From assembly GCA_030432235.1 (NCBI GenBank), contig JAUIHT010000002.1:1-64000 (forward strand): 64,000 nt of DNA, given 5' to 3'. Positions within the stretch are counted from its first letter, which is position 1; every line of letters begins with the position of its first letter. The notes beneath the pieces are model-generated. The model saw only the letters and a list, made by a program, of their open reading frames with translations, was not told the origin of the DNA and made no database searches. Below are positions 1 through 64,000 of this stretch, in pieces. The DNA is from Verrucomicrobiia bacterium (GTDB taxonomy: Bacteria; Verrucomicrobiota; Verrucomicrobiia; Opitutales; Cerasicoccaceae). A program made the position numbers and the translations under genes.

Positions 1-2
1 CC

Positions 3-131
3 CCCCCCAGTCCATTTGCCAGTGCCTGTGGATGCCATGTCTTGTCGCCAACAAGACGGTTCCACTCGCTAACCCCCATGCTTGAATATCCCATCGTTCT
101 TGGAATCCACGAACCAAATTGTAGTGTATGA
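3..131 (+). CDS. possible C-terminal end of an upstream gene (partial)
   Basis: One forward frame stays open from base 3 to a TGA at 129-131, giving about 42 residues that end in ...HEPNCSV. The TGA overlaps the ATG of the next gene (ATGA). That next gene has no visible ribosome binding site, so translational coupling to an upstream gene would fit. The fragment carries no recognisable domain. The other two forward frames are also open for 70-85 bases here, so the call rests mainly on the ATGA overlap and may be wrong. Confidence 0.3.
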   Translation, partial: PPSPFASACGCHVLSPTRRFHSLTPMLEYPIVLGIHEPNCSV

Positions 132-1540
132 GCACAGTCATTAACTATCCACGTAAGGAGCAAACACCGGCTGAGGCCTTTGGCAGGGAGATGCTATCAA
201 TGGCAACCGCCAATCTGTTCTCCTGGCGGCAAGGACCGGGAGATTTCGGTGGTCTGCAATTACATGCCTGCTGGAACGCGGATTCCAGCCTTACCCGGAA
301 GTACCATGGTTCCAGCGTATCGAGAACGGCCTGGATTTATGAGGGGGTGCGGGAGCTGATGCACCGCAGTTCATCGCCACGCTGGCGCTATATAGCGGAC
401 CAGCTAATTGCCCAGATTCTATGGCAACAGAGCCCCGATGGTGGTTTTTTTCATGCAAGTGCGGAAGCCGAGCCGACATACACCTCCACTCTCAGTTGCC
501 CTATCCACCAAATGCTCCCGGTAGGAACCTTGTTGCTCCACTATGAAGAGACCGGCCCCGATGAACCTATCCGCAGTGAAATTGAGCATGTCCTGGAAAA
601 GCACCTCAAATGGTTCCATAACCATTGGTGGAAGATTGGTAATGCCTGGAAAAAGCCACTACCATTTCCGGGCTGGTGCGGCGTGACCAATCAGGACCTG
701 GTAGCGATAGCAAACCTTGGGCTTTACGGGAAAATCGTTGGCGATTGGGGGCCGTTTCAAGAGTACGGCTTGCCGGCATTGGATACCTACTTGAGTCCAC
801 GCTATTTTCACGAAGATACGGGCTTCTTTGAGCGAGGTGACAATCCGGATTTCACCGAACGGTGCATCTACATGTGCATCATCTCAAAAATGCTGGCGCG
901 CATAAACGATTTGCATCCCGACAAGCGGATTTCACAGACCTTGGAGAGAGTCGCCCATGCCATGGGAGATGCCGTTTATGTGGACGCTAACGGCATGCAT
1001 CAACTGGCCGTAGGGCTGGACGACGCAAAAACCCGCAGCCATGGGAAAGCCGTTTGGTCTAAAGAAAAAATCCAGATATCGGATTATCCAGAGGCCATCA
1101 TGACTTTCCATATGCTGGGGCACTACGATGAAAGGCTTAAGTCCCTTGGAGATGGCTTAGAGCAAACACTGGCTCAGTACGTATTCATGGATGGCACCCT
1201 TCCCACCACTCTGGATGCAAACAGGCCCATGTTTGCGATTACCACAGGCTCTTACTCCTTCTCGGTATTTTGGGACTTTCTCCTCTGGAAAAATCCCGAT
1301 GAAACACTCGCGGAAGACTTGCCTGCCTTACCCGCTATACGACGCCGTTGCCAGGACCTGGAGTATTTCACATTTCGTGATGGCTGGAGTTTGGAGCAGA
1401 ACGGACACGAAGTCTTCCATGGCACTAAGCGCATCACACACGGAATTGTCCCCGCCGGTGAAACTCTGGCCAACGACCCTTTTCAAGTTCCGGACAAGTT
1501 TGTTTTCGAAGAAGTCGTCGAAATACCAGATAACCCCTGA
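128..1540 (+). CDS. hypothetical helical protein, probably carbohydrate-related
   Basis: This is a 470-residue protein of unknown function. It has no clear signal peptide or membrane segment. The sequence alternates helical stretches with aromatic- and glycine-rich turns (for example WQQSPDGGFF near residue 100 and PFPGWCGVTNQDL near 175), as in the alpha/alpha toroid folds of many glycosidases and polysaccharide lyases. I could not assign it to a numbered GH or PL family. It is the first complete gene of a run with a GH78-like enzyme 17 bases downstream and an SGNH esterase after that. A role in degrading a rhamnose-containing glycan is therefore inferred from context only. No catalytic residues can be named. 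Confidence 0.75.
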   Translation: MSTVINYPRKEQTPAEAFGREMLSMATANLFSWRQGPGDFGGLQLHACWNADSSLTRKYHGSSVSRTAWIYEGVRELMHRSSSPRWRYIADQLIAQILWQQSPDGGFFHASAEAEPTYTSTLSCPIHQMLPVGTLLLHYEETGPDEPIRSEIEHVLEKHLKWFHNHWWKIGNAWKKPLPFPGWCGVTNQDLVAIANLGLYGKIVGDWGPFQEYGLPALDTYLSPRYFHEDTGFFERGDNPDFTERCIYMCIISKMLARINDLHPDKRISQTLERVAHAMGDAVYVDANGMHQLAVGLDDAKTRSHGKAVWSKEKIQISDYPEAIMTFHMLGHYDERLKSLGDGLEQTLAQYVFMDGTLPTTLDANRPMFAITTGSYSFSVFWDFLLWKNPDETLAEDLPALPAIRRRCQDLEYFTFRDGWSLEQNGHEVFHGTKRITHGIVPAGETLANDPFQVPDKFVFEEVVEIPDNP

Positions 1541-1557
1541 AGCCACCATCCCGAAAC

Positions 1558-3939
1558 ATGAACCTGAAAACCGCCTCAACTTTACCTAAATGCATAAAAA
1601 AAGCCCGTTGGATTTGGCCCGACAGTCATCACTGGGATTTGCATAATGGTTACGCGTTGTTCCGGCACAGCTTTCGTCTGAGCTCTGTTCCGGCCAACGC
1701 CCCGCTGTATATTACGGCAGACCAATCCTACCAACTGTATATCAACGGTCGCTATGTGTGCAGGGGGCCGGCGCGTGGATTTCAACGGAGCTGGCCACTG
1801 GACAGGATCAATGTCCGGCCCTGGCTGAAGAAGGGCAAAAACCTGATAGCCGTCCGGGCCCACAATCCCGGCTTCAGCAATTTTCAGTACTTGAGCCAGT
1901 GTTATGCCGGCCTGCTTGTGGCGGCCCAATGGGGCAAGGTTCACATTCAGAGCGATGAGACGTGGCTATGCCGACGCCAAAACGGCGTTCGCCGTGATAT
2001 GGTGCCAACCAGCGTTCAGCTTTTCTGCGAGGAAGCTATCGACCTCAATGAGGAAGAACCCGACTGGATGTCACCGGATTATAACGACAGTTCCTGGAAT
2101 GCTTCCCCGTATAGCACAGCCTGTAACGCTACGCCGCCTACCGCTGCCTGGAATGCCATGCCCTGGTACTCACTCGAGCCACGTGACATTCCCATGCTGG
2201 AGGAGATGGAGATTTCACCCGGAGCAGTTATTGGTGAGGCCAAGGGCCAATCCATCCCTGGCTACTCCGAGGTGCGCAATCTCTCCCTGCTTCGTTTCAG
2301 AGAAGGACTGTCTCACCAACCAACGAAAGGCGAGATCGCGAAAATCACTTTCGGCAGCTCAAAGAAGGGCCGATGGCAGAGCGTACTTATCGACCTTGGA
2401 AAGCTCCATGTGGGCAGCGTCATTCTCGATATTGCAGGCGCCCGCGGAGGTGAAATGGTGGAGTGCCATCATTATGAGACCATTGATGCGGAGACATTGA
2501 CCCCTGATTACATTCCTGATGCGCATTGCCGCATGGCCTTCAGCAACCGGCTGATATGCCGCAAGGGCAATAACCGCCATGCGTTCTATCACGCGCTTGG
2601 TTATCGCTACATGATACTGACCGTGCGCGACAACACATCGCCACTGAAGATCAAAACAAGCCTGCGTACGAGCGTCTACCCGATGGAGCAAAAGGGCGTA
2701 TTCAAATCTTCCGATACTTCGCTGGAGGCTATCTGGGAAACATGCGCCTGGACACAACGCATGTGCAGCCTGGACGCCTACGTGGATACCCCCTGGCGGG
2801 AACAAGCACAATGGTGGGGCGACGCACGCGTGCAGGCCTGGAATACATTTCACCTCAACGGAGATGACCGGTTGCTGCGCCGTGGCATTCGCCAGATTGC
2901 CTCACAGTCGACCCCGGACGGCGTCACCTATGGTCATGCGCCAACGATGGCGCATAGCTGCATTTTGCCTGATTTCACACTGGTGTGGATGCTGACCCTC
3001 TGGGACCACTACTGGCAAACGGGCAGCCTGGAAGCCTTCCAGGAGAATCAACCCACGCTGATAAAGGCACTGGACTACTTCACGAAGTGGCTGGACCCCA
3101 AAACGGGACTCCTGCGCTACGATGAACGCTTCTGGCTGTTTCTCGACTGGACCAGCCTGCGCAAGGAGGGGTACTCCAGCGTTTATAGCTTATGGTACCT
3201 GCACGCTCTTGACCGAATGAGTCAGCTTTACCAGTTAACCGGTGACGAAGCACGCGCGGAGTCGCTTAAAAGGAATGCGGGCAAGCTGCGTCGGAACCTG
3301 CGAAAGCTGATCGGCCCGGACGGGCTCATGCGTGACGGCTATGATGCCAAGGGACGCATCGATGCCCATTGCTCTGTTCACGCGCAGACTCTGTGCCTGG
3401 TGACCGGACTGGCCGGCAAGCATGAGAAGATCATGCTCGAAAAGAGTTTGTTGAAAGAAGTCACGGGCAAGAATCAATCGCAGGTCCGCCCTTCGGCCTA
3501 TTGGATTACCTACATTTACGAGGCACTCATCGAACGAGGTTTTGGCCCACAAGTGGTCGAGGACATCCGCTCCCGTTGGGCGCCCATGGTGGAGCACGGT
3601 ACCACCTGGGAAAATTTCCAGTCCGTAAAAGGACACGAAAGCTTTTCCCATGCCTGGTCGGCCCACCCTCTCTTCCACCTGATGCGAATCCTCGGAGGCA
3701 TCCGTCAGACCGCTCCGGCCTGGAAGGAAATCATCTGCCAGCCGAACTTCATCGGTGACCATGCCGATGTATCCATACCCAGCCCACGGGGCCGCATACG
3801 CTGCCATTGGACGCGCAAAGGAAACACCATTACGGGCCAACTCCAGCTCCCCAAGGACGTTACTGCCCGCCTGTGCCTCCCCGGGCAAGAGGAGTCCGTG
3901 GTCACCGTCCGTCACCACTTCGAACTGAACCAGGAGTGA
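1558..3939 (+). CDS. alpha-L-rhamnosidase-like glycoside hydrolase (GH78 type)
   Basis: This is a 793-residue enzyme of the bacterial alpha-L-rhamnosidase type. The N-terminal 200 residues look like the rhamnosidase beta-sandwich (ITADQSYQLYINGRYVCRGP, then ...WPLDRINVRPWLKKGKN). The central part is an (alpha/alpha)6 barrel with the signature DTPWREQAQWWGDAR. In it D410, E415 and D422 correspond to the acidic cluster around the general acid of GH78 (compare the family DERxGWxGD motif). The C-terminal region is a short beta domain. No signal peptide is seen, so it may be cytoplasmic or use an unrecognised export route. It is expected to remove terminal L-rhamnose from oligosaccharides by inversion. 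It starts 17 bases after the previous stop and ends 10 bases before the esterase gene, so the three are probably one operon. Confidence 0.88.
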   Translation: MNLKTASTLPKCIKKARWIWPDSHHWDLHNGYALFRHSFRLSSVPANAPLYITADQSYQLYINGRYVCRGPARGFQRSWPLDRINVRPWLKKGKNLIAVRAHNPGFSNFQYLSQCYAGLLVAAQWGKVHIQSDETWLCRRQNGVRRDMVPTSVQLFCEEAIDLNEEEPDWMSPDYNDSSWNASPYSTACNATPPTAAWNAMPWYSLEPRDIPMLEEMEISPGAVIGEAKGQSIPGYSEVRNLSLLRFREGLSHQPTKGEIAKITFGSSKKGRWQSVLIDLGKLHVGSVILDIAGARGGEMVECHHYETIDAETLTPDYIPDAHCRMAFSNRLICRKGNNRHAFYHALGYRYMILTVRDNTSPLKIKTSLRTSVYPMEQKGVFKSSDTSLEAIWETCAWTQRMCSLDAYVDTPWREQAQWWGDARVQAWNTFHLNGDDRLLRRGIRQIASQSTPDGVTYGHAPTMAHSCILPDFTLVWMLTLWDHYWQTGSLEAFQENQPTLIKALDYFTKWLDPKTGLLRYDERFWLFLDWTSLRKEGYSSVYSLWYLHALDRMSQLYQLTGDEARAESLKRNAGKLRRNLRKLIGPDGLMRDGYDAKGRIDAHCSVHAQTLCLVTGLAGKHEKIMLEKSLLKEVTGKNQSQVRPSAYWITYIYEALIERGFGPQVVEDIRSRWAPMVEHGTTWENFQSVKGHESFSHAWSAHPLFHLMRILGGIRQTAPAWKEIICQPNFIGDHADVSIPSPRGRIRCHWTRKGNTITGQLQLPKDVTARLCLPGQEESVVTVRHHFELNQE

Positions 3940-3949
3940 TGGCCCTTTT

Positions 3950-5995
3950 ATGATTCAGCATAGACTCATACCTGCCCTCTTGCTTACAGGCTTTATGGCT
4001 GTGGCCCAGCCTTTATGGGCTTTGAAGTTGGCCTCGCCATTTCAGTCCCAGGCAGTGCTTCAGCGAGACAAGCCGATACGCGTCTGGGGTGAAGCGGAGC
4101 CGGGCGCTACTGTTGAAGTCATTCTGTCGGAAGAATCCGGCACCACCATGGCAGACAGCGACGGCCATTGGGAAGTGACTTTGGGTGCGCTTCCCGCAGG
4201 CGGTCCCTATGAGTTGTCCGCATCAAGTGGGGATACGAATGTGCTTTTGGAGAACATCCTTATCGGCGATGTCTGGGTGTGCTCCGGTCAGTCCAATATG
4301 CATTGGCCGGTCTCCAAGAGCATGAACGCGCCCGAGGAAATGGCCTCGGCGAACTTTCCATCGATACGCCTCTTCAATGTTCCCGGGACCAAAGCTACGG
4401 AGCCCGCCAGGTATGCGAAGGGTCATTGGCAAATTTGCAGCCCGGATACAGTGCCTGAGTGCTCGGCAGTGGCATACTACTTCGCTCGCGAGCAATGGAA
4501 GACACATGGCGTACCGGTGGGATTGATAATCGCGTCCGTTGGAGCCACGCCGATACAATGCTGGCTTAGCGAGGCCGGTTATCAGAGCCACCCCAGGCTT
4601 CTGGAGATGGCAGCGGAAGCCGAGTTGCTGGAAGCTGAGCCAGAGCTGGCCGGGTCGATTTTCCAAAAGCGCTATCTAAAATGGTTTGAAGATAACCCGG
4701 TGTTCGATGTTGAGCCGAAAGGCACCGTCGCATCAGCATTTCTCGACCGGGATAACCGCACTGGATGGCGCTCAATCCGTCAGCCAATTTATATCGAGCG
4801 ATATGACTATCGCCAGCCGGGCATATACTGGCTGCGAACACGACGCCTCCTCCCCTCCGATTGGAGAGGAAAAAACCTGGTTCTGCATATCAGCCGCATT
4901 GATGATTGTGACGTCACTTATGTAAACGGGGTAAGAGTAGGTGCCACGGGGTTCGAGGAAACTGCCGAGCCGTGGTTTGCGTCACGGGCGTACCCTATTC
5001 CCGCCCACGTCAATGATCGGAAAGAAATCGCCATCAATATCCGTGTGCTGGAAATTCTTGGCTCCGGCGGCATCCCGGAGTTTGGCTCGATATACCTTTG
5101 CCCTGAGGACGCAGCGGATGAGCGGATGGATTTGAGCGGGCCATGGGAATTGAAAGTGGAGACTGAACTCCGGGCCCAGGATATCCCGCCTCCGCCGGAG
5201 TTGTCCCGTGGCTTCTCCGTCTACTACAATGGTATGGTTGCCCCGTTCGTCGGTTTCGCGGTCAAGGGATTCTTATGGTATCAGGGCGAAACCAACACAG
5301 CCGTTCCCATGGAGTACGAGCCACTGTTCAAGGCATTCATCCAAGACTGGCGGACCTTATGGGGCGACCCGGGGTTGCCGTTTCTCTATGTGCAGTTGGC
5401 CTCGTTTGAACCGCTTGGCGCCCTGATGCCCGATCCCAATGAAAACAGCGCCTGGGCACTACTCAGGGAATCTCAGACTTCAGCACTGGAACTGCCCGCC
5501 ACCGAGATGGCCACTACTTTGGACATCGGATCACCGGTGGACATCCATCCGCCCAACAAGCAGGAAGTGGGCAGGCGTCTCTCACTTTGTGCCGATAAGG
5601 TTGGCCATGGCCAAGCAGTCCTCTGCGGGGGGCCTCGGCTGGCGGACATGAGTATCGATGGAGAGCGCGTGCTGCTGCGTTTCGAAAACACAGGCGATGG
5701 CCTGCGTTGTAAGGCCTCGGACATCGGAGGCTTTGTCATGGCCGGAGATGATCGCAACTTTCACTGGGCTGATGCGCAGATCGTGGATAACGATACGGTG
5801 GTCATCAGCAGCAAAGAGGTACCTGAGCCCGTAAGCGTCCGCTATGCCTGGGCCGATAATCCTGAATGGGCAAATCTGGAAAATTCCGATGGGCTGCCCG
5901 CCGAACCTTTCAGGACGGACGACTGGTATCCCTATCAGGCCACTCCGGCAGTATCCACCAGTGGCAAGAAGACCATCGGAGCCTCTGAAAACTAA
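3950..5995 (+). CDS. secreted sialate O-acetylesterase-like SGNH hydrolase with an inserted jelly-roll domain
   Basis: This 681-residue protein has a signal peptide (MIQHRLIPALLLTGFMAVAQ, cleaved near residue 24). The SGNH fold shows the nucleophile motif CSGQSNMHWPV (Ser115), a central GFLWYQGETNT block and the late DIHPPNKQEVGRR block that supplies the Asp/His pair. This order matches the sialate 9-O-acetylesterase family. About residues 250-420 hold an extra beta-rich region (YWLRTRRLLPSDWRGKNLVL, then YVNGVRVG) resembling the galactose-binding jelly roll of GH2 enzymes. The enzyme probably removes O-acetyl groups from sugars in the periplasm or outside the cell. In Verrucomicrobiota such enzymes often act on non-sialic glycans. 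Its stop codon overlaps the stop of the convergent lyase gene. Confidence 0.88.
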   Translation: MIQHRLIPALLLTGFMAVAQPLWALKLASPFQSQAVLQRDKPIRVWGEAEPGATVEVILSEESGTTMADSDGHWEVTLGALPAGGPYELSASSGDTNVLLENILIGDVWVCSGQSNMHWPVSKSMNAPEEMASANFPSIRLFNVPGTKATEPARYAKGHWQICSPDTVPECSAVAYYFAREQWKTHGVPVGLIIASVGATPIQCWLSEAGYQSHPRLLEMAAEAELLEAEPELAGSIFQKRYLKWFEDNPVFDVEPKGTVASAFLDRDNRTGWRSIRQPIYIERYDYRQPGIYWLRTRRLLPSDWRGKNLVLHISRIDDCDVTYVNGVRVGATGFEETAEPWFASRAYPIPAHVNDRKEIAINIRVLEILGSGGIPEFGSIYLCPEDAADERMDLSGPWELKVETELRAQDIPPPPELSRGFSVYYNGMVAPFVGFAVKGFLWYQGETNTAVPMEYEPLFKAFIQDWRTLWGDPGLPFLYVQLASFEPLGALMPDPNENSAWALLRESQTSALELPATEMATTLDIGSPVDIHPPNKQEVGRRLSLCADKVGHGQAVLCGGPRLADMSIDGERVLLRFENTGDGLRCKASDIGGFVMAGDDRNFHWADAQIVDNDTVVISSKEVPEPVSVRYAWADNPEWANLENSDGLPAEPFRTDDWYPYQATPAVSTSGKKTIGASEN

Positions 5996-6999
5996 AGTTT
6001 GCCCATGACGTCACGGACGATGGCCTCGACGTCGATTCGACGAGGCTGAGTCGATGAACCTGTTGTAAGGTTTTGACGATCACAGAAACGAGCAGCCTCG
6101 TGGAAGCCGCAATCCGCCAACATGCAGGCGATAGTTTTGCGGGCTTGAGTGACGGACTGACCATCCATGGGCCCAAGAGGCTGACGCGGCTCACCGGTCC
6201 GGAAACCGCGCAGCTCGACACCGCTCCGAAAACCATCCGGAAAATTCCCGGCCTGTAGCATGAGGTTAATCAGGTCGAGCAGTTTAAACTGGATATCTCG
6301 ACACGTTGAATGATCGCCGCTCCGAAAGCATTCATACAATCGCATGACGACCTCCGGCACGACGCCACTGGTAGCGATAGTGCCGCCATCGCCGCCCATG
6401 AAGAGTGTCGGATAAAGAATCTCCTCACAGCCCACCAAGACCGAAAAGTCGGGACGTTGCGGCTTGATGGCATGCAGCGTATTGAGGAAGCGCGGCATAT
6501 CGCGGCTACTGTCTTTGATGCCCACGATGCGGGGGCAGTCCAGAGCAAGCCGCCGCACGGACTCAACCGGAATCTCGTTCGAGAACTGAGGGATGTTGTA
6601 GAGGACCACATCGATAGGCGAGCGGGCCGCAATCTCACGGAAGTAGTACTCCACGCTCTCAGGCTTCACCTTGTAGTAGTAGGGGCCGGTTACTGAGATG
6701 GCCCGGCAACCCAAGTCCGCATAGCGTTTGGCCGCCTTCAGAACGAGATCGATATTACCTTCCGCGGCTCCGGCCAGGATGGGTACGCGTCCGCGGTTTG
6801 CCTTGGCCATGACCTCCACGACGCGCAGGCGTTCCTCGAAGCTCAGCCGGATGAATTCCCCCGTACTGCCGTTGGGGTACAGGCCGCTAATACCCTTCTC
6901 GATCAACCATTCCGTCAAACGCGCCAACTCGGGTTCGTTAATGGAGCGATCCGCATTATACGGGACGATATTAGGACAGTAGATGCCGCTGATTTTCAT
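5992..6999 (-). CDS. DapA/NanA-family aldolase or lyase (2-keto-3-deoxy-sugar-acid type)
   Basis: This 335-residue class I aldolase-fold enzyme belongs to the dihydrodipicolinate synthase / N-acetylneuraminate lyase family. Hallmarks are YPNGSTGEF near the N terminus (pyruvyl carboxylate loop), VLYNIPQ (active-site Tyr) and RIVGIKDSS, whose lysine forms the Schiff base. A GTG at 7011 would add four residues. ATG at 6999 is preferred because it follows a GTGGA ribosome binding site, and the GTG overlaps the regulator's stop codon. The family includes 2-keto-3-deoxy-sugar-acid aldolases. Cotranscription with a GntR/FCD regulator, and divergence from an SDR/cyclase/Ldh_2 operon, suggest cleavage of a deoxy-sugar acid to pyruvate and an aldehyde. 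The exact substrate is inferred. Confidence 0.88.
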   Translation of the reverse strand: MKISGIYCPNIVPYNADRSINEPELARLTEWLIEKGISGLYPNGSTGEFIRLSFEERLRVVEVMAKANRGRVPILAGAAEGNIDLVLKAAKRYADLGCRAISVTGPYYYKVKPESVEYYFREIAARSPIDVVLYNIPQFSNEIPVESVRRLALDCPRIVGIKDSSRDMPRFLNTLHAIKPQRPDFSVLVGCEEILYPTLFMGGDGGTIATSGVVPEVVMRLYECFRSGDHSTCRDIQFKLLDLINLMLQAGNFPDGFRSGVELRGFRTGEPRQPLGPMDGQSVTQARKTIACMLADCGFHEAARFCDRQNLTTGSSTQPRRIDVEAIVRDVMGKL

Positions 7000-7010
7000 A
7001 AAAATGTCCA

Positions 7011-7679
7011 CTAAGGGCTAATGCTGGAGAGACTGATTCCCGAGGAGTGTATGTGTTGCCCCAATAGACTGACCGCCTTTTTGGCGTTACCTGCCTCCAG
7101 GGCCTCCACGATGCGTTTGTGCTCTTGATAAGCCTGCTCAATGAGCTGCGGGTGGCCTTTCAAAAGCTCCAGTATGTTGGGCCGGTATATAAGTAAGCGC
7201 TCAAGCGTTGAGGACAACCAGGGGTTATCCGACTGCTCGCACCAGAGGTCGTGCAGCAAAGTATCCAAGTCGAGCTGAGCCTGGATGCGACGCTCCGTTG
7301 CCTTCATGGCGTCGATTTGGTCGATCCGCTTCCGGACCTTGTTCAATTGTTTGCCTGGCAACGACTCAACCACCTCCTGGAGGGCAAGGCACTCAAGGGT
7401 TTCGCGCAGTTTATAGATTTGGCGGATATCCTGGTTGTCCAGCTTGCGTACAATGGGGGCGTGATTCGGCTTGAGAACCAGATAGCCGATAGCAGCCATA
7501 CGACGAACCGCCTCTCGCATCGGCGTCACTCCGACATTCCATTTTTCCGCCAGACGCTTCTCCCGCACACGTTCACCGTCCTTCAGCTCTCCATCCAGGA
7601 TAGCCTGGCGTAAGCGAGCAAAGGCGATGTCCGCGGAATCCGCCTTTCGGCGGGGGTTTGGGGGCGTCTGCTTTGGCAT
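7011..7679 (-). CDS. GntR-family transcriptional regulator, FCD (FadR-like) subfamily
   Basis: The 222-residue regulator has an N-terminal winged helix about residues 15-80 (ILDGELKDGERVREKRLAEK, then GVTPMREAVRRMAAIGYL). A helical ligand-binding FCD domain follows, with the typical IRQIYKLRETLECLALQEVV start and conserved polar positions (LHDLWCEQSDNPW, HKRIVEALEAG, LLGQHIHSS). FCD regulators bind small carboxylates or sugar acids and usually repress their own locus. The gene lies directly upstream of the lyase in the same transcript. A 105-base divergent gap separates it from the SDR gene and carries two palindromes that suit an FCD operator. ATG at 7679 is preceded by CTAGGAG at slightly long spacing. 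Confidence 0.93.
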   Translation of the reverse strand: MPKQTPPNPRRKADSADIAFARLRQAILDGELKDGERVREKRLAEKWNVGVTPMREAVRRMAAIGYLVLKPNHAPIVRKLDNQDIRQIYKLRETLECLALQEVVESLPGKQLNKVRKRIDQIDAMKATERRIQAQLDLDTLLHDLWCEQSDNPWLSSTLERLLIYRPNILELLKGHPQLIEQAYQEHKRIVEALEAGNAKKAVSLLGQHIHSSGISLSSISP

Positions 7680-7736
7680 GAGGTCTTTGTACTCCTAGGG
7701 ATATTCAAAATCTTGCGCAGTTGAAGTACAAACCTA

Positions 7737-7768
7737 TTGACATGGCTTCTGTCAATAGTCTATAGACT
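7737..7768 (+). promoter_or_regulatory. sigma70-type promoter overlapped by two palindromes (probable GntR operator)
   Basis: TTGACA at 7737-7742 and TATAGA at 7761-7766 are separated by 18 bases, a good housekeeping promoter for the SDR operon whose ATG is at 7784. The -35 is one half of the inverted repeat TTGACA-N7-TGTCAA (7737-7755). The -10 sits inside the perfect 12-bp palindrome AGTCTATAGACT (7757-7768). FCD-type GntR proteins commonly bind short palindromes with a GT/AC core like this. Binding here would block RNA polymerase. That this regulator binds it is inferred from position. Confidence 0.7.
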
Positions 7769-7783
7769 TTTGAAAATACCCCT

Positions 7784-8566
7784 ATGAAACTGGAAAACAA
7801 AAAAGCCGTCGTAACAGGTGCTTGCAGTGGTATCGGTAAAGCAATCGCAATCGCCTTTGCCAAGGAGGGCGCCGATGTCGCTATCCTCGATATCAATGAA
7901 AGTAAATCGAGCGAAGTCCTCGCAGCCATAAGCGAGTCGGGCCGGCAAGGCGTCTTCATCCAATGCGATGTCGGCAACGCCAAGGCGGTCGAGCAGGCCT
8001 TCCTTCAGGTGGACAAGGCCCTGGGTGGAATCGACATCCTGGTCAACAACACCGGCATCATTCGCTTTTCCCAAATTATGGATATGCCCGAGGAAGATTG
8101 GGACCTGATTCTGCAGACGAACCTGAAAAGCGTATTCCTCTGCTCCCAACAGGCAGGCCGACGCATGATTCAGCAGGGAAAGGGTGGAAGAATTATTTCT
8201 ATTTCCAGCATCCATGCTGTCCTCAGTGAACCGAACTGCGGCCACTATACGGCGGCCAAAGGCGGCATAGAAGCCTTCTCGCGCACCCTGGCCACCGAGC
8301 TGGCTCCGCACAAGATAACGGTGAATTACATCCGCCCCGGAGCCACCTATACCGAGCTGACAACCCCGATGTATACGCCGTCCGTCAAGCGTTCTCTCTT
8401 CGAACGCGTGCCGCTCAAGGAGATTGCGGATGCTTCGTGGATTGCGTCCGGCGCCGTCTATCTCGCCAGTGAGGAATCGCGCTACATGACTGGCCAGCAC
8501 CTGACCATTGACGGCGGGTACGTCATGGACGGTTCCCTCCCCTCAGCCGAATACTGCAAGGAATAG
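7784..8566 (+). CDS. SDR-family NAD(P)-dependent sugar or sugar-acid dehydrogenase
   Basis: This 260-residue classical short-chain dehydrogenase has the nucleotide-binding motif TGACSGIG (residues 11-18). NNTG (88-91) is a mild variant of NNAG. The catalytic set is N113, S141/S142, Y155 and K159, and the family ending reads MTGQHLTIDGGY. Several oxidative pathways for L-rhamnose, L-fucose and related sugars start with, or include, such an SDR. It is the first gene of an operon: a cyclase-family gene starts one base after its stop, and an Ldh_2 dehydrogenase follows. The substrate is not deducible from sequence. Context suggests a deoxy-sugar, its acid or a 3-deoxy keto acid. Confidence 0.9.
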   Translation: MKLENKKAVVTGACSGIGKAIAIAFAKEGADVAILDINESKSSEVLAAISESGRQGVFIQCDVGNAKAVEQAFLQVDKALGGIDILVNNTGIIRFSQIMDMPEEDWDLILQTNLKSVFLCSQQAGRRMIQQGKGGRIISISSIHAVLSEPNCGHYTAAKGGIEAFSRTLATELAPHKITVNYIRPGATYTELTTPMYTPSVKRSLFERVPLKEIADASWIASGAVYLASEESRYMTGQHLTIDGGYVMDGSLPSAEYCKE

Positions 8567-8567
8567 C

Positions 8568-9206
8568 ATGGCCCACTATATAGATATCAGCATTCCGACA
8601 TCGGAACGCACCACGGTATTTCCCGGCGATCCCGCGCCCAGGTTCGATTGGCCCAACTGGGCTATCAGCAAAGGAGACCCGGCCAACGTCGGGTTCTTCC
8701 AAGGCGGCCTGCACCATGGCACCCATGTGGATGCCCCCTGGCATTTCATCGGGGACGGCAAGAAGATGGAAGAAGTCGGCCTTGAGCCTTTCATCGGCCC
8801 ATGTCTCGTTATCGATGCGGGCTCGGCTCCTTGCATCACTGCTGAAATACTGGATGAGGCAACGAGGGGGAAGCCACCGCCAAGATTACTTTTTAAGACA
8901 CTTAACAGCCAGCAGGACTACTGGCATGAGCCGTGGAATCCCGACTTCGTGTACATCCGCGAAGACGCTGCCGGGTGGTGCGTGGATAAAGGAGTGCTAC
9001 TCATCGGCCTGGACTACCTGACGATTGATCCGCCTTCCGAGCCAACATTCCCGGCCCACCTCGCACTGCTTGGTGCAGGCACAGTCATTCTTGAGAACAT
9101 CAACCTGCGCCATATCACGCCCGGGGAGTACGAGTTAATTGCCGCTCCCGTCAATCTCCAGCAAGTGGACGGCGCGTGGACGCGTGCACTCTTGCGCGAG
9201 CTTTAA
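8568..9206 (+). CDS. cyclase-family metal-dependent hydrolase (kynurenine formamidase-like fold)
   Basis: The 212-residue protein has the cyclase-family metal signature HHGTHVDAPWHF at residues 49-60 (H49/H53/D55 and H59), preceded by the usual DISIPTS and VFPGDP segments. The family contains kynurenine formamidases and other amide, ester or C-C hydrolases. Tryptophan breakdown is unlikely given its neighbours. I infer it hydrolyses a lactone or a diketo-acid intermediate made by the SDR or Ldh_2 partner. ATG at 8568 is chosen because AAGGAA sits just upstream within the end of the SDR gene. A longer frame from 8508 would overlap the SDR by 59 bases. Confidence 0.87.
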   Translation: MAHYIDISIPTSERTTVFPGDPAPRFDWPNWAISKGDPANVGFFQGGLHHGTHVDAPWHFIGDGKKMEEVGLEPFIGPCLVIDAGSAPCITAEILDEATRGKPPPRLLFKTLNSQQDYWHEPWNPDFVYIREDAAGWCVDKGVLLIGLDYLTIDPPSEPTFPAHLALLGAGTVILENINLRHITPGEYELIAAPVNLQQVDGAWTRALLREL

Positions 9207-9207
9207 T

Positions 9208-10272
9208 ATGCCCCAGATAACTTCCGAATCCGTCATCGTCCCGCACGAAAGACTTCAGACATTCTGCGAACAGTGCCTGACTGCTATCGGGCTTTCCGAG
9301 CGAGACGCACACCTGGTGGCAGAGTCGCTGGTGGAGTCAAGTTTACGGGGGATAGACTCGCATGGGGTGGCACGCTTGCCACACTACCTGAACCGTATCC
9401 AACACGGCAGCATCAAGACGAACCCCTCGGTCACCTTCCACAAGATTTCACCCTCTCTGGGTCGGGTGGACGGCGATCATGGCCTTGGACAAGTGGTCAT
9501 GCAGAAGGCAACGGATGCGGCCAGGGAACTCGCCACAGACATCGGGTCCGGATGGGTTACCGTCGAGAATTCGTCCCACTGCGGTGCCCTGGCCTACTAC
9601 GGGCTACAGCTCGCGCGTGCCGGCATGATCGGTTTTGTGTTCACCCATTCGGATTCCATGGTCGCACCCTACGCGGCCAAACATGCTTTCTGCGGTACCA
9701 ATCCGATATGCATCACCGTGCCAGGCCCCGAGGGCCACATCCCCTGCCTGGACATGGCCACCAGCATTGTCCCCTGGAATACCATCACCAATGCGGCCAT
9801 CGAAGGCGTAGCCCTCCCCAATAACTGGGCGCTGGACAAACAGGGCAATCCCACGACAGACCCAAAATCCGTCAGCGCGGTGCATCCCTTTGGTGACTAT
9901 AAAGGCTCAGGCCTCGGCCTGATGATCGACATTTTGTGCAGCTTCCTGCTGGGCTCACCTTACGGACCGGATATCGCCGCGATGTACGGCGATCCCACCA
10001 AGCAACGTCTACTGGGCGGGCTTGTCGGGGCTATAGATGTTTCGCGCTTCGGCGACGCCGAAAACTTCCGCACGCGCATCGAAGCGCTTTGCCGGAGATG
10101 GTGCGCACAACCACAAGCCGATCCCGATGTCCCTGTCCTCTACCCGGGCCAACCCGAGGAGATCACGCGCAAGGAACGCCTGGCCAGTGGCATTCCCATT
10201 GGAGTAAAGCTGAACGCACGCTTCAGCGAACTCGCTGATGAGTTCAACCTGTGCTGGGAAGCTGCCTCGTAA
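9208..10272 (+). CDS. malate/L-lactate dehydrogenase-family oxidoreductase (Ldh_2)
   Basis: This 354-residue NAD(P)-dependent enzyme is of the Ldh_2 superfamily, which includes ureidoglycolate, sulfolactate, 2,3-diketo-L-gulonate and 2-oxo-acid dehydrogenases. Typical segments are ESSLRGIDSHGVARLPHYL (about residues 45-62), GRVDGDHGLGQV, VENSSHCGALAYY and AFCGTNPICITVPG. The start at 9208 lies one base after the cyclase stop. The frame could extend upstream to 9139, but only by overlapping the cyclase gene. As the last gene of the SDR-cyclase-Ldh_2 operon it probably reduces or oxidises a 2-hydroxy/2-oxo acid in the same catabolic route. No terminator is obvious after it. Confidence 0.9.
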   Translation: MPQITSESVIVPHERLQTFCEQCLTAIGLSERDAHLVAESLVESSLRGIDSHGVARLPHYLNRIQHGSIKTNPSVTFHKISPSLGRVDGDHGLGQVVMQKATDAARELATDIGSGWVTVENSSHCGALAYYGLQLARAGMIGFVFTHSDSMVAPYAAKHAFCGTNPICITVPGPEGHIPCLDMATSIVPWNTITNAAIEGVALPNNWALDKQGNPTTDPKSVSAVHPFGDYKGSGLGLMIDILCSFLLGSPYGPDIAAMYGDPTKQRLLGGLVGAIDVSRFGDAENFRTRIEALCRRWCAQPQADPDVPVLYPGQPEEITRKERLASGIPIGVKLNARFSELADEFNLCWEAAS

Positions 10273-10771
10273 GTTCTGGCAGGAGCCAAGATCCCGCGAA
10301 TTCCGACGGCATGGAAACATCCTGAAATCGGAAAGAGCTGTGCTCGGTGCATTCTGCTAAAGGCCATCTGCACCCTTCTAGTTGGCGGGGCTGAAAAGCA
10401 AAAAGACACTTCCGCCCCACTTTCATGGCGGCCGTGCAACACACGCTTCCTGTCGTTGACAACGGTTGCTCGAACCTGACCACGAGCACGCGAATCCCAC
10501 CCCAGGAGAGGCCAATCACAGTCCGCATTTGCGCCATGGATAATTGCGGATCCGAGCCTCTCGAACGGGCAACCTACCAGAACGATAAATTTTTGTATTT
10601 TTTTAAATACAATATTTCCTGAATATCATAAAAATATTACATATAGCTTTTTATTTAAGACATTTATGTACCCAAAGAGTCTCCTCAAAATATTGTATTG
10701 ACAGCAATGCAATTGAGCCTCAAAAATGTCCCTGTTTAAAGTTCTTAATCCCGAACTCATTCAAATGCCCT
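10273..10771. other. 500-base gap without a convincing gene, with AT-rich regulatory-looking half
   Basis: The first 300 bases show no supported gene. From about 10580 the sequence becomes strongly AT-rich. It contains an all-A/T/G/C-poor hairpin TTGTATTT-TTTT-AAATACAA (10593-10612). Nearer the next gene it has a 22-base near-palindrome, ATTGTATTG-ACAG-CAATGCAAT (10692-10713, one mismatch), that includes a TTGACA (10698-10703). This is probably the control region of the PEP-CTERM gene at 10772. A matching -10 is not clear. Confidence 0.5.
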
Positions 10772-11545
10772 ATGAAAACAAATACCCTAAAACCTACTAA
10801 AACAAAAGGCCTGGCCCTGGCGCTGGCTTTTCTCGCATCTGTCGCATCTGCCGATCAAATTGAGCTCATTAATGGCGTGAACGGCTACACCTCCGGTGAG
10901 GCTTTCAAGGTCTTCAGTGTATCTCCTGATACCGCCTACACGGATGCGTTTCAAAATGCCGGTTTCACCAGTTATGACACGGATGAGATTCGCCTTTTTG
11001 CCACCTTTCAGCTCGACGGCTTCGTACCTGCTGGCGCAACGATTGACGCTATAACACTTTCCATCTTCCAATTTTCTGTAGGATCTGCCGTTAATGAAGA
11101 TTTCACGGTAGGACTGTATGACATCACAGGCAGCCCCGAGTATGGTAGTGAAACCTGGAACACAAGCTTCGGCCCTTCGGGAAACATTACCATGGGCCCT
11201 CAGGTCTCTTCCTTTATCAGTAATCCGGTAACGGATGGTGTCCCCAGCGGCACAAAGCACACATTCGCAACCACCTCAAACTTTGTGTCCATTGCTCAGA
11301 GCGCGCTCGATTCTGAGAGTATCCTGAATATGGTTATCGCGGTTCCCCCGGACCAAGGGGGCGGCATGACGTCAGGAGCACATGTTCGCTATAATTTCAG
11401 CACGAATGGCGCGGCACAGAACGTGCGGCCTATTCTGACAGTCGACTACACTCCGATTCCCGAACCATCTGACGCCCTCTGGCTATTCCCATTAGTTGGA
11501 GTTGCGGCTGTTCTGTATCGCCGGATTCGCAAATCGCGCAGTTAG
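10772..11545 (+). CDS. exported protein with PEP-CTERM-type sorting signal
   Basis: The 257-residue protein has a lysine-rich start, then a hydrophobic signal peptide (GLALALAFLASVASA) cleaved near residue 27. The body is beta-rich, with PAGATIDAITLSIFQFS resembling the start of secreted DNRLRE-like sandwich domains. The C terminus is a tripartite sorting signal: IPEPSDA, a hydrophobic stretch (LWLFPLVGVAAVLY) and a basic tail RRIRKSRS. That order is the PEP-CTERM pattern handled by exosortase systems, common in Verrucomicrobiota. No exosortase is in the window. The function is unknown; a surface or matrix protein near the glycan genes is likely. A strong terminator follows. Confidence 0.85.
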   Translation: MKTNTLKPTKTKGLALALAFLASVASADQIELINGVNGYTSGEAFKVFSVSPDTAYTDAFQNAGFTSYDTDEIRLFATFQLDGFVPAGATIDAITLSIFQFSVGSAVNEDFTVGLYDITGSPEYGSETWNTSFGPSGNITMGPQVSSFISNPVTDGVPSGTKHTFATTSNFVSIAQSALDSESILNMVIAVPPDQGGGMTSGAHVRYNFSTNGAAQNVRPILTVDYTPIPEPSDALWLFPLVGVAAVLYRRIRKSRS

Positions 11546-11596
11546 GAATCACCTTCCGTACGCGATACGTTAACCATCTGGGCATATCAATGACGG

Positions 11597-11639
11597 AGGC
11601 AAGTTGGTGCCCTACATTGCGCCAACTTGCCTTTTTTTT
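11597..11639 (+). terminator. rho-independent terminator after the PEP-CTERM gene
   Basis: An 11-bp perfect stem AGGCAAGTTGG (11597-11607) pairs with CCAACTTGCCT (11622-11632), followed by a run of eight T to 11639. It lies 50 bases after the stop of the gene ending at 11545. Confidence 0.9.
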
Positions 11640-11748
11640 GACCTGATTTCGCAGCGATATGTCTGCGTCACGTGCCTGCATGTCGCTGCACGACCAGTAC
11701 ATCAGTCGAAATAAAAAAATTCCATACTGAGCAACTGGAGCCATCCCT

Positions 11749-14409
11749 GTGATATCCACCCAAAATAGAAATCCGCGTCCTTTGCCCAAAGGCGAAGACA
11801 AACGCCAGCGTGCCAGCAAAACAAAGGTACGGCTTCACCTTATCGGAAACGCGCATATCGATCCGGTTTGGCTCTGGGACTGGCGGGAAGGAATGAACGA
11901 AGCCATCGCGACCTGTCGCGCCATGGTCGATTTACTCAACGAGTTCCCGTGGATGCACTTTTCGCGTGGTGAGGCCGCCGTCTATCGTCACATTGAGCTG
12001 CATGATCCAGTACTGTTTGACGCCATACGCTCGCTCGTCGAGGAAGGCCGCTGGGATATCGTTGGCGGCAACTGGATACAACCCGATACCAACCTCCCGT
12101 GTACGGAGGCAATGCTGCGACAGTTCATTCGGGGAAAGGGCTATTTTCAGGAAACGTTTGGCATAAACGTGACGACCGCATGGGCGGCTGATTCATTCGG
12201 GCACGCTGCCGGGCTACCCGATATTCTCGAGGCGGCCGGAATGGAGAATTACGCATTCACGCGCCCCTCGAATAAAGTCCTCCCATTTCGCACCCAGGCA
12301 TTTTGGTGGACGGGCGCCGGTGGAGCCCGCATCCTTGCCTACAGGCCTCATGACGGTTGGTATGCATGTGAGCGCGCTGAAATCGGGAAGCGACTCGACA
12401 CATGCCTATCGCAAGCAGTCGAGGAGCAAGCACCGGTTGCCGCCATGTACTATGGATTGGGCAACCATGGTGGCGGACCATCACGCAAGCATCTGCGCGA
12501 AATCGAGGCCTGGTCGGCAGCACACCCGGAAGTGGAAGTTATTCATTCGGGGCTGCATTCTTTCTTTGCCGATCTCAGGAGCGATCTGGCGCAAAGAGGT
12601 GAAGACTCGATAGAAACCCATCAGGGTGAGCTTAATTTTTGCCTGCGCGGATGCAGTGCCTCCGTTGCCCGGTTCAAGTATGCCTATCGCAAAGCGGAAT
12701 CGCTCCTCTTACGCGCAGAGAAGGCCGCATCGGTCGCACAACTCTCGTTGGGCGCCAGCCAGCCTCCGATACAGGATGCCTGGGACACGCTGTTGTTCAA
12801 TGCCTTTCACGACATCCTCCCTGGGTCCAGTATCGAGCGAGCCTTCGATGACCAGCTTGCCCAAATCGGGAGTGTGGTGACTGCCGCGCAGCGGATAGAA
12901 ACATCGGCGCTAACGACACTTGTCTCGGAAATGAACACCAGGGCCGACATCTGGCCAGTCCCCGAGGATCATCCCCTCCCCCAGCCTGTTCTTGTCTGGA
13001 ATCCCCATCCATGGGCAGTTCGACGCATGGTCGAAATAGAGGTTTCGTTGGATTACCGACCATTGATTAACTGGATCGGCAAACAAGATGAAATGCCCCT
13101 CCGCCTCGTTGACGGAGCCACTGGCGATACGCTTCCCATTCAAGTGATTCACGAAGAACATGACAGCATGCGGGAGCTGCCCTGGCGCCGACGCGTCGCC
13201 GCGCATGTTGAGCTGCCGCCGATGGGCTGGACGATCCTGCAGATGGGTCTCGATGAAGCGGGCTCCGGGAAAGTTATCGAAGAGCCCCCACAGCCTCAGC
13301 CTGAAACGAAACGAAACTTCGATTGCGAAGCGACCGTTGGCGAAAATGCCGTTCGCTTTAGCCGCTTGGGCGAACCATGGCTCACGCCCGGTTTGCAGAT
13401 TCGACTTTATGAGGATACCTGGGGCGCCTGGGGAGGCATGCAGGAGGAGCAGGATTCCTGGCTTTTGACGAAGGAGCTGGAAACCTTGTCGATAACCAAC
13501 ATGGCCGTTTTGGAATCCGGGCCATTGCGTCGCGTCATCTGGGTCCAGTTTGGTGGCAAAACAGTTCGCTCTACCGTCGAGGTAACCTTCTACATCGATC
13601 AGGAAGCCTCACATATTGAAATGAGCATTCGCGCATTCCTTGCCGATCGGGGAGCGCGCATGAAACTCGTCATTCCGGCCCTTGGCGCGAACGGCGAAGC
13701 GGAGTATTCCGTGCCCGGCGGAGCTGTCCTCCGTAACCCATGCGGTGAAGTGCCCGGTGGGCGTTGGGTGCGCGCTGGGGCAGGTGTCCATTCGGTCGGC
13801 TTTGCCAGCAACGCCCTCTATGGCTATGATACTACCAACAATGAGCTGCGCGCCACTATTGCACGAACCACCCGCTATGGAAGCGATGTCAGGAGAGCTC
13901 CCGATGAGCAGCCCTGGCAACCGTGCGCTGACCTCGGCGAACATGTTTTCCGCGCATTGCTGACCTCGGATTGGGAAGCGCTTCCGCGCCTGGCCGGCGA
14001 GTTGGAAGAGCCACTGGTTACACTTACCGTGCCTGGTCGAGAAGGAAAGCCCTGGAGCAAAGAGGGCTTAATAGGGCTAAGCGAGCCGTTTCATTTGCTG
14101 GCACTCACCCCGCACGCAGATGGCAATGTCAGGCTGCGCGTGCAAAACACCGGAGAGGATAGCGCACTCGCGGAGATCGACTGGGCTAACCGTCATCTAT
14201 CCCTGGGGAGACTGGAGCCGGGCGAAATTGCGACGTGGCTCCTGAGTCTTCGTGACGGAAAGGCTGTCCGTGTGCCGACCATTGAGGGCAATCCTGACAA
14301 GCAGCCCGGCACTTCACGCCAAGGCCACCATCATGCCCGCTCTAAAGAGCACACGAAAAGCGGCTCATCAAATCTTAGGCGACTGTCGAAACCGGTATCC
14401 GTATCATGA
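11749..14409 (+). CDS. GH38-type alpha-mannosidase
   Basis: This 886-residue enzyme has the GH38 N-terminal catalytic domain: LIGNAHIDPVWLW with zinc ligands H36 and D38, then TAWAADSFGHAAGLP with D148 as nucleophile and zinc ligand. YGLGNHGGGPS near residue 240 carries a further histidine of the zinc site. A three-helix middle region (DAWDTLLFNAFHDILPGSS) and a long C-terminal beta-sandwich follow, as in family members of 850-1000 residues. No signal peptide is present, so cytoplasmic action on mannosides is likely. The start is GTG at 11749, supported by CTGGAG eight bases upstream. The last 40 residues are polar and low in complexity, and may not be part of the fold. Confidence 0.93.
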   Translation: MISTQNRNPRPLPKGEDKRQRASKTKVRLHLIGNAHIDPVWLWDWREGMNEAIATCRAMVDLLNEFPWMHFSRGEAAVYRHIELHDPVLFDAIRSLVEEGRWDIVGGNWIQPDTNLPCTEAMLRQFIRGKGYFQETFGINVTTAWAADSFGHAAGLPDILEAAGMENYAFTRPSNKVLPFRTQAFWWTGAGGARILAYRPHDGWYACERAEIGKRLDTCLSQAVEEQAPVAAMYYGLGNHGGGPSRKHLREIEAWSAAHPEVEVIHSGLHSFFADLRSDLAQRGEDSIETHQGELNFCLRGCSASVARFKYAYRKAESLLLRAEKAASVAQLSLGASQPPIQDAWDTLLFNAFHDILPGSSIERAFDDQLAQIGSVVTAAQRIETSALTTLVSEMNTRADIWPVPEDHPLPQPVLVWNPHPWAVRRMVEIEVSLDYRPLINWIGKQDEMPLRLVDGATGDTLPIQVIHEEHDSMRELPWRRRVAAHVELPPMGWTILQMGLDEAGSGKVIEEPPQPQPETKRNFDCEATVGENAVRFSRLGEPWLTPGLQIRLYEDTWGAWGGMQEEQDSWLLTKELETLSITNMAVLESGPLRRVIWVQFGGKTVRSTVEVTFYIDQEASHIEMSIRAFLADRGARMKLVIPALGANGEAEYSVPGGAVLRNPCGEVPGGRWVRAGAGVHSVGFASNALYGYDTTNNELRATIARTTRYGSDVRRAPDEQPWQPCADLGEHVFRALLTSDWEALPRLAGELEEPLVTLTVPGREGKPWSKEGLIGLSEPFHLLALTPHADGNVRLRVQNTGEDSALAEIDWANRHLSLGRLEPGEIATWLLSLRDGKAVRVPTIEGNPDKQPGTSRQGHHHARSKEHTKSGSSNLRRLSKPVSVS

Positions 14410-14587
14410 GAATGCCGCCGCCATCATCTTTTTAATCTACCCATCCGACCTGGCTCAACAATAGACGCCATCGGCTTCGACTATACGCGCATTAATACAG
14501 TCGAAACAATACCCCCTCAAAATTTCGTAGGAATCCCCATACTCCCACGCCCTCTGGGCATACCCAAAACCAACCCCCACCCCATAA

Positions 14588-16276
14588 ATGAAAATACTAA
14601 TTAAGTTCATAGCCGTTGCTATTCTGGGCTTTTCATTAGCCGCCACCTCACACGCGCAGTCCGGCCGCATACCTGCCGACTATTTTGGTATTCAGTACGA
14701 TGTCACTCAGCTTGGCACTCTTCTCTATAATCACCCGGGCAAAGCAGAAGGCTGGACTACGGATATTGGAGCGGGCTTTATCCGGGTCGCCTTCCCTCCA
14801 TTCCACAACGATACCAATCTTCCTTGGTGGGATTGGGTACACGACAGCATAGTCGAAAAGTTTCATGATGAGAACGACATCGAAATAATGTTCTACTTCC
14901 AGAGTAACTTTTATTCGACTGAAGCGTATGCAGATCGTGAGAATTACCTTACGGCAATATACGACAGGGTTTATGCCCATCGGGGCAAAGTCGCATTCTA
15001 TCATCTGGGCAACGAGGTGGATTCAACCAACCGGGACAATCCTGCTGCGACCAAGGAAGCGATGAGACTATGGACCGAGGATGTCTACAACACCATCAGG
15101 GCAGCGGACCCGGACGCCGAGATCGTCATGGCATCCCTGGCTGGAGCAATCAAATACCAGTATGAGTACGACTTCTTCCTGGATATGCTGGACGTAGGGC
15201 TGAATAATTTCTGCGACTCCTATTCCGTTCACACATACCCCAATATGTGGGGCGCCCAGATTGACGAGTTGCCTGATTTGATTCAATGGTTCAACGACAT
15301 GAAGGCTGCGTCAAATGTCATTGATAACAAGAAGATTTACATTACCGAGTGCGGCTTCCTGACCAGCGGGCCAGCTCTACATGGCAACGAAACGGAGCAG
15401 GCCATGTTTAACATGAAAAGGATCATCCGCGTGCAGGCATTGGATATGCCAAGCGGTTTTCTGCCCCGCATAAATACTTATCAGATGAAAGATATTGCAC
15501 AAAAACCGGACGGTGCTGGGCTGCTCCGGCTGGACGAGGACGAGACTCCGCGCAAGCAATACGGAGCCATGAAACGCTCCATCCAGGCGATGACCGGCTC
15601 CATCTTCATGCGTGAGCGCATCTACAACGATAGTGTCTGCTATGAATTCATGAAGGATAACGGCCAGCAGAATATCGTCGTTTGGTCTACGGGACTCGGC
15701 CGGAATCAAACCTTCAAGATCGGGAGCGACTCCGGCTACGTATACGGTATCGGCGGGGATAACGTACTGACGATCCATGATACGACCATAAACTTTTCCT
15801 ATGGCGATCAACCCGTCTGGATTATCACCGGCGATGCCAACATCTGGAATGAGGGTGAATCGTATACCTCGGCCAACTGGACCCCTTGGCTGTACGACGA
15901 TGACGACAGCTACAATGGGAAATTTGTACGCCTGGACACGACCGCAGCTCATCCCTCCGGCTACTACTTCCTTCGCTATACGATAACCGTCCCGGAATCC
16001 GGATACTATAAGATCTTTTTCGCGTCGACGCCACCAAATGTCACCTGGGCTTCCCCCTACGAGTACCAAATTGACGGCACGGGCTATGTAAATCTAAGTG
16101 GAGCGGTTGCCACCGGCAGGAGCTACGGTCTTTCAAACGCGATACGTTGGCTCCACGCCGACACCAGATATATCGGCGCAGGCTCTCACGTCATCGACAT
16201 TCGTGTGAATGACACCCGTAGCATGGACAACCGGTACGCGTTGTACTTCGATGCCATCTATTTGGAACCGAACTAA
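14588..16276 (+). CDS. secreted clan-A-like glycoside hydrolase with C-terminal carbohydrate-binding domain
   Basis: The 562-residue protein has a signal peptide (MKILIKFIAVAILGFSLAAT, cleaved after SHA). Residues about 30-340 look like a (beta/alpha)8 glycosidase. HLGNEVD places a candidate acid/base at E143, and YITECGF places a candidate nucleophile at E254, the NE...E spacing of clan GH-A. I cannot fix the GH family; GH39-like or an unclassified relative is possible. After a small beta domain, the last 140 residues (YTSANWTPWL ... ALYFDAIYLE) resemble CBM6/CBM35-type modules. It lies between the mannosidase and the GH116 gene and probably attacks the polymer outside the cytoplasm. Confidence 0.78.
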   Translation: MKILIKFIAVAILGFSLAATSHAQSGRIPADYFGIQYDVTQLGTLLYNHPGKAEGWTTDIGAGFIRVAFPPFHNDTNLPWWDWVHDSIVEKFHDENDIEIMFYFQSNFYSTEAYADRENYLTAIYDRVYAHRGKVAFYHLGNEVDSTNRDNPAATKEAMRLWTEDVYNTIRAADPDAEIVMASLAGAIKYQYEYDFFLDMLDVGLNNFCDSYSVHTYPNMWGAQIDELPDLIQWFNDMKAASNVIDNKKIYITECGFLTSGPALHGNETEQAMFNMKRIIRVQALDMPSGFLPRINTYQMKDIAQKPDGAGLLRLDEDETPRKQYGAMKRSIQAMTGSIFMRERIYNDSVCYEFMKDNGQQNIVVWSTGLGRNQTFKIGSDSGYVYGIGGDNVLTIHDTTINFSYGDQPVWIITGDANIWNEGESYTSANWTPWLYDDDDSYNGKFVRLDTTAAHPSGYYFLRYTITVPESGYYKIFFASTPPNVTWASPYEYQIDGTGYVNLSGAVATGRSYGLSNAIRWLHADTRYIGAGSHVIDIRVNDTRSMDNRYALYFDAIYLEPN

Positions 16277-16413
16277 GCCGTATCTTTAAGCATCCCAGAC
16301 TTCAGGCTTTTGTGTCTTCATCTCCTGAAATACGCTTGTGCGATTCTGGAAACCTGGATTCGTTTCGACGTTAACAAAGCCTGGAGTCTGGAGTTTGCGT
16401 AGTAAACCCCACA

Positions 16414-19029
16414 ATGAACTACCCCAAAGACAAGACAGAGCAGATATCCTTTCCCCTGGGAGGCATTGGCGCCGGCTGCATCGGCCTGGCCGGAAATGGC
16501 CAGTTAATGGACTGGGAGATATTTAACCGCCCTAACAAAGGCAGCCTCATCGGTTCGTCTCACTTCGCGGTACGCGCGGAGAAAGAGGGCAAGGTGCTTG
16601 ACGGGAGAGTTCTCATTGGGGATCTGGCGCCACCCTATATGGGCGAGCGGGGCCGTCCTAACGGTCATGGCTTTGGGCATGGTCCGGACGTCAACAACCT
16701 CTGCGGCTTTCCCCACTTCCGGGAGCATCGATTTGTCGGTGAGTTTCCACTGGCCTCTGTGCATTTTTCTGACAGCAGCTTCCCCGGTAAGCCATCCCTG
16801 CATGCCTGGAGCCCTTTCATTCCGGGCGATGACTACCATTCTTCGCTGCCCATTGCATGCTACGAGGTCGAGATCGTCAACGATACGGAGTCGTCTTTGG
16901 ACTACACCGTCGTTGCCGCGCTGACCAACCCGTACCTGGAGCACACGGCCTGGAACCGCCACCACGCGGAGGGCGGCCAGCACCAGCTGACCATGAGCCG
17001 GGGCGGTGACACCGGGGACTTGGGCTACGGTGAATTGACACTTAGCACGGCGGAGGAGGATGTTAGCTACCAGGAGTACTGGTATCGCGGCAACTGGCGA
17101 GACGACATCGAAGTTTACTGGAACGATTTCTCCAAGCCCGGGCCTTTCACCAACCGGCATTACGAGCTGGATGTCGAGAACCCGCACATTCATTATCCGG
17201 CAAAAGCCAAGGTAAGGGATACCGGCATGTTGGCGGCCCACTTCAGCCTGGAGCCCGGACAGTCCCAGCGCGTCGGCTTCGTGATTTCCTGGCATGTGCC
17301 CAACCAGACCAACTACTGGAACAAGCAGGCGGATGAAATGGCCGCAAGCAACGGCCTGCAAAACCGCTGGCGGAACTGGTACGCGACCCAGTGGGAAGAC
17401 TCCCTCACCAGCGGCGCCTATGCCCTGGAGAACTATGCGGATCTCTACGAAAAAACCCGACGCTTCCACGACGCCCTGTACGCCTCGACCTTGCCCGAGG
17501 CTGTACTGGACGGCGTATCCTCGTGTCTTGCCGTACTGCGGAGCCCCACCTGCCTGCGGCTCGAGGACGGCACCTTTTACGGCTGGGAGGGCATTAACGT
17601 TAGCACCGGCTCCTGTGAGGGCTCCTGCACGCATGTCTGGAATTACGCCCAGGCCCTGGCCTTTCTGTTTCCCCGTCTGGAGCGCTCCATGCGTGAATCC
17701 CACTACCGCCACAGTGTGGACGCATGCGGGGGCAGTCATTTTCGCCTCATGTTGCCCCTCGGGATTCAGGCCGACCCGGATATGCACCGGCCCTGCGTCG
17801 ACGGGCAGTTCGGCGATGTCATAAAGGCCTACCGCGATTGGAAAATCTGCGGCGATACGGAGTGGCTGCGCGGCATCTGGCCCACGATCAAGCGAACCAT
17901 CGCCTATGCCTGGAGCGAAGAGAACTACGACCGCTGGGACCCGCAGCGCAGCGGCGTTATCACCGGTCGCCAGCATCACACGCTCGACATGGAGCTGTTC
18001 GGGCCCAACGCGTGGCTTAACGGATTCTATCTTGGCGCCTTGAAGGCCGCGGCAGAGATGGCCGACGCCCTCGGGGAGACTCAATGCGCGGAAGACTATC
18101 GCGACATCTTCGAGCGTGGCCGGGCCTGGACCATCGAAAACCTGTTTAACGGCGAGTACTACTGCCAGTTGGTCGACCTCGAGGATCGCTCCATCCTGGA
18201 GTCGTACCCGCGCCGGGGCGACGATGATTCCATCGCGCTGTACTGGAACGATGAGCATGGCGAAATCCGCTATCAGATCGGCGAGGGCCTCGGCATCGAC
18301 ATGCACCTCCCCCAATGGCACGCCACCTTGTACGGGCTCGGCGACGTGTTGGACCCGGAGCAGGTCAGACAAACGCTACTGGCGACTTACCGTCACAACT
18401 TCGTGACCTCCATGCGGGAGGTAACCAACCCCTGGCGCATTTACTGCCTCAATGACGAAGCCGGCATGTGCATCTGCTCCTGGCCCGAGGGCAAGCGACG
18501 CCCGATAATCCCCGCCGTTTATTCCACCGAGACGATGCACGGGTTCGAGTGGGCGGCGGCCTCCCACCTGATTATGAGCGGCCTGGTGGAAGAGGGCGAA
18601 TCCGTCGTCAAGGCCATCCGCGAGCGCTACGACGGCAAAAAGCGCAACCCCTGGAACGAGATTGAATGCGGCAGCAATTACGCGCGCAGCCTGGCCGCCT
18701 ATGCCCTGCTTCACGCCTACAGCGGTTTCCGTTTTGACCGCACCCGCGGCTATCTGGGCTTCAAGCCCGTTGAGCCGCAGGGCGATGAGTTTCGCTGCTT
18801 CTGGAGCCTCGGTGACGCCTGGGGCGAGTACCGCCGGGACGCCGGCAGCCAACAAATCCGTGTTTTGCAGGGCGCTCTCGAGCTCCGGGAGCTGGAGCTG
18901 CCGGGTGGCATTACCTCGCTAAGCCTGGGCGGCGACGAACTGGCGTTCACCAGCGAGCAAGGCCGGGCCCGCCTCAAGAACGCCATCGTTCTGAGTTCAG
19001 AGGGAGCAAGCACCCTGACCATCCAGTAA
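16414..19029 (+). CDS. GH116-family glycosidase (GBA2-like beta-glucosidase/xylosidase)
   Basis: The 871-residue protein starts with ISFPLGGIGAGCIGLAGNGQ, the typical opening of the GH116 N-terminal beta domain. A long C-terminal alpha/alpha barrel follows. By position, E402 in SCEGSCTHVWNYAQAL is the likely nucleophile and D525 in HHTLDMELFGPNAW the likely acid/base, matching the Glu/Asp pair of the family. GH116 enzymes retain configuration and cleave beta-glucosides, beta-xylosides or N-acetylglucosaminides. No signal peptide is seen. The gene lies on the same strand 137 bases after the clan-A-like hydrolase, so it is probably part of the same glycan programme under its own promoter. Confidence 0.9.
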   Translation: MNYPKDKTEQISFPLGGIGAGCIGLAGNGQLMDWEIFNRPNKGSLIGSSHFAVRAEKEGKVLDGRVLIGDLAPPYMGERGRPNGHGFGHGPDVNNLCGFPHFREHRFVGEFPLASVHFSDSSFPGKPSLHAWSPFIPGDDYHSSLPIACYEVEIVNDTESSLDYTVVAALTNPYLEHTAWNRHHAEGGQHQLTMSRGGDTGDLGYGELTLSTAEEDVSYQEYWYRGNWRDDIEVYWNDFSKPGPFTNRHYELDVENPHIHYPAKAKVRDTGMLAAHFSLEPGQSQRVGFVISWHVPNQTNYWNKQADEMAASNGLQNRWRNWYATQWEDSLTSGAYALENYADLYEKTRRFHDALYASTLPEAVLDGVSSCLAVLRSPTCLRLEDGTFYGWEGINVSTGSCEGSCTHVWNYAQALAFLFPRLERSMRESHYRHSVDACGGSHFRLMLPLGIQADPDMHRPCVDGQFGDVIKAYRDWKICGDTEWLRGIWPTIKRTIAYAWSEENYDRWDPQRSGVITGRQHHTLDMELFGPNAWLNGFYLGALKAAAEMADALGETQCAEDYRDIFERGRAWTIENLFNGEYYCQLVDLEDRSILESYPRRGDDDSIALYWNDEHGEIRYQIGEGLGIDMHLPQWHATLYGLGDVLDPEQVRQTLLATYRHNFVTSMREVTNPWRIYCLNDEAGMCICSWPEGKRRPIIPAVYSTETMHGFEWAAASHLIMSGLVEEGESVVKAIRERYDGKKRNPWNEIECGSNYARSLAAYALLHAYSGFRFDRTRGYLGFKPVEPQGDEFRCFWSLGDAWGEYRRDAGSQQIRVLQGALELRELELPGGITSLSLGGDELAFTSEQGRARLKNAIVLSSEGASTLTIQ

Positions 19030-19056
19030 TGCCACTTCCCATAAGAAATGAGAGTA

Positions 19057-19129
19057 TTGACCGCGGATTACACGGATAACTCGGATAAGGAGAAAAACAT
19101 CCGTGCCCATCTGTGTAATCCGTGGTCAA
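19057..19129. repeat. inverted repeat of the CCGCGGATTACACGGAT family
   Basis: TTGACCGCGGATTACACGGA (from 19057) is matched in inverse orientation by the segment ending at 19129, 19 of 21 positions agreeing. Bases between the arms repeat the same words (CGGATAA, CATCCGTG). A related inverted pair lies at 52347-52482. It sits just after the GH116 gene and could fold on the transcript. Confidence 0.75.
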
Positions 19130-19171
19130 AAACACACGTCTCAAACTAGCAGCGAATTGATATAATAGGCT

Positions 19172-19217
19172 GCTCCTTTGCCGCAAAATATTGTCCCGTG
19201 CGGTCACGCACCGCGGG
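19172..19217. repeat. 46-base dispersed intergenic repeat, copy 1
   Basis: This segment matches 62406-62451 at 44 of 46 positions. It begins GCTCCTTTGCCGCAAAA and ends with the palindromic GTGCGGTCACGCAC and CGCGGG. It lies between the GH116 gene and ygfZ, outside coding sequence, directly followed by a second palindrome (CTGGGCTGTGCAAGCCCAG). Confidence 0.8.
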
Positions 19218-19254
19218 TCTGGGCTGTGCAAGCCCAGGTCGTGCGTCAGCAGCG

Positions 19255-20145
19255 TCACCCCACGGACACCGTCACGCCGCCGAGGGTGAGCGCGCTCCCC
19301 TCCTCTACCGCGCGGTGCTTGAGCAGGGCGAGGCCGACGGTTTGACCGTCCCCGGTGAAAGCGCTGCGCAGCTCTCCGGCGGACTTCTCCCCGGCCAGGA
19401 TTTCGGCGGGCAAAGACTCCGGCGGCGCGCCATCGAAAGTGACCCGGTACAAGCCCCGGTTGACCCGCCCCATGGCGTGGAGGCGGGCCATCACCTCCTG
19501 CCCGAGGTAGCAGCCCTTGTTGAACGCCACGGCGGATTTCTCCAGCGTGCCCTCCTGCGGCAAGTCGCCCGGGCCGATGTCCACCGGGATGCGCGGGATG
19601 CCGGAGCGGATGCGCTCGGCCTCGGCTTCGTCGGCGGTGGCCGGCTGCCAGTCGCCCACGGTCAGGAAAAGCTTCGGGTTAATCTCGTCGTCGATGCTGA
19701 GCAGCTCCGCGCACGGCTGCGCACTGCGGCGACCGGCAAACAGGTAATCGCCCTCCAACCGGAAGAACGACCCCGCCGCGCGTCCGCCGCGCTCCAGGGC
19801 GTTGAGCGCCCCCGGGCCCCAGCAGGACAGCAGCGACGCATTCGGCGTGAGGTCCTCGACCTCGACATCGTCGGCGATGATATTCTCCTCCACGATACCC
19901 CGCAGCAGCGCCGCCCCGCAGTAATAGCTGACGATTAAAAAGTCTTCCTCGCCCAGGCGCAGGATGAAGGAATCGGCGCGCACCTTGCCCTTGCGGTCCA
20001 GCCACAGCCCGTAAGTCACCGGATGCCCGGACGCCCCGCGCCGCAGGTCGTTCGAGAACTGGCTCTGCAGGAACGTCGGCGCGTCCTCCCCCGTCACCCG
20101 CAGCACCGCCCCCGACCTCGCCAATAAATACCTGTTTGCAGACAT
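19255..20145 (-). CDS. ygfZ: YgfZ/GcvT-family folate-binding Fe-S maintenance protein
   Basis: This 296-residue relative of the T-protein of glycine cleavage carries the YgfZ signature KGCYLGQE at residues 210-217, followed by ARLHAMGRVNRGLYRV. YgfZ (IBA57-like) proteins use tetrahydrofolate and the motif cysteine to help assemble or repair certain Fe-S enzymes. The N-terminal GATEDAPTFLQ-like opening (VTGEDAPTFLQSQFSNDL) and the HPVTYGLWLDRKGKV block are also typical. It is transcribed alone, divergent from the hsd operon, and ends next to the dispersed repeat. Length is normal for the family. Confidence 0.93.
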   Translation of the reverse strand: MSANRYLLARSGAVLRVTGEDAPTFLQSQFSNDLRRGASGHPVTYGLWLDRKGKVRADSFILRLGEEDFLIVSYYCGAALLRGIVEENIIADDVEVEDLTPNASLLSCWGPGALNALERGGRAAGSFFRLEGDYLFAGRRSAQPCAELLSIDDEINPKLFLTVGDWQPATADEAEAERIRSGIPRIPVDIGPGDLPQEGTLEKSAVAFNKGCYLGQEVMARLHAMGRVNRGLYRVTFDGAPPESLPAEILAGEKSAGELRSAFTGDGQTVGLALLKHRAVEEGSALTLGGVTVSVG

Positions 20146-20251
20146 TCCCCCACCCTACGTGCGATAAGCCGGATGTCAAAGATGGCTTGCATCACTTCAT
20201 TACCTATAAGCTTGCCGCTTTTTGCCTCCTACTACGAAATGCCAGCGTTGC

Positions 20252-21694
20252 ATGTTTGAACAAACTTTCAAGAACCTCGACGATGTGCTGTGGAAGGAGG
20301 CCGGGTGCGGCTCCGAGCTGGACTATGCCGAGCAAACCTCCTGGCTGCTCTTCCTGAAATACCTGGAGGACACTGAGCCTGCCCGCGAGATGAACGACAC
20401 CTTCGCGGGCCGCACCTACGCGCCCCTCTTTGAAAAGCCCTACCGCTGGAGCACCTGGGTGCACGCGCGCAAGGACGAGCTGACGGGCGACGACCTCATC
20501 AAGTTCGTCAACCACGAGCTCTTCCCCTACCTGCAGGGCTTCAAGCAGCCCGAGGGCGACCCCAACACTATCGAGTATAAAATCGGCGAAATCTTCTCCG
20601 AGGTGCGCAACAAGTTCTCCAGCGGCTACCTCATGCGGGACGCCGTGGACCTCATCGACGGGCTGGAGTTCAAGAGCCAGGAGCAAAAGCACGAGCTGTC
20701 CGACCTCTACGAGACGCGCATTAAAAACATGGGCAACGCCGGGCGCAACGGGGGCGAGTACTACACGCCGCGCCCGCTCATCCGCGCCATGATTCGCGTG
20801 ACCGACCCGCAGATCGGCGAGACCATCTTCGACCCTGCCTGCGGCTCGGCGGGCTTCCTTTGCGAAAGCTTCCAATATCTGTGGGAGAAGAACCGACAGC
20901 ACATGTCCCCCCAGCAGCTCGACTTCCTGCAGAGCAAAACCTTCCACGGACGGGAAAAGAAGTCCCTGGCCTACATCCTCGGGGTCATGAACATGATCCT
21001 GCACGGCATCGAGGCCCCCAACATCGTCCACGGCAATACCCTGGCGGAAAAGCCCCTCGACGACATCCAGCCGCACGAGCAGCACCACATCATCCTGGCC
21101 AATCCCCCCTTTGGCGGCAAGGAGCGCAAGGAGGTGCAACAGAACTTCTCCATCAAGACGGGCGAGACCGCCTTCCTCTTCCTCCAGTACTTTATCAAGT
21201 CGCTCAAGCCCGGCGGGCGCGCTGCCGTCATTATTAAGAACACTTTCCTTTCCAATAGCGACAACGCCAGCCGCAGCCTGCGCAAGCGCCTGCTGGAGGA
21301 CAGCGACCTGCATACCATCCTCGACTGCCCGGCCAAGACCTTCCTCGGTGCGGGGGTCAAGACCGTCGTCCTCTTCTTCACCAAGGGCGCGCCCACGCGC
21401 AAGCTATGGTACTACCAGCTCGACCCCGGCCGCTCCCTCGGCAAGACCAGCCCGCTCAACGACGACGACCTGGCCGAGTTTGTAGAATTTCAAAAGACGA
21501 AGGCGGACAGCGAGCGCTCCTGGTCCATCGACGTTAAGACGCTGGACAAGGACAGCGCCGACCTCTCGGTCAAGAACCCCAACGCCCCCGAGGCTGAGCC
21601 CCTGCGCGACCCCGCCGAGATCCTCGACGAAATCGCCGCCCTCGAGCAGGAAACCGCCGAAGCCCTCAACGACATCCGCGCCCTCATCGCATGA
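20252..21694 (+). CDS. hsdM: type I restriction-modification system, methyltransferase subunit HsdM
   Basis: This 480-residue N6-adenine methyltransferase subunit opens with the HsdM N-terminal helical domain (MFEQTFKNLDDVLWKEAG), which fixes the start at ATG 20252. A TTG at 20222 would add ten untypical residues. It continues with GGEYYTPRPLIRAMI, the AdoMet motif DPACGSAGFL (194-203) and the catalytic NPPF (284-287). With HsdS it methylates host recognition sites; with HsdR it forms the restriction complex. The stop overlaps the hsdS start (ATGA), so the two are translationally coupled. No inactivating change is visible. Confidence 0.96.
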   Translation: MFEQTFKNLDDVLWKEAGCGSELDYAEQTSWLLFLKYLEDTEPAREMNDTFAGRTYAPLFEKPYRWSTWVHARKDELTGDDLIKFVNHELFPYLQGFKQPEGDPNTIEYKIGEIFSEVRNKFSSGYLMRDAVDLIDGLEFKSQEQKHELSDLYETRIKNMGNAGRNGGEYYTPRPLIRAMIRVTDPQIGETIFDPACGSAGFLCESFQYLWEKNRQHMSPQQLDFLQSKTFHGREKKSLAYILGVMNMILHGIEAPNIVHGNTLAEKPLDDIQPHEQHHIILANPPFGGKERKEVQQNFSIKTGETAFLFLQYFIKSLKPGGRAAVIIKNTFLSNSDNASRSLRKRLLEDSDLHTILDCPAKTFLGAGVKTVVLFFTKGAPTRKLWYYQLDPGRSLGKTSPLNDDDLAEFVEFQKTKADSERSWSIDVKTLDKDSADLSVKNPNAPEAEPLRDPAEILDEIAALEQETAEALNDIRALIA

Positions 21695-22866
21695 AAAACT
21701 GGAAGACAGTAAAGCTCGGGGAGGTTGTAGAACCAATAGAAACAACAGATCCTACAAAGGCGGCTCAGAACGAATTCACTTATATAGATGTCTCTAGCAT
21801 CTCACGCGCTTCATTTGAGATAGAAAGCACGAGCGTTCTCCTTGGTAAGGATGCTCCTAGCCGAGCAAGGCGCGCAGTAAAAGAGGGAGATGTGCTTTTT
21901 GCCACCATTCGCCCTACACTCCAGCGAATTGCCATTGTCCCACAAGAACTTGATGGAGCCGTTTGCAGCACTGGCTACTATGTCTTACGTGCTAAATCAG
22001 AATTGGTCAGTCCTTCCTATATATTTCACTATCTATTTTCCGAGGCGTTCTTTGCTGAAATGGAGCAATTGCAAAGAGGTGCCAGTTATCCTGCCGTTAG
22101 CGACAACGACGTTAAGCAACATTATATCCCTCTGCCGCCGCTGGAGGAGCAGAAGCGCATCGTGGCGATACTCGACACCGCCTTCGCCGCCATCGCCACC
22201 GCCACCGCCAACACCCAAAAAGTCCACGACAAAGCCAAGGAGGTGTTTGAGCGGGCTCGAAGGGATTTTATACAAGCAGGCGGTAACGGATGGATCGAAA
22301 CAACAATTGGTCAGCAATTAGTCCTACAAAGAGGTTTTGATATTACCAAGTCTCAACAAGAGTCAGGAAAAATTCCAGTTGTCTCTAGTGGTGGAATAAA
22401 GAGCTATCACTCAACTTTCAAAGCATCAGGACCTGGCGTCATTCTTGGCCGTAAAGGTTCGATTGGCTCAATATATTACATAGAAGAAGATTATTGGCCG
22501 CACGACACGACACTCTGGGTTAAGGATTACAAAGATAATCTTCCCAAATATATCTTTCACTTTATGCATACGCTAGATTTGCGTGGATTAGATTCTGGCA
22601 CTGCAAATCCTGCTTTGAATCGAAATTTGATTCACCCAATAAAAGTGCTTTGGCCTACAATCTTCCAGCAGCACCGCATCGTGGAAAAGCTGGATGCGCT
22701 GGCGGAGCAGACGGAGCGGGTGGCGGCGCTGGCCGAGCGTAAGCTGGCCCTGCTCGACGCACTGAAGCAATCCCTCCTCGCCAAAGCCTTCCGCGGCGAG
22801 CTGACCACCGAAGACGCCCAGCCCGGGAACGCAGCTCTCCTGAGCTGCTCCCAAGCCATAGCCTAA
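21691..22866 (+). CDS. hsdS: type I restriction-modification specificity subunit HsdS
   Basis: The 391-residue protein has two target-recognition domains (about 1-140 and 195-320). Each is followed by a conserved helical spacer: PPLEEQKRIVAILDTAFAA and, later, QQHRIVEKLDALAEQTERV. It reads two half-sites and so sets the specificity of the system. Both recognition domains are distinctly AT-rich, while the spacers are GC-rich like the rest of the operon, a common sign of domain exchange. The natural end is probably around AFRGELTTEDAQ. The last residues (PGNAALLSCSQAIA) are encoded by a REP hairpin at 22825-22852, so the C terminus has been rewritten by repeat insertion. Confidence 0.93.
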   Translation: MKNWKTVKLGEVVEPIETTDPTKAAQNEFTYIDVSSISRASFEIESTSVLLGKDAPSRARRAVKEGDVLFATIRPTLQRIAIVPQELDGAVCSTGYYVLRAKSELVSPSYIFHYLFSEAFFAEMEQLQRGASYPAVSDNDVKQHYIPLPPLEEQKRIVAILDTAFAAIATATANTQKVHDKAKEVFERARRDFIQAGGNGWIETTIGQQLVLQRGFDITKSQQESGKIPVVSSGGIKSYHSTFKASGPGVILGRKGSIGSIYYIEEDYWPHDTTLWVKDYKDNLPKYIFHFMHTLDLRGLDSGTANPALNRNLIHPIKVLWPTIFQQHRIVEKLDALAEQTERVAALAERKLALLDALKQSLLAKAFRGELTTEDAQPGNAALLSCSQAIA

Positions 22867-22954
22867 ATGCAGAACAGCTTCAACAGACTAAAGGTAAAAG
22901 CGAATCAGGAGATTCGCGCTCCCAATAGGAACGCAGCTCTCCTGAGCTGCTCCC
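22825..22954. repeat. REP-like hairpin cluster between hsdS and the RAYT gene
   Basis: Three hairpins of one family occur here. GCAGCTC-TCCT-GAGCTGC lies at 22831-22848 with GGGAAC before it, inside hsdS. GCGAATC-AGGA-GATTCGC lies at 22900-22917, followed by GCTCCC. GCAGCTC-TCCT-GAGCTGC lies at 22933-22950 with GGAAC before it. The second and third face each other, like the paired REPs of a BIME. The stem is seven perfect pairs, the loop is NGGA or its complement, and the tail is G(T/C)TCCC. Confidence 0.88.
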
Positions 22955-22968
22955 AAGCCGCCGTGTAG

Positions 22969-23691
22969 ATGGAGGGAGAGAGGAAAGCGGGAAGAGTCGA
23001 GGCAGGTCAGGAGACCTGCGTGCCCGGAAGTTGCGTTCCTAAAATTTGCGAACCTAAAGGGTGGCACTCGCGGGGTTACTTGCCTCACTTCGACAGCACT
23101 CACCATATCCAGCATGTTACCTTGCATCTGGCTGACAGTCTGCCGAAGGACGTCCTTGAGCGTTTAGATGAGTCCTTAAGATTATTGCCGGACGCTGAGC
23201 AAAAGCTTGAGCGTGTTCAGCGTCTGCAAGAGCTCATAGATGCGGGTTACGGGTCTTGTGTTTTCAATGAGCCCGAACCGGCTGAGATGATGCAGCAAAC
23301 TTTGCAGCATTTCGACGGCGAGCGATATGAGCTACACGCGTGGGTAATCATGCCCAACCATGTCCACGTCCTGCTGCAAACTAAAGGCGATTGGGAATTG
23401 TCGAAGGTGGTTGCCAGTTGGAAGAAGTTTAGCGCGCGGAGGATAAATGATTGGAAAAGGGCAGTAGAGGCAACTCGGGAGAGTTGCGTTCCCAAGAGTT
23501 GTGTACCCGGGAACGCAGCTCTCCCGAGCTGCCACTCCCCCGCTCCCGTCTGGCATTCGGAGTATTGGGACCGGTACATCCGGAACGACAACCACTATCA
23601 TCAAGTACTGGAGTATATACATAACAATCCAGTAAAAGCTGGTCTTTGCGAAAATCCTAAACTATGGCCTTGGAGCAGCTTAGCTAAGTAA
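22969..23691 (+). CDS. REP-associated tyrosine transposase (RAYT, Y1_Tnp/IS200-like)
   Basis: The frame encodes 240 residues of a single-strand HUH transposase. WHSRGYLPHFDS is the usual RAYT opening, MPNHVHVLLQ carries the HUH pair H131/H133, and YIRNDNHYHQVLEYIHNNPV contains the catalytic tyrosine region. The first 30 residues (rich in ETCVP/SCVP words) are translated REP hairpin (23002-23019), so the ancestral start was probably near GWHSRGYL. A second REP pair is inserted in frame at 23470-23537 (ESCVPKSCVPGNAALPSC), between the helix ending RRINDW and the conserved VWHSEYWDRYIRN. RAYTs mobilise or maintain their REPs. This one sits in the hsd operon, three bases before hsdR. Confidence 0.92.
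   Translation: MEGERKAGRVEAGQETCVPGSCVPKICEPKGWHSRGYLPHFDSTHHIQHVTLHLADSLPKDVLERLDESLRLLPDAEQKLERVQRLQELIDAGYGSCVFNEPEPAEMMQQTLQHFDGERYELHAWVIMPNHVHVLLQTKGDWELSKVVASWKKFSARRINDWKRAVEATRESCVPKSCVPGNAALPSCHSPAPVWHSEYWDRYIRNDNHYHQVLEYIHNNPVKAGLCENPKLWPWSSLAK
23002..23040. repeat. REP hairpin within the 5' end of the RAYT frame
   Basis: GCAGGTC (23002-23008), loop AGGA, GACCTGC (23013-23019), then GTGCCCGG and a partial tail TTGCGTTCC. The stem differs from its neighbours but both arms change together. It is translated as part of the transposase N terminus. Confidence 0.85.
23470..23537. repeat. inverted pair of REP hairpins inside the RAYT coding sequence
   Basis: GCAACTC-GGGA-GAGTTGC (23470-23487) is followed by GTTCCC. 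After a short linker, GGGAAC precedes GCAGCTC-TCCC-GAGCTGC (23515-23532). The two face each other head to head and are read through in frame. Confidence 0.87.
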
Positions 23692-23694
23692 TCC

Positions 23695-26151
23695 ATGGAC
23701 CACTACACCGAAGCCGACACACGTGCGGAGCTGATTGACCATCAGCTTAATGCTGCGGGTTGGACTACAGGTGGTTCCATTCGAGTATCACGCGAATACG
23801 TGCTTTCCATCGGGCGGCTTCAAGGCGGGGGACGTCGCAGCAAGCTACTCAAGGCCGACTACGTCTTGTTTTACCGGGACCAGCCCTTGGCCGTCATTGA
23901 GGCTAAGGCGAAGGGGCTCGGGTCCGGCGAGGGCGTCGGGCAGGCCAAGGACTACGCAGAAAAGCTCGACGCGCCTTTTGCTTTCTCCACCGACGGTGTC
24001 GAGCTCTATCGCATCGACATGCGCCGTGGCACGGAGGGCCCCATCGAGGCCTACCCCACGCCGGACGAGCTCTGGCTGGACCTCTACGGGGAAACCGAAA
24101 AGCGCGAGCAGGTCTGGCGCGAGCGCTTCGCCGCCGTGCCCATCGAGGATAAGAGCGGGCAGTGGCAGCCGCGCTACTACCAGCACGCCGCCATCACCCA
24201 TGCGCTTGGGGCCATTGCCGCCGGGCGCGACCGCATCCTGCTGACCCTCGCTACTGGCACGGGCAAGACCGCCATCGCCTTCCAAATCGCCTGGAAGCTC
24301 TTCGAGAGCCGCTGGAATCTGGATGCATGGGGACACCAGGAACAGGAAACGGCAGGCAGCTCGGGAGAGCTGCCTACCCGGGAACGCGAATCTCCTGATT
24401 CGCTTACTGAAGAGCAGAACAGGAGTTCTGCGCTCCCGAAATTGCGCCGCCCGCGCATCCTGTTCCTGGCCGACCGCAACGTGCTCGCCAACCAGGCCTA
24501 TAACAGCTTCTCCGCCTTCGACGAAAACGCCCTCGTGCGCATCGACCCGGCGGAAATCCGCAAGAAAGGCAAGGTGCCGACGAACGGCTCGCTCTTCTTC
24601 ACCATCTTCCAGACCTTCATGACGGATCGCGGCGAGGCCGACACCGCCAAGCTCTGTTACGAGCAATACCCGCCGGACTTTTTCGACCTCATCATCATCG
24701 ACGAGTGCCACCGCGGCGGGGCCAAGGACGAGTCCACCTGGCGCGACATCCTCACGCACTTCCGCCCCGCCGTACAGCTTGGGCTGACCGCCACCCCCAA
24801 ACGCAAGGACAACGTCGACACCTACGCCTACTTCGGCGAGCCCGTCTACGTCTACTCGCTCAAGGACGGTATCAACGACGGCTACCTGACCCCCTTCAAG
24901 GTGAAGCAAATCCAGACCACGCTCGACGACTATGTTTTTACACCCGACGACGACGTGCTGGAGGGCGAGGTCGAAGCGGGCAAGCGCTACGAGGAAAAGG
25001 ACTTCAACCGCATCATCGAAATCAAAGAGCGCGAGGCCAAGCGCGTGCAGGTTTTCCTCGACTTGATTGACCAAAAGGAAAAGACCCTCGTCTTCTGTGC
25101 CAACCAGGCCCACGCGGCGCTCGTGCGCGACCTCATCAATCAATACGCCGCTAGCGACCACCCCTTTTACTGCTGCCGCGTGACCGCCAACGACGGCGCC
25201 ATCGGCGAGGAGAAGCTGCGCGAGTTCCAAGACAACGAACGCAGCATCCCCACCATCCTCACCACCTCGCAAAAGCTTTCTACTGGAGTCGACGCCCGCA
25301 ACGTCCGCAACATCGTGCTCATGCGCCCGGTCAACAGCATGATCGAGTTTAAGCAAATCGTCGGGCGCGGTACCCGGCTCTATGACGGCAAGGACTTCTT
25401 TACCATCTACGATTTCGTCAAAGCCTACCATCACTTCAGCGACCCGGAGTGGGACGGCGAACCAATCGAGCCGGTAGCCCCTAAGCCTAAACCGGGGCCC
25501 ACACCACCCGGCCCCGAGCCCGATGGTCCAGGCGGTGATGGTCCTCCGCCTGAGCCGCGCCAAAAGATTAAAATCAGGCTGGCCGACGGCAAGGAGCGCA
25601 CCATTCAGCACATGATGATGACGAGCTACTGGAGCGCGGAGGGCAAGCCCGTGTCCGCGCATCAGTTTGCCCAGGAGCTTTTCGGGGCCCTACCCACGCT
25701 CTTTAAGGACGAAGTACAGCTGCGCGAAATCTGGGGCCGTCCCGACACGCGCGAGAAGCTGTTACAGGCCCTCGAAGAAAAGGGCTATGGCCGCGAGCAG
25801 CTCGCGGAGTTCGCCGACGCCATCGACGCCCCCCAAAGCGACCTCTATGACGTCCTGGCCTACATCGCTTACAAGAGCCAACCTCTGACACGCGAGGAGC
25901 GTGTGCACAACCACCGCACCCTCATCTTCGAGGGCTACGCCGACCCTCAACGCGAGTTTATCGACTTTGTCTTGAGCCAATATGTGAAGACCGGGCTCAG
26001 CGCTCTAGAGCTGCCCTCGCTGGGCAAGCTCCTAACGCTCAAGTACCACTCTCCGGACGTAGCAGTCAAAAGCCTCGGCAACCCCACAGACATCCGCGAT
26101 CTTTTCTCAGACTTCCAGCATCATCTTTACGAAGACGATGTGGTGGCGTAA
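23695..26151 (+). CDS. hsdR: type I restriction endonuclease subunit HsdR
   Basis: This 818-residue motor and nuclease subunit has an N-terminal PD-(D/E)xK domain with D55, E69 and K71 (KADYVLF ... LAVIEAKA). SF2 translocase motifs follow: ATGTGKT (186-192), DECH (336-339), TATP (365-368) and QIVGRGTR (554-561). A proline-rich linker (about 595-622) leads to an EcoEI-like C-terminal domain. Between KLFESRWNLD and LRRPRILFLADRN there are about 39 extra residues (211-249) encoded by three REP hairpins (24356-24431). The relatives I know join these segments by only a few residues. The frame is preserved, so the protein may still work. The RAYT gene now separates hsdR from hsdS and may alter its expression. 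Confidence 0.95.
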   Translation: MDHYTEADTRAELIDHQLNAAGWTTGGSIRVSREYVLSIGRLQGGGRRSKLLKADYVLFYRDQPLAVIEAKAKGLGSGEGVGQAKDYAEKLDAPFAFSTDGVELYRIDMRRGTEGPIEAYPTPDELWLDLYGETEKREQVWRERFAAVPIEDKSGQWQPRYYQHAAITHALGAIAAGRDRILLTLATGTGKTAIAFQIAWKLFESRWNLDAWGHQEQETAGSSGELPTRERESPDSLTEEQNRSSALPKLRRPRILFLADRNVLANQAYNSFSAFDENALVRIDPAEIRKKGKVPTNGSLFFTIFQTFMTDRGEADTAKLCYEQYPPDFFDLIIIDECHRGGAKDESTWRDILTHFRPAVQLGLTATPKRKDNVDTYAYFGEPVYVYSLKDGINDGYLTPFKVKQIQTTLDDYVFTPDDDVLEGEVEAGKRYEEKDFNRIIEIKEREAKRVQVFLDLIDQKEKTLVFCANQAHAALVRDLINQYAASDHPFYCCRVTANDGAIGEEKLREFQDNERSIPTILTTSQKLSTGVDARNVRNIVLMRPVNSMIEFKQIVGRGTRLYDGKDFFTIYDFVKAYHHFSDPEWDGEPIEPVAPKPKPGPTPPGPEPDGPGGDGPPPEPRQKIKIRLADGKERTIQHMMMTSYWSAEGKPVSAHQFAQELFGALPTLFKDEVQLREIWGRPDTREKLLQALEEKGYGREQLAEFADAIDAPQSDLYDVLAYIAYKSQPLTREERVHNHRTLIFEGYADPQREFIDFVLSQYVKTGLSALELPSLGKLLTLKYHSPDVAVKSLGNPTDIRDLFSDFQHHLYEDDVVA
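24356..24437. repeat. three REP hairpins inserted in frame in hsdR
   Basis: The hairpins are GCAGCTC-GGGA-GAGCTGC (24356-24373), GCGAATC-TCCT-GATTCGC (24386-24403) and GCAGAAC-AGGA-GTTCTGC (24414-24431). A CTACCCGGGAAC junction joins the first two, and GCTCCCG follows the third. Orientation alternates. Together they add codons between the Walker A motif and the next helicase motif. Confidence 0.88.
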
Positions 26152-26169
26152 AGCCGTTGGCAGATTCTT

Positions 26170-26484
26170 TCCGCTCAATATCGAGACCTTTCCTCTCTTC
26201 GGCGCCCCCATTTCCTAAGCTGGCGGAATGGATGCGCCGATGACTTGGATGGCTGCGCTCATGAGCGGGGAGGTTGCGCTGGCTGGCTGAGTCTTTCGGC
26301 TCGTTGGCAAAATGGATGCGCTCCTTGGCGGGCTCACTGCGCTGGCAAGCGCACGGAATGCGCTCGTGAGGAAAACCACTGCGCCGGTTGGCGCATTGCC
26401 CCCGCTTGTCAGGGGAACGGTTGCGCTCATGAGCGGGGCGTTTGGGCTGGCCGGCGCGCTGGACGCGCCGCTGCGCACGGTTGA
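26170..26484. repeat. degenerate tandem array with exact 21-bp period
   Basis: A TGCGCT-like word recurs every 21 bases without a phase slip. Clear copies start at 26233, 26254, 26275, 26317, 26338, 26359, 26380 and 26422. Weaker ones lie at 26170, 26191, 26212, 26296, 26401, 26443 and 26464. The rest of each unit is degenerate (often a GAGCGGGG or GGCG word). The array starts about 20 bases after the hsdR stop. On the reverse strand one frame is open and reads as heptads of the form xxPAxxR. Confidence 0.75.
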
Positions 26485-26610
26485 GTAACGGGCTGGCGCA
26501 TGCAGGGCGTCTTGGCGGCAAAGCGTTCCCGGGGTGAGCATGGAAGGCTGCTTGCCGTGAAAAGGACATGAGCGCTGCCATCTACTTAATTAGGCTTTAA
26601 AATGATCCAA

Positions 26611-26641
26611 TTACATTAATACAATATTAACGTGATATAAT
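26611..26641 (+). promoter_or_regulatory. possible promoter for the gene at 26738
   Basis: In an AT-rich stretch, TTACAT (26611-26616) and a perfect TATAAT (26636-26641) are 19 bases apart, about 95 bases before the ATG. Spacing is slightly long, so this is tentative. Confidence 0.35.
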
Positions 26642-26737
26642 TAGTTGATTTTTCGCGATTGACCTGAATCATGGAATCATCCTTTCGCGCGAGTTCATCC
26701 GCGATCTCTACACAAAACCATCATCCACAGAAAACTC

Positions 26738-27397
26738 ATGGCAAAATACATTCCACAATCCGACTCAGAGTTTAACACCTGGCAGGCAAACTTCATGGCT
26801 TATGCGGCGGACAACTTCGCGGCGTTGGGGCTAACGCAAGCGCAGTACGATGCGCTGGACCCGCTGCAAACGAGTTGGGAAACCGATTACAGCGCGCATA
26901 CCGCCGCGCAGGATGCCGCCCAGGCCGCCACGGGCGTCAAGAACGAGTCAAAGTCGGTTTTCGTGGCGGCGATTCGGGATGTGGCGGGGCAGATTCAGGC
27001 CAATCCGGATGTCTCCGATGAGGCGCGGGACGCTGCGGGGCTGCCGGTGCACAAGACCTCGCGCACGCCGGTGGCGGCGCCGACTACGCGGCCAGTGGTC
27101 GAGGTGGAGACGCCGCAGCGCTGGCAGCACCTGATTCATTTTCGCGACGAGAATTCACTCAAAAAAGCCAGGCCCACTGGCGTCAGCGGCTGCGAAATCT
27201 GGGTCTACGTCGGCGAGGAAGCCCCCAGTGGTCCGTCGGCCGCGCGCTTCCTGGGGGTGGATACCCGCACGCCCTACCTGGCGCAGTTCGAGGAGGACGA
27301 CGGCGGCAAAACCGCCTACTACTTCCTGCGCTGGGTCAACACCCGCGGCGAGCAGGGCCCGTGGTCCGAAACCGTCGAGGCCACGATCCAGGGGTAG
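26738..27397 (+). CDS. orphan hypothetical protein with fibronectin III-like C-terminal half
   Basis: The 219-residue protein has no signal peptide. Its N-terminal half is alpha-helical and alanine-rich (MAKYIPQSDSEFNTWQANF, then ALDPLQTSWETDYSAHTAAQ). A linker RTPVAAPTTRPVVEVE leads to a beta-rich C-terminal half (QHLIHFRD, CEIWVYVGEEAP, FLGVDTRTPYLAQFE, YYFLRWVNTRGEQGPWSETV) that looks like one fibronectin III-type domain. From memory, similar proteins of this size and layout recur in Verrucomicrobiota and Planctomycetota without known function. The stop codon TAG is part of the first copy of a 36-base repeat that begins at 27394. It stands alone between the 21-bp array and a REP-like cluster. 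Confidence 0.82.
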   Translation: MAKYIPQSDSEFNTWQANFMAYAADNFAALGLTQAQYDALDPLQTSWETDYSAHTAAQDAAQAATGVKNESKSVFVAAIRDVAGQIQANPDVSDEARDAAGLPVHKTSRTPVAAPTTRPVVEVETPQRWQHLIHFRDENSLKKARPTGVSGCEIWVYVGEEAPSGPSAARFLGVDTRTPYLAQFEEDDGGKTAYYFLRWVNTRGEQGPWSETVEATIQG

Positions 27398-27525
27398 AAG
27401 CGGCGTCCCGCCGCTTGCCAATTACCAACGTAGAAGCGGCGTCCCGCCGCTTGCCAATTACCAACGTAGAAGCGGCGTCCCGCCGCTTGTAGATGAGTTA
27501 TTAAGCGGCAAGATGCCGCTTCTAC
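27394..27525. repeat. tandem 36-base repeats with AAGCGGC palindromes
   Basis: Three direct copies start at 27394, 27430 and 27466 (the last incomplete). Each holds the palindrome AAGCGGC-GTCCC-GCCGCTT followed by GCCAATTACCAAC. An inverted relative AAGCGGC-AAGAT-GCCGCTT ends the cluster (about 27503-27521). The same element, as an inverted pair, recurs at 55778-55838. The array sits between the 26738 gene and convergent pnuC, so it may act as a bidirectional transcription end. Confidence 0.85.
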
Positions 27526-27563
27526 GTTGGAAGACGCTGTGGTTACGTTGGAAGACTCTTTTT

Positions 27564-28142
27564 TTACGCCGTGGAGGCAAGGTGCTCGTTGCGCCGCAGC
27601 TCGGCGCGCCAGCGGAAAAAGCCGATGAAGGAGCTGCCCCATAAAATCACGGAGTGACCCGCGGTCACGTAGAGCCCGGCGGAAACAAATAAGACGATGC
27701 CGATGGTATCGCCCAGGAGCGAGCAGTACCACGTTTCAATCCGCCGGCCGATGAGGAGGAATTGCGCCAGAAGGCTGAGCGCCAGCACGGTCGCGTCTTC
27801 AAAGGGCAGCGAATCGTTCGTATCCGCCTCCAGGCCCCAACCGTAAAGCGCAGCGACCACAATAGCGGCAATCAGCGAGCCCCCGAAATACAGCAGGCTG
27901 CTCTTCCGAATGGGCGCATCGCCCCCATTTCTGCCTTTGAGCCAGTAATACCAGCCGAAGATGTTGGTGACGAACATGAACACGTGGAGCGTGGTATCGG
28001 CATAGAGATGGGACTGGAAAAACATGAGCGCCATCAGCGCGCAGCCGATCATGCCAACCCACCAGTTGTGTATGCTGTTCCAGGCAGCCAGGAGCCCAGC
28101 GACGATTCCCACGATATTTGCGATTAGCTCCAGCGTGTTCAT
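27564..28142 (-). CDS. pnuC: PnuC-like nicotinamide mononucleotide/riboside transporter
   Basis: The 192-residue membrane protein has about seven hydrophobic segments and features of the PnuC family: an early GLLAAWNSIHNWWVGMIGC block, FMFVTNIFGWYYWLKGR and the late LLIGRRIETWYCSLLGD block with the conserved RxxE.W pattern. PnuC proteins move nicotinamide riboside or other vitamin precursors by facilitated diffusion. No NAD gene (nadR, nadM) or riboswitch is recognisable beside it, so the vitamin it carries cannot be settled. The gene ends in the 36-base repeat cluster. Confidence 0.87.
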   Translation of the reverse strand: MNTLELIANIVGIVAGLLAAWNSIHNWWVGMIGCALMALMFFQSHLYADTTLHVFMFVTNIFGWYYWLKGRNGGDAPIRKSSLLYFGGSLIAAIVVAALYGWGLEADTNDSLPFEDATVLALSLLAQFLLIGRRIETWYCSLLGDTIGIVLFVSAGLYVTAGHSVILWGSSFIGFFRWRAELRRNEHLASTA

Positions 28143-28622
28143 TTCGGTAATGCCCCCGGCATCGGCGGAACGAACTACAGTATGGTCCGCGCGTTCACCG
28201 ATATGTCAACGTTCGTAACCGGGGATGCCGAGGTAAGGTGTCGCGGTAAGACGGGGAGACAGGGAGAGACGGAGATGGGGAGAGACGGTGATGCGGAGAC
28301 GATTAGTGTCGGACCGCACGTATATCTAAAGGGCCAACGGCCCGCGCCATAACAGCCTGGGGCAACGCCCCAGGTTAGCATGGCCGCAACATACCATTAG
28401 GGCTAAAGGCCCGATCTTATTCTTTCTATAGGTCGGGCCTTCAGCCCTATAATTTCGATAAACCGATTCTTAACCCAGGGCGTTGCCCTGGGCTGTTATA
28501 GGTCGCGCCGTTGGCGCTTTATTAATGCGCGGCAAGGCCATTTAACTCACGCTGCGCCGCCGCGTGATAAAAAGTTCGGTGCCTTCAGCCTCTGTGCCTT
28601 GGCGTCTTTGCGTGAGGCTCCC
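28143..28622. other. 480-base non-coding gap filled with repeats
   Basis: No gene is supported. Purine-rich near-repeats (GGGGAGAC/GGGAGAGACGGAG) lie at about 28250-28300. A nested palindrome set lies at 28330-28520. A common dispersed word, CCTTGGCGTCTTTGCGTGAG, lies at 28597-28616, beside the 3' end of the phosphoesterase gene. Confidence 0.7.
28330..28520. repeat. three nested inverted repeats
   Basis: Outer arms: GGGCCAACGGCCCGCGCC (28331-28348) faces GTCGCGCCGTTGGCGC (28502-28517). Middle arms: ATAACAGCCTGGGGCAACGC (from 28349) faces the segment CCAGGGCGTTGCCCTGGGCT (28475-28494) and the following GTTAT. Inner arms: TAGGGCTAAAGGCCCGA (28398-28414) faces TCGGGCCTTCAGCCCTA (28433-28449). 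Each arm also has its own small palindrome. The whole could extrude as a branched structure. Confidence 0.8.
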
Positions 28623-30695
28623 CTACTCTTCCCCCACCGTAATCTGGTAAAACAGCGGTGTGCCGTTCGTAGGTTCGGGTAAAGCGATGGCGAAGGGGCC
28701 GTCGGCGGGGTTGGCGGCGGGGGCGCTGTCAAAAGTCCAGGGGCCGGCGGGCGTGGGGGCGGTCCAGAGTTGATAGGCGGTGCCCGCGAGGGCGTCGAGG
28801 TGGAGGCTCAAGCTTTCGTCGGCAAAGCCCGGGCGGAGCGCCAAAAAATCCGTAGAGACATCCGGCGCGGTGCCGAAGGCGTGCTCGGCGGCGTTGGTCT
28901 GGCGGTCGTGGTCGCGGTCCCCGGCGGCGTCGGTGGGGTCGCGCGGGTCGAGGCCGAAGCGACGCTCGTAGTTGTCGGGCAGGCCGTCGCCGTCGAAGTC
29001 GTGGGCGGGCAGCGGCACGCGCAGGAAGTCCAGGTAGGGCGCGGTGCTGCTGGTGGTTGAGAGCTCGATGGTGTTCTCCCCGGCGGCCAGGGGCACGGCG
29101 ACGCGGAGGTTGCTCCAGTGGTCCCAGCCGCCGGTCTGGGGGAAACTCAGGTCCTCGACCTCGACGTGGCTGTTGACGGCGAGCAGGAGGTTGCGCGCGG
29201 CGGCGCTGCCGTTGGAAAAGCGGAAGTCGAGCAGGTAGCTGCCGGCCACGGGCGTCGTAACGGTCCACGCGACGGACTTGCGGGCGGTGGTGGCGGCGTA
29301 CTGCACGTAGCCGCTGCCGCTGTAGCCCGGCAGGGAGCTGGCAAAGGTCACGCCGGCGAGGGCGGCGTCCTCGGCCTGCAGGCGGGCGTTGGCGCGGGGG
29401 TTTTGAAAGGTCAGCGCGTCGTCACTGGGGGCGGAGAAATCGGTGGCGAGGTAAAAGCGGTCGAGGCGCACGCCGGGGTCGACGCGGCGGATGCCGAGGG
29501 TGTGCGGACCGGGGGCGAGGTCGGGGAAGCCGCCCAGCTCGACCCACTCCCAGCCGTCGGTCCGGCCGCTGTAGGTTTGCCAGGCGCCGTCGTCGAGGCG
29601 GTATTGAAAGACCTCCGCGTCGGCGGCGGGCAGGTCGACACGGGCCCAGAGCATGACGTCGGCCTCGGCGGCGAACTCAAACGTGTAGTCGGCGATGCCG
29701 GGGCCGCCGGTGTTTTGCTGGCCGAGGTAGGCGTTGTCCCAGGCGCCGGGGTGGCCGCGGCGCACCCAGGGCGCGAGCGTGTCGGTGGGGGCGTCGGGGG
29801 ACTCGGCCTCGAGGTACTTTGCCGCCACGGTGCGCCCGGTTTCGATGGTGGCGGCATGCGTCAAGGTGTCGGCGGCGACCTCGCGGCGCAGCAGGTCGAT
29901 GTGGTCGGCGTAGACGGTGATGTCGTAGTAGCGGGCGGCGTAGCGGCTGTCGCCGGCCCCGACCTCGTAGAAGCGCGGGCGCGTGGCCTGCACCCAGCCG
30001 GTGTCGCCGCTGAGCCAGACGACGGGCCGCTGCAGCCCGGTGCGCGCGGCGGAGTCGGCCAGGATGCCATCGATGACGGCGTCGCGGTCGGTGCCACCGG
30101 CGATGGGGGTGTCGTGCGGGAAGTGATCGCCAATGAGGCCCCCGAAGGCGTCCACCACGAAGACGTGGGCGACGGTGGGGTCCGCGTCGAAGAGCTGCAG
30201 GGATTCGTCGAGGAACTCGTAGCTGGACAGGTCGCCGCGATAGAGCCCGGCGTTGTACGAGACAACGAAGGCGGCGGGGCCGTGGCGGAAGCGGTAGCCG
30301 CGCGGATAGCCCGTGCGCGCCTCGAAGTTTTCCAGGCTGACCAGCCGGTCCGAGACGTTGGGCGCGCTGCCCTGTTGGACGATTTGCGTCTCGTGGTTGC
30401 TGGGGGCGAAGTACACCTTGACGTCGGCGGGCTCGGCGATGCCCGCGAGGAGGTCCCAGTTGGCGTCCTTGCCGCCGTCGTAGACCATGTCGCCATTACC
30501 GATGACGAACTCCAGCCCGCGCGCGGAGGCGTCGGCCAGGGTGTCGCGCCAGCTCTGCTGCGTGAGCACGTTGGTGGTGACGTTGGCATCGGCCACCAGA
30601 GCGAAGCGGAAGAGCGGCTCTTCATTCGCGCGGACAGACGCGCCCAGCAACGCGAGAGCAGCACAGGCGCGGAACACTTTTTTCAGGGAAAGCAT
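28623..30695 (-). CDS. secreted calcineurin-like phosphoesterase with carbohydrate-binding modules
   Basis: The protein is 690 residues if started at ATG 30695, which gives a clean signal peptide (MLSLKKVFRACAALALLGAS, cleaved near VRA). A longer frame from 30842 has no such start. The metallophosphoesterase domain (about residues 25-300) shows ALVADANV, then VIGNGDMVYDGGKDANWD and APSNHET, the metal-ligand order of the family with Asn-His-Glu. Two jelly-roll modules follow. The second (LQAEDAALAGVTFASSLPG ... AAGENTIELSTTSS) resembles CBM35/CBM6. Then comes a calcium-type linker, DFDGDGLPDNYERRFGLDP, and a C-terminal beta module often seen in verrucomicrobial exported proteins. It probably acts on phosphorylated glycans or surface polymers. 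The substrate is unknown. Confidence 0.87.
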   Translation of the reverse strand: MLSLKKVFRACAALALLGASVRANEEPLFRFALVADANVTTNVLTQQSWRDTLADASARGLEFVIGNGDMVYDGGKDANWDLLAGIAEPADVKVYFAPSNHETQIVQQGSAPNVSDRLVSLENFEARTGYPRGYRFRHGPAAFVVSYNAGLYRGDLSSYEFLDESLQLFDADPTVAHVFVVDAFGGLIGDHFPHDTPIAGGTDRDAVIDGILADSAARTGLQRPVVWLSGDTGWVQATRPRFYEVGAGDSRYAARYYDITVYADHIDLLRREVAADTLTHAATIETGRTVAAKYLEAESPDAPTDTLAPWVRRGHPGAWDNAYLGQQNTGGPGIADYTFEFAAEADVMLWARVDLPAADAEVFQYRLDDGAWQTYSGRTDGWEWVELGGFPDLAPGPHTLGIRRVDPGVRLDRFYLATDFSAPSDDALTFQNPRANARLQAEDAALAGVTFASSLPGYSGSGYVQYAATTARKSVAWTVTTPVAGSYLLDFRFSNGSAAARNLLLAVNSHVEVEDLSFPQTGGWDHWSNLRVAVPLAAGENTIELSTTSSTAPYLDFLRVPLPAHDFDGDGLPDNYERRFGLDPRDPTDAAGDRDHDRQTNAAEHAFGTAPDVSTDFLALRPGFADESLSLHLDALAGTAYQLWTAPTPAGPWTFDSAPAANPADGPFAIALPEPTNGTPLFYQITVGEE

Positions 30696-30910
30696 GAGGG
30701 GATTAACGGGGAGTCCTTTAATATTCCCAAATCGCCTCACCACCGTCCAGAGGTTTAGGGGTATGATCTTCTGACCGTTAAGAAGGCGAAACCCGACCGG
30801 GGCGGGAGGGGATACCCGGGACCATGAAGCAATATGCAACATCGCCGGTGGGTCCCTTGACGCCAGAGACCAATGGCCCTACTTTGGGGGAAACTCAACT
30901 GATCCACATT

Positions 30911-31420
30911 ATGAAAAAACTAATATGCCTAACCTCACTATTCATCGGCCTGTTTTTCGGGCACCAAGCAAGCGCCACCAACTGGCTGTGGGCGGGCGCC
31001 ACTCCCTGGGTCTACAATGACGACGACAGCACCTGGTACTTTATGCAATCCATCGACTCCGCCGTGTGGATTCTGGGCGTCAACTCGGAAGAGCTCTCCC
31101 CGCCGGTCGGCAATTCTCCCGCCAGCGTAGCCGGCAGGACCTTCATTATCACCGTGACCGGTGAAGGCGAAGCGACGGTTACCTTTGACACCAACACAGC
31201 CTACACCGAAGTCACCTCCGACGGGACTTCCACCGGCTCTTACCGCTACGTCAAGACCGGCAACGACTCCGCCCTCATCGTCCTGCTGTCCGACGACAGC
31301 GATGGCGACATTACCTCCGTCGATGCCACCTTCGCCACCACCAGCAGCGGCGCGGTCAACGGACGCAGCACCAGCATAAACGACACGGAGACCATCACGG
31401 GCACCTTCTCGGTGCTCTAG
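30911..31420 (+). CDS. small exported protein of unknown function
   Basis: Starting at ATG 30911 gives 169 residues with a good signal peptide (MKKLICLTSLFIGLFFGHQA, cleaved near ASA). An in-frame ATG at 30824 would bury it. The mature part is acidic, rich in Ser/Thr and predicted beta. It begins TNWLWAGATPWVYNDDDSTW and later has repeated short strands (TFIITVTGEGEATVTF, SALIVLLSDDSDGD). No domain is recognised. It is followed by a strong terminator and then by a 41-base repeat copied from the DUF1552 gene. Confidence 0.78.
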   Translation: MKKLICLTSLFIGLFFGHQASATNWLWAGATPWVYNDDDSTWYFMQSIDSAVWILGVNSEELSPPVGNSPASVAGRTFIITVTGEGEATVTFDTNTAYTEVTSDGTSTGSYRYVKTGNDSALIVLLSDDSDGDITSVDATFATTSSGAVNGRSTSINDTETITGTFSVL

Positions 31421-31445
31421 GCCCGAGCCCGCAATGCTTTCACTC

Positions 31446-31472
31446 AAGCCCGGCGCAATGCCGGGCTTTTTT
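31446..31472 (+). terminator. rho-independent terminator after the small exported protein gene
   Basis: A nine-base stem AAGCCCGGC (31446-31454) and GCCGGGCTT (31460-31468) with loop GCAAT is followed by T residues to 31472. In the other direction it could also stop transcripts leaving the protease gene. Confidence 0.88.
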
Positions 31473-31484
31473 ATTTGCAGGCAA

Positions 31485-31525
31485 CGCCCTCAAACGAGCT
31501 TGAGGTGCCCGGTGGAGTCGCCGAA
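31485..31525. repeat. 41-base direct repeat, left copy (duplicated end of the DUF1552 gene)
   Basis: These 41 bases are identical to 38099-38139. In the right copy they encode the last residues FGDSTGHLKLV and stop of the DUF1552 gene plus five bases. Here they lie three bases after the protease stop codon, in the same orientation and frame, with no gene of their own. Confidence 0.92.
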
Positions 31526-31528
31526 GGC

Positions 31529-34500
31529 TCAGGGCACGCGCTCAACACGGACACGGAGGAAGACGTGACCGTCTTGCGGCAGGGGCTGCTTGAGGCAGAC
31601 GGTGACAGTCTCGGTGCCATCGCCATTGTCCTGAGGATAGCCTACCGCCATGAAATAGGTGGGACCAGTATTCCAAGTGACCATATCGTCGCTGGTCTCG
31701 ACGATGTAGCGGATGCCTTCGATGGCGTAGCCGTTCACGGCGTCGCCCTGCCCTTTGCCTTTGCGGCGGCGGAAGCTATACTCGATGCAGCCGTCGCGCA
31801 CCTGGGTGTCCGTGCCGAGTGCGTTGGCGTGATTCATCGTGAGCGGGTCTGCGCTCTCGGCATACTCGAGAAGATTGGATTTACCGTCGCGGTCAGGGTC
31901 AGCCTCGTCTGCGGCCATAGGATCGTTCTCGCCTTCATTCAGGTCGGCGAAGGCAAACTTTTTCCAGTAGTCGAAGGGGTCGCCGATCCAGAGCGACAGA
32001 CGCGAACTGCTGGTGCCGTAGCTGTTGGTCGCGAATAACTTCACTTTGAACGTACCGGTCTCGGTGGGAGCACCGGAGATGGCGCCGCTGGCGGAATTGA
32101 AACTCAAACCGGCGGGCAAGCCGGTAGCGTTGAAGGCCGTAGGGCTGTTGGTCGCTGTGGTGTTGTAGTAGAAGGGAATGTCTAGGTAGGCCTTGGCCGC
32201 AACAGGACTGTTGATGACAGGCACGGGCAGGATTTTCAGAAAATCCCGCACTTCGCTAATAGAGAGGTCGTTGACGGGAATGAGCGTCGCCTGGCTGCTG
32301 TGCAGGACAATGGCGTTGGGCGCATGAACCACGCAACAGCGGCCGGCACCGCGTACGTCGATGGTAGAGCCGTTCTCCGCAAAGACAACCTGCGCGCGCT
32401 CCACATTTACGAAGGAGCCTCGTTGCGCGTAAATGATACCAGAGGTACTGCCACTGATAATCCGTCCTCCGTCAAGAACCAGATAGTCATTCTGAGCAGA
32501 GCTACTAACCGTGCCCGAGACTCGCTCCCAAGTATCAGGTACGAGCACGGTGGTGCCGCCAGACCCGAAGAGCGCTATTACTGTACCTAGCTCGTGGGCC
32601 ATATTGAGTTCGGGCGTGGTGAGCGTGAGTTCGGTTTTCGACTGCGCGGTAATGAGGCCGTCGTTGTCCCAGTATCGCCAATCTGAGAAGGTACTCGAAG
32701 AGATGAGGTCGAGGTTCTCGCCCTGCAGTAGCACAGGTGCGCCGGTGAAGGAGGAAACCGGCATGGTCGTGACGAGCGGCGCGGGTCGGTCGATAGCCAC
32801 GAAAAGCTTTTTGCTGATGGTGCCGTAAGCGTTGTCGATCTCGATGGAAACCAACCAGGCCCCGGCCTCATCAACCTGCCCTGTGATATGCCCTTCCCCA
32901 TCGTCGCTTAAGCCCGGTGCTAAATCGGTTACGCGAATAGCGGTGGGCGCGTTGTCGGCCGTCACCTGATAGTCTATGGCCTCGCCAATGGTGGCATTCA
33001 CACGGTCAGCGCTGGTGAATACCGGCAACGGAGCTTCTTCGATCGTAAAGGTCACCGTCTTGGTGCCAGTGTATTCAGAATACCCCACTACGGCCAATTC
33101 GACCTCGTACACACCGGCCTGAGTAGGGACACCAGAGATGGTGCCCTCATCGACATCAATGACCACTCCGGGTGGCAGATTGTCCGCGTAGTAGTAGCGG
33201 CCTGTGTCATACAGCCAATCCAACTCTACCCAGTATGCGAAGACATCGCCGACATTGCCTTTTGCGTCCTCGCTGGTAATGACCGGTACACTGCGGACAT
33301 TGAGCATGTCCTGATCGAGCCAGTTGGCACTGATTGAAGGCACTTCGACAACGGTGGCGTTTCGGTTTAAAACAATGCTGTTAGGGCTCTTGAAAACAAG
33401 ATGACCTCCCCCTCCTCCTCCCGTATTAACCGTAGCACCGTCCTCCAAGAAGACGAGATGGCCGCCACCGCCACCACTGAAATTAACGACACCCCCGGAT
33501 TCCACATAGAAATTGTTGCCGCCACTACTCGTTACAGCCGTGACACCGGAAGGAACTATCTTCAGCCGGGAAGCCCGTGAAATCTCACCCGACTCCGGCA
33601 GCGTGATAGCCGTGCGCGTGGACGAACAAACGATGACAGGTGAGGCGTCATACGAGGCATGCCGTAGAGACGGGACCATCACAGTCATCTCCGTGTCAGA
33701 AATATGTGCAATATCCGTACCTTCTACTGCCTGATTTCGTCTGCTAATAAAATAAACCTTTTCCACCTCCTCAAGCCCACGCCCTTGGATCGTCAGCGTG
33801 GAATACATAGGCATGCTGGTCGGGGCAAAGGCGGTGACGGCCAGCGGAGATGCGTCGATAAAAAAGCTGACAACCCGCGAAGTGGAACCATAGCTGTTGG
33901 TGGCGGTGATCGTGACATTGAAGATGCCGCCCTCGGTAGGTATGCCGCTGATGACACCCGTGTCCTGAGCGATGGACAGACCAGCGGGCAGGCCATCAGC
34001 GCTGAAAGTCGCCGGGCCGTTAGCCACCGTGATGGTGTACTCAATGTGACTCGTAGAGTCGCCCTCAACCTTAACAGCACTGGTAACGACCGGCACAGGA
34101 TCGCCAGTGACCGTGAGGGTCAAAGTAAAGTACGCCGTGCCCTCGTTGTTGGAAATCTCGAAATTGATAGGATAAACTCCGGGCGTGGTCGGATACCCGG
34201 TGATGGAACCAGAAGACGAACTGAAGGAGAGACCAGCGGGCATCTCGTTGGCCGCGAAGTTCAACGAACTCTCAGGATATTGGGTTTCAAAGTCATAGCT
34301 GTAAAACTCCCCTACCGCCACGGAGTCCTCCGCCGGACTGGTGATGATCGGGATACGACGCACATCAAGCAGTCTATCAAGAATCGATACCGTCACGGCA
34401 CTGACCACATGCATCTGCGGGGTAGAGGCTGCGGATATGGTAGTCTCGTCGAGGATGAAAGCATCCTCGGCATGAAAGACCGTGCAGCCGCTGAGCCTGG

Positions 34501-37500
34501 AGATATCGAGGAAGCCTCCCGAACCAACAAAGAAGACCTCTCCTTCATCGGGCTGCGCAGCACCGCCATCCTCGATAACTACTCTGCTGGAGGATTTGCC
34601 GCCAATCAAAGCTCCCCCGTCGCGCACGAGGTAATATCGTTTGCTGGCGCTAACTGCTTCATAACCGTCATTGACCTCAACGTAGTCAGGAGGGAAAGCG
34701 ACGGCAATCCCCTGCGGGGTATTGACCACAAGCCAGCTATACTCGAAGTCGTGGGTCATGAAGAGTTCGGGTACCTCCACCTGGATTTCGTTATCGGAAA
34801 TAACGGTAAAGTTTTCCTCCGGAACCAGGATGCGGTTGCGGTCCGAGAAGTACACCTCTGTCGCACCTTCGAAGCCAACACCCGAAATGGTCAATGTATC
34901 GTGCGGATCCACTGTATCCGGAGAGAAGCCGGTAATACGCGTAGGGCCCTCGACAATGTTCAGGGTGACACTGGCGGTGGTAGAGCCGCCAAGATTGCTG
35001 GCGGTCAGCTCAAATGAATATTCGCCCATAGCAACCAGAGCACCGGTGATCCGCCCGGTACCGGAGTTGAGTGCCAAACCCTCGGGCAAGCCACTGACAG
35101 AGTAGGATGTCGGGCTGTGATCGACTGCTACTTGAAGCTCGATAGGCTCTCCAGCTTGATAGGTGAATATGAGCGGACCGCCGAAGACCGGCACATGCGG
35201 CACGATGTTGAAATTCACTTTGGCACTGCCAATGCCACCGGTATTGGTCGCGGAAACCGTGACCGGATACGTCCCTATGGTCGCCACCTGACCACTGATG
35301 AGCCCGGTAAAGCCGTTCACCGAAAGACCTTCGGGCAAGCCCGTAGCGTTGTAGGAATCCGCCTCGGGCGTCTGTGTTATTTGATAGGAGAACGCAGTAT
35401 TGACCGTCGCGGTGACCGTCAACGGACTCGTGATGATCGGCTTGGCCGGAAGGACGAGCAGAGTCAGTGTCGCGCTCCCTGTGCCACCGAGATTGGTAGC
35501 GCCGATCAGTACGGGGAAGCTTCCCGCCTCGGTCGGTGTGCCGGTAATAATACCGGTGCTTGGGTTCAGACTGAGCCCAGCGGGCAGGCCCTGCGCAGCA
35601 AAGGAAGCCGGTGTATTAGTAGCGGTCACTGTGTAGGCAAAGGAGATTCCGACTTGGCCCTGCGCAGCTAAGCTCCCGGTGATGACCGGGGCATCCGGCA
35701 AATTGACGGTGATGGTCAACGTCTCGGTTGCCATGCCCCCACTGTTTTCCGCCGTAATAACAACCGGATACACGCCCACACTGGACGGAGTCCCTGAAAT
35801 TACGCCAGTGCCCGTATTGAGTACCAAGCCCTCGGGTAAGCCGGAAGCGGAGAAAGCCACCGGATGATTCGTCGTAACAATCTTGTATTGGAAGGGCTGC
35901 GCTACCACGCCGGTCGCCGCCAGCGGGCTGATGATTTCAGGGGCGGCCGGCGGGGCGATGACGAGCGTCAGCATGACCGAATCGGAACCGCCCGTATTGG
36001 TGGCCGTGAGTTGAACGGAAAAGGTTCCATGCTCCTCCGGATAGCCGGATATGATACCCGAGCTTTCTGTTATACTCAGACCTGCAGGCAAGCCTGTTGC
36101 CTCGAAGCTTTGGGCAACCGGATCGGCAGTCGTCTCATAGAGGAAAAATTCGCCCTGCTGTCCGCTTGCGGACAACAGCGAGGTAATCCGGGGTGGTTTA
36201 ACCACTACCGTCAGTGTCAGCTCGGCCGAGCCAATTCCCTTGGCGTTTCCCGCCACCAAACTGACCACGAAGACGCCACCGGCTTTCGGAATCCCCGAAA
36301 TCACGCCGGAGCCACGGTTCAACGACAGCCCCTCCGGCAAGCCATTGGCATCATACCACACCGCTTGCGGCTCGGCGGTAATCTGGTAGCTGTAGGCCAA
36401 GCCCAGATAGGCCGTATCGTTCGCGGGGCTATCAATAAGCGGGGCCTCGCTCGAATCGCCTCGCAGCAGGCGATCGAGGTTGAGCCGCCCGCCGGAAACG
36501 GTTTTATCCGCCAGGGCCGCTATCGGATCGGTCGAGTTGAGCAGGTGCAATTTGACCTGGCCCGGGGTCAACGTTGGGTCCAGAGCCAAAAGCAGGGCAC
36601 AGGCTCCACTGACATGAGGTGTGGCCATCGAGGTACCGCTGAGTGAGCCATAGCGTTCCCCAGGCAAGGTACTGTAAGTCGAAACACCGGGTGCTCCCAG
36701 ATCCACCGTATCGGCACCGTAGTTGGAAAAGGAGGCCAGCCTGTCGTTACGATCTGTAGCGGCCACGGAAATGACTGTATCCAAATCGTAGGTACTGGGA
36801 TAATGGGCAAACGCATCCGTGTCGCTGCCATAATTACCCGCGGCGGCGACAAATATTTTACCGCTTTCCTCAATGGTGGAGAACATCACGCTCGAATAGC
36901 CACCCCCACCCCAGGAGTTCGAGGTTATGTCCGCTCCGTTACCGTAGGCATAGTGAATAGCCGCAATCGCATCAGAAGTCGACCCACGGCCGGTCTCGTT
37001 CAGGAACTTCACCGCCATAATGTTGGCGGACCATGCAACCCCGGTTACGCCGGAGCCGTTGTCCCCGGTCGCGCCGATTGTTCCGGCGCAATGCGTGCCG
37101 TGGAAGTGGTCGTCCATGGGATCACCGTCGTCGTTGTAAAAGTCGTAACCGTGAACATCGTCCACGAAGCCATTGCCATCATCGTCAATTTCGTTGCCGG
37201 GGATTTCGCCCGAGTTGGTCCAGATATTGGCAGCCAAATCGGGGTGCGTATAGTCGATACCGGTGTCGATAACCGCTACCAGCACAGAGCTGGCGTCGAC
37301 GGTGATATCCCAAGCCGCGGGCGCACTTATATCTGCAGGGCCTACCGTATTATGCAGCCCCCAAAGCAAACCAAACTGGGAATCGTTTGGAGTGCGCTCA
37401 GCCTGAACGATGTAGTCCGGCTCGATTCCCTCAACCATCGCGAGCAGAGGAGTAGTCTGACTGCGAATAAGGTTCAAGGTATCCGCATCTGGCTCAACGG

Positions 37501-37990
37501 AGTCAGCAAGGCTCAGCAGGTAGACCTGCCCGGGGATCACCGTCTTACGAATTGCTAACACGGTCTCGTCTACAGCCTCATACCAGGCTCGCTCCGGGAT
37601 GCCGTCCTTAAGCCGGACCATCAGATGATCCGCCACCATTCGTATGCTTCCCGAGTCGTCGGCCTCCAGCTCTACCCTAATGTAAGGATACTTGAAATCA
37701 GCATGTTCGATAACAACACGTGGCATGCCGCTAAGGGAATTCGCTAGAGAGGAGACTTGCTCTCCTGAAGCCAGTTGCTCTTCTCCGTCTCTTTCCACCG
37801 TAACTTCCGTCGCGGGCACATTCGGTTGCTCCCGAATAGCCTCCTCCGCATCAGAGTGAGCAGTGGCAACTCGGTCTCCAGATTCACCATTCTGCCAGAT
37901 GCCAATCCCCACTCCCAGAAAGAGTGCCAAGACGGCAAGTCCCACTAAAAAAGAAAGCAGGCGACCTTTAGGTAGAGATGAGGAAAACAT
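31529..37990 (-). CDS. giant subtilisin-like (S8) protease with Ig-like and IPT repeat stalk
   Basis: The 2153-residue protein has an N-terminal hydrophobic segment (about 11-32, signal or anchor) and an S8 catalytic domain at about 205-510: D242 (VAVIDTGIDYTHPDL), H297 (HFHGTHCAG), oxyanion N386 and S454 (GTSMATPHVSG). A DDDGNGFVDD calcium loop lies within it. The rest is a stalk of eleven putative-Ig (He_PIG-like) domains with the repeating GLPxGLSLNxxTGxISGxP pattern. They are arranged 6, 2, 2 and 1, separated by three copies of an IPT/TIG-like domain plus an unassigned beta-rich module of about 120 residues. The end has a Ca-type loop (DEADPDRDGKSN) and a C-terminal beta module. It probably works at the cell surface. 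Perfect 41-base direct repeats flank the gene. Confidence 0.93.
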   Translation of the reverse strand: MFSSSLPKGRLLSFLVGLAVLALFLGVGIGIWQNGESGDRVATAHSDAEEAIREQPNVPATEVTVERDGEEQLASGEQVSSLANSLSGMPRVVIEHADFKYPYIRVELEADDSGSIRMVADHLMVRLKDGIPERAWYEAVDETVLAIRKTVIPGQVYLLSLADSVEPDADTLNLIRSQTTPLLAMVEGIEPDYIVQAERTPNDSQFGLLWGLHNTVGPADISAPAAWDITVDASSVLVAVIDTGIDYTHPDLAANIWTNSGEIPGNEIDDDGNGFVDDVHGYDFYNDDGDPMDDHFHGTHCAGTIGATGDNGSGVTGVAWSANIMAVKFLNETGRGSTSDAIAAIHYAYGNGADITSNSWGGGGYSSVMFSTIEESGKIFVAAAGNYGSDTDAFAHYPSTYDLDTVISVAATDRNDRLASFSNYGADTVDLGAPGVSTYSTLPGERYGSLSGTSMATPHVSGACALLLALDPTLTPGQVKLHLLNSTDPIAALADKTVSGGRLNLDRLLRGDSSEAPLIDSPANDTAYLGLAYSYQITAEPQAVWYDANGLPEGLSLNRGSGVISGIPKAGGVFVVSLVAGNAKGIGSAELTLTVVVKPPRITSLLSASGQQGEFFLYETTADPVAQSFEATGLPAGLSITESSGIISGYPEEHGTFSVQLTATNTGGSDSVMLTLVIAPPAAPEIISPLAATGVVAQPFQYKIVTTNHPVAFSASGLPEGLVLNTGTGVISGTPSSVGVYPVVITAENSGGMATETLTITVNLPDAPVITGSLAAQGQVGISFAYTVTATNTPASFAAQGLPAGLSLNPSTGIITGTPTEAGSFPVLIGATNLGGTGSATLTLLVLPAKPIITSPLTVTATVNTAFSYQITQTPEADSYNATGLPEGLSVNGFTGLISGQVATIGTYPVTVSATNTGGIGSAKVNFNIVPHVPVFGGPLIFTYQAGEPIELQVAVDHSPTSYSVSGLPEGLALNSGTGRITGALVAMGEYSFELTASNLGGSTTASVTLNIVEGPTRITGFSPDTVDPHDTLTISGVGFEGATEVYFSDRNRILVPEENFTVISDNEIQVEVPELFMTHDFEYSWLVVNTPQGIAVAFPPDYVEVNDGYEAVSASKRYYLVRDGGALIGGKSSSRVVIEDGGAAQPDEGEVFFVGSGGFLDISRLSGCTVFHAEDAFILDETTISAASTPQMHVVSAVTVSILDRLLDVRRIPIITSPAEDSVAVGEFYSYDFETQYPESSLNFAANEMPAGLSFSSSSGSITGYPTTPGVYPINFEISNNEGTAYFTLTLTVTGDPVPVVTSAVKVEGDSTSHIEYTITVANGPATFSADGLPAGLSIAQDTGVISGIPTEGGIFNVTITATNSYGSTSRVVSFFIDASPLAVTAFAPTSMPMYSTLTIQGRGLEEVEKVYFISRRNQAVEGTDIAHISDTEMTVMVPSLRHASYDASPVIVCSSTRTAITLPESGEISRASRLKIVPSGVTAVTSSGGNNFYVESGGVVNFSGGGGGHLVFLEDGATVNTGGGGGGHLVFKSPNSIVLNRNATVVEVPSISANWLDQDMLNVRSVPVITSEDAKGNVGDVFAYWVELDWLYDTGRYYYADNLPPGVVIDVDEGTISGVPTQAGVYEVELAVVGYSEYTGTKTVTFTIEEAPLPVFTSADRVNATIGEAIDYQVTADNAPTAIRVTDLAPGLSDDGEGHITGQVDEAGAWLVSIEIDNAYGTISKKLFVAIDRPAPLVTTMPVSSFTGAPVLLQGENLDLISSSTFSDWRYWDNDGLITAQSKTELTLTTPELNMAHELGTVIALFGSGGTTVLVPDTWERVSGTVSSSAQNDYLVLDGGRIISGSTSGIIYAQRGSFVNVERAQVVFAENGSTIDVRGAGRCCVVHAPNAIVLHSSQATLIPVNDLSISEVRDFLKILPVPVINSPVAAKAYLDIPFYYNTTATNSPTAFNATGLPAGLSFNSASGAISGAPTETGTFKVKLFATNSYGTSSSRLSLWIGDPFDYWKKFAFADLNEGENDPMAADEADPDRDGKSNLLEYAESADPLTMNHANALGTDTQVRDGCIEYSFRRRKGKGQGDAVNGYAIEGIRYIVETSDDMVTWNTGPTYFMAVGYPQDNGDGTETVTVCLKQPLPQDGHVFLRVRVERVP

Positions 37991-38098
37991 GGCAATAAAA
38001 GTAAGCCATGTTACACCTTATTAGGGAAGCAAATACAATACCCTATGTCAGCTATTGCGCACTCTAATCTGTGTCATTAACTAACTCTCGCAAGAAAC

Positions 38099-38139
38099 CG
38101 CCCTCAAACGAGCTTGAGGTGCCCGGTGGAGTCGCCGAA
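38099..38139. repeat. 41-base direct repeat, right copy (3' end of the DUF1552 gene)
   Basis: Identical to 31485-31525. Contains the last codons and TGA (38104-38106) of the DUF1552 gene. Together the copies bracket a 6.6-kb segment holding only the protease gene and its 108-base leader. Confidence 0.92.
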
Positions 38140-39474
38140 ACGTTCCATCGGGGCGCCCATGGCTTTGGCGAGGTCGAGGTAGAGGTTGCACATGGGCTCG
38201 TTGTTGACCGTGAGGTGCTGGCCGCCTTTCAAGAGGCCGCCGCCCTTGCCCGCGAGGAGCAGCGGAAGGTCGTCGTGGTTGTGGCGGTTGCCGTCGCAGA
38301 TGCCGCCGCCATAGAGGACGACGCAGGAGTCCAGCAGCGTGCCGCTCTGGCCGTCGGGGGTATCGGCGAGCTTTTGCGTAAAGCGCCCGAAGGCCTCCAT
38401 GTAAAAGCGGTCGATCTTTTTGAGCATCTCGATTTTGTCCTGCTCGCCCTTGTGGTGGGAGAGGTTGTGGTGGGCGTCGCCGATGCCAATCTCGGGGAAC
38501 TTCCGGCCGCTGCCGTCGTGTGACTGGAGGAATGTGATGACGCGGGTGCTATCGGTCTGGAAGGCCAGCGCCATGAGGTCGTACATGGTGTCGAGGTACT
38601 CGCCGTAGTCGCGCGGGACGCCGCTCGGGGCCTCGAAGTCGTCGGGGAGCTGCCGCTCCTGCGTGTTGGCGGCGATGCGCTTCTCGACCGCGCGGACGGA
38701 CTCCAGGTAGGCATCGAGCTTGCCACGCTCTTCGACCGAGACGGTTTTGTAAAGCCGCCCGGCGTCGTAGCTGACGGCGTCGAGCACGCTTTGGCGGCGC
38801 TCCCAAAGGGCCTCCATGCGCTTCTGCCCGGCGGTGTCGACGCCGCCGAAGAGCCGGGCGAAGGCGGCGCGGGGGTTGACCTCGGGCGTGTTGGGCGTGT
38901 CCTCGCTGAGCCACGACATGTTGTACTGGTAAGCGCAACTATAGCCGCTGTCACAGGTGCCGGAGCTGCGCACGTTGCTGCAGGAAAGCTCCAGCGAGGG
39001 CAGCGGCGTGACGCCGTTGAGGCGGTCGGCGATGTGCTGGTCGATGGATTTGCCCGCGCGGATGTCCGACCCGCCGGTCTTCTTGAGCTGCACACCCGTC
39101 AGGTAGGTGCCGGTGGCACGGGCGTGGTCCCCGGCGCCGTCGCCGTTGCCGAAAGCCTTGTCGTGCTTGAGGCCGGAGACGACCGTAAGCGAGTCACTGA
39201 CACCCTGCAGGGGCTCGAGGGACGGCGGCAGGCCGCTCAGGGCTTTGCCCTTGGGCCGCCAGTTCTCCATGATGACGCCGTTGGGATGGTAAACCCAGGC
39301 GAGGCGCAGCGGCTTGCCGTCCGGCGTGGTGGCGATGGGCAGCGGCTTCGGCGCGAGGTCGGCAAGGAGCCTGCCCGGCAGCGAATAAAACAGCGGCAAG
39401 GCGACGAGCGAACTTGCACCGCGCAGAAAGTGACGCCGCGGCATAGCGGATATGGGGGACGGATTAGCGGGCAT
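38104..39474 (-). CDS. DUF1552 protein (Tat-exported, partner of the DUF1592 protein)
   Basis: The 456-residue protein has a twin-arginine-type leader (MPRRHFLRGASSLVALPLFY) and DUF1552 hallmarks: LRLAWVYHPNGVIMENWRP, then SLTVVSGLKHDKAFGNGDGAGDHARA and ITFLQSHDGSGRKFPEIG ... HHNLSHHKG. The family resembles sulfatase/phosphatase-fold proteins and is almost always paired with a DUF1592-type haem protein in Planctomycetota, Verrucomicrobiota and myxobacteria. The biochemical role is unproven. The start lies within the last 11 bases of the upstream DUF1592 gene, so they are coupled. Its final 41 bases are duplicated beyond the protease gene. Confidence 0.93.
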   Translation of the reverse strand: MPANPSPISAMPRRHFLRGASSLVALPLFYSLPGRLLADLAPKPLPIATTPDGKPLRLAWVYHPNGVIMENWRPKGKALSGLPPSLEPLQGVSDSLTVVSGLKHDKAFGNGDGAGDHARATGTYLTGVQLKKTGGSDIRAGKSIDQHIADRLNGVTPLPSLELSCSNVRSSGTCDSGYSCAYQYNMSWLSEDTPNTPEVNPRAAFARLFGGVDTAGQKRMEALWERRQSVLDAVSYDAGRLYKTVSVEERGKLDAYLESVRAVEKRIAANTQERQLPDDFEAPSGVPRDYGEYLDTMYDLMALAFQTDSTRVITFLQSHDGSGRKFPEIGIGDAHHNLSHHKGEQDKIEMLKKIDRFYMEAFGRFTQKLADTPDGQSGTLLDSCVVLYGGGICDGNRHNHDDLPLLLAGKGGGLLKGGQHLTVNNEPMCNLYLDLAKAMGAPMERFGDSTGHLKLV

Positions 39475-41845
39475 CGGGAACCTCCTTTGGTTTGTCGAGT
39501 AATGCCATCTCGGGCGCGGGGGGCCGATGTTGCAGGCCGGGCGCGTACTCGAAGACGATGGCTTTGACGAGGGCGGAAAAACGGTAATCGGTCGCGGCGG
39601 TGGCGGCGGTGATGCGTTCGAGCGCGGCGCGGTCGCGCCAGGTGACGCCCCGACCGGTGGCGTAGATGGTCAGCTTGCGGGCGACGTTTTGGATGAAGTC
39701 CTCGCGATGCTCCTCCACGAGGTAACGCGCCAGGTCGACGGGCGAGTTCAGCGTCGTGCCGTCGAAGACCGTCTCGGGACGCACCTCGGCAAGTTCTTTT
39801 TCGGAGCGCCACTGCCCCACCCCATTGTAGGTTTCCAGCGCGAGCCCGAAGGGGTCCATGATGGCGTGGCAGGAGCGGCAGTCGGGGTTGTCCCGGTGCT
39901 GCGCCATGCTCTCACGCAGGGAGGCGGGCGCGGGGCCGTCGCCGGTTTCCTTGAGCGACGGGACGTTGTTCGGAGGTGGCGGCGGAGAGAGCCCGAGCAG
40001 GTTTTCCAAAATCCACTTGCCACGCTTGACCGGACTGGTGCGCCGCGGGTGCGAGGTCACGGTCAGCACGCTGCCCTGGCTCCAGATGCCGCGACGGGGC
40101 GTGTCCGCCAGGGAGACTTTCTGGAAGCCCTTGGGCTTGTCGGGCAGGCCGTAGAACTCGGCCAGACGCTGGTCGGCAAAGGTGTAATCGGCGTCGAGCA
40201 GGAGGAGGAGCGAGCGGTCGTTCTCAATGAGGTCACTGACGAAACGCTCAGTCTCCCGGCGCATCGACCACTTCACGGAGCCGTTGAAGCCCTCGTAGAC
40301 CTTGCCGTCGGCCCAGTGCTGGGGCAGGTCGCGGAACTCCAGCCACTGCGCCGCGAAGTTCTCCGTCAGCGCGCGGGCCTTGGGGTCAGCCAGCATGCGA
40401 GTGATCTCGGTGTCGAGGTTGGCGTGGAGCTGGTTCTTCTTGGCCAGCTCGTAAAGGCGATCGTCCGGCGGCGCGCTCCAGATGAAGTAGGCCAGCCAAC
40501 TCGCCAGTACGAAGGGGTCGGTGTCGTCGCCGGGCTCGTGGCGGAAGAGGAAGTGCGGCGAGGCGAAGACGGCGTCGATCACAGCTCGCATGGCGGCGCG
40601 GCGGTCGGGGTTTTCGCCCTTGAGGTTCTCCTGGTAGACGGCCCAGAGGGTATTCACGAGGTCCTTGCTGGCAGGCTTGCGGTAGGCGTTGCTGGCGAAG
40701 CGAAAGATGCCCGTGCGGATCTGCCGGGGATCGAGCTGGCCGAGATCCGCACCGAAGTAATACTCGATGAAGGCGGTGTGGAGGTCGTCGGCGGTCTGCT
40801 CGCGCGGGCCGGTGTACCCCACCCCGGCGACGATGAGGTTGCGGTCCCGCTGGCCCTCAGGGTTTTCTGGCCGGTAGTAGTCGTTTTCAAAAGTAATGGC
40901 GACCTTGAGCGGCGTCTCGAAGGCGGGCAGAACGCTCCCCTCGCGTGGCTTCGCGCCCTTAGCCAGCACGCGGAGCTTGGTCGGGAAACGATTGGGTTTA
41001 TCGTCCTGGCCGGACTCGACGGAAAACTCCTGCAGCTTCTGGCCGTTGATATGCACAGCAGCGCGGGCCTTCTCGCCTCCGGCCTGTTGCGCGGCCAGCA
41101 CCCACTCGAAGTCGTACACGCCGGGCGAGAGGTTGAGCGTGGTGCGCACGGCCTGATTCATGCCGGTGGAGGAAATCACCACGGCGTCGCCGATGTGGTA
41201 GCTGCTTTTCTTTTCATAATCGACGGCAGGCACGTACAGCGTGCGGCTGGCCCCCGGCGAGGGACAGGCCATATCCCCGGCCTCGGCAGCGAGCTCAAGG
41301 TACTTCTCCATCAGCAGCGGCGAGACCGTCAGCACGTCCGCCGTGGTGTCGAAACCGTAGCCGCTGTCGTCGGGCGGCAAATCCTTTGTAAAATCCTCGT
41401 CGACGAAGAGCAGCGCGCGCAGGGTATTGTTGAGCTGCGTGCGGTTGAGCCGCCGCAGGCTGGTGCTGCGCGGATGCCCGGCCTCGGTCATGGCGACGAG
41501 GCGGTCGTCGATGCCACGGATAAGCTCGTCGCGGCGGTCGACGGGCATTGGGCGTCCGTCCTCGGAGGGCATGTAGTGGTTGCGGAGGGCCTGCACCACG
41601 TCCGCCCACAGCTCGGGGTTTTCCGCAATGGTCGCCTCCTCGCGCTGCGCCAGCAGGTCGACGCCGCCCTCAGTCAGGAAGCCTCCATGGCACTCGTAGC
41701 AGTACTGCGCCATGGTCACACGCACCCGATGCCAGGACGGCGTTTCCATCTCCTCAGCAGCCCGGCCCGGCAACAGCACCCCCGCAAAAAGCACACCGGC
41801 CAGGACGGCTTTTTTCAAAATTGGGCCTGAAGAAAAGGAACACAC
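39464..41845 (-). CDS. multi-domain DUF1587/1592/1588/1585 protein with haem c motifs
   Basis: This protein of up to 793 residues has an N-terminal signal (KKAVLAGVLFAGVLLPGRAA) and a cytochrome c-like site CYECH (49-53). The conserved order of planctomycete-type domains follows: LRRLNRTQLNNTLRALL with DLPPDDSGYGFDTTADVLTV-type text, the DUF1592 block (FRHEPGD ... WLAYFIWSAPPDDRL), DUF1588 (PRRGIWSQGSVLTVTSHPRRTSPVKRG) and a second haem motif CRSCH before AIMDPFGLALE. It is probably a periplasmic electron-transfer or oxidative enzyme working with the DUF1552 partner. GTG at 41845 is the longest start. TTG at 41818 would place the signal peptide directly at the N terminus. Confidence 0.92.
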   Translation of the reverse strand: MCSFSSGPILKKAVLAGVLFAGVLLPGRAAEEMETPSWHRVRVTMAQYCYECHGGFLTEGGVDLLAQREEATIAENPELWADVVQALRNHYMPSEDGRPMPVDRRDELIRGIDDRLVAMTEAGHPRSTSLRRLNRTQLNNTLRALLFVDEDFTKDLPPDDSGYGFDTTADVLTVSPLLMEKYLELAAEAGDMACPSPGASRTLYVPAVDYEKKSSYHIGDAVVISSTGMNQAVRTTLNLSPGVYDFEWVLAAQQAGGEKARAAVHINGQKLQEFSVESGQDDKPNRFPTKLRVLAKGAKPREGSVLPAFETPLKVAITFENDYYRPENPEGQRDRNLIVAGVGYTGPREQTADDLHTAFIEYYFGADLGQLDPRQIRTGIFRFASNAYRKPASKDLVNTLWAVYQENLKGENPDRRAAMRAVIDAVFASPHFLFRHEPGDDTDPFVLASWLAYFIWSAPPDDRLYELAKKNQLHANLDTEITRMLADPKARALTENFAAQWLEFRDLPQHWADGKVYEGFNGSVKWSMRRETERFVSDLIENDRSLLLLLDADYTFADQRLAEFYGLPDKPKGFQKVSLADTPRRGIWSQGSVLTVTSHPRRTSPVKRGKWILENLLGLSPPPPPNNVPSLKETGDGPAPASLRESMAQHRDNPDCRSCHAIMDPFGLALETYNGVGQWRSEKELAEVRPETVFDGTTLNSPVDLARYLVEEHREDFIQNVARKLTIYATGRGVTWRDRAALERITAATAATDYRFSALVKAIVFEYAPGLQHRPPAPEMALLDKPKEVPDAR

Positions 41846-41951
41846 GAGAATGGACTATAACGCTATAGAATAGGTAACTTAAGGAAACCTGATGCACCTT
41901 ACCAGCAGATTCCGCTCCGCCTGAAAGCTTAGAAGGTGTTCTGTTAGCCCC

Positions 41952-42677
41952 TCAATCCCGGCACTCGACGATCAGCACCTGATGTCCGGTGATGGCGCCT
42001 TGGTTGTAGGGAGAGTCTTTGAGCTGAATCGGGACGCCGTCTGCGGCGAGTTGCCCGATGATCTGCGCGGCGAAGGGGTGCAGGTGGTCGGAGCCATCTT
42101 GCGTCATGATAGGATAGAGACGCATCTCCCCGCGGCAAACGCGCTGGAGCTCGCGTACGGCGGCAATGTGAAAGGTCAGGTCAAAGGTGTCGCCCAAGCT
42201 CAATCCTCCCCAGCGATTACTGCTGTAGCTGAAAAGGAAGTTGGCCGAGAGCACCAGGTCGAAGGTATTATCCTCGAAAGGAAGCTTCGGCAGCGCGGCG
42301 TGGACGTAGCGCCCGGCGGCCTTGCCCTCGGGGAAGTCTGCGGCAAATTTCTTTAAAGCAGCACGCTTGCTGTCGTGGAATGTTTCGTTCTCCCCATCTC
42401 CCTTGAACAAGCCGGTCTTGGCGATGACTTGCTCCGCGTCGTCGATATCCGCTGCTCCCAGCGCCACGATATCCTCGACCGGTTTTTCGTAGAGCGGATC
42501 GCAGCCAATCACGTCCAGCCCGCGCTTATGCGCCTCGCCCACGAAGGCATCCGGGCCGGACGGGCAATCGAGAATTTTCTTACCTTTCAAGCCCGCCTCC
42601 TCAAGCATCAACATGCCGAGCACTTCCTCGTAATCGCGGCCGTAAAAGTAGACGTGATCCAAAGCGAATGGACTCAT
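41952..42677 (-). CDS. class I SAM-dependent methyltransferase
   Basis: The 241-residue protein has a Rossmann-type methyltransferase core. Motif I is degenerate (KKILDCPSGPDAFVGEAHKRG, with SGP for the usual GxGxG). Acidic motif II is VIGCDPLYEKPVED and the post-core strand is LPFEDNTFDLVLSANFLFSY, with the typical FDLV. It is the last gene of a four-gene run headed by a sugar isomerase-type enzyme, 32 bases after the Gfo/Idh stop. The substrate is unknown. A sugar or small-molecule methylation is possible but not shown. Confidence 0.82.
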   Translation of the reverse strand: MSPFALDHVYFYGRDYEEVLGMLMLEEAGLKGKKILDCPSGPDAFVGEAHKRGLDVIGCDPLYEKPVEDIVALGAADIDDAEQVIAKTGLFKGDGENETFHDSKRAALKKFAADFPEGKAAGRYVHAALPKLPFEDNTFDLVLSANFLFSYSSNRWGGLSLGDTFDLTFHIAAVRELQRVCRGEMRLYPIMTQDGSDHLHPFAAQIIGQLAADGVPIQLKDSPYNQGAITGHQVLIVECRD

Positions 42678-42709
42678 GGGCCGGCAGCATAGCCGTCACC
42701 GGAGAAATG

Positions 42710-43759
42710 TCACTGAGCTTTTTGCCGGGCGGCCACAGCGTCGAGTGGGAAGTCCGCCTGCGTACCAAGGGGCAAGTCGATGCGGTCACCGCGTTTGGCC
42801 GACTCGTAGATGGCCAGGTAGAGCTCGGTGGTCTTGAGGGCGTTGTCGACGGACAACTCCGACTCGGGACCGCCTTCCATCCAGTCCAGCAGCGAGTGAG
42901 GAATACGCAGGGACTCCTCGCTGCCGTAGGCCGGCGGGTGCAACCCCGGGATTTCCGTTTCGGTCATGCCGTCGCGGTTGATCACGCGCATGGTTTTCTG
43001 GGTCAGGTGAATGACGCCCTCGCTCCCGAAGACGCTCAACGCGGCATCACCGGGCAGGGCCACGCCGCCGTCGAGTAAGGCGCGGGTGCCGTCGGCGAAG
43101 CAATAATAGCCGAGTGAATGGTCTTCCATGGTATGGCCGTAACGGAACTTCTCACCGCCACAACGTGCCTGCCCCATGACCCACTCCACGGGCTGATCTT
43201 TTGCCCACATGCGAAAGATGTCGTGCCAATGCGTGCCCCACTCCATCTGGTCCCAGTTCCCGATGGAACTGGCGAAAAGCATGGGCGTTCCGATGGCTCC
43301 CGCCTCCAGCAGCGCGCGCACCTTGCGGAACTGCTCCAGCGGGCGGCGGCAGTGGTTGACGATCAGCTTGACGCCGTTTTCAGCACAGAGGTCGCGCATG
43401 TCGCGGGCCTCGTCCATGGACAGCGCGAAGGGCTTCTCGCACCAGATGCCTTTGACACCGCCCTCCACACAGGCCTCGAGTACCTGCGGATGCGACCCGG
43501 CATAGGTGCAAATGCTGACCACCTCCGGTTGTGCCGTGGCAAGCATCTCGCGGATGTTAACGAAGCCGTGCGGCACCTCGAAGTGCGTGCAGAATCTTTT
43601 GAGGTTCTCAGGGTCGAGATCGCAGGCGCCGACGAAGTCTGCGCGCGGGCTGTCGTACCAGTCGGTGCCGTGAGCGTAACCGATGCTATGCGTGCCGAGT
43701 ACGCCGCCGCCTTTGCCGCAACCAACCACGGCCACCTTGTATTTCTTGGATGAGGACAT
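42710..43759 (-). CDS. Gfo/Idh/MocA-family oxidoreductase
   Basis: The 349-residue enzyme has an N-terminal NAD(P)-binding fold (VAVVGCGKGGG, then GACDLDPE) and the family signature CEKPFALSMDEA with EKP at 108-110. The C-terminal alpha/beta domain includes NHCRRPLEQFRKVRALLEAG. These enzymes act on sugars, inositols and amino sugars. The gene overlaps no neighbour but is closely packed between ThuA (12 bases) and the methyltransferase. The set (TIM-barrel isomerase, ThuA, Gfo/Idh) is a familiar sugar-conversion grouping in Verrucomicrobiota and probably handles a 3-keto or inositol-like intermediate. Confidence 0.92.
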   Translation of the reverse strand: MSSSKKYKVAVVGCGKGGGVLGTHSIGYAHGTDWYDSPRADFVGACDLDPENLKRFCTHFEVPHGFVNIREMLATAQPEVVSICTYAGSHPQVLEACVEGGVKGIWCEKPFALSMDEARDMRDLCAENGVKLIVNHCRRPLEQFRKVRALLEAGAIGTPMLFASSIGNWDQMEWGTHWHDIFRMWAKDQPVEWVMGQARCGGEKFRYGHTMEDHSLGYYCFADGTRALLDGGVALPGDAALSVFGSEGVIHLTQKTMRVINRDGMTETEIPGLHPPAYGSEESLRIPHSLLDWMEGGPESELSVDNALKTTELYLAIYESAKRGDRIDLPLGTQADFPLDAVAARQKAQ

Positions 43760-43771
43760 AGCTCGAAAAGG

Positions 43772-44455
43772 TCAGGATTCCAGAAGCCAGCGAATGGCGT
43801 TTTCCCAAATACGCCGGATGGCGGGTGCCTCGAAGGCGCGCAGGTCATGGCCGTTGGCTAGATAAACTGCCTTGCCCGCGCCGGGGAGGCGCCCGCCCTC
43901 TCCGGACAAAATCATGGGGAAGCGCGCACCTTCCATACGGGTCTGCGCATGGACGTCGATGGGCATATCATAAGCAGCCTGGACGTTCACGTAAACCTCG
44001 TCACGGACGACGAAGGGCTCGATGCCCTCGTTGAGCGGGTGCTTGTCGTCGGTCGGCTCGACCGCCACGAGGCGATTGCCGACGTCGTGGTTACTCAGCT
44101 TCCAGCGGAAGTAAAACCCGAGCAAGTTGCCGAACTCCGGCCAATCCGGATAGCTGGCCACGCCACCATGGAAGCCCAACACCGGTCGGCCCGAGCCCAC
44201 GTAGTCACGCAGGCTCTGCTTGCGCGCATCGTCGAGCGGCTCGTAGGTCAAGCTACCCGCCCAGTCGTTGCTCATGCCGGGCCAGTGCAGCCCCATGACC
44301 GCAAGCAGGTCGACGGCGTCGAGGTCGTCGAAGGCGGGCGCGCCCTCGACGATTTCGCACTGATAGTCCGGCCCGAGCCAGCCCGCGATCATTTTGGCCT
44401 GATCAGTAGTAGGATGGAAAGCGGGGCCACCGGTAAAGAAGCGGATGTTTTTCAT
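43772..44455 (-). CDS. ThuA-like glutamine-amidotransferase-fold protein
   Basis: The 227-residue protein fits the ThuA family: FTGGPAFHPTTDQAKM at the start, DAVDLLAVMGLHWPGM, LRDYVGSGRPVLGFHGGVAS in place of the nucleophile elbow, then PLNEGIEPFVVRDEVY and a final GHDLRAFEAPAIRRIWENAIRWL. In Rhizobiales ThuA, with ThuB (a Gfo/Idh enzyme), is linked to trehalose use by way of 3-keto sugars. Here it also adjoins a Gfo/Idh gene. Direct enzymatic function in this family is not well established. Confidence 0.9.
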   Translation of the reverse strand: MKNIRFFTGGPAFHPTTDQAKMIAGWLGPDYQCEIVEGAPAFDDLDAVDLLAVMGLHWPGMSNDWAGSLTYEPLDDARKQSLRDYVGSGRPVLGFHGGVASYPDWPEFGNLLGFYFRWKLSNHDVGNRLVAVEPTDDKHPLNEGIEPFVVRDEVYVNVQAAYDMPIDVHAQTRMEGARFPMILSGEGGRLPGAGKAVYLANGHDLRAFEAPAIRRIWENAIRWLLES

Positions 44456-44476
44456 GGGGTTCCTTTCAAAAAAGAG

Positions 44477-45304
44477 TCAGTCCAGCAACGGCTTGAGGTG
44501 CGCGAGACTGCGCTCGGCCTGATCCACCGTGCCGCACTCGACCGACATGACGATGTCGCGCGGCGCGCGGCGGCACAGCTCTACGATGCGCGCCCAATCG
44601 ATAACGCCCTCGCCGCAGGCACAACCCACCGGCGTGCCCGTGACATGCCCGCGCTCGGCGTCGGACTGGCTGTGTGGGATGTCCTTGGCGTGCACATGGA
44701 CAAGGCCGTCGAGGAGCGACTCCAGCCAGTCATAGGGGTCGTGCCCGCAAAGGTAACTGTTGCCGGTGTCGAAGTTGTAACCGATGGACGGGCTGTCCAC
44801 CAGCTGGTAAATTTTTTTCAGGCCTTCGGGATTCTTGCTGTACTGACGATGCGACTCCAACCCAATGAGAATGCCGCGCGGCTCGGCCACCTTGGCTCCC
44901 TCCATCAGACTGTAGCGGATAAGCGTGTAGTCCTCCTCCTCAGATGTCCACTCCGCCTTGTAGCCCTCGGAGGTGTTAATGACCGGCGCGCCGCACTCAG
45001 CAGCAAAACGCGCGGCCTGCTTGAGGTACTCCACTGCAATCTCCGGCTTGCACAACTGGCAGTGCGATGAAAGCCCGGAAAGCTTGACTCCATAATGCTC
45101 GCAGACCCGTTTGATGCGCAGGGGATCGTCCAGCATGGAAACGCTGTGGAAGTACCGTGCCTCACTGAGAAGCTCGCGTCCCCAGTGCACCATGGGCTCC
45201 ACGTATTCGTAACCGAGCCGGGCGGCGGTTTCCACGCCCCACTCGAAGGACTTGTCCGCGTGGCGGACGAATTCCAGATTCACGCCGAGAGATACTTTTG
45301 CCAT
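44477..45304 (-). CDS. sugar phosphate isomerase/epimerase-like TIM-barrel protein
   Basis: The 275-residue protein is of the xylose isomerase-like (AP endonuclease 2) superfamily. It has the beta/alpha pattern and metal-ligand-type residues in GILIGLESHRQYS (Glu), NFDTGNSYLCGHDP (Asp), VHVHAKDIPHSQ (His) and IVMSVECGT (Glu). Such proteins isomerise or dehydrate keto sugars or inosose intermediates. It heads the operon with ThuA, Gfo/Idh and the methyltransferase and is divergent from an AraC regulator, which likely controls it from the 85-base shared gap. Confidence 0.9.
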   Translation of the reverse strand: MAKVSLGVNLEFVRHADKSFEWGVETAARLGYEYVEPMVHWGRELLSEARYFHSVSMLDDPLRIKRVCEHYGVKLSGLSSHCQLCKPEIAVEYLKQAARFAAECGAPVINTSEGYKAEWTSEEEDYTLIRYSLMEGAKVAEPRGILIGLESHRQYSKNPEGLKKIYQLVDSPSIGYNFDTGNSYLCGHDPYDWLESLLDGLVHVHAKDIPHSQSDAERGHVTGTPVGCACGEGVIDWARIVELCRRAPRDIVMSVECGTVDQAERSLAHLKPLLD

Positions 45305-45388
45305 GACACATATCGGACAAGAAGCGTTCTACGGGGTCGAGACTTGCCAGTGGCCATCTTTCACTATTACTGGTATTTATTTTGCATC

Positions 45389-46198
45389 ATGAGCTCATCC
45401 ACTCTTGAAGAGAATATGCCTATCTGGCAGCTCCCGCTCGGCAAACCGCCGGACATCACCTACACCGGTGTGGGCAGCCACGGGCATGAAAAAACCTCCC
45501 GGCGCTACTGCCTGGACGGGGTGTGGTCGGTGCACCTGCACCGCTACGACGGCTGGCTGGAGCTCGACGACGCACGCTACCCGCTGCACGACGGCGCGGT
45601 CACATTGGTGCCGCCCGGCACGCCCTTCCGCCATATTTGGCGTCATCCCGGCTCGGTGCATTTCTTCAGTCTGTTTCGCGTTTCTAAAAAAGCCACCACG
45701 ACGAGCCTGCCTTTGCTGCAGGATTTGGGCGAAGACACCCCCTTGTGCTTCGATGAACTCGGCGAAGCGGCCGGCCGGTTCTTTAGTGAGCCAGCGCGGG
45801 CCGTCGCGGCAGTCTGGCAATTTCTGTGGCGCCTGAAGGACAAAGCGGAGGCCAGGCAGGTCGCCGTGGGAACGGAAGAAGAACGCCGCCTCGCCGCCTG
45901 CCTGAAACTCATCGAGGAACGCATCGGCGAGCGCTCGGCATTGGGGGACATCGCCACGGAGGTCGGCCTGACCCGTAACCAGATGATACGCCTCTTCAAG
46001 CGCCGACTCGGGATAAGTCCGCTCGACCACCTCATGGCCCGCCGCTGGGAGCGCGCTCACGCCCTGCTAACCTCCACCCCGCTGCCACCCAAGCACATCG
46101 CCATCGACCTGGGCTTCGGCGACTTGAGCCATTTCAACAAGTTTGTACGGCAGCGCGGCGGCAAATCCCCTCGCCGCCTCCGTGAGGAGGGACTGTAG
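45389..46198 (+). CDS. AraC-family transcriptional regulator
   Basis: The protein is 269 residues from ATG 45389. An ATG at 45416 is possible and has a better upstream GAAGAGA. The N-terminal half is a cupin-like sensor (WSVHLHRYDGWLELDDARYP, VTLVPPGTPFRHIW). The C-terminal part has two helix-turn-helix units: ALGDIATEVGLTRNQMIRLF and HIAIDLGFGDLSHFNKFVRQ followed by GKSPRRLRE. It is divergent from the isomerase operon and probably activates it in response to a sugar. The frame extends far upstream to 45095 across the divergent gene, but that part is not plausible coding. Confidence 0.92.
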   Translation: MSSSTLEENMPIWQLPLGKPPDITYTGVGSHGHEKTSRRYCLDGVWSVHLHRYDGWLELDDARYPLHDGAVTLVPPGTPFRHIWRHPGSVHFFSLFRVSKKATTTSLPLLQDLGEDTPLCFDELGEAAGRFFSEPARAVAAVWQFLWRLKDKAEARQVAVGTEEERRLAACLKLIEERIGERSALGDIATEVGLTRNQMIRLFKRRLGISPLDHLMARRWERAHALLTSTPLPPKHIAIDLGFGDLSHFNKFVRQRGGKSPRRLREEGL

Positions 46199-46205
46199 TC
46201 GCCTA

Positions 46206-46242
46206 TTTTTAGCTTTCAGCTTGGTGCTTTCAGCTTTTAGCT
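46206..46242. repeat. AGCTTTCAGCTTTT-type short repeat before purB
   Basis: Imperfect copies of AGCTTTCAGC/AGCTTTTAGC in tandem (TTAGCTTTCAGCTTGG, GCTTTCAGCTTTTAGCTA). Related words occur on both sides of the gap after purB (47686-47797). Confidence 0.6.
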
Positions 46243-46252
46243 ACTCCCCCTC

Positions 46253-47677
46253 ATGGAAGCTTTACCCAATGTTCTGGCGCAGCGTTATGCGTCTGATGCG
46301 ATGAACGCGATTTGGTCCCCCGAGGGACGTATCGTGGCCGAGCGCGAGCTGTGGATTGCCGTGCTGAAGGCTCAACGGGACCTCGGCGTCGCGGTGCCCA
46401 AGGGCGCCATCGAGAAGTTCGAGGCGGTCAAGGACCAGGTGAACCTGGCCAGCATCGCCGAGCGCGAGCGCATCACCCGCCACGACGTCAAGGCGCGCAT
46501 CGAGGAGTTCTGCGACCTCGCCGGGGCCGAGGGCGTCCACCAGGGCATGACCTCCCGCGACCTGACAGAGAACGTCGAGCAGTTGCTCGTGCTCCGCGCG
46601 CTGGAGCTGACCCGCGAAAAGGGCGCCGCCGCCCTCGCCGCGCTGAGCCGCCGCGCCGAGCAGTACAAGGACTTGGCCATCACGGCCCGCACGCACAACG
46701 TTGCCGCGCAGGCCACCACCTACGGCCGCCGCCTCGCGATGTTCGGGGAAGAACTCCTGCTCGGCTGGGAGGCCCTGGACCGCTTTATCGACAACTACCC
46801 GGCGCGCGGCCTCAAGGGCGCAGTCGGCACCCAGCTCGACCCGCTGAACTTGCTAGGAGGTGACGTCGGAAAAGTGGCTGAACTGGAAAAGCGTTTTGCC
46901 ACCCACCTCGGCTTCGAGAAGGTCCTCGACGCCCCGGGGCAGGTCTACCCACGCAGCATCGACTTCGGCTGCATCAGCGCCCTCTACCAGTTGGCCAGCG
47001 GCCCGGCCTCTTTCGCCCGTACCCTGCGCCTCATGGCCGGCCACGAGCTAGCCTCGGAGGGCTTCCTCCCCGGGCAGGTCGGCTCCTCCGCCATGCCGCA
47101 CAAGATGAACAGCCGCTCCTGCGAGCGCGTAGACGGTTTTCATCTTATCATTCGGGGGCATCTCACGATGGCCGCCGGACTGGCTGGCGACCAGTGGAAC
47201 GAGGGCGACGTCTCCTGCTCCGTCGTGCGCCGCGTGGCCCTGCCGGACAGCTTCCTCGCCATCGACGGCCTCTTTGAAACCCTTCTGACCGTCTTCGGCC
47301 AGATGGAAGCCAACCCCGCCGTCATCGCGCAGGAAAACGCGCACTACCTGCCCTTCCTTTTGACCACCACAGTGCTCATGGCCGCCGTCAAGGCCGGTGC
47401 CGGACGCGAGACCGCGCATGAGGTCATCAAGGAGCACGCCGTCGCCACCGCGCGGGACATCCGCTCGGGCAACACCAAGGACAACGACCTCTTCACCCGC
47501 CTCGCCAACGATGACCGCCTGCCGCTCGACCAGGCAGCGCTGGACAAGATTTTGGAAAATGGCGCCAAGGCCACCGGCATGGCCGCCGCCCAGACCGACG
47601 CCTTCGTTGGCCGCGTGGAGCAAGTTCTCAAGCGCTTCCCCGACGCCAAGGATTACCAGCCAGGCGCGATTTTGTAA
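46253..47677 (+). CDS. purB: adenylosuccinate lyase
   Basis: This 474-residue member of the fumarase/aspartase superfamily catalyses two steps of purine synthesis (SAICAR to AICAR and adenylosuccinate to AMP). The family signature GSSAMPHKMN is at 277-286; the residue after is Ser where many have Pro. TSRDLTENVEQL and TARTHNVAAQATTYGRRLAM carry the other conserved active-site segments. The length matches the longer, eukaryote-like PurB type. No other pur genes are nearby. The start at 46253 follows a run of short AGCTTT repeats. Confidence 0.94.
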   Translation: MEALPNVLAQRYASDAMNAIWSPEGRIVAERELWIAVLKAQRDLGVAVPKGAIEKFEAVKDQVNLASIAERERITRHDVKARIEEFCDLAGAEGVHQGMTSRDLTENVEQLLVLRALELTREKGAAALAALSRRAEQYKDLAITARTHNVAAQATTYGRRLAMFGEELLLGWEALDRFIDNYPARGLKGAVGTQLDPLNLLGGDVGKVAELEKRFATHLGFEKVLDAPGQVYPRSIDFGCISALYQLASGPASFARTLRLMAGHELASEGFLPGQVGSSAMPHKMNSRSCERVDGFHLIIRGHLTMAAGLAGDQWNEGDVSCSVVRRVALPDSFLAIDGLFETLLTVFGQMEANPAVIAQENAHYLPFLLTTTVLMAAVKAGAGRETAHEVIKEHAVATARDIRSGNTKDNDLFTRLANDDRLPLDQAALDKILENGAKATGMAAAQTDAFVGRVEQVLKRFPDAKDYQPGAIL

Positions 47678-47685
47678 GCGAGCTT

Positions 47686-47797
47686 AAAGCGAAAAGCTTA
47701 AAGCCCAAAGCGGGATACTCCTTAACGGGTATCAAATAGAAATAACATACCAATGTCCCTCTTTGCTTTAAGCTTTTAGCTTTCGACTTTCCGCTTC
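47686..47797. repeat. inverted AGCTTAAAGC/GCTTTAAGCT repeats
   Basis: AGCTTAAAGCGAAAAGCTTA (from 47692, similar words to 47712) is mirrored by GCTTTAAGCTTTTAGCTTTC (from 47764). They lie between purB and the next gene and could form a hairpin at the end of the purB transcript. Confidence 0.55.
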
Positions 47798-47801
47798 TCC
47801 C

Positions 47802-48311
47802 ATGATTCCCACCCTCATCCTGCGGCACCCGAAGGAGCGCTTGTCGAAGTGCAGCCTGGAGCCCTTGCGTGAACGCAATGACTTGGTCTTCGTCAAAGCG
47901 ACCGAGCGTGTGGTCATTGATGTCACAGGCTTCATCCTGCTGGCCGTCGACGCTCCGGCGCTCTCGCCCGAGGATGCCCTGGTCGGCGAGACGGAGGCCA
48001 AAGCTTTGCGTGAGAAAGTTACTTTGCAAGGCTTACCCTTCAACGGGCAGCGCCCCCTGCTGCTGCTGGACTCCACCTGGCGCTTGTTGTATCAACTCGA
48101 AGCCTGCCTGCGCGGCACGCCCATACGGAGAAGCTTGTCCGGAGGCATCACCACCGCCTACCCCCGCGTGAGCAAAATCGCGGAAGACCCTGCCGCCGGG
48201 CTGGCGTCCGTCGAGGCCCTTTACCTCGCCCGCAAACTCCTCGGCGACGACAACCCGACCCTGCTGGCACACTACCACTGGCGCGACGCCTTCCTAGCGC
48301 AGTTGGCATAG
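47802..48311 (+). CDS. Tsr3/DTW-like RNA aminocarboxypropyltransferase candidate
   Basis: The 169-residue protein's middle ([20 protein letters not shown], then [25 protein letters not shown]) resembles the core of the TDD superfamily (DTW-domain enzymes such as TapT, and Tsr3). Those transfer the 3-amino-3-carboxypropyl group of AdoMet to uridine in RNA. The D-x-TW word and the late (L)ASVEAL block are the supporting points. The N-terminal part ([20 protein letters not shown]) is also in style with the family. The call is by motif only. An unknown family is the alternative. Confidence 0.6.
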
Positions 48312-48366
48312 TCACAGCGCACTGCGTGATATTGACAAATACTGGACGCGGGTAAAAACTTCGCGA

Positions 48367-50532
48367 ATGCGCTCTCTCGTTATCGTTCCCATTGCCATCG
48401 GCTGCCTGGCTATCGGCTTCGCTGTCGGGTATTATGCCAAGCCCGACGCGCCGAGTGCCACTTCGGCGAATCCGTCATACTCTTCCACCACTCAAAGAGT
48501 AAGCACCTCATCATCCAAACTGCCTGCCAGGGACGTCGATGAGCTTATCCAGCGTGCGGACGAACGACCATCCATCAGCGGGCTCGTGGAGGTCCTCACC
48601 ATCGCCAACACGATGGGACCGGAGGAAATCCGCGTGACGATTCAGCAGATGAAGGAGGACGAGGCCACCGGGGCTTACACGCATTGGATTTTCAGCGGTC
48701 TCATGACACGCTGGACGGAGCTCGACCCCCAATCGGCTTTGGATTTCGCCGTAGAACCTGACGACGATGGCAACCCGGACTACGGCAAACTCTCCACCGT
48801 CATTACGATCTGGACGGAAACCGACCAGGATGGCGCTTTGGCTGCCATCGATCGCATTCAGGAGGAAAAAGCGCGCAAGATAGCGGAAAGCATTTTTGTC
48901 AACTCCATCGCCAAAGACGACCCCGAGCTGGCCCTTAGCATGTTGGACCTCACCGACGAACAGGCGCGCTATCGGCTCCAGGGCATCTTCAGTAACTGGG
49001 CCAAGAAAGATCCCGCCGCCGCCCTCACCGCCATCAACGATCTGGACAGTACTGAAAACCGGCAAATGGCTCTGCACGGCTATTTTAACTACATGGCCCA
49101 GGAAAACCCGGCCCAGGCCGCCCAGGAGGCGCTCCACAACCTGGACCAGGAGCAGGTTCCGCGCACTTTCAGCACCATCCTGCAGCAATGGGCATCCAAG
49201 GATATCGATGGAGCCCTGTCCTTTATCGCCTCCATTGATGACCTCATGCTGCGCCGTAAAATCATGAGCAACGCCTCCTGGTCTTTGACGCGGGAGCATC
49301 CGGAAAAGGTTTTTTTCTGGGGCCAGCAGAATCTGGATAGCCAGACGTTCGGGCAAATTCGTTCCTCTGTCCTCTCACAGATGGCACGCAAGGACCCCCA
49401 TCAGGCGATTCAGTTCGCACAGAACAATCTGGGTGCGCAGGATTTCAAGGATTCTCTGTCCAGCATCATACAGACATGGGCACGCGAGGACCTCGACGCC
49501 ACCTTGGCTTACGTTTCTTCAATCGATGATGCACAGATCCGCAGCCGGATTGCCCAAAACATGATTTGGACCATATCCGAGAAAGACCCGGAGAAGGCCT
49601 TTAGCTGGACTATAGAAAATATGCAGGGCAGCCAACTGCGCCACGCCAGCAGTCAAATGATCCGCAAGGTCGCCGAAAAGGACCCGAAACGTGCCGCCGA
49701 GTTGGTCCAGCAATTACCCTACGGCGAGGCGTATTCGAATTCCGTTTCTACTCTGGCATCCGCCTGGACTCAAACCGATCCCCAGGCTGCCATCCAGTGG
49801 ATTTACTCTCTCCCTCAAGGGCCGGATCGCACGAACGCTTTTAACAACTTCGCCTCCAGCTATGCCCGGGAGAATCCCGAGCTGGCCCTTACCTACGCCC
49901 AGCAGTTCCCCGACGGCGAAGAGAAAACCAAGCTGATTGTCGAGGTTGCCGAGGCCAAGGTCGAGCAGGACCCTATTGCCGCCATGCAGTGGACAAATAC
50001 CCTCGCCGATGAAAAGCTGCGCGAGCAAACGCAATACAACGCCCTGAGACGCTGGGGCTCGACGGATACCGCCGCCGCCGTGCAATTCCTCATGCAAAAC
50101 CCGCAACTGAAGCTGGACGACAACCAGTACCGCAACCTCGCCCGCAGCATGGCTTACCAGAACCCCGCCATCGCGGCCAACTGGACCCTGTCACTGGAAG
50201 GCAATGCCCAGAAGCGCGCTGTCGATGTCCTCACGGAGCAGTGGCTGCGCCAGGACACCTACGCGGCCTCCGAATGGATCGCGCAGTTGCCCGAAGGCGA
50301 TGCCCGACAGGAGTCTTTGAAGAATCTGGTCAACGCCGTCTACCGCAGCGAGCCCGATGCTGCCTTCGACTGGGCTCTGGCCATTGAAAACGCGGACTCG
50401 CGCAAGAAAGCCACCGAGCGCGTGGTAAAAGAGTGGAAGAAGCGCGACCAGAACGGCGCCTGGCAAACGGTCAACGCCAGCAGCCTGCCTCTGGACGAAC
50501 GAGAAGCACTGCTCAATATGCTCAAGGACTAG
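48367..50532 (+). CDS. membrane-anchored helical-repeat protein
   Basis: The 721-residue protein has an N-terminal membrane segment (VIVPIAIGCLAIGFAVGYYA), a short Ser/Thr linker, then a solenoid of about 18 helical repeats. Each contains a W..(K/T)DPxAAL pattern (for example WAKKDPAAALTAINDLDS, WTQTDPQAAIQWIYSLPQ). The repeats are about 33-36 residues and TPR/SEL1-like. No catalytic motif is seen. It probably acts as a periplasmic or cell-surface scaffold for protein contacts. It is monocistronic, with a terminator about 90 bases after the stop. Confidence 0.85.
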   Translation: MRSLVIVPIAIGCLAIGFAVGYYAKPDAPSATSANPSYSSTTQRVSTSSSKLPARDVDELIQRADERPSISGLVEVLTIANTMGPEEIRVTIQQMKEDEATGAYTHWIFSGLMTRWTELDPQSALDFAVEPDDDGNPDYGKLSTVITIWTETDQDGALAAIDRIQEEKARKIAESIFVNSIAKDDPELALSMLDLTDEQARYRLQGIFSNWAKKDPAAALTAINDLDSTENRQMALHGYFNYMAQENPAQAAQEALHNLDQEQVPRTFSTILQQWASKDIDGALSFIASIDDLMLRRKIMSNASWSLTREHPEKVFFWGQQNLDSQTFGQIRSSVLSQMARKDPHQAIQFAQNNLGAQDFKDSLSSIIQTWAREDLDATLAYVSSIDDAQIRSRIAQNMIWTISEKDPEKAFSWTIENMQGSQLRHASSQMIRKVAEKDPKRAAELVQQLPYGEAYSNSVSTLASAWTQTDPQAAIQWIYSLPQGPDRTNAFNNFASSYARENPELALTYAQQFPDGEEKTKLIVEVAEAKVEQDPIAAMQWTNTLADEKLREQTQYNALRRWGSTDTAAAVQFLMQNPQLKLDDNQYRNLARSMAYQNPAIAANWTLSLEGNAQKRAVDVLTEQWLRQDTYAASEWIAQLPEGDARQESLKNLVNAVYRSEPDAAFDWALAIENADSRKKATERVVKEWKKRDQNGAWQTVNASSLPLDEREALLNMLKD

Positions 50533-50619
50533 CCGTTTTCGCCTCCACGGAGGGACCAGGAAAAACTTTGAGGCTTGCTTTTCGGGCACTTCCTGCTAGT
50601 CTTTTCTCAATAAAAATAC

Positions 50620-50639
50620 AGCCGCCATCGCGGCTTTTT
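50620..50639 (+). terminator. rho-independent terminator after the helical-repeat gene
   Basis: AGCCGC (50620-50625), loop CATC, GCGGCT (50630-50635) and a run of T to 50639. It lies 40 bases before the HAD gene, which therefore needs its own promoter or reads from leakage. Confidence 0.75.
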
Positions 50640-50680
50640 GGGGCCTTCACCCCAGTCACCTGTCTTCAACCTGTCCGAAT

Positions 50681-51166
50681 ATGTCCACTCCTTCCATAAC
50701 AGAAGGCGAGCATGCTGATGCTCCCGAAACGGAAGAACAAAACACCCCCTGGATCGGGGTAGATTTGGACGGCACCCTGGCCAAGTTCGGCATGTGGAGC
50801 GGCTTCAGCCATATCGGCAAGCCCGTCAAGCCCATGCTTGAGCGTGTGCGCAAATGGCAGGCAGAAGGCTACCGCGTTAAAATTTTCACCGCCCGCGCCT
50901 CAATCCCTGAGGCAATACCCCCGATACAAAAGTGGTTGAAAAAGCACAAACTGGGAGACCTGGAAATCACCAACAAGAAAGACTTCTCGCTGGTGGAAAT
51001 CTGGGATGACCGGTGTGTTCATGTCGTTGCCAATACCGGACGGCCCATGCGTAGCCCCTCAGTCATGGCCCGCCCCAAAGCCCCGCTCCTGGAAGAGGCG
51101 TTTCCCCACGAAAATCGCCCTACCCTGGCCCCCAAATCGTTCACACAATCACAAGCAACTGCATGA
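50681..51166 (+). CDS. HAD-superfamily hydrolase-like protein
   Basis: The 161-residue small HAD protein has motif I GVDLDGTLAKF (nucleophile D28, D30), motif II IFTARAS, a lysine in the NKKDFSL region and the acidic motif EIWDDRC. It has the short layout of phage- and host-encoded HADs without a cap domain. The reaction is probably a phosphatase step; the substrate is unknown. The stop overlaps the start of the small lipoprotein gene (ATGA). Confidence 0.85.
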   Translation: MSTPSITEGEHADAPETEEQNTPWIGVDLDGTLAKFGMWSGFSHIGKPVKPMLERVRKWQAEGYRVKIFTARASIPEAIPPIQKWLKKHKLGDLEITNKKDFSLVEIWDDRCVHVVANTGRPMRSPSVMARPKAPLLEEAFPHENRPTLAPKSFTQSQATA

Positions 51167-51324
51167 AACATATATCGGGACAGAACACACTTTTGGCAGT
51201 CTCACTTATCGTAGTCTTCGCCATTAGTGGCTGCTTTTTTAAGAGCGCCGGGGAAAAGGACACGGCCACCGAACAGTCGACGCCAAACGTGGTGCACAGC
51301 ACACAGGTGGCGACGGTCAAGTAG
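51163..51324 (+). CDS. small lipoprotein
   Basis: The reading frame of 53 codons overlaps the end of the HAD gene by an ATGA junction. It encodes a signal (LLAVSLIVVFA) with the lipobox ISGC, so Cys24 would be lipidated, leaving a mature peptide of 30 residues (CFFKSAGEKDTATEQS...). The polar tail has no known domain. Translational coupling and a clean lipobox support a real gene despite the size. Confidence 0.65.
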   Translation: MKHISGQNTLLAVSLIVVFAISGCFFKSAGEKDTATEQSTPNVVHSTQVATVK

Positions 51325-51339
51325 GCGCCAGCGTAGAAG

Positions 51340-52338
51340 TCAAGGCCGCCAGTCTGAGGTCAACAGCACCTTTCCCTGTCTCGATTCAAACGCTCGTTCT
51401 ACGGCTTTAAGGCCCTCTGCCACGGGAAAACGGCTGTCCACCGGCATGGTCATGACGCCATCCCTCAGCAGCCGGCAAACCTCGTCCATCATTGAGGTGG
51501 CTTCTTCGGGAGTGTGCGTGCGGAACCAACGGTCCATCCAGTAACCGCGCAGGCACAGGTCCTTAAAGATGAGCTCGCGTGTGGGAAAGCGCACCTTGTC
51601 GCCGACCATGCCACCAAAGGTCACCAGCGTGCCTCCCTCGGCCATGCATTTGACGATGCGCATCACGCTGTCGCCACCAATGGAGTTCAGGCCGAGCTTA
51701 GGCAAGGTGCCGCCCGTGAGCTCCTTGATTTGTTTTTCATAGCCGGAATCCTCGGCCACAACCGCGGTTGCGCCGGCCTCCTCCAAAGGTCCCGACCACA
51801 CCCCTGCATCACGGACCACGCATAGGGTCTTTAGTCCCATACTTTTAGCCAAACCCGTCACGCAAAAGCCGACGGCGGAGTTGCCTGCATTCTGGATAAT
51901 CCAGTCGCCCGGCTCGAAATCGACAAAGTCCTTGAGAATGCGGTAGGCCGTGGGAGGGTTGACGTAAGCCTGCGCCGCGAGCGCGTCATCAAGGCCTTCG
52001 GGAAAGAGCGTGAGGGCCTCCGCCGGAACCACGGTCGCCTCCATCCACGCACCGGGCGTTTCCGGCATACGCGCGCGACGGCCCAGCAGGGCTTTGTCAA
52101 CGCCCTCGCCGACGGTCACGATCTCGCCCACGCCCTCGCGACCGGCCACAGCGGGCAATTCCTTCAAGCGCCCGTAGCTGCCGCCAATCATGCCCATGTC
52201 GGACGGGTGGATGACCGCGCAACGCAGGGCCAACAGGACCTCACCCGGGCCGGGCTCGGAGACCTCTTTCGACTCTACCGACAGCACCTCAAGGGGCTTG
52301 CCATGTTCTTTGTAGACGACTGCTAAGGCTTCTTTCAT
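51340..52338 (-). CDS. MDR-family reductase, 2-enoyl thioester reductase (MECR)-like
   Basis: The 332-residue medium-chain dehydrogenase/reductase lacks zinc-site cysteines. The MECR/ETR-like points are VIHPSDMGMIGGSYG, NPPTAYRILKDFVDFEPGDW and IIQNAGNSAVGFCVTGLAKS (cofactor-binding segment). Such enzymes reduce 2-enoyl thioesters with NADPH in lipid metabolism; quinone-type reductases are close relatives. The gene is alone on the minus strand, convergent with the HAD/lipoprotein pair. The palindromic CCGCAGATTACGCAG element lies just upstream. Confidence 0.85.
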   Translation of the reverse strand: MKEALAVVYKEHGKPLEVLSVESKEVSEPGPGEVLLALRCAVIHPSDMGMIGGSYGRLKELPAVAGREGVGEIVTVGEGVDKALLGRRARMPETPGAWMEATVVPAEALTLFPEGLDDALAAQAYVNPPTAYRILKDFVDFEPGDWIIQNAGNSAVGFCVTGLAKSMGLKTLCVVRDAGVWSGPLEEAGATAVVAEDSGYEKQIKELTGGTLPKLGLNSIGGDSVMRIVKCMAEGGTLVTFGGMVGDKVRFPTRELIFKDLCLRGYWMDRWFRTHTPEEATSMMDEVCRLLRDGVMTMPVDSRFPVAEGLKAVERAFESRQGKVLLTSDWRP

Positions 52339-52346
52339 AGGGTTAT

Positions 52347-52482
52347 TTTTGTCCGCAGATTACGCAGATTACCACAGATTATTTATACTTGGGTTGTTTG
52401 AAGCTACTTTTCATGAATTGATTAGGTAATCTTTCCCCAAAAGAAACCATCTGCGTTCATCTGCGTAATCTGCGGATAAAAA
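52347..52482. repeat. inverted repeat of the CCGCAGATTACGCAGAT family
   Basis: GTCCGCAGATTACGCAGATT (from 52351) faces ATCTGCGTAATCTGCGGAT (from 52459), with additional partial copies (ACCACAGATT and ATCTGCGTTC). The divergent MDR and M3 peptidase genes flank it, so it occupies their shared promoter region. Related to 19057-19129. Confidence 0.8.
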
Positions 52483-52526
52483 ACTCCTGACTTGCGTCTG
52501 TGGCCTATCCGTCTTCCGTCTTCGCC

Positions 52527-54644
52527 ATGCAACATCCCTTTCTTGCTGATACTTTCCACATTCCCTGGAGCGAACTCACGCCTGACCGCGTCGAGGCCGA
52601 CATCACCGCTGCGCTGGAGCAGGCCCAGGCAAACATCGACGCCATCATCGCGCTCAAGGAGCCGCGCAGCTACGACAACACCCTCCTCGCCTTCGAGGAG
52701 TCCTGCCAGGACCTCTCCCGCGCCTGGAACCTCGTCGGCCACCTCGACAGCGTCAACAACAGCAACGAGCTCCGCGAGGCCAAGAACGCCATGCTGCCCA
52801 AGGTGACCGAGTTCTTCTCCAAGATTTTCCTCAACGACCAGCTCTGGGCAGCGATTAAAGACTACGCCGAAACCGACGACGCTGCATCTCTCACCGGCGT
52901 ACGCAAACGGCTGCTCGACGAAACCATTCTGGACTTTGAGCACAGCGGCGCGGACCTGGCCCCCGAGCAGAAGGAGCGCATGCACGCCATCGAGGCCGAG
53001 CTGGCCCAGCTGACCCAGAAGTATTCCGAGAACACCCTCGACTCCACCAACGCCTGGGAGCTGGTCATCACGGACGAGTCCAAGCTCGCGGGCCTGCCGG
53101 ACTCCGCCAAGGACGCCATGCGCGAAGACGCCCTGGCCAAGGGCTACGGCACCGAAGCCGAACCGCAGTGGCGCATCAGCCAGCAAATGACCTCCGTGCT
53201 GCCCGTCATGAAGTATTTGGATGACGACTCCATCCGCAAGCAGGTCTGGGAGGGCGGCAAGAGCATCGGCGCGGTCGAGCCGCACGACAACACACCGCTC
53301 ATCCAAAAGATTCTCCTCCTGCGCGACGAGAAGGCCAAGCTCATCGGCAAGGCAAACTTCCCCGACCTCGTTACCGCCCGCCGCATGGCCAAGAGCGGAC
53401 AGGCCGCGCTGGCCTTCACCGAGGATTTACACAAGCGTGTACACAAGGCCTTCGAGGAAGATTTTGCCGACATCGAGAAGTTCAAGGCGGAGCAGACGGG
53501 CCAACCGCAGGATCGTTTGGAACCGTGGGAAACCGGCTACTGGTCCGAAAAGCTCCGCAAGTCCAAATACGACTTCGACGAGGAGGACACCCGCCCCTAC
53601 TTCGCCATGCCCTCCGTCAAGAAAGGCATGTTCGCCATCACGGAAAAGCTCTTCGGCGTCAGCATCGAGGCCCGCAGCACTTTTTATCGGGATGCCGCAA
53701 GCGGTGAAAAAACGGTCCACTCCGTTCCCGGCTGCGAGCAGGAGCCCATCGAGGTCTGGCACCCCGAGGTCGGCTTTTACGAAATGGTCGACGCCGACGG
53801 CAGCACCCTGGGCGCGTTTTACACCGACTGGCATCCACGCGAGTCCAAGCGCGGCGGCGCCTGGATGAACTACCTGCGCACGGGCGGCCCCAAGGACGAC
53901 GGCTCGCTGGCCCCGCACCTCGGCCTGATGTGCGGCAATATGAGTAAGCCCACCGGCGGCAAGCCCGCTCTGCTGACCCATGACGAGGTCGAGACCGTCT
54001 TCCACGAGTTCGGGCACCTCATCCACCACCTGCTCGGGCGCGTGGAAGTCAAGAGCCTCAACGGCGTCAACGTCGCCTGGGACTTCGTCGAGCTGCCCTC
54101 CCAAATCATGGAAAACTGGACCTGGGAGCGCGAGGCCCTCGACTTCTTTGCCCAGCACTACGAGACCGGCGAAAAGATTCCCGACTCCCTCTTTGACAAG
54201 ATGCTCGCGGCGAAAAACTTCCAGCAGGGTGCCTTCACCATGCGCCAGCTCGGCCTCGGGAAGCTCGACCTGGAGCTGCACCTGAACCCGCAAAAGTACG
54301 CCGAGGGCGACCTCGACGAGCTGCTCCAAGAAGCCCTCGCGGATTACAGCTATCCCTTCAAGACCACGCCGCCGAGCCTCGTGCGTCGCTTCGGTCACCT
54401 CTTCAGCGATGCCACCGGCTACGCCAGCGGCTACTACTCCTACAAGTGGGCCGAGGTCCTCGACGCCGATGCCTTCGCCCGCTTCAAGGAAGAAGGCGTC
54501 CTCAACCGCGACACCGGCATGAGTTTCCGCAAGTGCATTTTGGAAAAAGGCAACTCCGAGCCGCCAGAGAAATTATTCAAAGACTTCCGAGGCCGCGAGC
54601 CCGACGCCGAGGCACTGTTACGCCGGAGCGGTCTGGTGGCCTAA
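52527..54644 (+). CDS. prlC: M3-family oligopeptidase (oligopeptidase A type)
   Basis: The protein is 705 residues from ATG 52527; a GTG at 52500 would add nine residues. The zinc site is HEFGH (H493, E494, H497), followed by the helix WDFVELPSQIMENW that supplies the third ligand Glu. Preceding text (HPFLADTFHIPWSELTPDRV) and the late SGYYSYKWAEVLDADAF block are typical of M3A oligopeptidases. It degrades peptides, including signal peptide remnants, in the cytoplasm; no signal sequence is present. The stop directly abuts the stop of the convergent small gene. Confidence 0.93.
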   Translation: MQHPFLADTFHIPWSELTPDRVEADITAALEQAQANIDAIIALKEPRSYDNTLLAFEESCQDLSRAWNLVGHLDSVNNSNELREAKNAMLPKVTEFFSKIFLNDQLWAAIKDYAETDDAASLTGVRKRLLDETILDFEHSGADLAPEQKERMHAIEAELAQLTQKYSENTLDSTNAWELVITDESKLAGLPDSAKDAMREDALAKGYGTEAEPQWRISQQMTSVLPVMKYLDDDSIRKQVWEGGKSIGAVEPHDNTPLIQKILLLRDEKAKLIGKANFPDLVTARRMAKSGQAALAFTEDLHKRVHKAFEEDFADIEKFKAEQTGQPQDRLEPWETGYWSEKLRKSKYDFDEEDTRPYFAMPSVKKGMFAITEKLFGVSIEARSTFYRDAASGEKTVHSVPGCEQEPIEVWHPEVGFYEMVDADGSTLGAFYTDWHPRESKRGGAWMNYLRTGGPKDDGSLAPHLGLMCGNMSKPTGGKPALLTHDEVETVFHEFGHLIHHLLGRVEVKSLNGVNVAWDFVELPSQIMENWTWEREALDFFAQHYETGEKIPDSLFDKMLAAKNFQQGAFTMRQLGLGKLDLELHLNPQKYAEGDLDELLQEALADYSYPFKTTPPSLVRRFGHLFSDATGYASGYYSYKWAEVLDADAFARFKEEGVLNRDTGMSFRKCILEKGNSEPPEKLFKDFRGREPDAEALLRRSGLVA

Positions 54645-55262
54645 TCAATTGCGTTCGAGAACCTCCCAAGCAGAGGTTTCCATATCGAACTTGATGGGTA
54701 GCGTTCGCTCCTCAAGCATCAAGTTGATCGCATCATCGCCATCTTCGGCAACGACCCACCGGTCATCATAGAGCATTTTCACGGGCTTCAAGCCACTGCC
54801 TTCATAGCGCGACATAACGAGCTCCACTTCGCCATCACCATCGCGGTCCATACGAAATTCACCTTCGTTGTTTAGCATGGTCCAAAACCGGCCATCATTA
54901 TTCGTCGAGACCGCTTTGAAATAGTGATTCTTATCAACGGAGTATTTGCTATCGCCATATGTCTCTGGACCGTAGCCGCCCTTCTTTAAATCCAGAACAT
55001 AGAAGTCCGCCTTACCGTCATTGTCCTCATCGCGCATACAAAGGATTGGACGACGAGACTCTTTATTCCAAACCATGAGAGATTCCTCACCGGGAACTTG
55101 GCCAACAGAAATAATATAGTCGCCATAAACCTTGGGCTCAGAGAAATCGGTTTCGTCATCTCGAAGAGTGACCCTTGCCTTTTCGTAAGTCAGCTTTTGA
55201 TAAACCGACATTGAAGCTAAAGAGACAACCACACCGACTAAGAATACGAGCAGATACTTCAT
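54645..55262 (-). CDS. membrane-anchored protein with VCBS/EF-hand-like acidic repeats
   Basis: The 205-residue protein has an N-terminal membrane segment (YLLVFLVGVVVSLASMSVY). The beta-rich rest contains acidic loops of the type DEDNDGKADFY and DRDGDGEVELVMSRYE, as in FG-GAP/VCBS-like or calcium-binding repeats. The gene is more AT-rich than its neighbours, which may mean separate origin. No enzyme motif. Function unknown. Confidence 0.75.
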   Translation of the reverse strand: MKYLLVFLVGVVVSLASMSVYQKLTYEKARVTLRDDETDFSEPKVYGDYIISVGQVPGEESLMVWNKESRRPILCMRDEDNDGKADFYVLDLKKGGYGPETYGDSKYSVDKNHYFKAVSTNNDGRFWTMLNNEGEFRMDRDGDGEVELVMSRYEGSGLKPVKMLYDDRWVVAEDGDDAINLMLEERTLPIKFDMETSAWEVLERN

Positions 55263-55327
55263 TACCCAATAATACTAAATTAAAATAGCGTCGTAAAGGT
55301 CAATGAAGATGAACGACACTCTAATCC

Positions 55328-55765
55328 ATGGACCCCTTTCTTGCAGCCGCGATTGAAGAAGCCCGCCAAGGTTTGGTCGAGGGCGGCATCCCGATTGGGT
55401 CGGTCATTGTGTACCGGGGTGAAATCATTGGCCGGGGGCACAACAAGCGCGTGCAGGATGGCAGCGTGGTGCTGCATGGGGAGATGGATGCGCTGGAGAA
55501 CGCCGGGCGGCGCTCGGCGGCAGTCTACCAGGAGTGTACTATTTATACCACCCTCTCGCCCTGCCCCATGTGCAGCGGCGCGATTCTGTTATATAAAATC
55601 CCCCGGGTGGTCATCGGCGAGAATGTGACCTTCATGGGCGACGAAGCGCTGTTGAAATCACGCGGCGTCGACGTGACTGTCCTCAACGACCCCGCGTGCA
55701 TCCAGATGATGCAGGACTTCATCGCGCAACACCCACAGCTCTGGAACGAAGACATCGGCGTGTAA
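55328..55765 (+). CDS. cytosine/nucleoside deaminase (yeast FCY1-like)
   Basis: The 145-residue zinc deaminase has the zinc site HGE (H50, catalytic E52) and SPCPMCSGA (C79, C82). The opening EEARQGLVEGGIPIGSVIV resembles the fungal-type cytosine deaminase rather than TadA. It converts cytosine to uracil (or a related base) for pyrimidine salvage. Independent of neighbours; a REP-like inverted pair follows its stop. Confidence 0.88.
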   Translation: MDPFLAAAIEEARQGLVEGGIPIGSVIVYRGEIIGRGHNKRVQDGSVVLHGEMDALENAGRRSAAVYQECTIYTTLSPCPMCSGAILLYKIPRVVIGENVTFMGDEALLKSRGVDVTVLNDPACIQMMQDFIAQHPQLWNEDIGV

Positions 55766-55777
55766 GCTTTGATAGTG

Positions 55778-55838
55778 TGGAAGCGGCATCTTGCCGCTTT
55801 ACCTATCATACCCTAAGCGGCAAGATGCCGCTTCTACC
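55778..55838. repeat. inverted pair of AAGCGGC palindromes
   Basis: AAGCGGC-ATCTT-GCCGCTT (55781-55799) and AAGCGGC-AAGAT-GCCGCTT (55815-55833), the latter followed by CTAC. They face each other between convergent genes and belong to the same family as 27394-27525. Probable bidirectional terminator. Confidence 0.85.
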
Positions 55839-55855
55839 TTTCGAGCCTCCCTACC

Positions 55856-56467
55856 CTAAAACTTTTCCGCCCAGGCTTGTGCGCCGCGCATAATCATCTC
55901 CACGGCGACGGTGCCCACGACGAGCGCCATGATGCGTCCGGCAATTTCGATATAGCGCTGCACGAGGGCCTCCTGCTGCTTGCGCACGGCGTCGTGTAAC
56001 CACTTCAACAGTACCATGACGACACAGCTCAGGGCCACCGATCCGGCGATGACGATGCAGGCCATCAATGGCTCGAGGCGCTTGCCCGCGATGATGCTCG
56101 CACTGATCGTACCCGGCCCAATCAGCACCGGCATGGCAATGGCACCCGCGAGATGCTCGGACTCGCCGCGCAGCATCGTAATGGCACGCGGTCCCTGAAA
56201 GACGAATTGCAAACCAATCAACAGAAACACAATGCCACCGAAGATTTGGAACGAGGCGAAGTCGGCCTGCAGAAATTGCGTAAACATCGCTTCGCCCAAC
56301 AGCGCGAAAACACAAAACACCACCGTGGCTATCAACCAGGCCCGCAGCATGACGCTGGCAAAGGTGCGCTTATCGAGCTTCTCCACCACATCCAGCAGGT
56401 AGATGATGACGAGAAACGGATTAAGCAGGACGAGAATCAATCCGGCTGTCTGTATTGCCACTTCCAT
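55856..56467 (-). CDS. MarC-family integral membrane protein
   Basis: The protein is 203 residues from ATG 56467, which gives a direct membrane start (MEVAIQTAGLILVLLNPFLV); a longer frame adds 13 polar residues. Six hydrophobic segments are visible, with the family signatures LLNPF and AIAMPVLIGPGTISASII. MarC/UPF0056 proteins are widespread and their role is unsettled. Convergent with the deaminase gene and upstream of nothing in the same run. Confidence 0.88.
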   Translation of the reverse strand: MEVAIQTAGLILVLLNPFLVIIYLLDVVEKLDKRTFASVMLRAWLIATVVFCVFALLGEAMFTQFLQADFASFQIFGGIVFLLIGLQFVFQGPRAITMLRGESEHLAGAIAMPVLIGPGTISASIIAGKRLEPLMACIVIAGSVALSCVVMVLLKWLHDAVRKQQEALVQRYIEIAGRIMALVVGTVAVEMIMRGAQAWAEKF

Positions 56468-56524
56468 AACCGAATCGGACTCTACCCAGCCCTGTTCTCG
56501 GGGCAATGTTTTACCGAACCGATA

Positions 56525-57457
56525 TCAGTGCTGCGCGATTTCCTCAGGGTCTTTGCAGCGCCCGGCCTCACACTGGATGGTGACGTGCGTTATCTCGTAG
56601 CGGTCGTGCAGGATGTCCTCGATTTCGTCGAGCATACAGGCGGTCGCGCTGACCATGCGGTCCTCGACGTCGATATGCGCCTCGAAGTGGATGTTCTGAT
56701 CGTTGAGCTGCCAGAGGTGGACGTGATGCACGCCGCGCACACCCTCGACGTTGGCCACTGCGCCGCTGATTTCCGAAATATTCATCCCTTTGGGCGCGGA
56801 CATCATGACGATGCCGATGGCCTCCCCGAAGATGCTCCAGCTCTCACGAATGAGCCACACGCTGATGGCAAGGGTCAGCAGCGGGTCGATCCAGTTCCAG
56901 CCCAGCCAGAGGATGGCGATGCCGCCTAGAATGACACCGACGCTGACCACTGCGTCGCTGAGCACATGCAGGTAGGCCGAGCGCATGTTGATGTTATCCT
57001 TGGCGCCTTTTTGCAGCAGGATGGCGTTGACGATGTTCGCCACCAACCCGACGAAAGCCACGCCGATCATCCAGTCAGCCTTGATATTCTCCGGATGGAT
57101 AAAGCGCAGGATGGCCTCCCAGATGAGCCATACGCTGATGCCGATGAGCACGCCGGCGTTGAGCGCAGCGGCGAGGATTTCCGCGCGCTTGAACCCGAAG
57201 GTGTGCTTGGCCGTGCCGGGACGTTCACCGAGCTTGAGCGCGACGAAGCTGATGACCAGCGCGATGGCATCCGTGGCCGTGTGGAGCGCGTCCGACATGA
57301 GCGCAAGACTGCCCGAGATCAGGCCGCCAATGACCTGCGCCACCGTGATAATCAGGCTGACGCCCATCGCCTGCAGCAGGCGTTTCTTGGGAATGCCCTT
57401 GGCCGAGTGGCTGTGCCCCTCGTGGTCGTGGGCTCCGTGATCATGGTGCATGTGCAT
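56525..57457 (-). CDS. cation diffusion facilitator (CDF) heavy-metal exporter
   Basis: The protein is 310 residues from ATG 57457 (another ATG at 57451). The N terminus is His-rich (HMHHDHGAHDHEGHSHS). Six TM segments hold the metal-site pairs in SDALHTATD (TM2) and HVLSDAVVSVG (TM5), the pattern of Zn/Cd CDF proteins such as ZitB/CzcD. A C-terminal cytoplasmic domain (GVRGVHHVHLWQL ... HVTIQCEAGRCKDP) follows. It exports zinc or similar divalent metals using the proton gradient. Confidence 0.92.
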   Translation of the reverse strand: MHMHHDHGAHDHEGHSHSAKGIPKKRLLQAMGVSLIITVAQVIGGLISGSLALMSDALHTATDAIALVISFVALKLGERPGTAKHTFGFKRAEILAAALNAGVLIGISVWLIWEAILRFIHPENIKADWMIGVAFVGLVANIVNAILLQKGAKDNINMRSAYLHVLSDAVVSVGVILGGIAILWLGWNWIDPLLTLAISVWLIRESWSIFGEAIGIVMMSAPKGMNISEISGAVANVEGVRGVHHVHLWQLNDQNIHFEAHIDVEDRMVSATACMLDEIEDILHDRYEITHVTIQCEAGRCKDPEEIAQH

Positions 57458-57498
57458 GGCGTGCGATAGACAAGCCGGACATGCCGCCCCGTGCAACC

Positions 57499-58830
57499 TT
57501 ATTGCGAGGCAGTCTCTACAGCTTCCACCGGCTTTGGCTGCCCGGAGCCTGGTTCGGTCAGGTAAACAATCTCGATGGGAAACGGCACACCTTTGAACCC
57601 GTGCTTGCCCAGCGAAGACGCTTGCGCGATACCCGGCGAAAGCGCCTGGCTGAAGTCCTGAGTCGCCACAAAGTAGGTATCCAGCTCGGCGTTGAGCTTC
57701 TCAAGCCGTGCGGTCAGGTTGACGGCGGAGCCGATGGCGGTGAACTCGCAACGCCCCTCCGACCCGATTTCCCCGGTGATGACACGGCCCGCGTGTGCAG
57801 CGGCGCCGTTGCCGAGGCCGTGCGGCTTTAGCAACGGTTCCGTTTCGTGCTGGATGCGAAAGACGGCCCGTGCGGCGGCATCGTGAGGATTACCCTCGTC
57901 GGAAAACAACCCAAAGAGCGCGAGGTAGCCGTCACCGAGGAACTTGTTCAGCACCCCGCCCTCCTCCTCGACAATGCGGCAGACGACCTCGAAGTAGCGA
58001 TTGAGCAGCCCTGCGACTTCGCTCGGCAGGCTTTCGCTGGAGAAGGCGGTAAAGCCGCGAATGTCCCCGAAAACGATGACCGCGTCGGTCTCGCGCGGGG
58101 CCAGCGCCTGGGCGTCACTGGTCAGGATGCGCTGGGCGACATCCCGCGACACGAAACGGCCGAAGGTCTTTTCCAGGGAAGATATCTGCAAGGCATCGTG
58201 CACGGAAGTATTCAGGTAATTCTTCAGACGCCGGGCGGCGAAACCGCACACCACGCCGAGTGCTACGAGGATGACGACCTTCATCAGGGTAACGTCCAGC
58301 GCCAGGCTCGGTACGCGCTCAATGAGCTCATCCGAAGGACTGATAATGAATAGGTAAAGGAGCAGAAACTCCAAGCCCGCCACCACTCCGGCGAAAACGC
58401 CCAGCCAGGGTTGCAAGCGGAATGCCGTGATGGCCGCGACCAAACCATAGGCCATTGGCGGCATCGAGCTGAGTGCGTATTCCGGCCCCTGAGATATGGT
58501 GTCGGCAAAGATAGCCCCCGAAACCAGTGTGATCTGCAGGAAGGTGTTTAGGAAGCGCAGATAGGGCGAGTAGTACCCCAGATGAATGATCAGCGCGAGC
58601 AGTGCGAAAGACGGTGCCATGACGGCCACCAGCAGCGTGATGTCATGGAACAAGTCCTCGGAAACCTTCGGCGCAAACCCAAGGAAGAGCGAATACGTCA
58701 GGAAAATAACCAGGAACCAGACCAGGCAGGATGCCTTCTCGCTTTTGGCCTCCCGTCGCAGGTACTCGACCTCGACCAAAGAGGCAAAGGACGCTTGACG
58801 TTCTCCCAGCTGTTGCTTCCAGTTTCTCAC
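57499..58830 (-). CDS. membrane-bound class III adenylate/guanylate cyclase
   Basis: The 443-residue protein has an N-terminal region of about six membrane segments (LVWFLVIFLTYSLFLGFAP to VVILVALGVVCGFAARR) and a C-terminal class III cyclase domain with both metal aspartates (IVFGDIRGFTAFSSE, NKFLGDGYLALFG) and ITGEIGSEGRCEFTAIGSAV. It makes cAMP or cGMP. The start is GTG at 58830, only 20 bases from the start of the divergent FadL-like gene, so at least one promoter must lie inside coding sequence. Confidence 0.92.
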   Translation of the reverse strand: MRNWKQQLGERQASFASLVEVEYLRREAKSEKASCLVWFLVIFLTYSLFLGFAPKVSEDLFHDITLLVAVMAPSFALLALIIHLGYYSPYLRFLNTFLQITLVSGAIFADTISQGPEYALSSMPPMAYGLVAAITAFRLQPWLGVFAGVVAGLEFLLLYLFIISPSDELIERVPSLALDVTLMKVVILVALGVVCGFAARRLKNYLNTSVHDALQISSLEKTFGRFVSRDVAQRILTSDAQALAPRETDAVIVFGDIRGFTAFSSESLPSEVAGLLNRYFEVVCRIVEEEGGVLNKFLGDGYLALFGLFSDEGNPHDAAARAVFRIQHETEPLLKPHGLGNGAAAHAGRVITGEIGSEGRCEFTAIGSAVNLTARLEKLNAELDTYFVATQDFSQALSPGIAQASSLGKHGFKGVPFPIEIVYLTEPGSGQPKPVEAVETASQ

Positions 58831-58850
58831 TTTCCCTATTGGCTACACTA

Positions 58851-60182
58851 ATGACACGTATTCAAGTTTCTTTTCTGAAAGCACTTACGCCGCTGTTGTT
58901 CCTTCTCGCAAACGATCTCCTCGCTCACGGTATTTTCCGTAATGGCGACGATGCCCAAAGCATGGCCCTGGGAGGCATCGACACGCCGGAGGCCGGTACT
59001 CCCGTCAGTGCCCTGCAAGGCAACCCGGCGGGGTTGAGCTTCCAGGACCGCAACGCCGTGCAGGCCAGTTTATCTCTCGGCATTCTGGACGGCGACTTTA
59101 GCAATTCGGTCAACCAAAACAGCCCGCTGAACACCGGCCAGGGCGTCATCCCCTCGGTCGGCGTTCGCTATCAAATCGAGGGCATGCCCATCACCCTCGG
59201 CCTGGGCATCGCCGCCGAATCCGCCCTGGAGGCCGACTGGCGCTACAACGACGCGCCCGGTGGCCTCGGCGGTACGGTCAGCTACGGCGTGCAACAGAAC
59301 CGCTCCAAGTTCGTGGCCGCGCGCTTGGCCGCAGGCGCCTCGTGGGAGATCAACGAATACGTGGCCGTCGGCGCGGTCGGTGGCATGGTCTACAACGACA
59401 ATCAACTGACCGCCCCCTACACCTTCCAGAACTCGCCCGGCATTAGCGGGGCCAAGACACTGCTGGATCTCAAGACCACCGGCATCGGCTGGAACGGCAA
59501 CTTCGGCATTATGGTGAAGCCTACGGAGTGGCTCCAGCTCGGTGTCAGCTACCAGACGCCCACCCGCATGAGTACCAGCGGCCAGGCCGACGGCAATGCC
59601 TACGCGCAGTTCGCCGCGCTCAGTGTGGCCGCGCCGGCGAACTTTACCTACAAGGCCAACATCCAGACCTCGCTGCCGCAGATCGTCTCCGTCGGGGCCA
59701 AGGTCAGCCCGGTGTCCTGGGGCAGACTGTTCTTCCAGGCCGACTGGGTGGACTATGCCAATGCCTTCGACGACCTCGTCATCAACCTATCCAACGGCAC
59801 CAATGCCACGCTCAACACCCTCACCGGCGGGAACAGCTTCACCGAAACCTCGCCGCTGAACTGGCAGAGCGTCTGGGTCTACCGCGTCGGCACGGAAGTT
59901 GATGTACTCGATAACCTGCGCTGGCGCGTCGGCTATACCTACGGTGACAACCCCGTGCCCACCGCCACCATCACCCCGCTGACTGCGGCAATTAACGAGC
60001 AGACCATCGGTACCGGCGTGATTTACAATATGGAAGACTGGGAGCTCGCGCTCACCTATCAGTACGACATCAAGAACACGGTCAACGTGAACAACAGCCA
60101 GATTCTCAACGGCGAATATCAGGGCAGCAGCATCTCCCTGGACGGACACTGGGTGGCCTTCTCCGCGTCGTATTTGTTTTAA
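58851..60182 (+). CDS. FadL/OmpP1-family outer-membrane transporter
   Basis: The protein is 443 residues from ATG 58851, with a signal peptide (VSFLKALTPLLFLLANDLLA) cleaved before HGIFRNGDD. The N-terminal part GNPAGLSFQDRNAV is the usual FadL/OmpP1 opening (NPA motif). The rest alternates short beta strands, ending in a C-terminal aromatic (VAFSASYLF) typical of outer-membrane beta-barrels. Probably moves hydrophobic compounds such as fatty acids or hydrocarbons. Divergent from the cyclase gene. A frame extension to 58731 lies over the cyclase and is unlikely. Confidence 0.88.
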   Translation: MTRIQVSFLKALTPLLFLLANDLLAHGIFRNGDDAQSMALGGIDTPEAGTPVSALQGNPAGLSFQDRNAVQASLSLGILDGDFSNSVNQNSPLNTGQGVIPSVGVRYQIEGMPITLGLGIAAESALEADWRYNDAPGGLGGTVSYGVQQNRSKFVAARLAAGASWEINEYVAVGAVGGMVYNDNQLTAPYTFQNSPGISGAKTLLDLKTTGIGWNGNFGIMVKPTEWLQLGVSYQTPTRMSTSGQADGNAYAQFAALSVAAPANFTYKANIQTSLPQIVSVGAKVSPVSWGRLFFQADWVDYANAFDDLVINLSNGTNATLNTLTGGNSFTETSPLNWQSVWVYRVGTEVDVLDNLRWRVGYTYGDNPVPTATITPLTAAINEQTIGTGVIYNMEDWELALTYQYDIKNTVNVNNSQILNGEYQGSSISLDGHWVAFSASYLF

Positions 60183-60288
60183 GCGGAACGAATTCCAGAC
60201 CATGGGGCATGGCAACTGCTGCTTATAGGCAGCCATACTTCCACTCATTCATCGGGTTGCCTCCCGCCAACCACGATATTGTCGTCCC

Positions 60289-61332
60289 ATGAAAACTGCC
60301 ACGAAGAAGAGTTCGCCCAAAACCAAGACCAAGAAAGCCGTCAAAAAGCCGGGCAAAAAGGCCGCTCCCAAGAAGGCGTTGAAGAAGGCCAAAAGCGAGG
60401 AAGCAAAAAGCCTGATGGAAAAAGCCTTCCCCATGGTGGCCGCCATCGACGAGCAGGTACGCGCCAGCATCCCGCCGGAGCTGGTCGAGCGCGTCAAAAA
60501 CGCCACCAGCAAGAAGCAGATTATCAGCGATCACTATCCTTACGAAAAGATGATGAAGAGTGCAGTCTACGAGGAGGAAATCGAGCTGCTGCAAATCGAG
60601 CTGGTCAAGATGCAGGCTTGGATCAAGGAAAGCGGCGAGCGCATCGTCATCGTCTTCGAGGGTCGCGACGCCGCCGGCAAGGGCGGCACCATCCAGCGTT
60701 TCACAGAAAACCTCAACCCACGCGGTGCGCGCGTCGTCGCCCTGGCCAAACCGTCGGACACCGAACGCGGCCAGTGGTACTTCCAGCGCTACATCCAGCA
60801 CATGCCTACCGCCGGCGACATCGTTTTCTTCGACCGCTCCTGGTACAACCGCGCGGGCGTCGAGCACGTCATGGGCTTTTGCACCCCGCACGAATACCTG
60901 GAGTTCATGCGGCAGGCCCCGGAGTTCGAGCGCATGCTCACGCGTAGCGGCGTACGGCTGTTCAAGTACTGGTTCTCCGTCAGTCGCGAGGAGCAGCTGC
61001 GCCGCTTCCTCAGCCGCGCCAAGGACCCGCTCAAGCAGTGGAAGCTCAGCCCGATGGACGTCGAGTCGCTCGGCCGCTGGGACGAGTACACCAAGGCCAA
61101 AACCTCCATGCTCTTTTACACCGACACCAAAGACGCGCCCTGGACCATCGTCCGCTCCGACGACAAAAAGCGCGCGCGCCTCAACGCCATCAAGTACCTG
61201 CTCAAGAGCATCCCGTACGAAGGCAAGGACGAGGCGCTGATCAAGGTCGATAAGCGCATCATCGGCTCGGCCAAGGATATCTACGAGTACGGTGAAAACG
61301 CCCCCCAACCCATCGCCGGGGCTGCCGCATGA
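60289..61332 (+). CDS. ppk2: polyphosphate kinase 2 (PPK2)
   Basis: The 347-residue protein has a long lysine-rich N-terminal tail (residues 1-40), then the PPK2 core with Walker A GRDAAGKGG (125-133), the lid DRSWYNRAG (182-190) and LFKYWFSVSREEQLRRF. PPK2 transfers phosphate between polyphosphate and nucleotides. The basic tail may bind polyphosphate or nucleic acid. It is on the same strand as the ExbD pair, 75 bases upstream of it. Confidence 0.94.
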   Translation: MKTATKKSSPKTKTKKAVKKPGKKAAPKKALKKAKSEEAKSLMEKAFPMVAAIDEQVRASIPPELVERVKNATSKKQIISDHYPYEKMMKSAVYEEEIELLQIELVKMQAWIKESGERIVIVFEGRDAAGKGGTIQRFTENLNPRGARVVALAKPSDTERGQWYFQRYIQHMPTAGDIVFFDRSWYNRAGVEHVMGFCTPHEYLEFMRQAPEFERMLTRSGVRLFKYWFSVSREEQLRRFLSRAKDPLKQWKLSPMDVESLGRWDEYTKAKTSMLFYTDTKDAPWTIVRSDDKKRARLNAIKYLLKSIPYEGKDEALIKVDKRIIGSAKDIYEYGENAPQPIAGAAA

Positions 61333-61407
61333 CAACTTCCGTAACAAAACGGCAACAATGCACGGTTTTGCTCGCCAGCAACAGGTAGACTTTTTCAACT
61401 GTCGGAT

Positions 61408-61824
61408 ATGGCACTGAGAATGCGCAAGGCCGAACGGGCCGAAGAAGAGTTCCAGATGGCGCCCATGATCGACATGGTGTTCCTGCTGCTGGTCTTCTTC
61501 ATGTGCGTCAGTACCCTCGCCCAGGCCCAGAAAGTCGCCGAGGTCGAGCTGCCGGAGTCCGAGGAGTCCGACGTACCCGAGGACCTCTCCGACCGCGGCA
61601 CGGTGTCCGTCGACGCCGCCGGAGTCATCTACCTCGGGGCGGCGCCGATCAGCCTGGAGGACATGAAGGCGGCCATCACCGCCTCCATGAAGGAAAACCC
61701 GCGCATGCGCATCCTCGTGCGCGCCGACCAGTCCGCCGAGTACGGCGACATCAAGAAGGTGCTCAAGGCCTGCTCCGAGGCCGGTGCCTACGAAGTCATT
61801 TACGCCACTTACCAGAGCCGATGA
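61408..61824 (+). CDS. ExbD/TolR-family energy-transduction protein (first of pair)
   Basis: The 138-residue protein has a single N-terminal TM segment (PMIDMVFLLLVFFMCV) preceded by the conserved EEFQMAP. The TM aspartate needed for proton use in ExbD/TolR is in PMID. The periplasmic domain ends ASEAGAYEVIYATYQ-like. It works with an ExbB/TolQ partner to power outer-membrane transport or motility; no ExbB gene lies in the window. The stop overlaps the start of the second ExbD gene (ATGA). Confidence 0.9.
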   Translation: MALRMRKAERAEEEFQMAPMIDMVFLLLVFFMCVSTLAQAQKVAEVELPESEESDVPEDLSDRGTVSVDAAGVIYLGAAPISLEDMKAAITASMKENPRMRILVRADQSAEYGDIKKVLKACSEAGAYEVIYATYQSR

Positions 61825-62264
61825 TCCAGCGCAAAAAGAAGCCCGAGGAAAAGGTCTCGATTCCCATCGCGCCGATGATCGACTGCGTCTTTCTGCTGCT
61901 CATCTACTTCATGGTCTCGGCCACGCTGCAGCGTCAGGAGGCCGACATCAGCTTCCAGCTCCCCGGCACCGTCGAACAGGACGAGCCGCTCGACATGCCC
62001 GACGAGCAGATCATCGAAATCACCGACGAGGGCCAGGTCATTGTCAACGACTACAAGTACGACACGCCCGTCTCGCCCCGCTTCATCGAGCTGGCCTCCA
62101 TGCTCAAACGCTTTCACGAGGCCGCCACCGCCAACCAGGTCGAGGCCAACGTCACCGTCGCCCCCTCTGACGGCGTCCAGCACCAGACCATCATCAAGGT
62201 CATGGACGCCATCTCCATCGCCGGCATCAAGGGCGTCAACTTCTCCATCGGCGAGCAGGACTAA
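61821..62264 (+). CDS. ExbD/TolR-family energy-transduction protein (second of pair)
   Basis: The 147-residue protein starts at ATG 61821, overlapping the previous stop. TM segment APMIDCVFLLLIYFMVSATL carries the conserved aspartate. The periplasmic part ends VMDAISIAGIKGVNFSIG, as in other ExbD proteins. Two unlike ExbD subunits in a row are common in Verrucomicrobiota and Planctomycetota. The upstream frame to 61503 is only an overlap with the first gene. Confidence 0.9.
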   Translation: MIQRKKKPEEKVSIPIAPMIDCVFLLLIYFMVSATLQRQEADISFQLPGTVEQDEPLDMPDEQIIEITDEGQVIVNDYKYDTPVSPRFIELASMLKRFHEAATANQVEANVTVAPSDGVQHQTIIKVMDAISIAGIKGVNFSIGEQD

Positions 62265-62370
62265 GTCCTGCACCTTCAAAGCTTCGCTTTGTGATGGGCT
62301 ACGCCCATGCCGTACGCGCTTCGCGTTGCGTGGGAGGTTCTCTAACTCATGGGGTCCGTTTCCTCATGGG

Positions 62371-62474
62371 ATATTTTGCGGCAAAGGGGATGGCGTTCCG
62401 CCATCGCTCCTTTGCCGCAAAACAATGTCCCGTGCGGTCACGCACCGCGGGGTTGCCTTCGACAAGCTCAGGCC
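62371..62474. repeat. repeat mosaic between exbD and the LysM gene
   Basis: A long hairpin TTTTGCGGCAAAGGGGATGG (from 62375) faces CGCCATCGCTCCTTTGCCGC (from 62400). The 46-base dispersed repeat (62406-62451, copy 2 of 19172-19217) overlaps its right arm. Next to it lies the widespread word CTTCGACAAGCTCAGG (62457-62472). The whole gap 62265-62557 has no supported gene. Confidence 0.78.
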
Positions 62475-62557
62475 AGGTGGGGCGCGCAGCCCCCATGAAG
62501 CTCAAGAAAGCGGCTTGCACCCAAAGGGTTAAGCCTTGTAAATAGGTCAAAATTCCA

Positions 62558-63226
62558 ATGGAAGGCGACGAAAACCTGGGCAGCTTCACCGCGCCGGACA
62601 GTTCCGGCTCCAGCGGTGGCAACATTTTCATCCCGACGGCCATCGGGCTGGTCGGCATCCTTCTCGGAGGCATCGCGCTCTACCTGGCCTTCTCCGGCAG
62701 CGGCAAGAGCACCGAGACTCAGGCCGCGCTGAAGTCCGCCACGGAGCAGACCGCCGCGCTGGAAGATCGCCTCGCCGGCATCGAGGAGCAGTTAGCCAAG
62801 CTTTCCACCGAGATGTCCTCGCAGGACACCCGCCTGCGCACGCTGGCCGGGCAAACGCAGACCGCGCTCAGCCAGGTAGGCGTGGAGATGAACAAGACGC
62901 GCCAGCAGTCCGCCGAAATCGCCGAGAAGGTGCAGGAAATCATCGCCAAGATGTCTGTGGCCAGCGCACCGCCACAGCCGGCCGCACCCACCAACGTCGC
63001 CACCATCACCGCCGCTGGCAACGCCCCCACCAATGCGCCGGACGGCTCCGCCGCGCCCGCCCACCGCGAGCACACCATCGCCAGCGGGGAAACCTTTGCC
63101 AAGCTCTCCAACAAGTACAACGTCAGCGTCGACGCCATCCTGGCGGCCAATCCCGACGCGGACCCGCGCCGCCTGCAGGTCGGGCAGAAGATCAAGATTC
63201 CCCACAACGACCACGAGCGCGAGTAA
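62558..63226 (+). CDS. membrane-anchored coiled-coil LysM protein
   Basis: The 222-residue protein has a Gly/Ser-rich start, one TM segment (IFIPTAIGLVGILLGGIALYLAF), a coiled coil (about 50-130: TEQTAALEDRLAGIEEQLAK, then STEMSSQDTRLRTL), an Ala/Pro linker and a C-terminal LysM domain (HTIASGETFAKLSNKYNVSV, then DAILAANPDADPRRLQVGQK). It probably spans the inner membrane with the LysM reaching peptidoglycan. The stop overlaps the start of the NUDIX gene by one base. Confidence 0.88.
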   Translation: MEGDENLGSFTAPDSSGSSGGNIFIPTAIGLVGILLGGIALYLAFSGSGKSTETQAALKSATEQTAALEDRLAGIEEQLAKLSTEMSSQDTRLRTLAGQTQTALSQVGVEMNKTRQQSAEIAEKVQEIIAKMSVASAPPQPAAPTNVATITAAGNAPTNAPDGSAAPAHREHTIASGETFAKLSNKYNVSVDAILAANPDADPRRLQVGQKIKIPHNDHERE

Positions 63227-63792
63227 TGTCTGTCGAGCCCGATCCGTCGCACTGGGAGGTCCTTTCCGAGCGTGAGCATGCCGACTGCAGGGTCTACCGC
63301 GTCTTCGAGCAGCGCACCCGCCACCTCGGCGACAACCGCGAGGGCACCTTTTACGTCATGCACTGCCCGGACTGGATTCAGGCCGTGCCGCTAACCACCG
63401 ACGGGCAGCTTATCCTGGTCAACCAGTACCGCTTCGGCAGCAAGCAGCTCTCCTGGGAGGTCCCCGGCGGCATGATGGACCCCGAAGACGATTCTCCGGA
63501 ATCCGCCGCCGCGCGCGAGCTCATCGAAGAGACCGGCTACCGGGGCAATAAGACCTCCTACCTGGGCTGGAGCTATCCCAACCCCGCCCTGCAGCAAAAC
63601 AAAACCCACTTTATCCTCATCGAAGGCTGTGAGCAAGTCGCCGGGCAGGACCTGGACCCCAACGAGGAGCTGACCATCAAGACCGTGCCGCCCCGCGAAG
63701 CCATTGAGATGGCCCGCCGCGGCGAAATCACGCACTGCATCTGTGTCAACGCCCTCTTCCTTTTGGAAAAGTGGCTCGCCGAGCGCGGTTAG
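63226..63792 (+). CDS. NUDIX hydrolase (ADP-sugar pyrophosphatase-like)
   Basis: The 188-residue protein has the NUDIX helix RELIEETGY at its expected place after PGGMMDPEDDSPESAAA. The usual Glu of the G-x5-E-x7-REUXEE pattern seems to be Asp, and the spacing is one residue longer than canonical. Upstream strands (AVPLTTDGQLILVNQYRFG, then SWEVPGG) resemble ADP-ribose/ADP-sugar pyrophosphatases. It would cleave a nucleoside diphosphate derivative. The gene is coupled to the LysM gene, and a 21-bp array starts eight bases after its stop. Confidence 0.9.
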   Translation: MSVEPDPSHWEVLSEREHADCRVYRVFEQRTRHLGDNREGTFYVMHCPDWIQAVPLTTDGQLILVNQYRFGSKQLSWEVPGGMMDPEDDSPESAAARELIEETGYRGNKTSYLGWSYPNPALQQNKTHFILIEGCEQVAGQDLDPNEELTIKTVPPREAIEMARRGEITHCICVNALFLLEKWLAERG

Positions 63793-63799
63793 CGGCCAG

Positions 63800-64000
63800 T
63801 CCACGCAATTCAGGGGCGTGTCGAGTCCGTTCAGGAACGAATCCACACAATGTAGAGGGTCACCGAGCTGATGTAGAAGCCCACTGAGTCGATGTAGAAG
63901 CAAGATTAGCTGCTCTATTTGCTTCTACATTGCCTGATAACCTCTCTACAGCGGCTTGGTAAGCGTCTACATCGACTCAGTGGGCTTCTACATTCACTCT
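63800..64000. repeat. inverted array of 21-bp units with a 28-bp perfect inverted repeat
   Basis: Five direct 21-base units start at 63800, 63821, 63842, 63863 and 63884, sharing ...ATGTAGAAGC-type cores that sharpen toward the centre. After a 21-base centre (63905-63925), units in the opposite orientation start at 63926, 63947, 63968 and 63989 with TACA. Bases 63871-63898 and 63966-63993 are a perfect 28-bp inverted repeat. The window cuts the right end. No stops interrupt the minus-strand frame until the array starts inside the NUDIX gene. Confidence 0.85.

What the first reader, a model, noticed from the sequence alone, without database searches (positions are those of the whole stretch)
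22825..24437. REP family with covarying stems and constant loop and tail around a RAYT in a type I restriction operon
Nine hairpins in 1.6 kb share the layout GCnnnnC-NGGA-GnnnnGC-G(T/C)TCCC or its complement. Five different stem sequences occur (GCAGCTC, GCGAATC, GCAGGTC, GCAACTC, GCAGAAC). In each the second arm is perfectly complementary, while the NGGA loop and CCC tail stay fixed. Compensated change with a fixed loop means the structure, not the stem sequence, is recognised. That suits a single-strand HUH transposase. Known REPs usually keep one stem; a family with freely varying stems would be unusual.
Basis: partly seen in the sequence, partly recalled or inferred. Interest (0 to 1): 0.8.

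Follow-up and report, generated by a model that had tools for sequence, protein, structure and literature searches.

The report
Transposase-linked hairpin repeats with variable stems
Nine short DNA hairpins sit around, and in frame inside, a REP-type transposase gene and its restriction-enzyme neighbours; their stems change freely but stay paired while the loop stays fixed, a many-stem version of a known bacterial repeat system.

Summary
The nine hairpins are real: all 7/7 paired, all with an NGGA loop, five stems in 1.6 kb. They are REP-type elements of a RAYT resembling TnpAY1 subclass 2.4/group 4, in an hsdM-hsdS-RAYT-hsdR operon. Compensated stem change is a family trait: among pattern hits not selected for pairing, 87 of 146 rows pair at all four free positions (shuffled mean 7.0, maximum 16), with 24 stems in 37 genomes. 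Of 96 RAYT loci, 77 carry hairpins with a shared foot G[GT]ANC-GC (281 copies; reversed control 1). The window foot is GGANC in seven of nine copies; one copy reads GTAG.

In this genome the nine significant copies found all lie in this locus. The tail is GYTCCC in six of nine.

Worth attention: 8-9 paired stems in single related genomes, inverted neighbours mostly with unlike stems, copies clustered near the RAYT, one site inside the RAYT gene occupied in 20 loci, in-frame copies in hsdR. Likely mechanism, inferred: the RAYT reads foot, loop and helix, not stem sequence.

The parts
20222..21694 (+). hsdM, type I DNA methyltransferase subunit
   Evidence: Pfam N6_Mtase, HsdM_N
21691..22866 (+). 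hsdS, specificity subunit; its last codons lie in and after hairpin 1
   Evidence: Pfam Methylase_S; translation ends GNAALLSCSQAIA
22825..22848 (-). hairpin 1, stem GCAGCTC, loop AGGA, tail GTTCCC
   Evidence: E 3.8e-5
22900..22923 (+). hairpin 2, stem GCGAATC, loop AGGA, tail GCTCCC
22927..22950 (-). hairpin 3, stem GCAGCTC, loop AGGA, tail GTTCCT
22969..23691 (+). RAYT (Y1/HUH REP-associated transposase), NHVH and YIHNNP motifs; conserved core 23074-23688
   Evidence: NCBIfam NF047646 about 103 bits over cut-off 80; AlphaFold model, best PDB match 4ER8
23002..23025 (+). hairpin 4, stem GCAGGTC, loop AGGA, tail GTGCCC; in the RAYT frame if ATG 22969 is the start
23470..23493 (+). hairpin 5, stem GCAACTC, loop GGGA, tail GTTCCC, in frame inside the RAYT gene
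23509..23532 (-). hairpin 6, stem GCAGCTC, loop GGGA, tail GTTCCC, in frame inside the RAYT gene at the same site
   Evidence: model residues 142-155, in the inserted loop, have pLDDT under 50
23695..26151 (+). hsdR, EcoAI/FtnUII-type restriction subunit
   Evidence: NCBIfam NF046051 791 bits over cut-off 550
24356..24379 (+). hairpin 7, stem GCAGCTC, loop GGGA, tail CTACCC (GTAG at the stem on the foot strand), in frame inside hsdR
24380..24403 (-). hairpin 8, stem GCGAATC, loop AGGA, tail GTTCCC, abutting hairpin 7 tail to tail, inside hsdR
24414..24437 (+). hairpin 9, stem GCAGAAC, loop AGGA, tail GCTCCC, inside hsdR

Best explanation
The hairpins are REP-type, non-autonomous elements of the RAYT encoded between hsdS and hsdR. 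Read on the foot strand the family form is 5'-GGGANC-GC-NNNN-C-TCCN-G-NNNN-GC-3'. Shown: the GC base and loop are held across genomes, the foot largely so, while the four inner base pairs change freely with full compensation; copies cluster around the RAYT, recur at one site inside the RAYT gene, and lie in frame in neighbouring genes. Inferred: the RAYT binds the folded single strand through foot, loop and helix geometry, so that any self-complementary stem serves; it nicks next to the foot and moves or copies REPs mostly close to its own gene. Inferred for this genome: the RAYT and its REPs entered a cargo slot between hsdS and hsdR and spread locally into hsdS and hsdR, where the encoded peptides fall in tolerant places.
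For: RAYT identity by family, sequence and fold. Stem covariation in hits not chosen for pairing: 87 of 146 rows perfect at four free pairs against a shuffled mean of 7.0 and maximum of 16; and on alignment A2 (71 cells changed on both sides against 22.1 shuffled, 0 of 500 shuffles, but I had chosen its rows as paired). Foot-GC layout at 77 of 96 RAYT loci, 281 copies against 1 in the reversed control. The window RAYT falls in a clade of 14 (SH-aLRT 97), of which 11 loci could be labelled: all have TCCN loops, with six different commonest stems. Two stems alternate around and inside a single RAYT: GCAACT with GCGAAT in G039 and G618. Clustering near the RAYT: 16 of 31 copies in G039, 6 of 34 in G618, 6 of 32 in G625 (beside a RAYT remnant), 9 of 10 hits in this genome, against 0.1 or fewer expected. 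An insertion of about 40 residues in hsdR that PDB 3h1t and ten aligned relatives lack (one of the ten, L188, has an unrelated insert there). Published: foot and loop bases, and stem pairing, matter in group 3 RAYTs (passages, PMC8266576).
Against: No binding or cleavage was tested, and movement was not observed. Nineteen of 96 RAYT loci show no hairpin of this layout, and 3 of the 14 in the window's clade could not be labelled (L143 with no family hairpin near, L091 and L092 with other feet). In 4 of 16 REP-bearing genomes outside f2 no RAYT flanked by this family was seen, one of them (G140) a single contig listed as 100% complete (loci reach about 1.5 kb either side). Local spread is an inference: the operon may have arrived whole from an unsampled REP-rich genome. 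The intact-looking RAYT has left no significant copy elsewhere in this genome.
Confidence: 0.7

Rival explanations
1. Each stem belongs to its own RAYT lineage, and the window is a mixture: several REP classes, each with a stem read by its own RAYT, piled up at one locus. Stem sequence would then be recognised.
For: At many RAYT loci one stem dominates, and stems differ between loci; internal and flanking copies share a stem in 20 of 21 loci (read by eye). Published REP classes are paired with cognate RAYTs (passages, PMC3686654).
Against: Two stems alternate around and inside single RAYT genes in G039, G618 and others. In the window's clade the loop stays TCCN while stems change. This genome has one RAYT of this type and five stems.
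Confidence: 0.18
2. The hairpins act as RNA or DNA regulators of the operon (terminators, mRNA stabilisers) and were kept for that reason.
For: Such roles are proposed for REPs, many of which are plausibly transcribed (passages, PMC3733652); four copies lie at or near the hsdS-RAYT junction.
Against: At least five of the nine lie inside coding sequence, in both orientations. Of 27 rows with one unpaired cell, 14 are C-A on the NGGA strand (G-T on the foot strand), 5 are G-T on the NGGA strand and 8 neither (weak). No Rfam match reaches its gathering score.
Confidence: 0.07
3. The whole operon, with its REPs already in place, was acquired from an unsampled REP-rich relative; no movement took place in this genome. 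(Compatible with the RAYT mechanism above; it denies only the local spread here.)
For: All nine copies are in one 1.6 kb block; four of the five stems also occur in genus g7 (GCAGAA was not seen there).
Against: The closest hsdR in the 372 order genomes searched is in the same family, G442, at 74%, beside an hsdM at 76%, with no RAYT or family hairpin in that stretch. HsdM was not searched genome-wide.
Confidence: 0.35

Closest known systems
TnpAY1 subclass 2.4 (Bertels group 4) REPtrons (PMC6006769; section 13 and passages read)
   Same: NH[IFV]H and YIxNNP motifs, variable insertion between HUH and Y made by in-frame REPs, flanking REPs
   Different: foot here mostly GGANC instead of GT[AG]G; W is followed by H, not Q; that survey's REP rules were built from REPs with GTAG or GTGG
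GTAG REP families, including the GTAG-20 repeats of Opitutus terrae (PMC3733652; passages read)
   Same: short stems (most 6-9 bp), sub-families with complementary stem variants, dimers and heterodimers, copies in frame inside genes
   Different: only one of nine window copies has GTAG at the stem; nine copies confined to one locus; 8-9 stems in single related genomes
Group 3 REPs of Stenotrophomonas and Marinomonas (PMC8266576; passages read)
   Same: short hairpin, conserved loop bases and foot, pairing of the stem needed
   Different: GTAG foot; recognition measured there, only inferred here
Rickettsia palindromic elements (passages in PMC3733652 only)
   Same: palindromes in frame inside protein genes
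   Different: placed there among CGTC repeats, which that paper says apparently lack a dedicated transposase

Membership tests
REP element (definition in PMC3686654) | 5'-terminal conserved tetranucleotide GT[A/G]G | tested here: not met
   Seven of nine window copies fit G[GT]ANC at the stem and all seven are GGAAC or GGAGC (L041); hairpin 4 reads GGGCAC; hairpin 7 alone reads GTAG (tail CTACCC). GTAG feet are common in related RAYT loci L137, L145, L149, L163, L165, L167
REP element (definition in PMC3686654) | palindrome downstream of the foot, variable composition | tested here: met
REP element | flanks a RAYT gene | tested here: met
   window; 77 of 96 RAYT loci have the layout
REP element | many copies dispersed through the genome | tested here: not met
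   nine copies, one locus, in this genome; met in relatives, e.g. at least 149 matches in G245 and 111 in G221 at E up to 1 (150 candidates scored per genome)
RAYT | REP-associated tyrosine transposase profile, HUH and Y motifs | tested here: met
   NF047646 103.7 bits, cut-off 80; NHVH and YIHNNP; fold match 4ER8
TnpAY1 subclass 2.4 | REPs in frame inside the gene between HUH and Y | tested here: met
   window and 19 other loci, of 96, at residues 120-128 of the query
TnpAY1 subclass 2.4 | WQ motif | tested here: not met
   WH in the window; W invariant in A1
TnpAY1 subclass 2.4 | placement by that paper's clustering or HMM | not testable with these tools
   their models are not held
REP recognition by RAYT | cleavage beside the foot on the folded strand | not testable with these tools
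   needs protein

The most novel reading that the evidence does not exclude
One clade of RAYTs, found in several phyla, has given up stem recognition: a single enzyme serves an open set of stems, reading only a GGAN foot, the TCCN loop and a helix of set length. The working unit is an inverted pair with two different stems, which avoids a perfect 48-bp palindrome and so drives stems apart. The pairs spread near the RAYT and keep reading frame, adding peptides to restriction enzymes.
Probability: 0.3. Interest if true: 0.7.

Novelty: new variant of a known kind. Interest (0 to 1): 0.5.

Why it matters
How REPs spread is not settled (abstract of PMC8266576). This family offers a natural library of foot, loop and stem changes, small enough here to test: nine copies, one RAYT, one locus, with relatives that show hsdR without the insert. 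It would also show how a short palindrome can enter working enzymes in frame, including its own transposase.

Tried and rejected
Rejected: a genome-wide REP family in this genome. Rejected: decayed variants of one stem. Rejected: a known Rfam RNA; the ten matches (nine miRNA models and one leader) are far below their gathering scores.

Not shown: enrichment of this RAYT beside type I systems. Hits to HsdM, HsdS or HsdR were found in 7 of the 80 named RAYT loci (L091, L094, L105, L157, L159, L161, L164, some weak), but also in 1 of the 20 contig stretches (L079), which were taken for hairpins or by contig number and of which two hold a RAYT or a remnant.

Weak: the idea that inverted neighbours must differ. 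In four genomes 39 of 39 inverted neighbours differ and 5 of 5 direct ones match; in the wider set, which shares loci with it, 57 of 73 inverted differ (16 alike) and 22 of 25 direct match. The pairs are not independent: for 39 independent pairs the chance of none alike is about 0.0004, but with one tail-to-tail pair per genome and stem combination about 0.17. DNA folding predicts cross-paired long hairpins for two window pairs. Weak: the strand test on single mismatches, 14 C-A, 5 G-T, 8 other, with one sequence repeated in several genomes.

Corrected: one search stopped on a script error and was rerun. The counts held duplicates and were replaced. One search used 120 rows and had left out 26 listed ones; one search uses all 146 distinct rows that I could find in the listings and replaces. 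Those listings show only the first ten places of a genome. The copies passed a scan that asks for at least five of six pairs, so their pairing rate is no evidence of pairing; its stem counts (10 and 9 for G618 and G625) include a few hairpins with another tail, so I use one search's stricter 9 and 8.
Full report
Nine hairpins lie at 22825-24437, each with seven perfect pairs and an NGGA loop, with five stem sequences. Markov-simulated windows give 0.01 such hairpins on average and the reversed window none.

Anatomy. The operon is hsdM (20222-21694), hsdS (21691-22866), a RAYT (22969-23691) and hsdR (23695-26151). Hairpin 1 covers the end of hsdS; hairpins 5 and 6 are in frame inside the RAYT gene; hairpins 7 to 9 are in frame inside hsdR. 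The solved structure 3h1t and ten related hsdR genes lack the some forty residues that hsdR of the window has between residues 209 and 250; one of the ten, L188, has a different insert there without hairpins. The RAYT model has mean pLDDT 84, with residues 142-155, in the REP-encoded loop, under 50; its best solved match is 4ER8, a RAYT bound to a REP hairpin.

Spread in genomes. In this 5.72 Mb assembly a covariance model built from 40 sequences, the nine among them, finds the nine copies and one chance-level hit. In the phylum sample 29 of 387 genomes hold the exact pattern with tail GTTCCC, and in the order sample 53 of 372 hold it with GNTCCC; some are single unpaired matches that look like chance, and the reversed control pattern gives scattered single hits. 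Related genomes have more copies at E up to 1: 31 in G039, 37 in G618, 33 in G625, 111 in G221, 149 in G245 (at most 150 candidates are scored per genome, so large counts are lower bounds).

Covariation. The patterns fix GC, the C-G closing pair, loop and tail but leave four pairs free. Of 146 rows (genome by distinct listed sequence, 73 genomes), 87 pair perfectly at all four, 27 at three, 12 at two, 8 at one and 12 at none; dealing the right arms anew gives 7.0 perfect rows on average and at most 16. The 87 hold 24 stems in 37 genomes, 17 of which have more than one stem in these listings. In G618, G625 and G039 the copies located, with family loop and tail, have 9, 8 and 5 paired stems.

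The RAYT side. A search not fixed to loop or foot found hairpins that recur in 73 of 80; the strict NGGA form lies within 700 bases in 26 of 80. With 16 further loci, chosen from earlier hits and including the window, 77 of 96 carry at least one seven-pair hairpin with foot G[GT]ANC and GC base, 281 copies against 1 for the reversed layout. Most feet are GGANC; a few loci have GTAGC (L137, L145, L149, L163, L165, L167), and one window copy has GTAG at the stem, so the window foot looks like a variant of the GTAG foot (inference). On the tree the window RAYT sits in a clade of 14, SH-aLRT 97; its 11 labelled loci all have TCCN loops and six commonest stems (quick tree, 45 of 93 inner branches open).

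The site inside the RAYT. In 21 of 96 loci a copy lies within the RAYT span; [quoted passage not shown] By reading, internal and flanking copies share at least one stem in 20 of 21 (not L191). REPs inside the gene, in frame and between HUH and Y, are the trait that PMC6006769 calls unique to subclass 2.4 (section 13), though it adds that some subclass 2.8 genes carry a REP insertion (passage).

Pairs. Copies that abut tail to tail have unlike stems in 14 of 15 cases over all loci, and in four genomes all 39 close inverted neighbours have unlike stems while 5 of 5 direct neighbours match. In the wider set 16 of 73 inverted neighbours are alike. Independence is poor, and I rate this as a lead. 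PMC3733652 already reports heterodimers and suggests that they may be protected from removal (passages).

Restriction operon. The same order hsdM-hsdS-RAYT-hsdR occurs in L159 (Victivallales), with further REPs inside hsdM and hsdR; L091 (Flavobacteriales) has RAYT then hsdR, and L190 (G325) hsdM, hsdS, RAYT before the contig ends. Eight related operons (L181-L188) have no RAYT hit in the stretch; open frames between hsdS and hsdR were scanned in seven of them and six have Pfam matches, such as DarT with a macro domain or a Schlafen-type protein, L187 none. Enrichment beside restriction systems was not shown.

Association. In family f2 (43 genomes) all 12 with paired hairpins have a RAYT hit at E 1e-12 or better, against 6 of 31 without; shared ancestry is not removed. 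Outside f2, 5 of 16 REP-bearing genomes tested had no such hit. With the general RAYT profile 4 of these 5 have a RAYT-like gene (one over the cut-off); of the 20 loci fetched, only two, both of G363, have a hairpin of this family; a single fitting hairpin in G132 has another stem and loop. G631 has none, at 84% completeness.

Novelty. Searches of the held library and the passages read show no description of a GGAN-foot REP family, nor of a RAYT in the hsdS-hsdR slot; most subscription journals are not held, and beyond the passages I did not read the papers listed. Variable stems, loop reading, in-frame copies and copies inside RAYT genes are all in print. I therefore call this a new variant of a known kind.

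Noticed in passing
L181 4511-6010, L183 6273-7133, L184 3291-5005, L185 3596-4051, L186 3276-5380, L188 5652-6011, L159 5267-6832: The hsdS-hsdR interval of related type I operons looks like a cargo slot: Schlafen AlbA_2, zinc ribbon, DarT plus macro domain, nucleotidyltransferase-binding, NucS-like, TPR, 23S IVP and RhuM matches.
   Followed up: partly
L201-L206, L208, L210, L212, L214 (G442): A genome of the same family carries its own REP-like hairpins with a GGANC foot, stems such as GCGAAT, GCGAAC and GCAAAT and other loops; they match the model only weakly.
   Followed up: partly
L265, L268, L272 (G140): A single-contig genome with 13 model matches at E up to 1 has three evenly spaced RAYT-like genes of equal score that are not flanked by this REP family: orphan REPs perhaps.
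   Followed up: partly
L060 (G531) 1258-2612: A more distant RAYT is surrounded by eight hairpins GCGGGTG-NGGA-CACCCGC with tail ACTCCG, another foot type.
   Followed up: no
L091, L135: Bacteroidota RAYT loci have the same hairpin layout with tails such as GAGCCCAG, a further foot variant.
   Followed up: no
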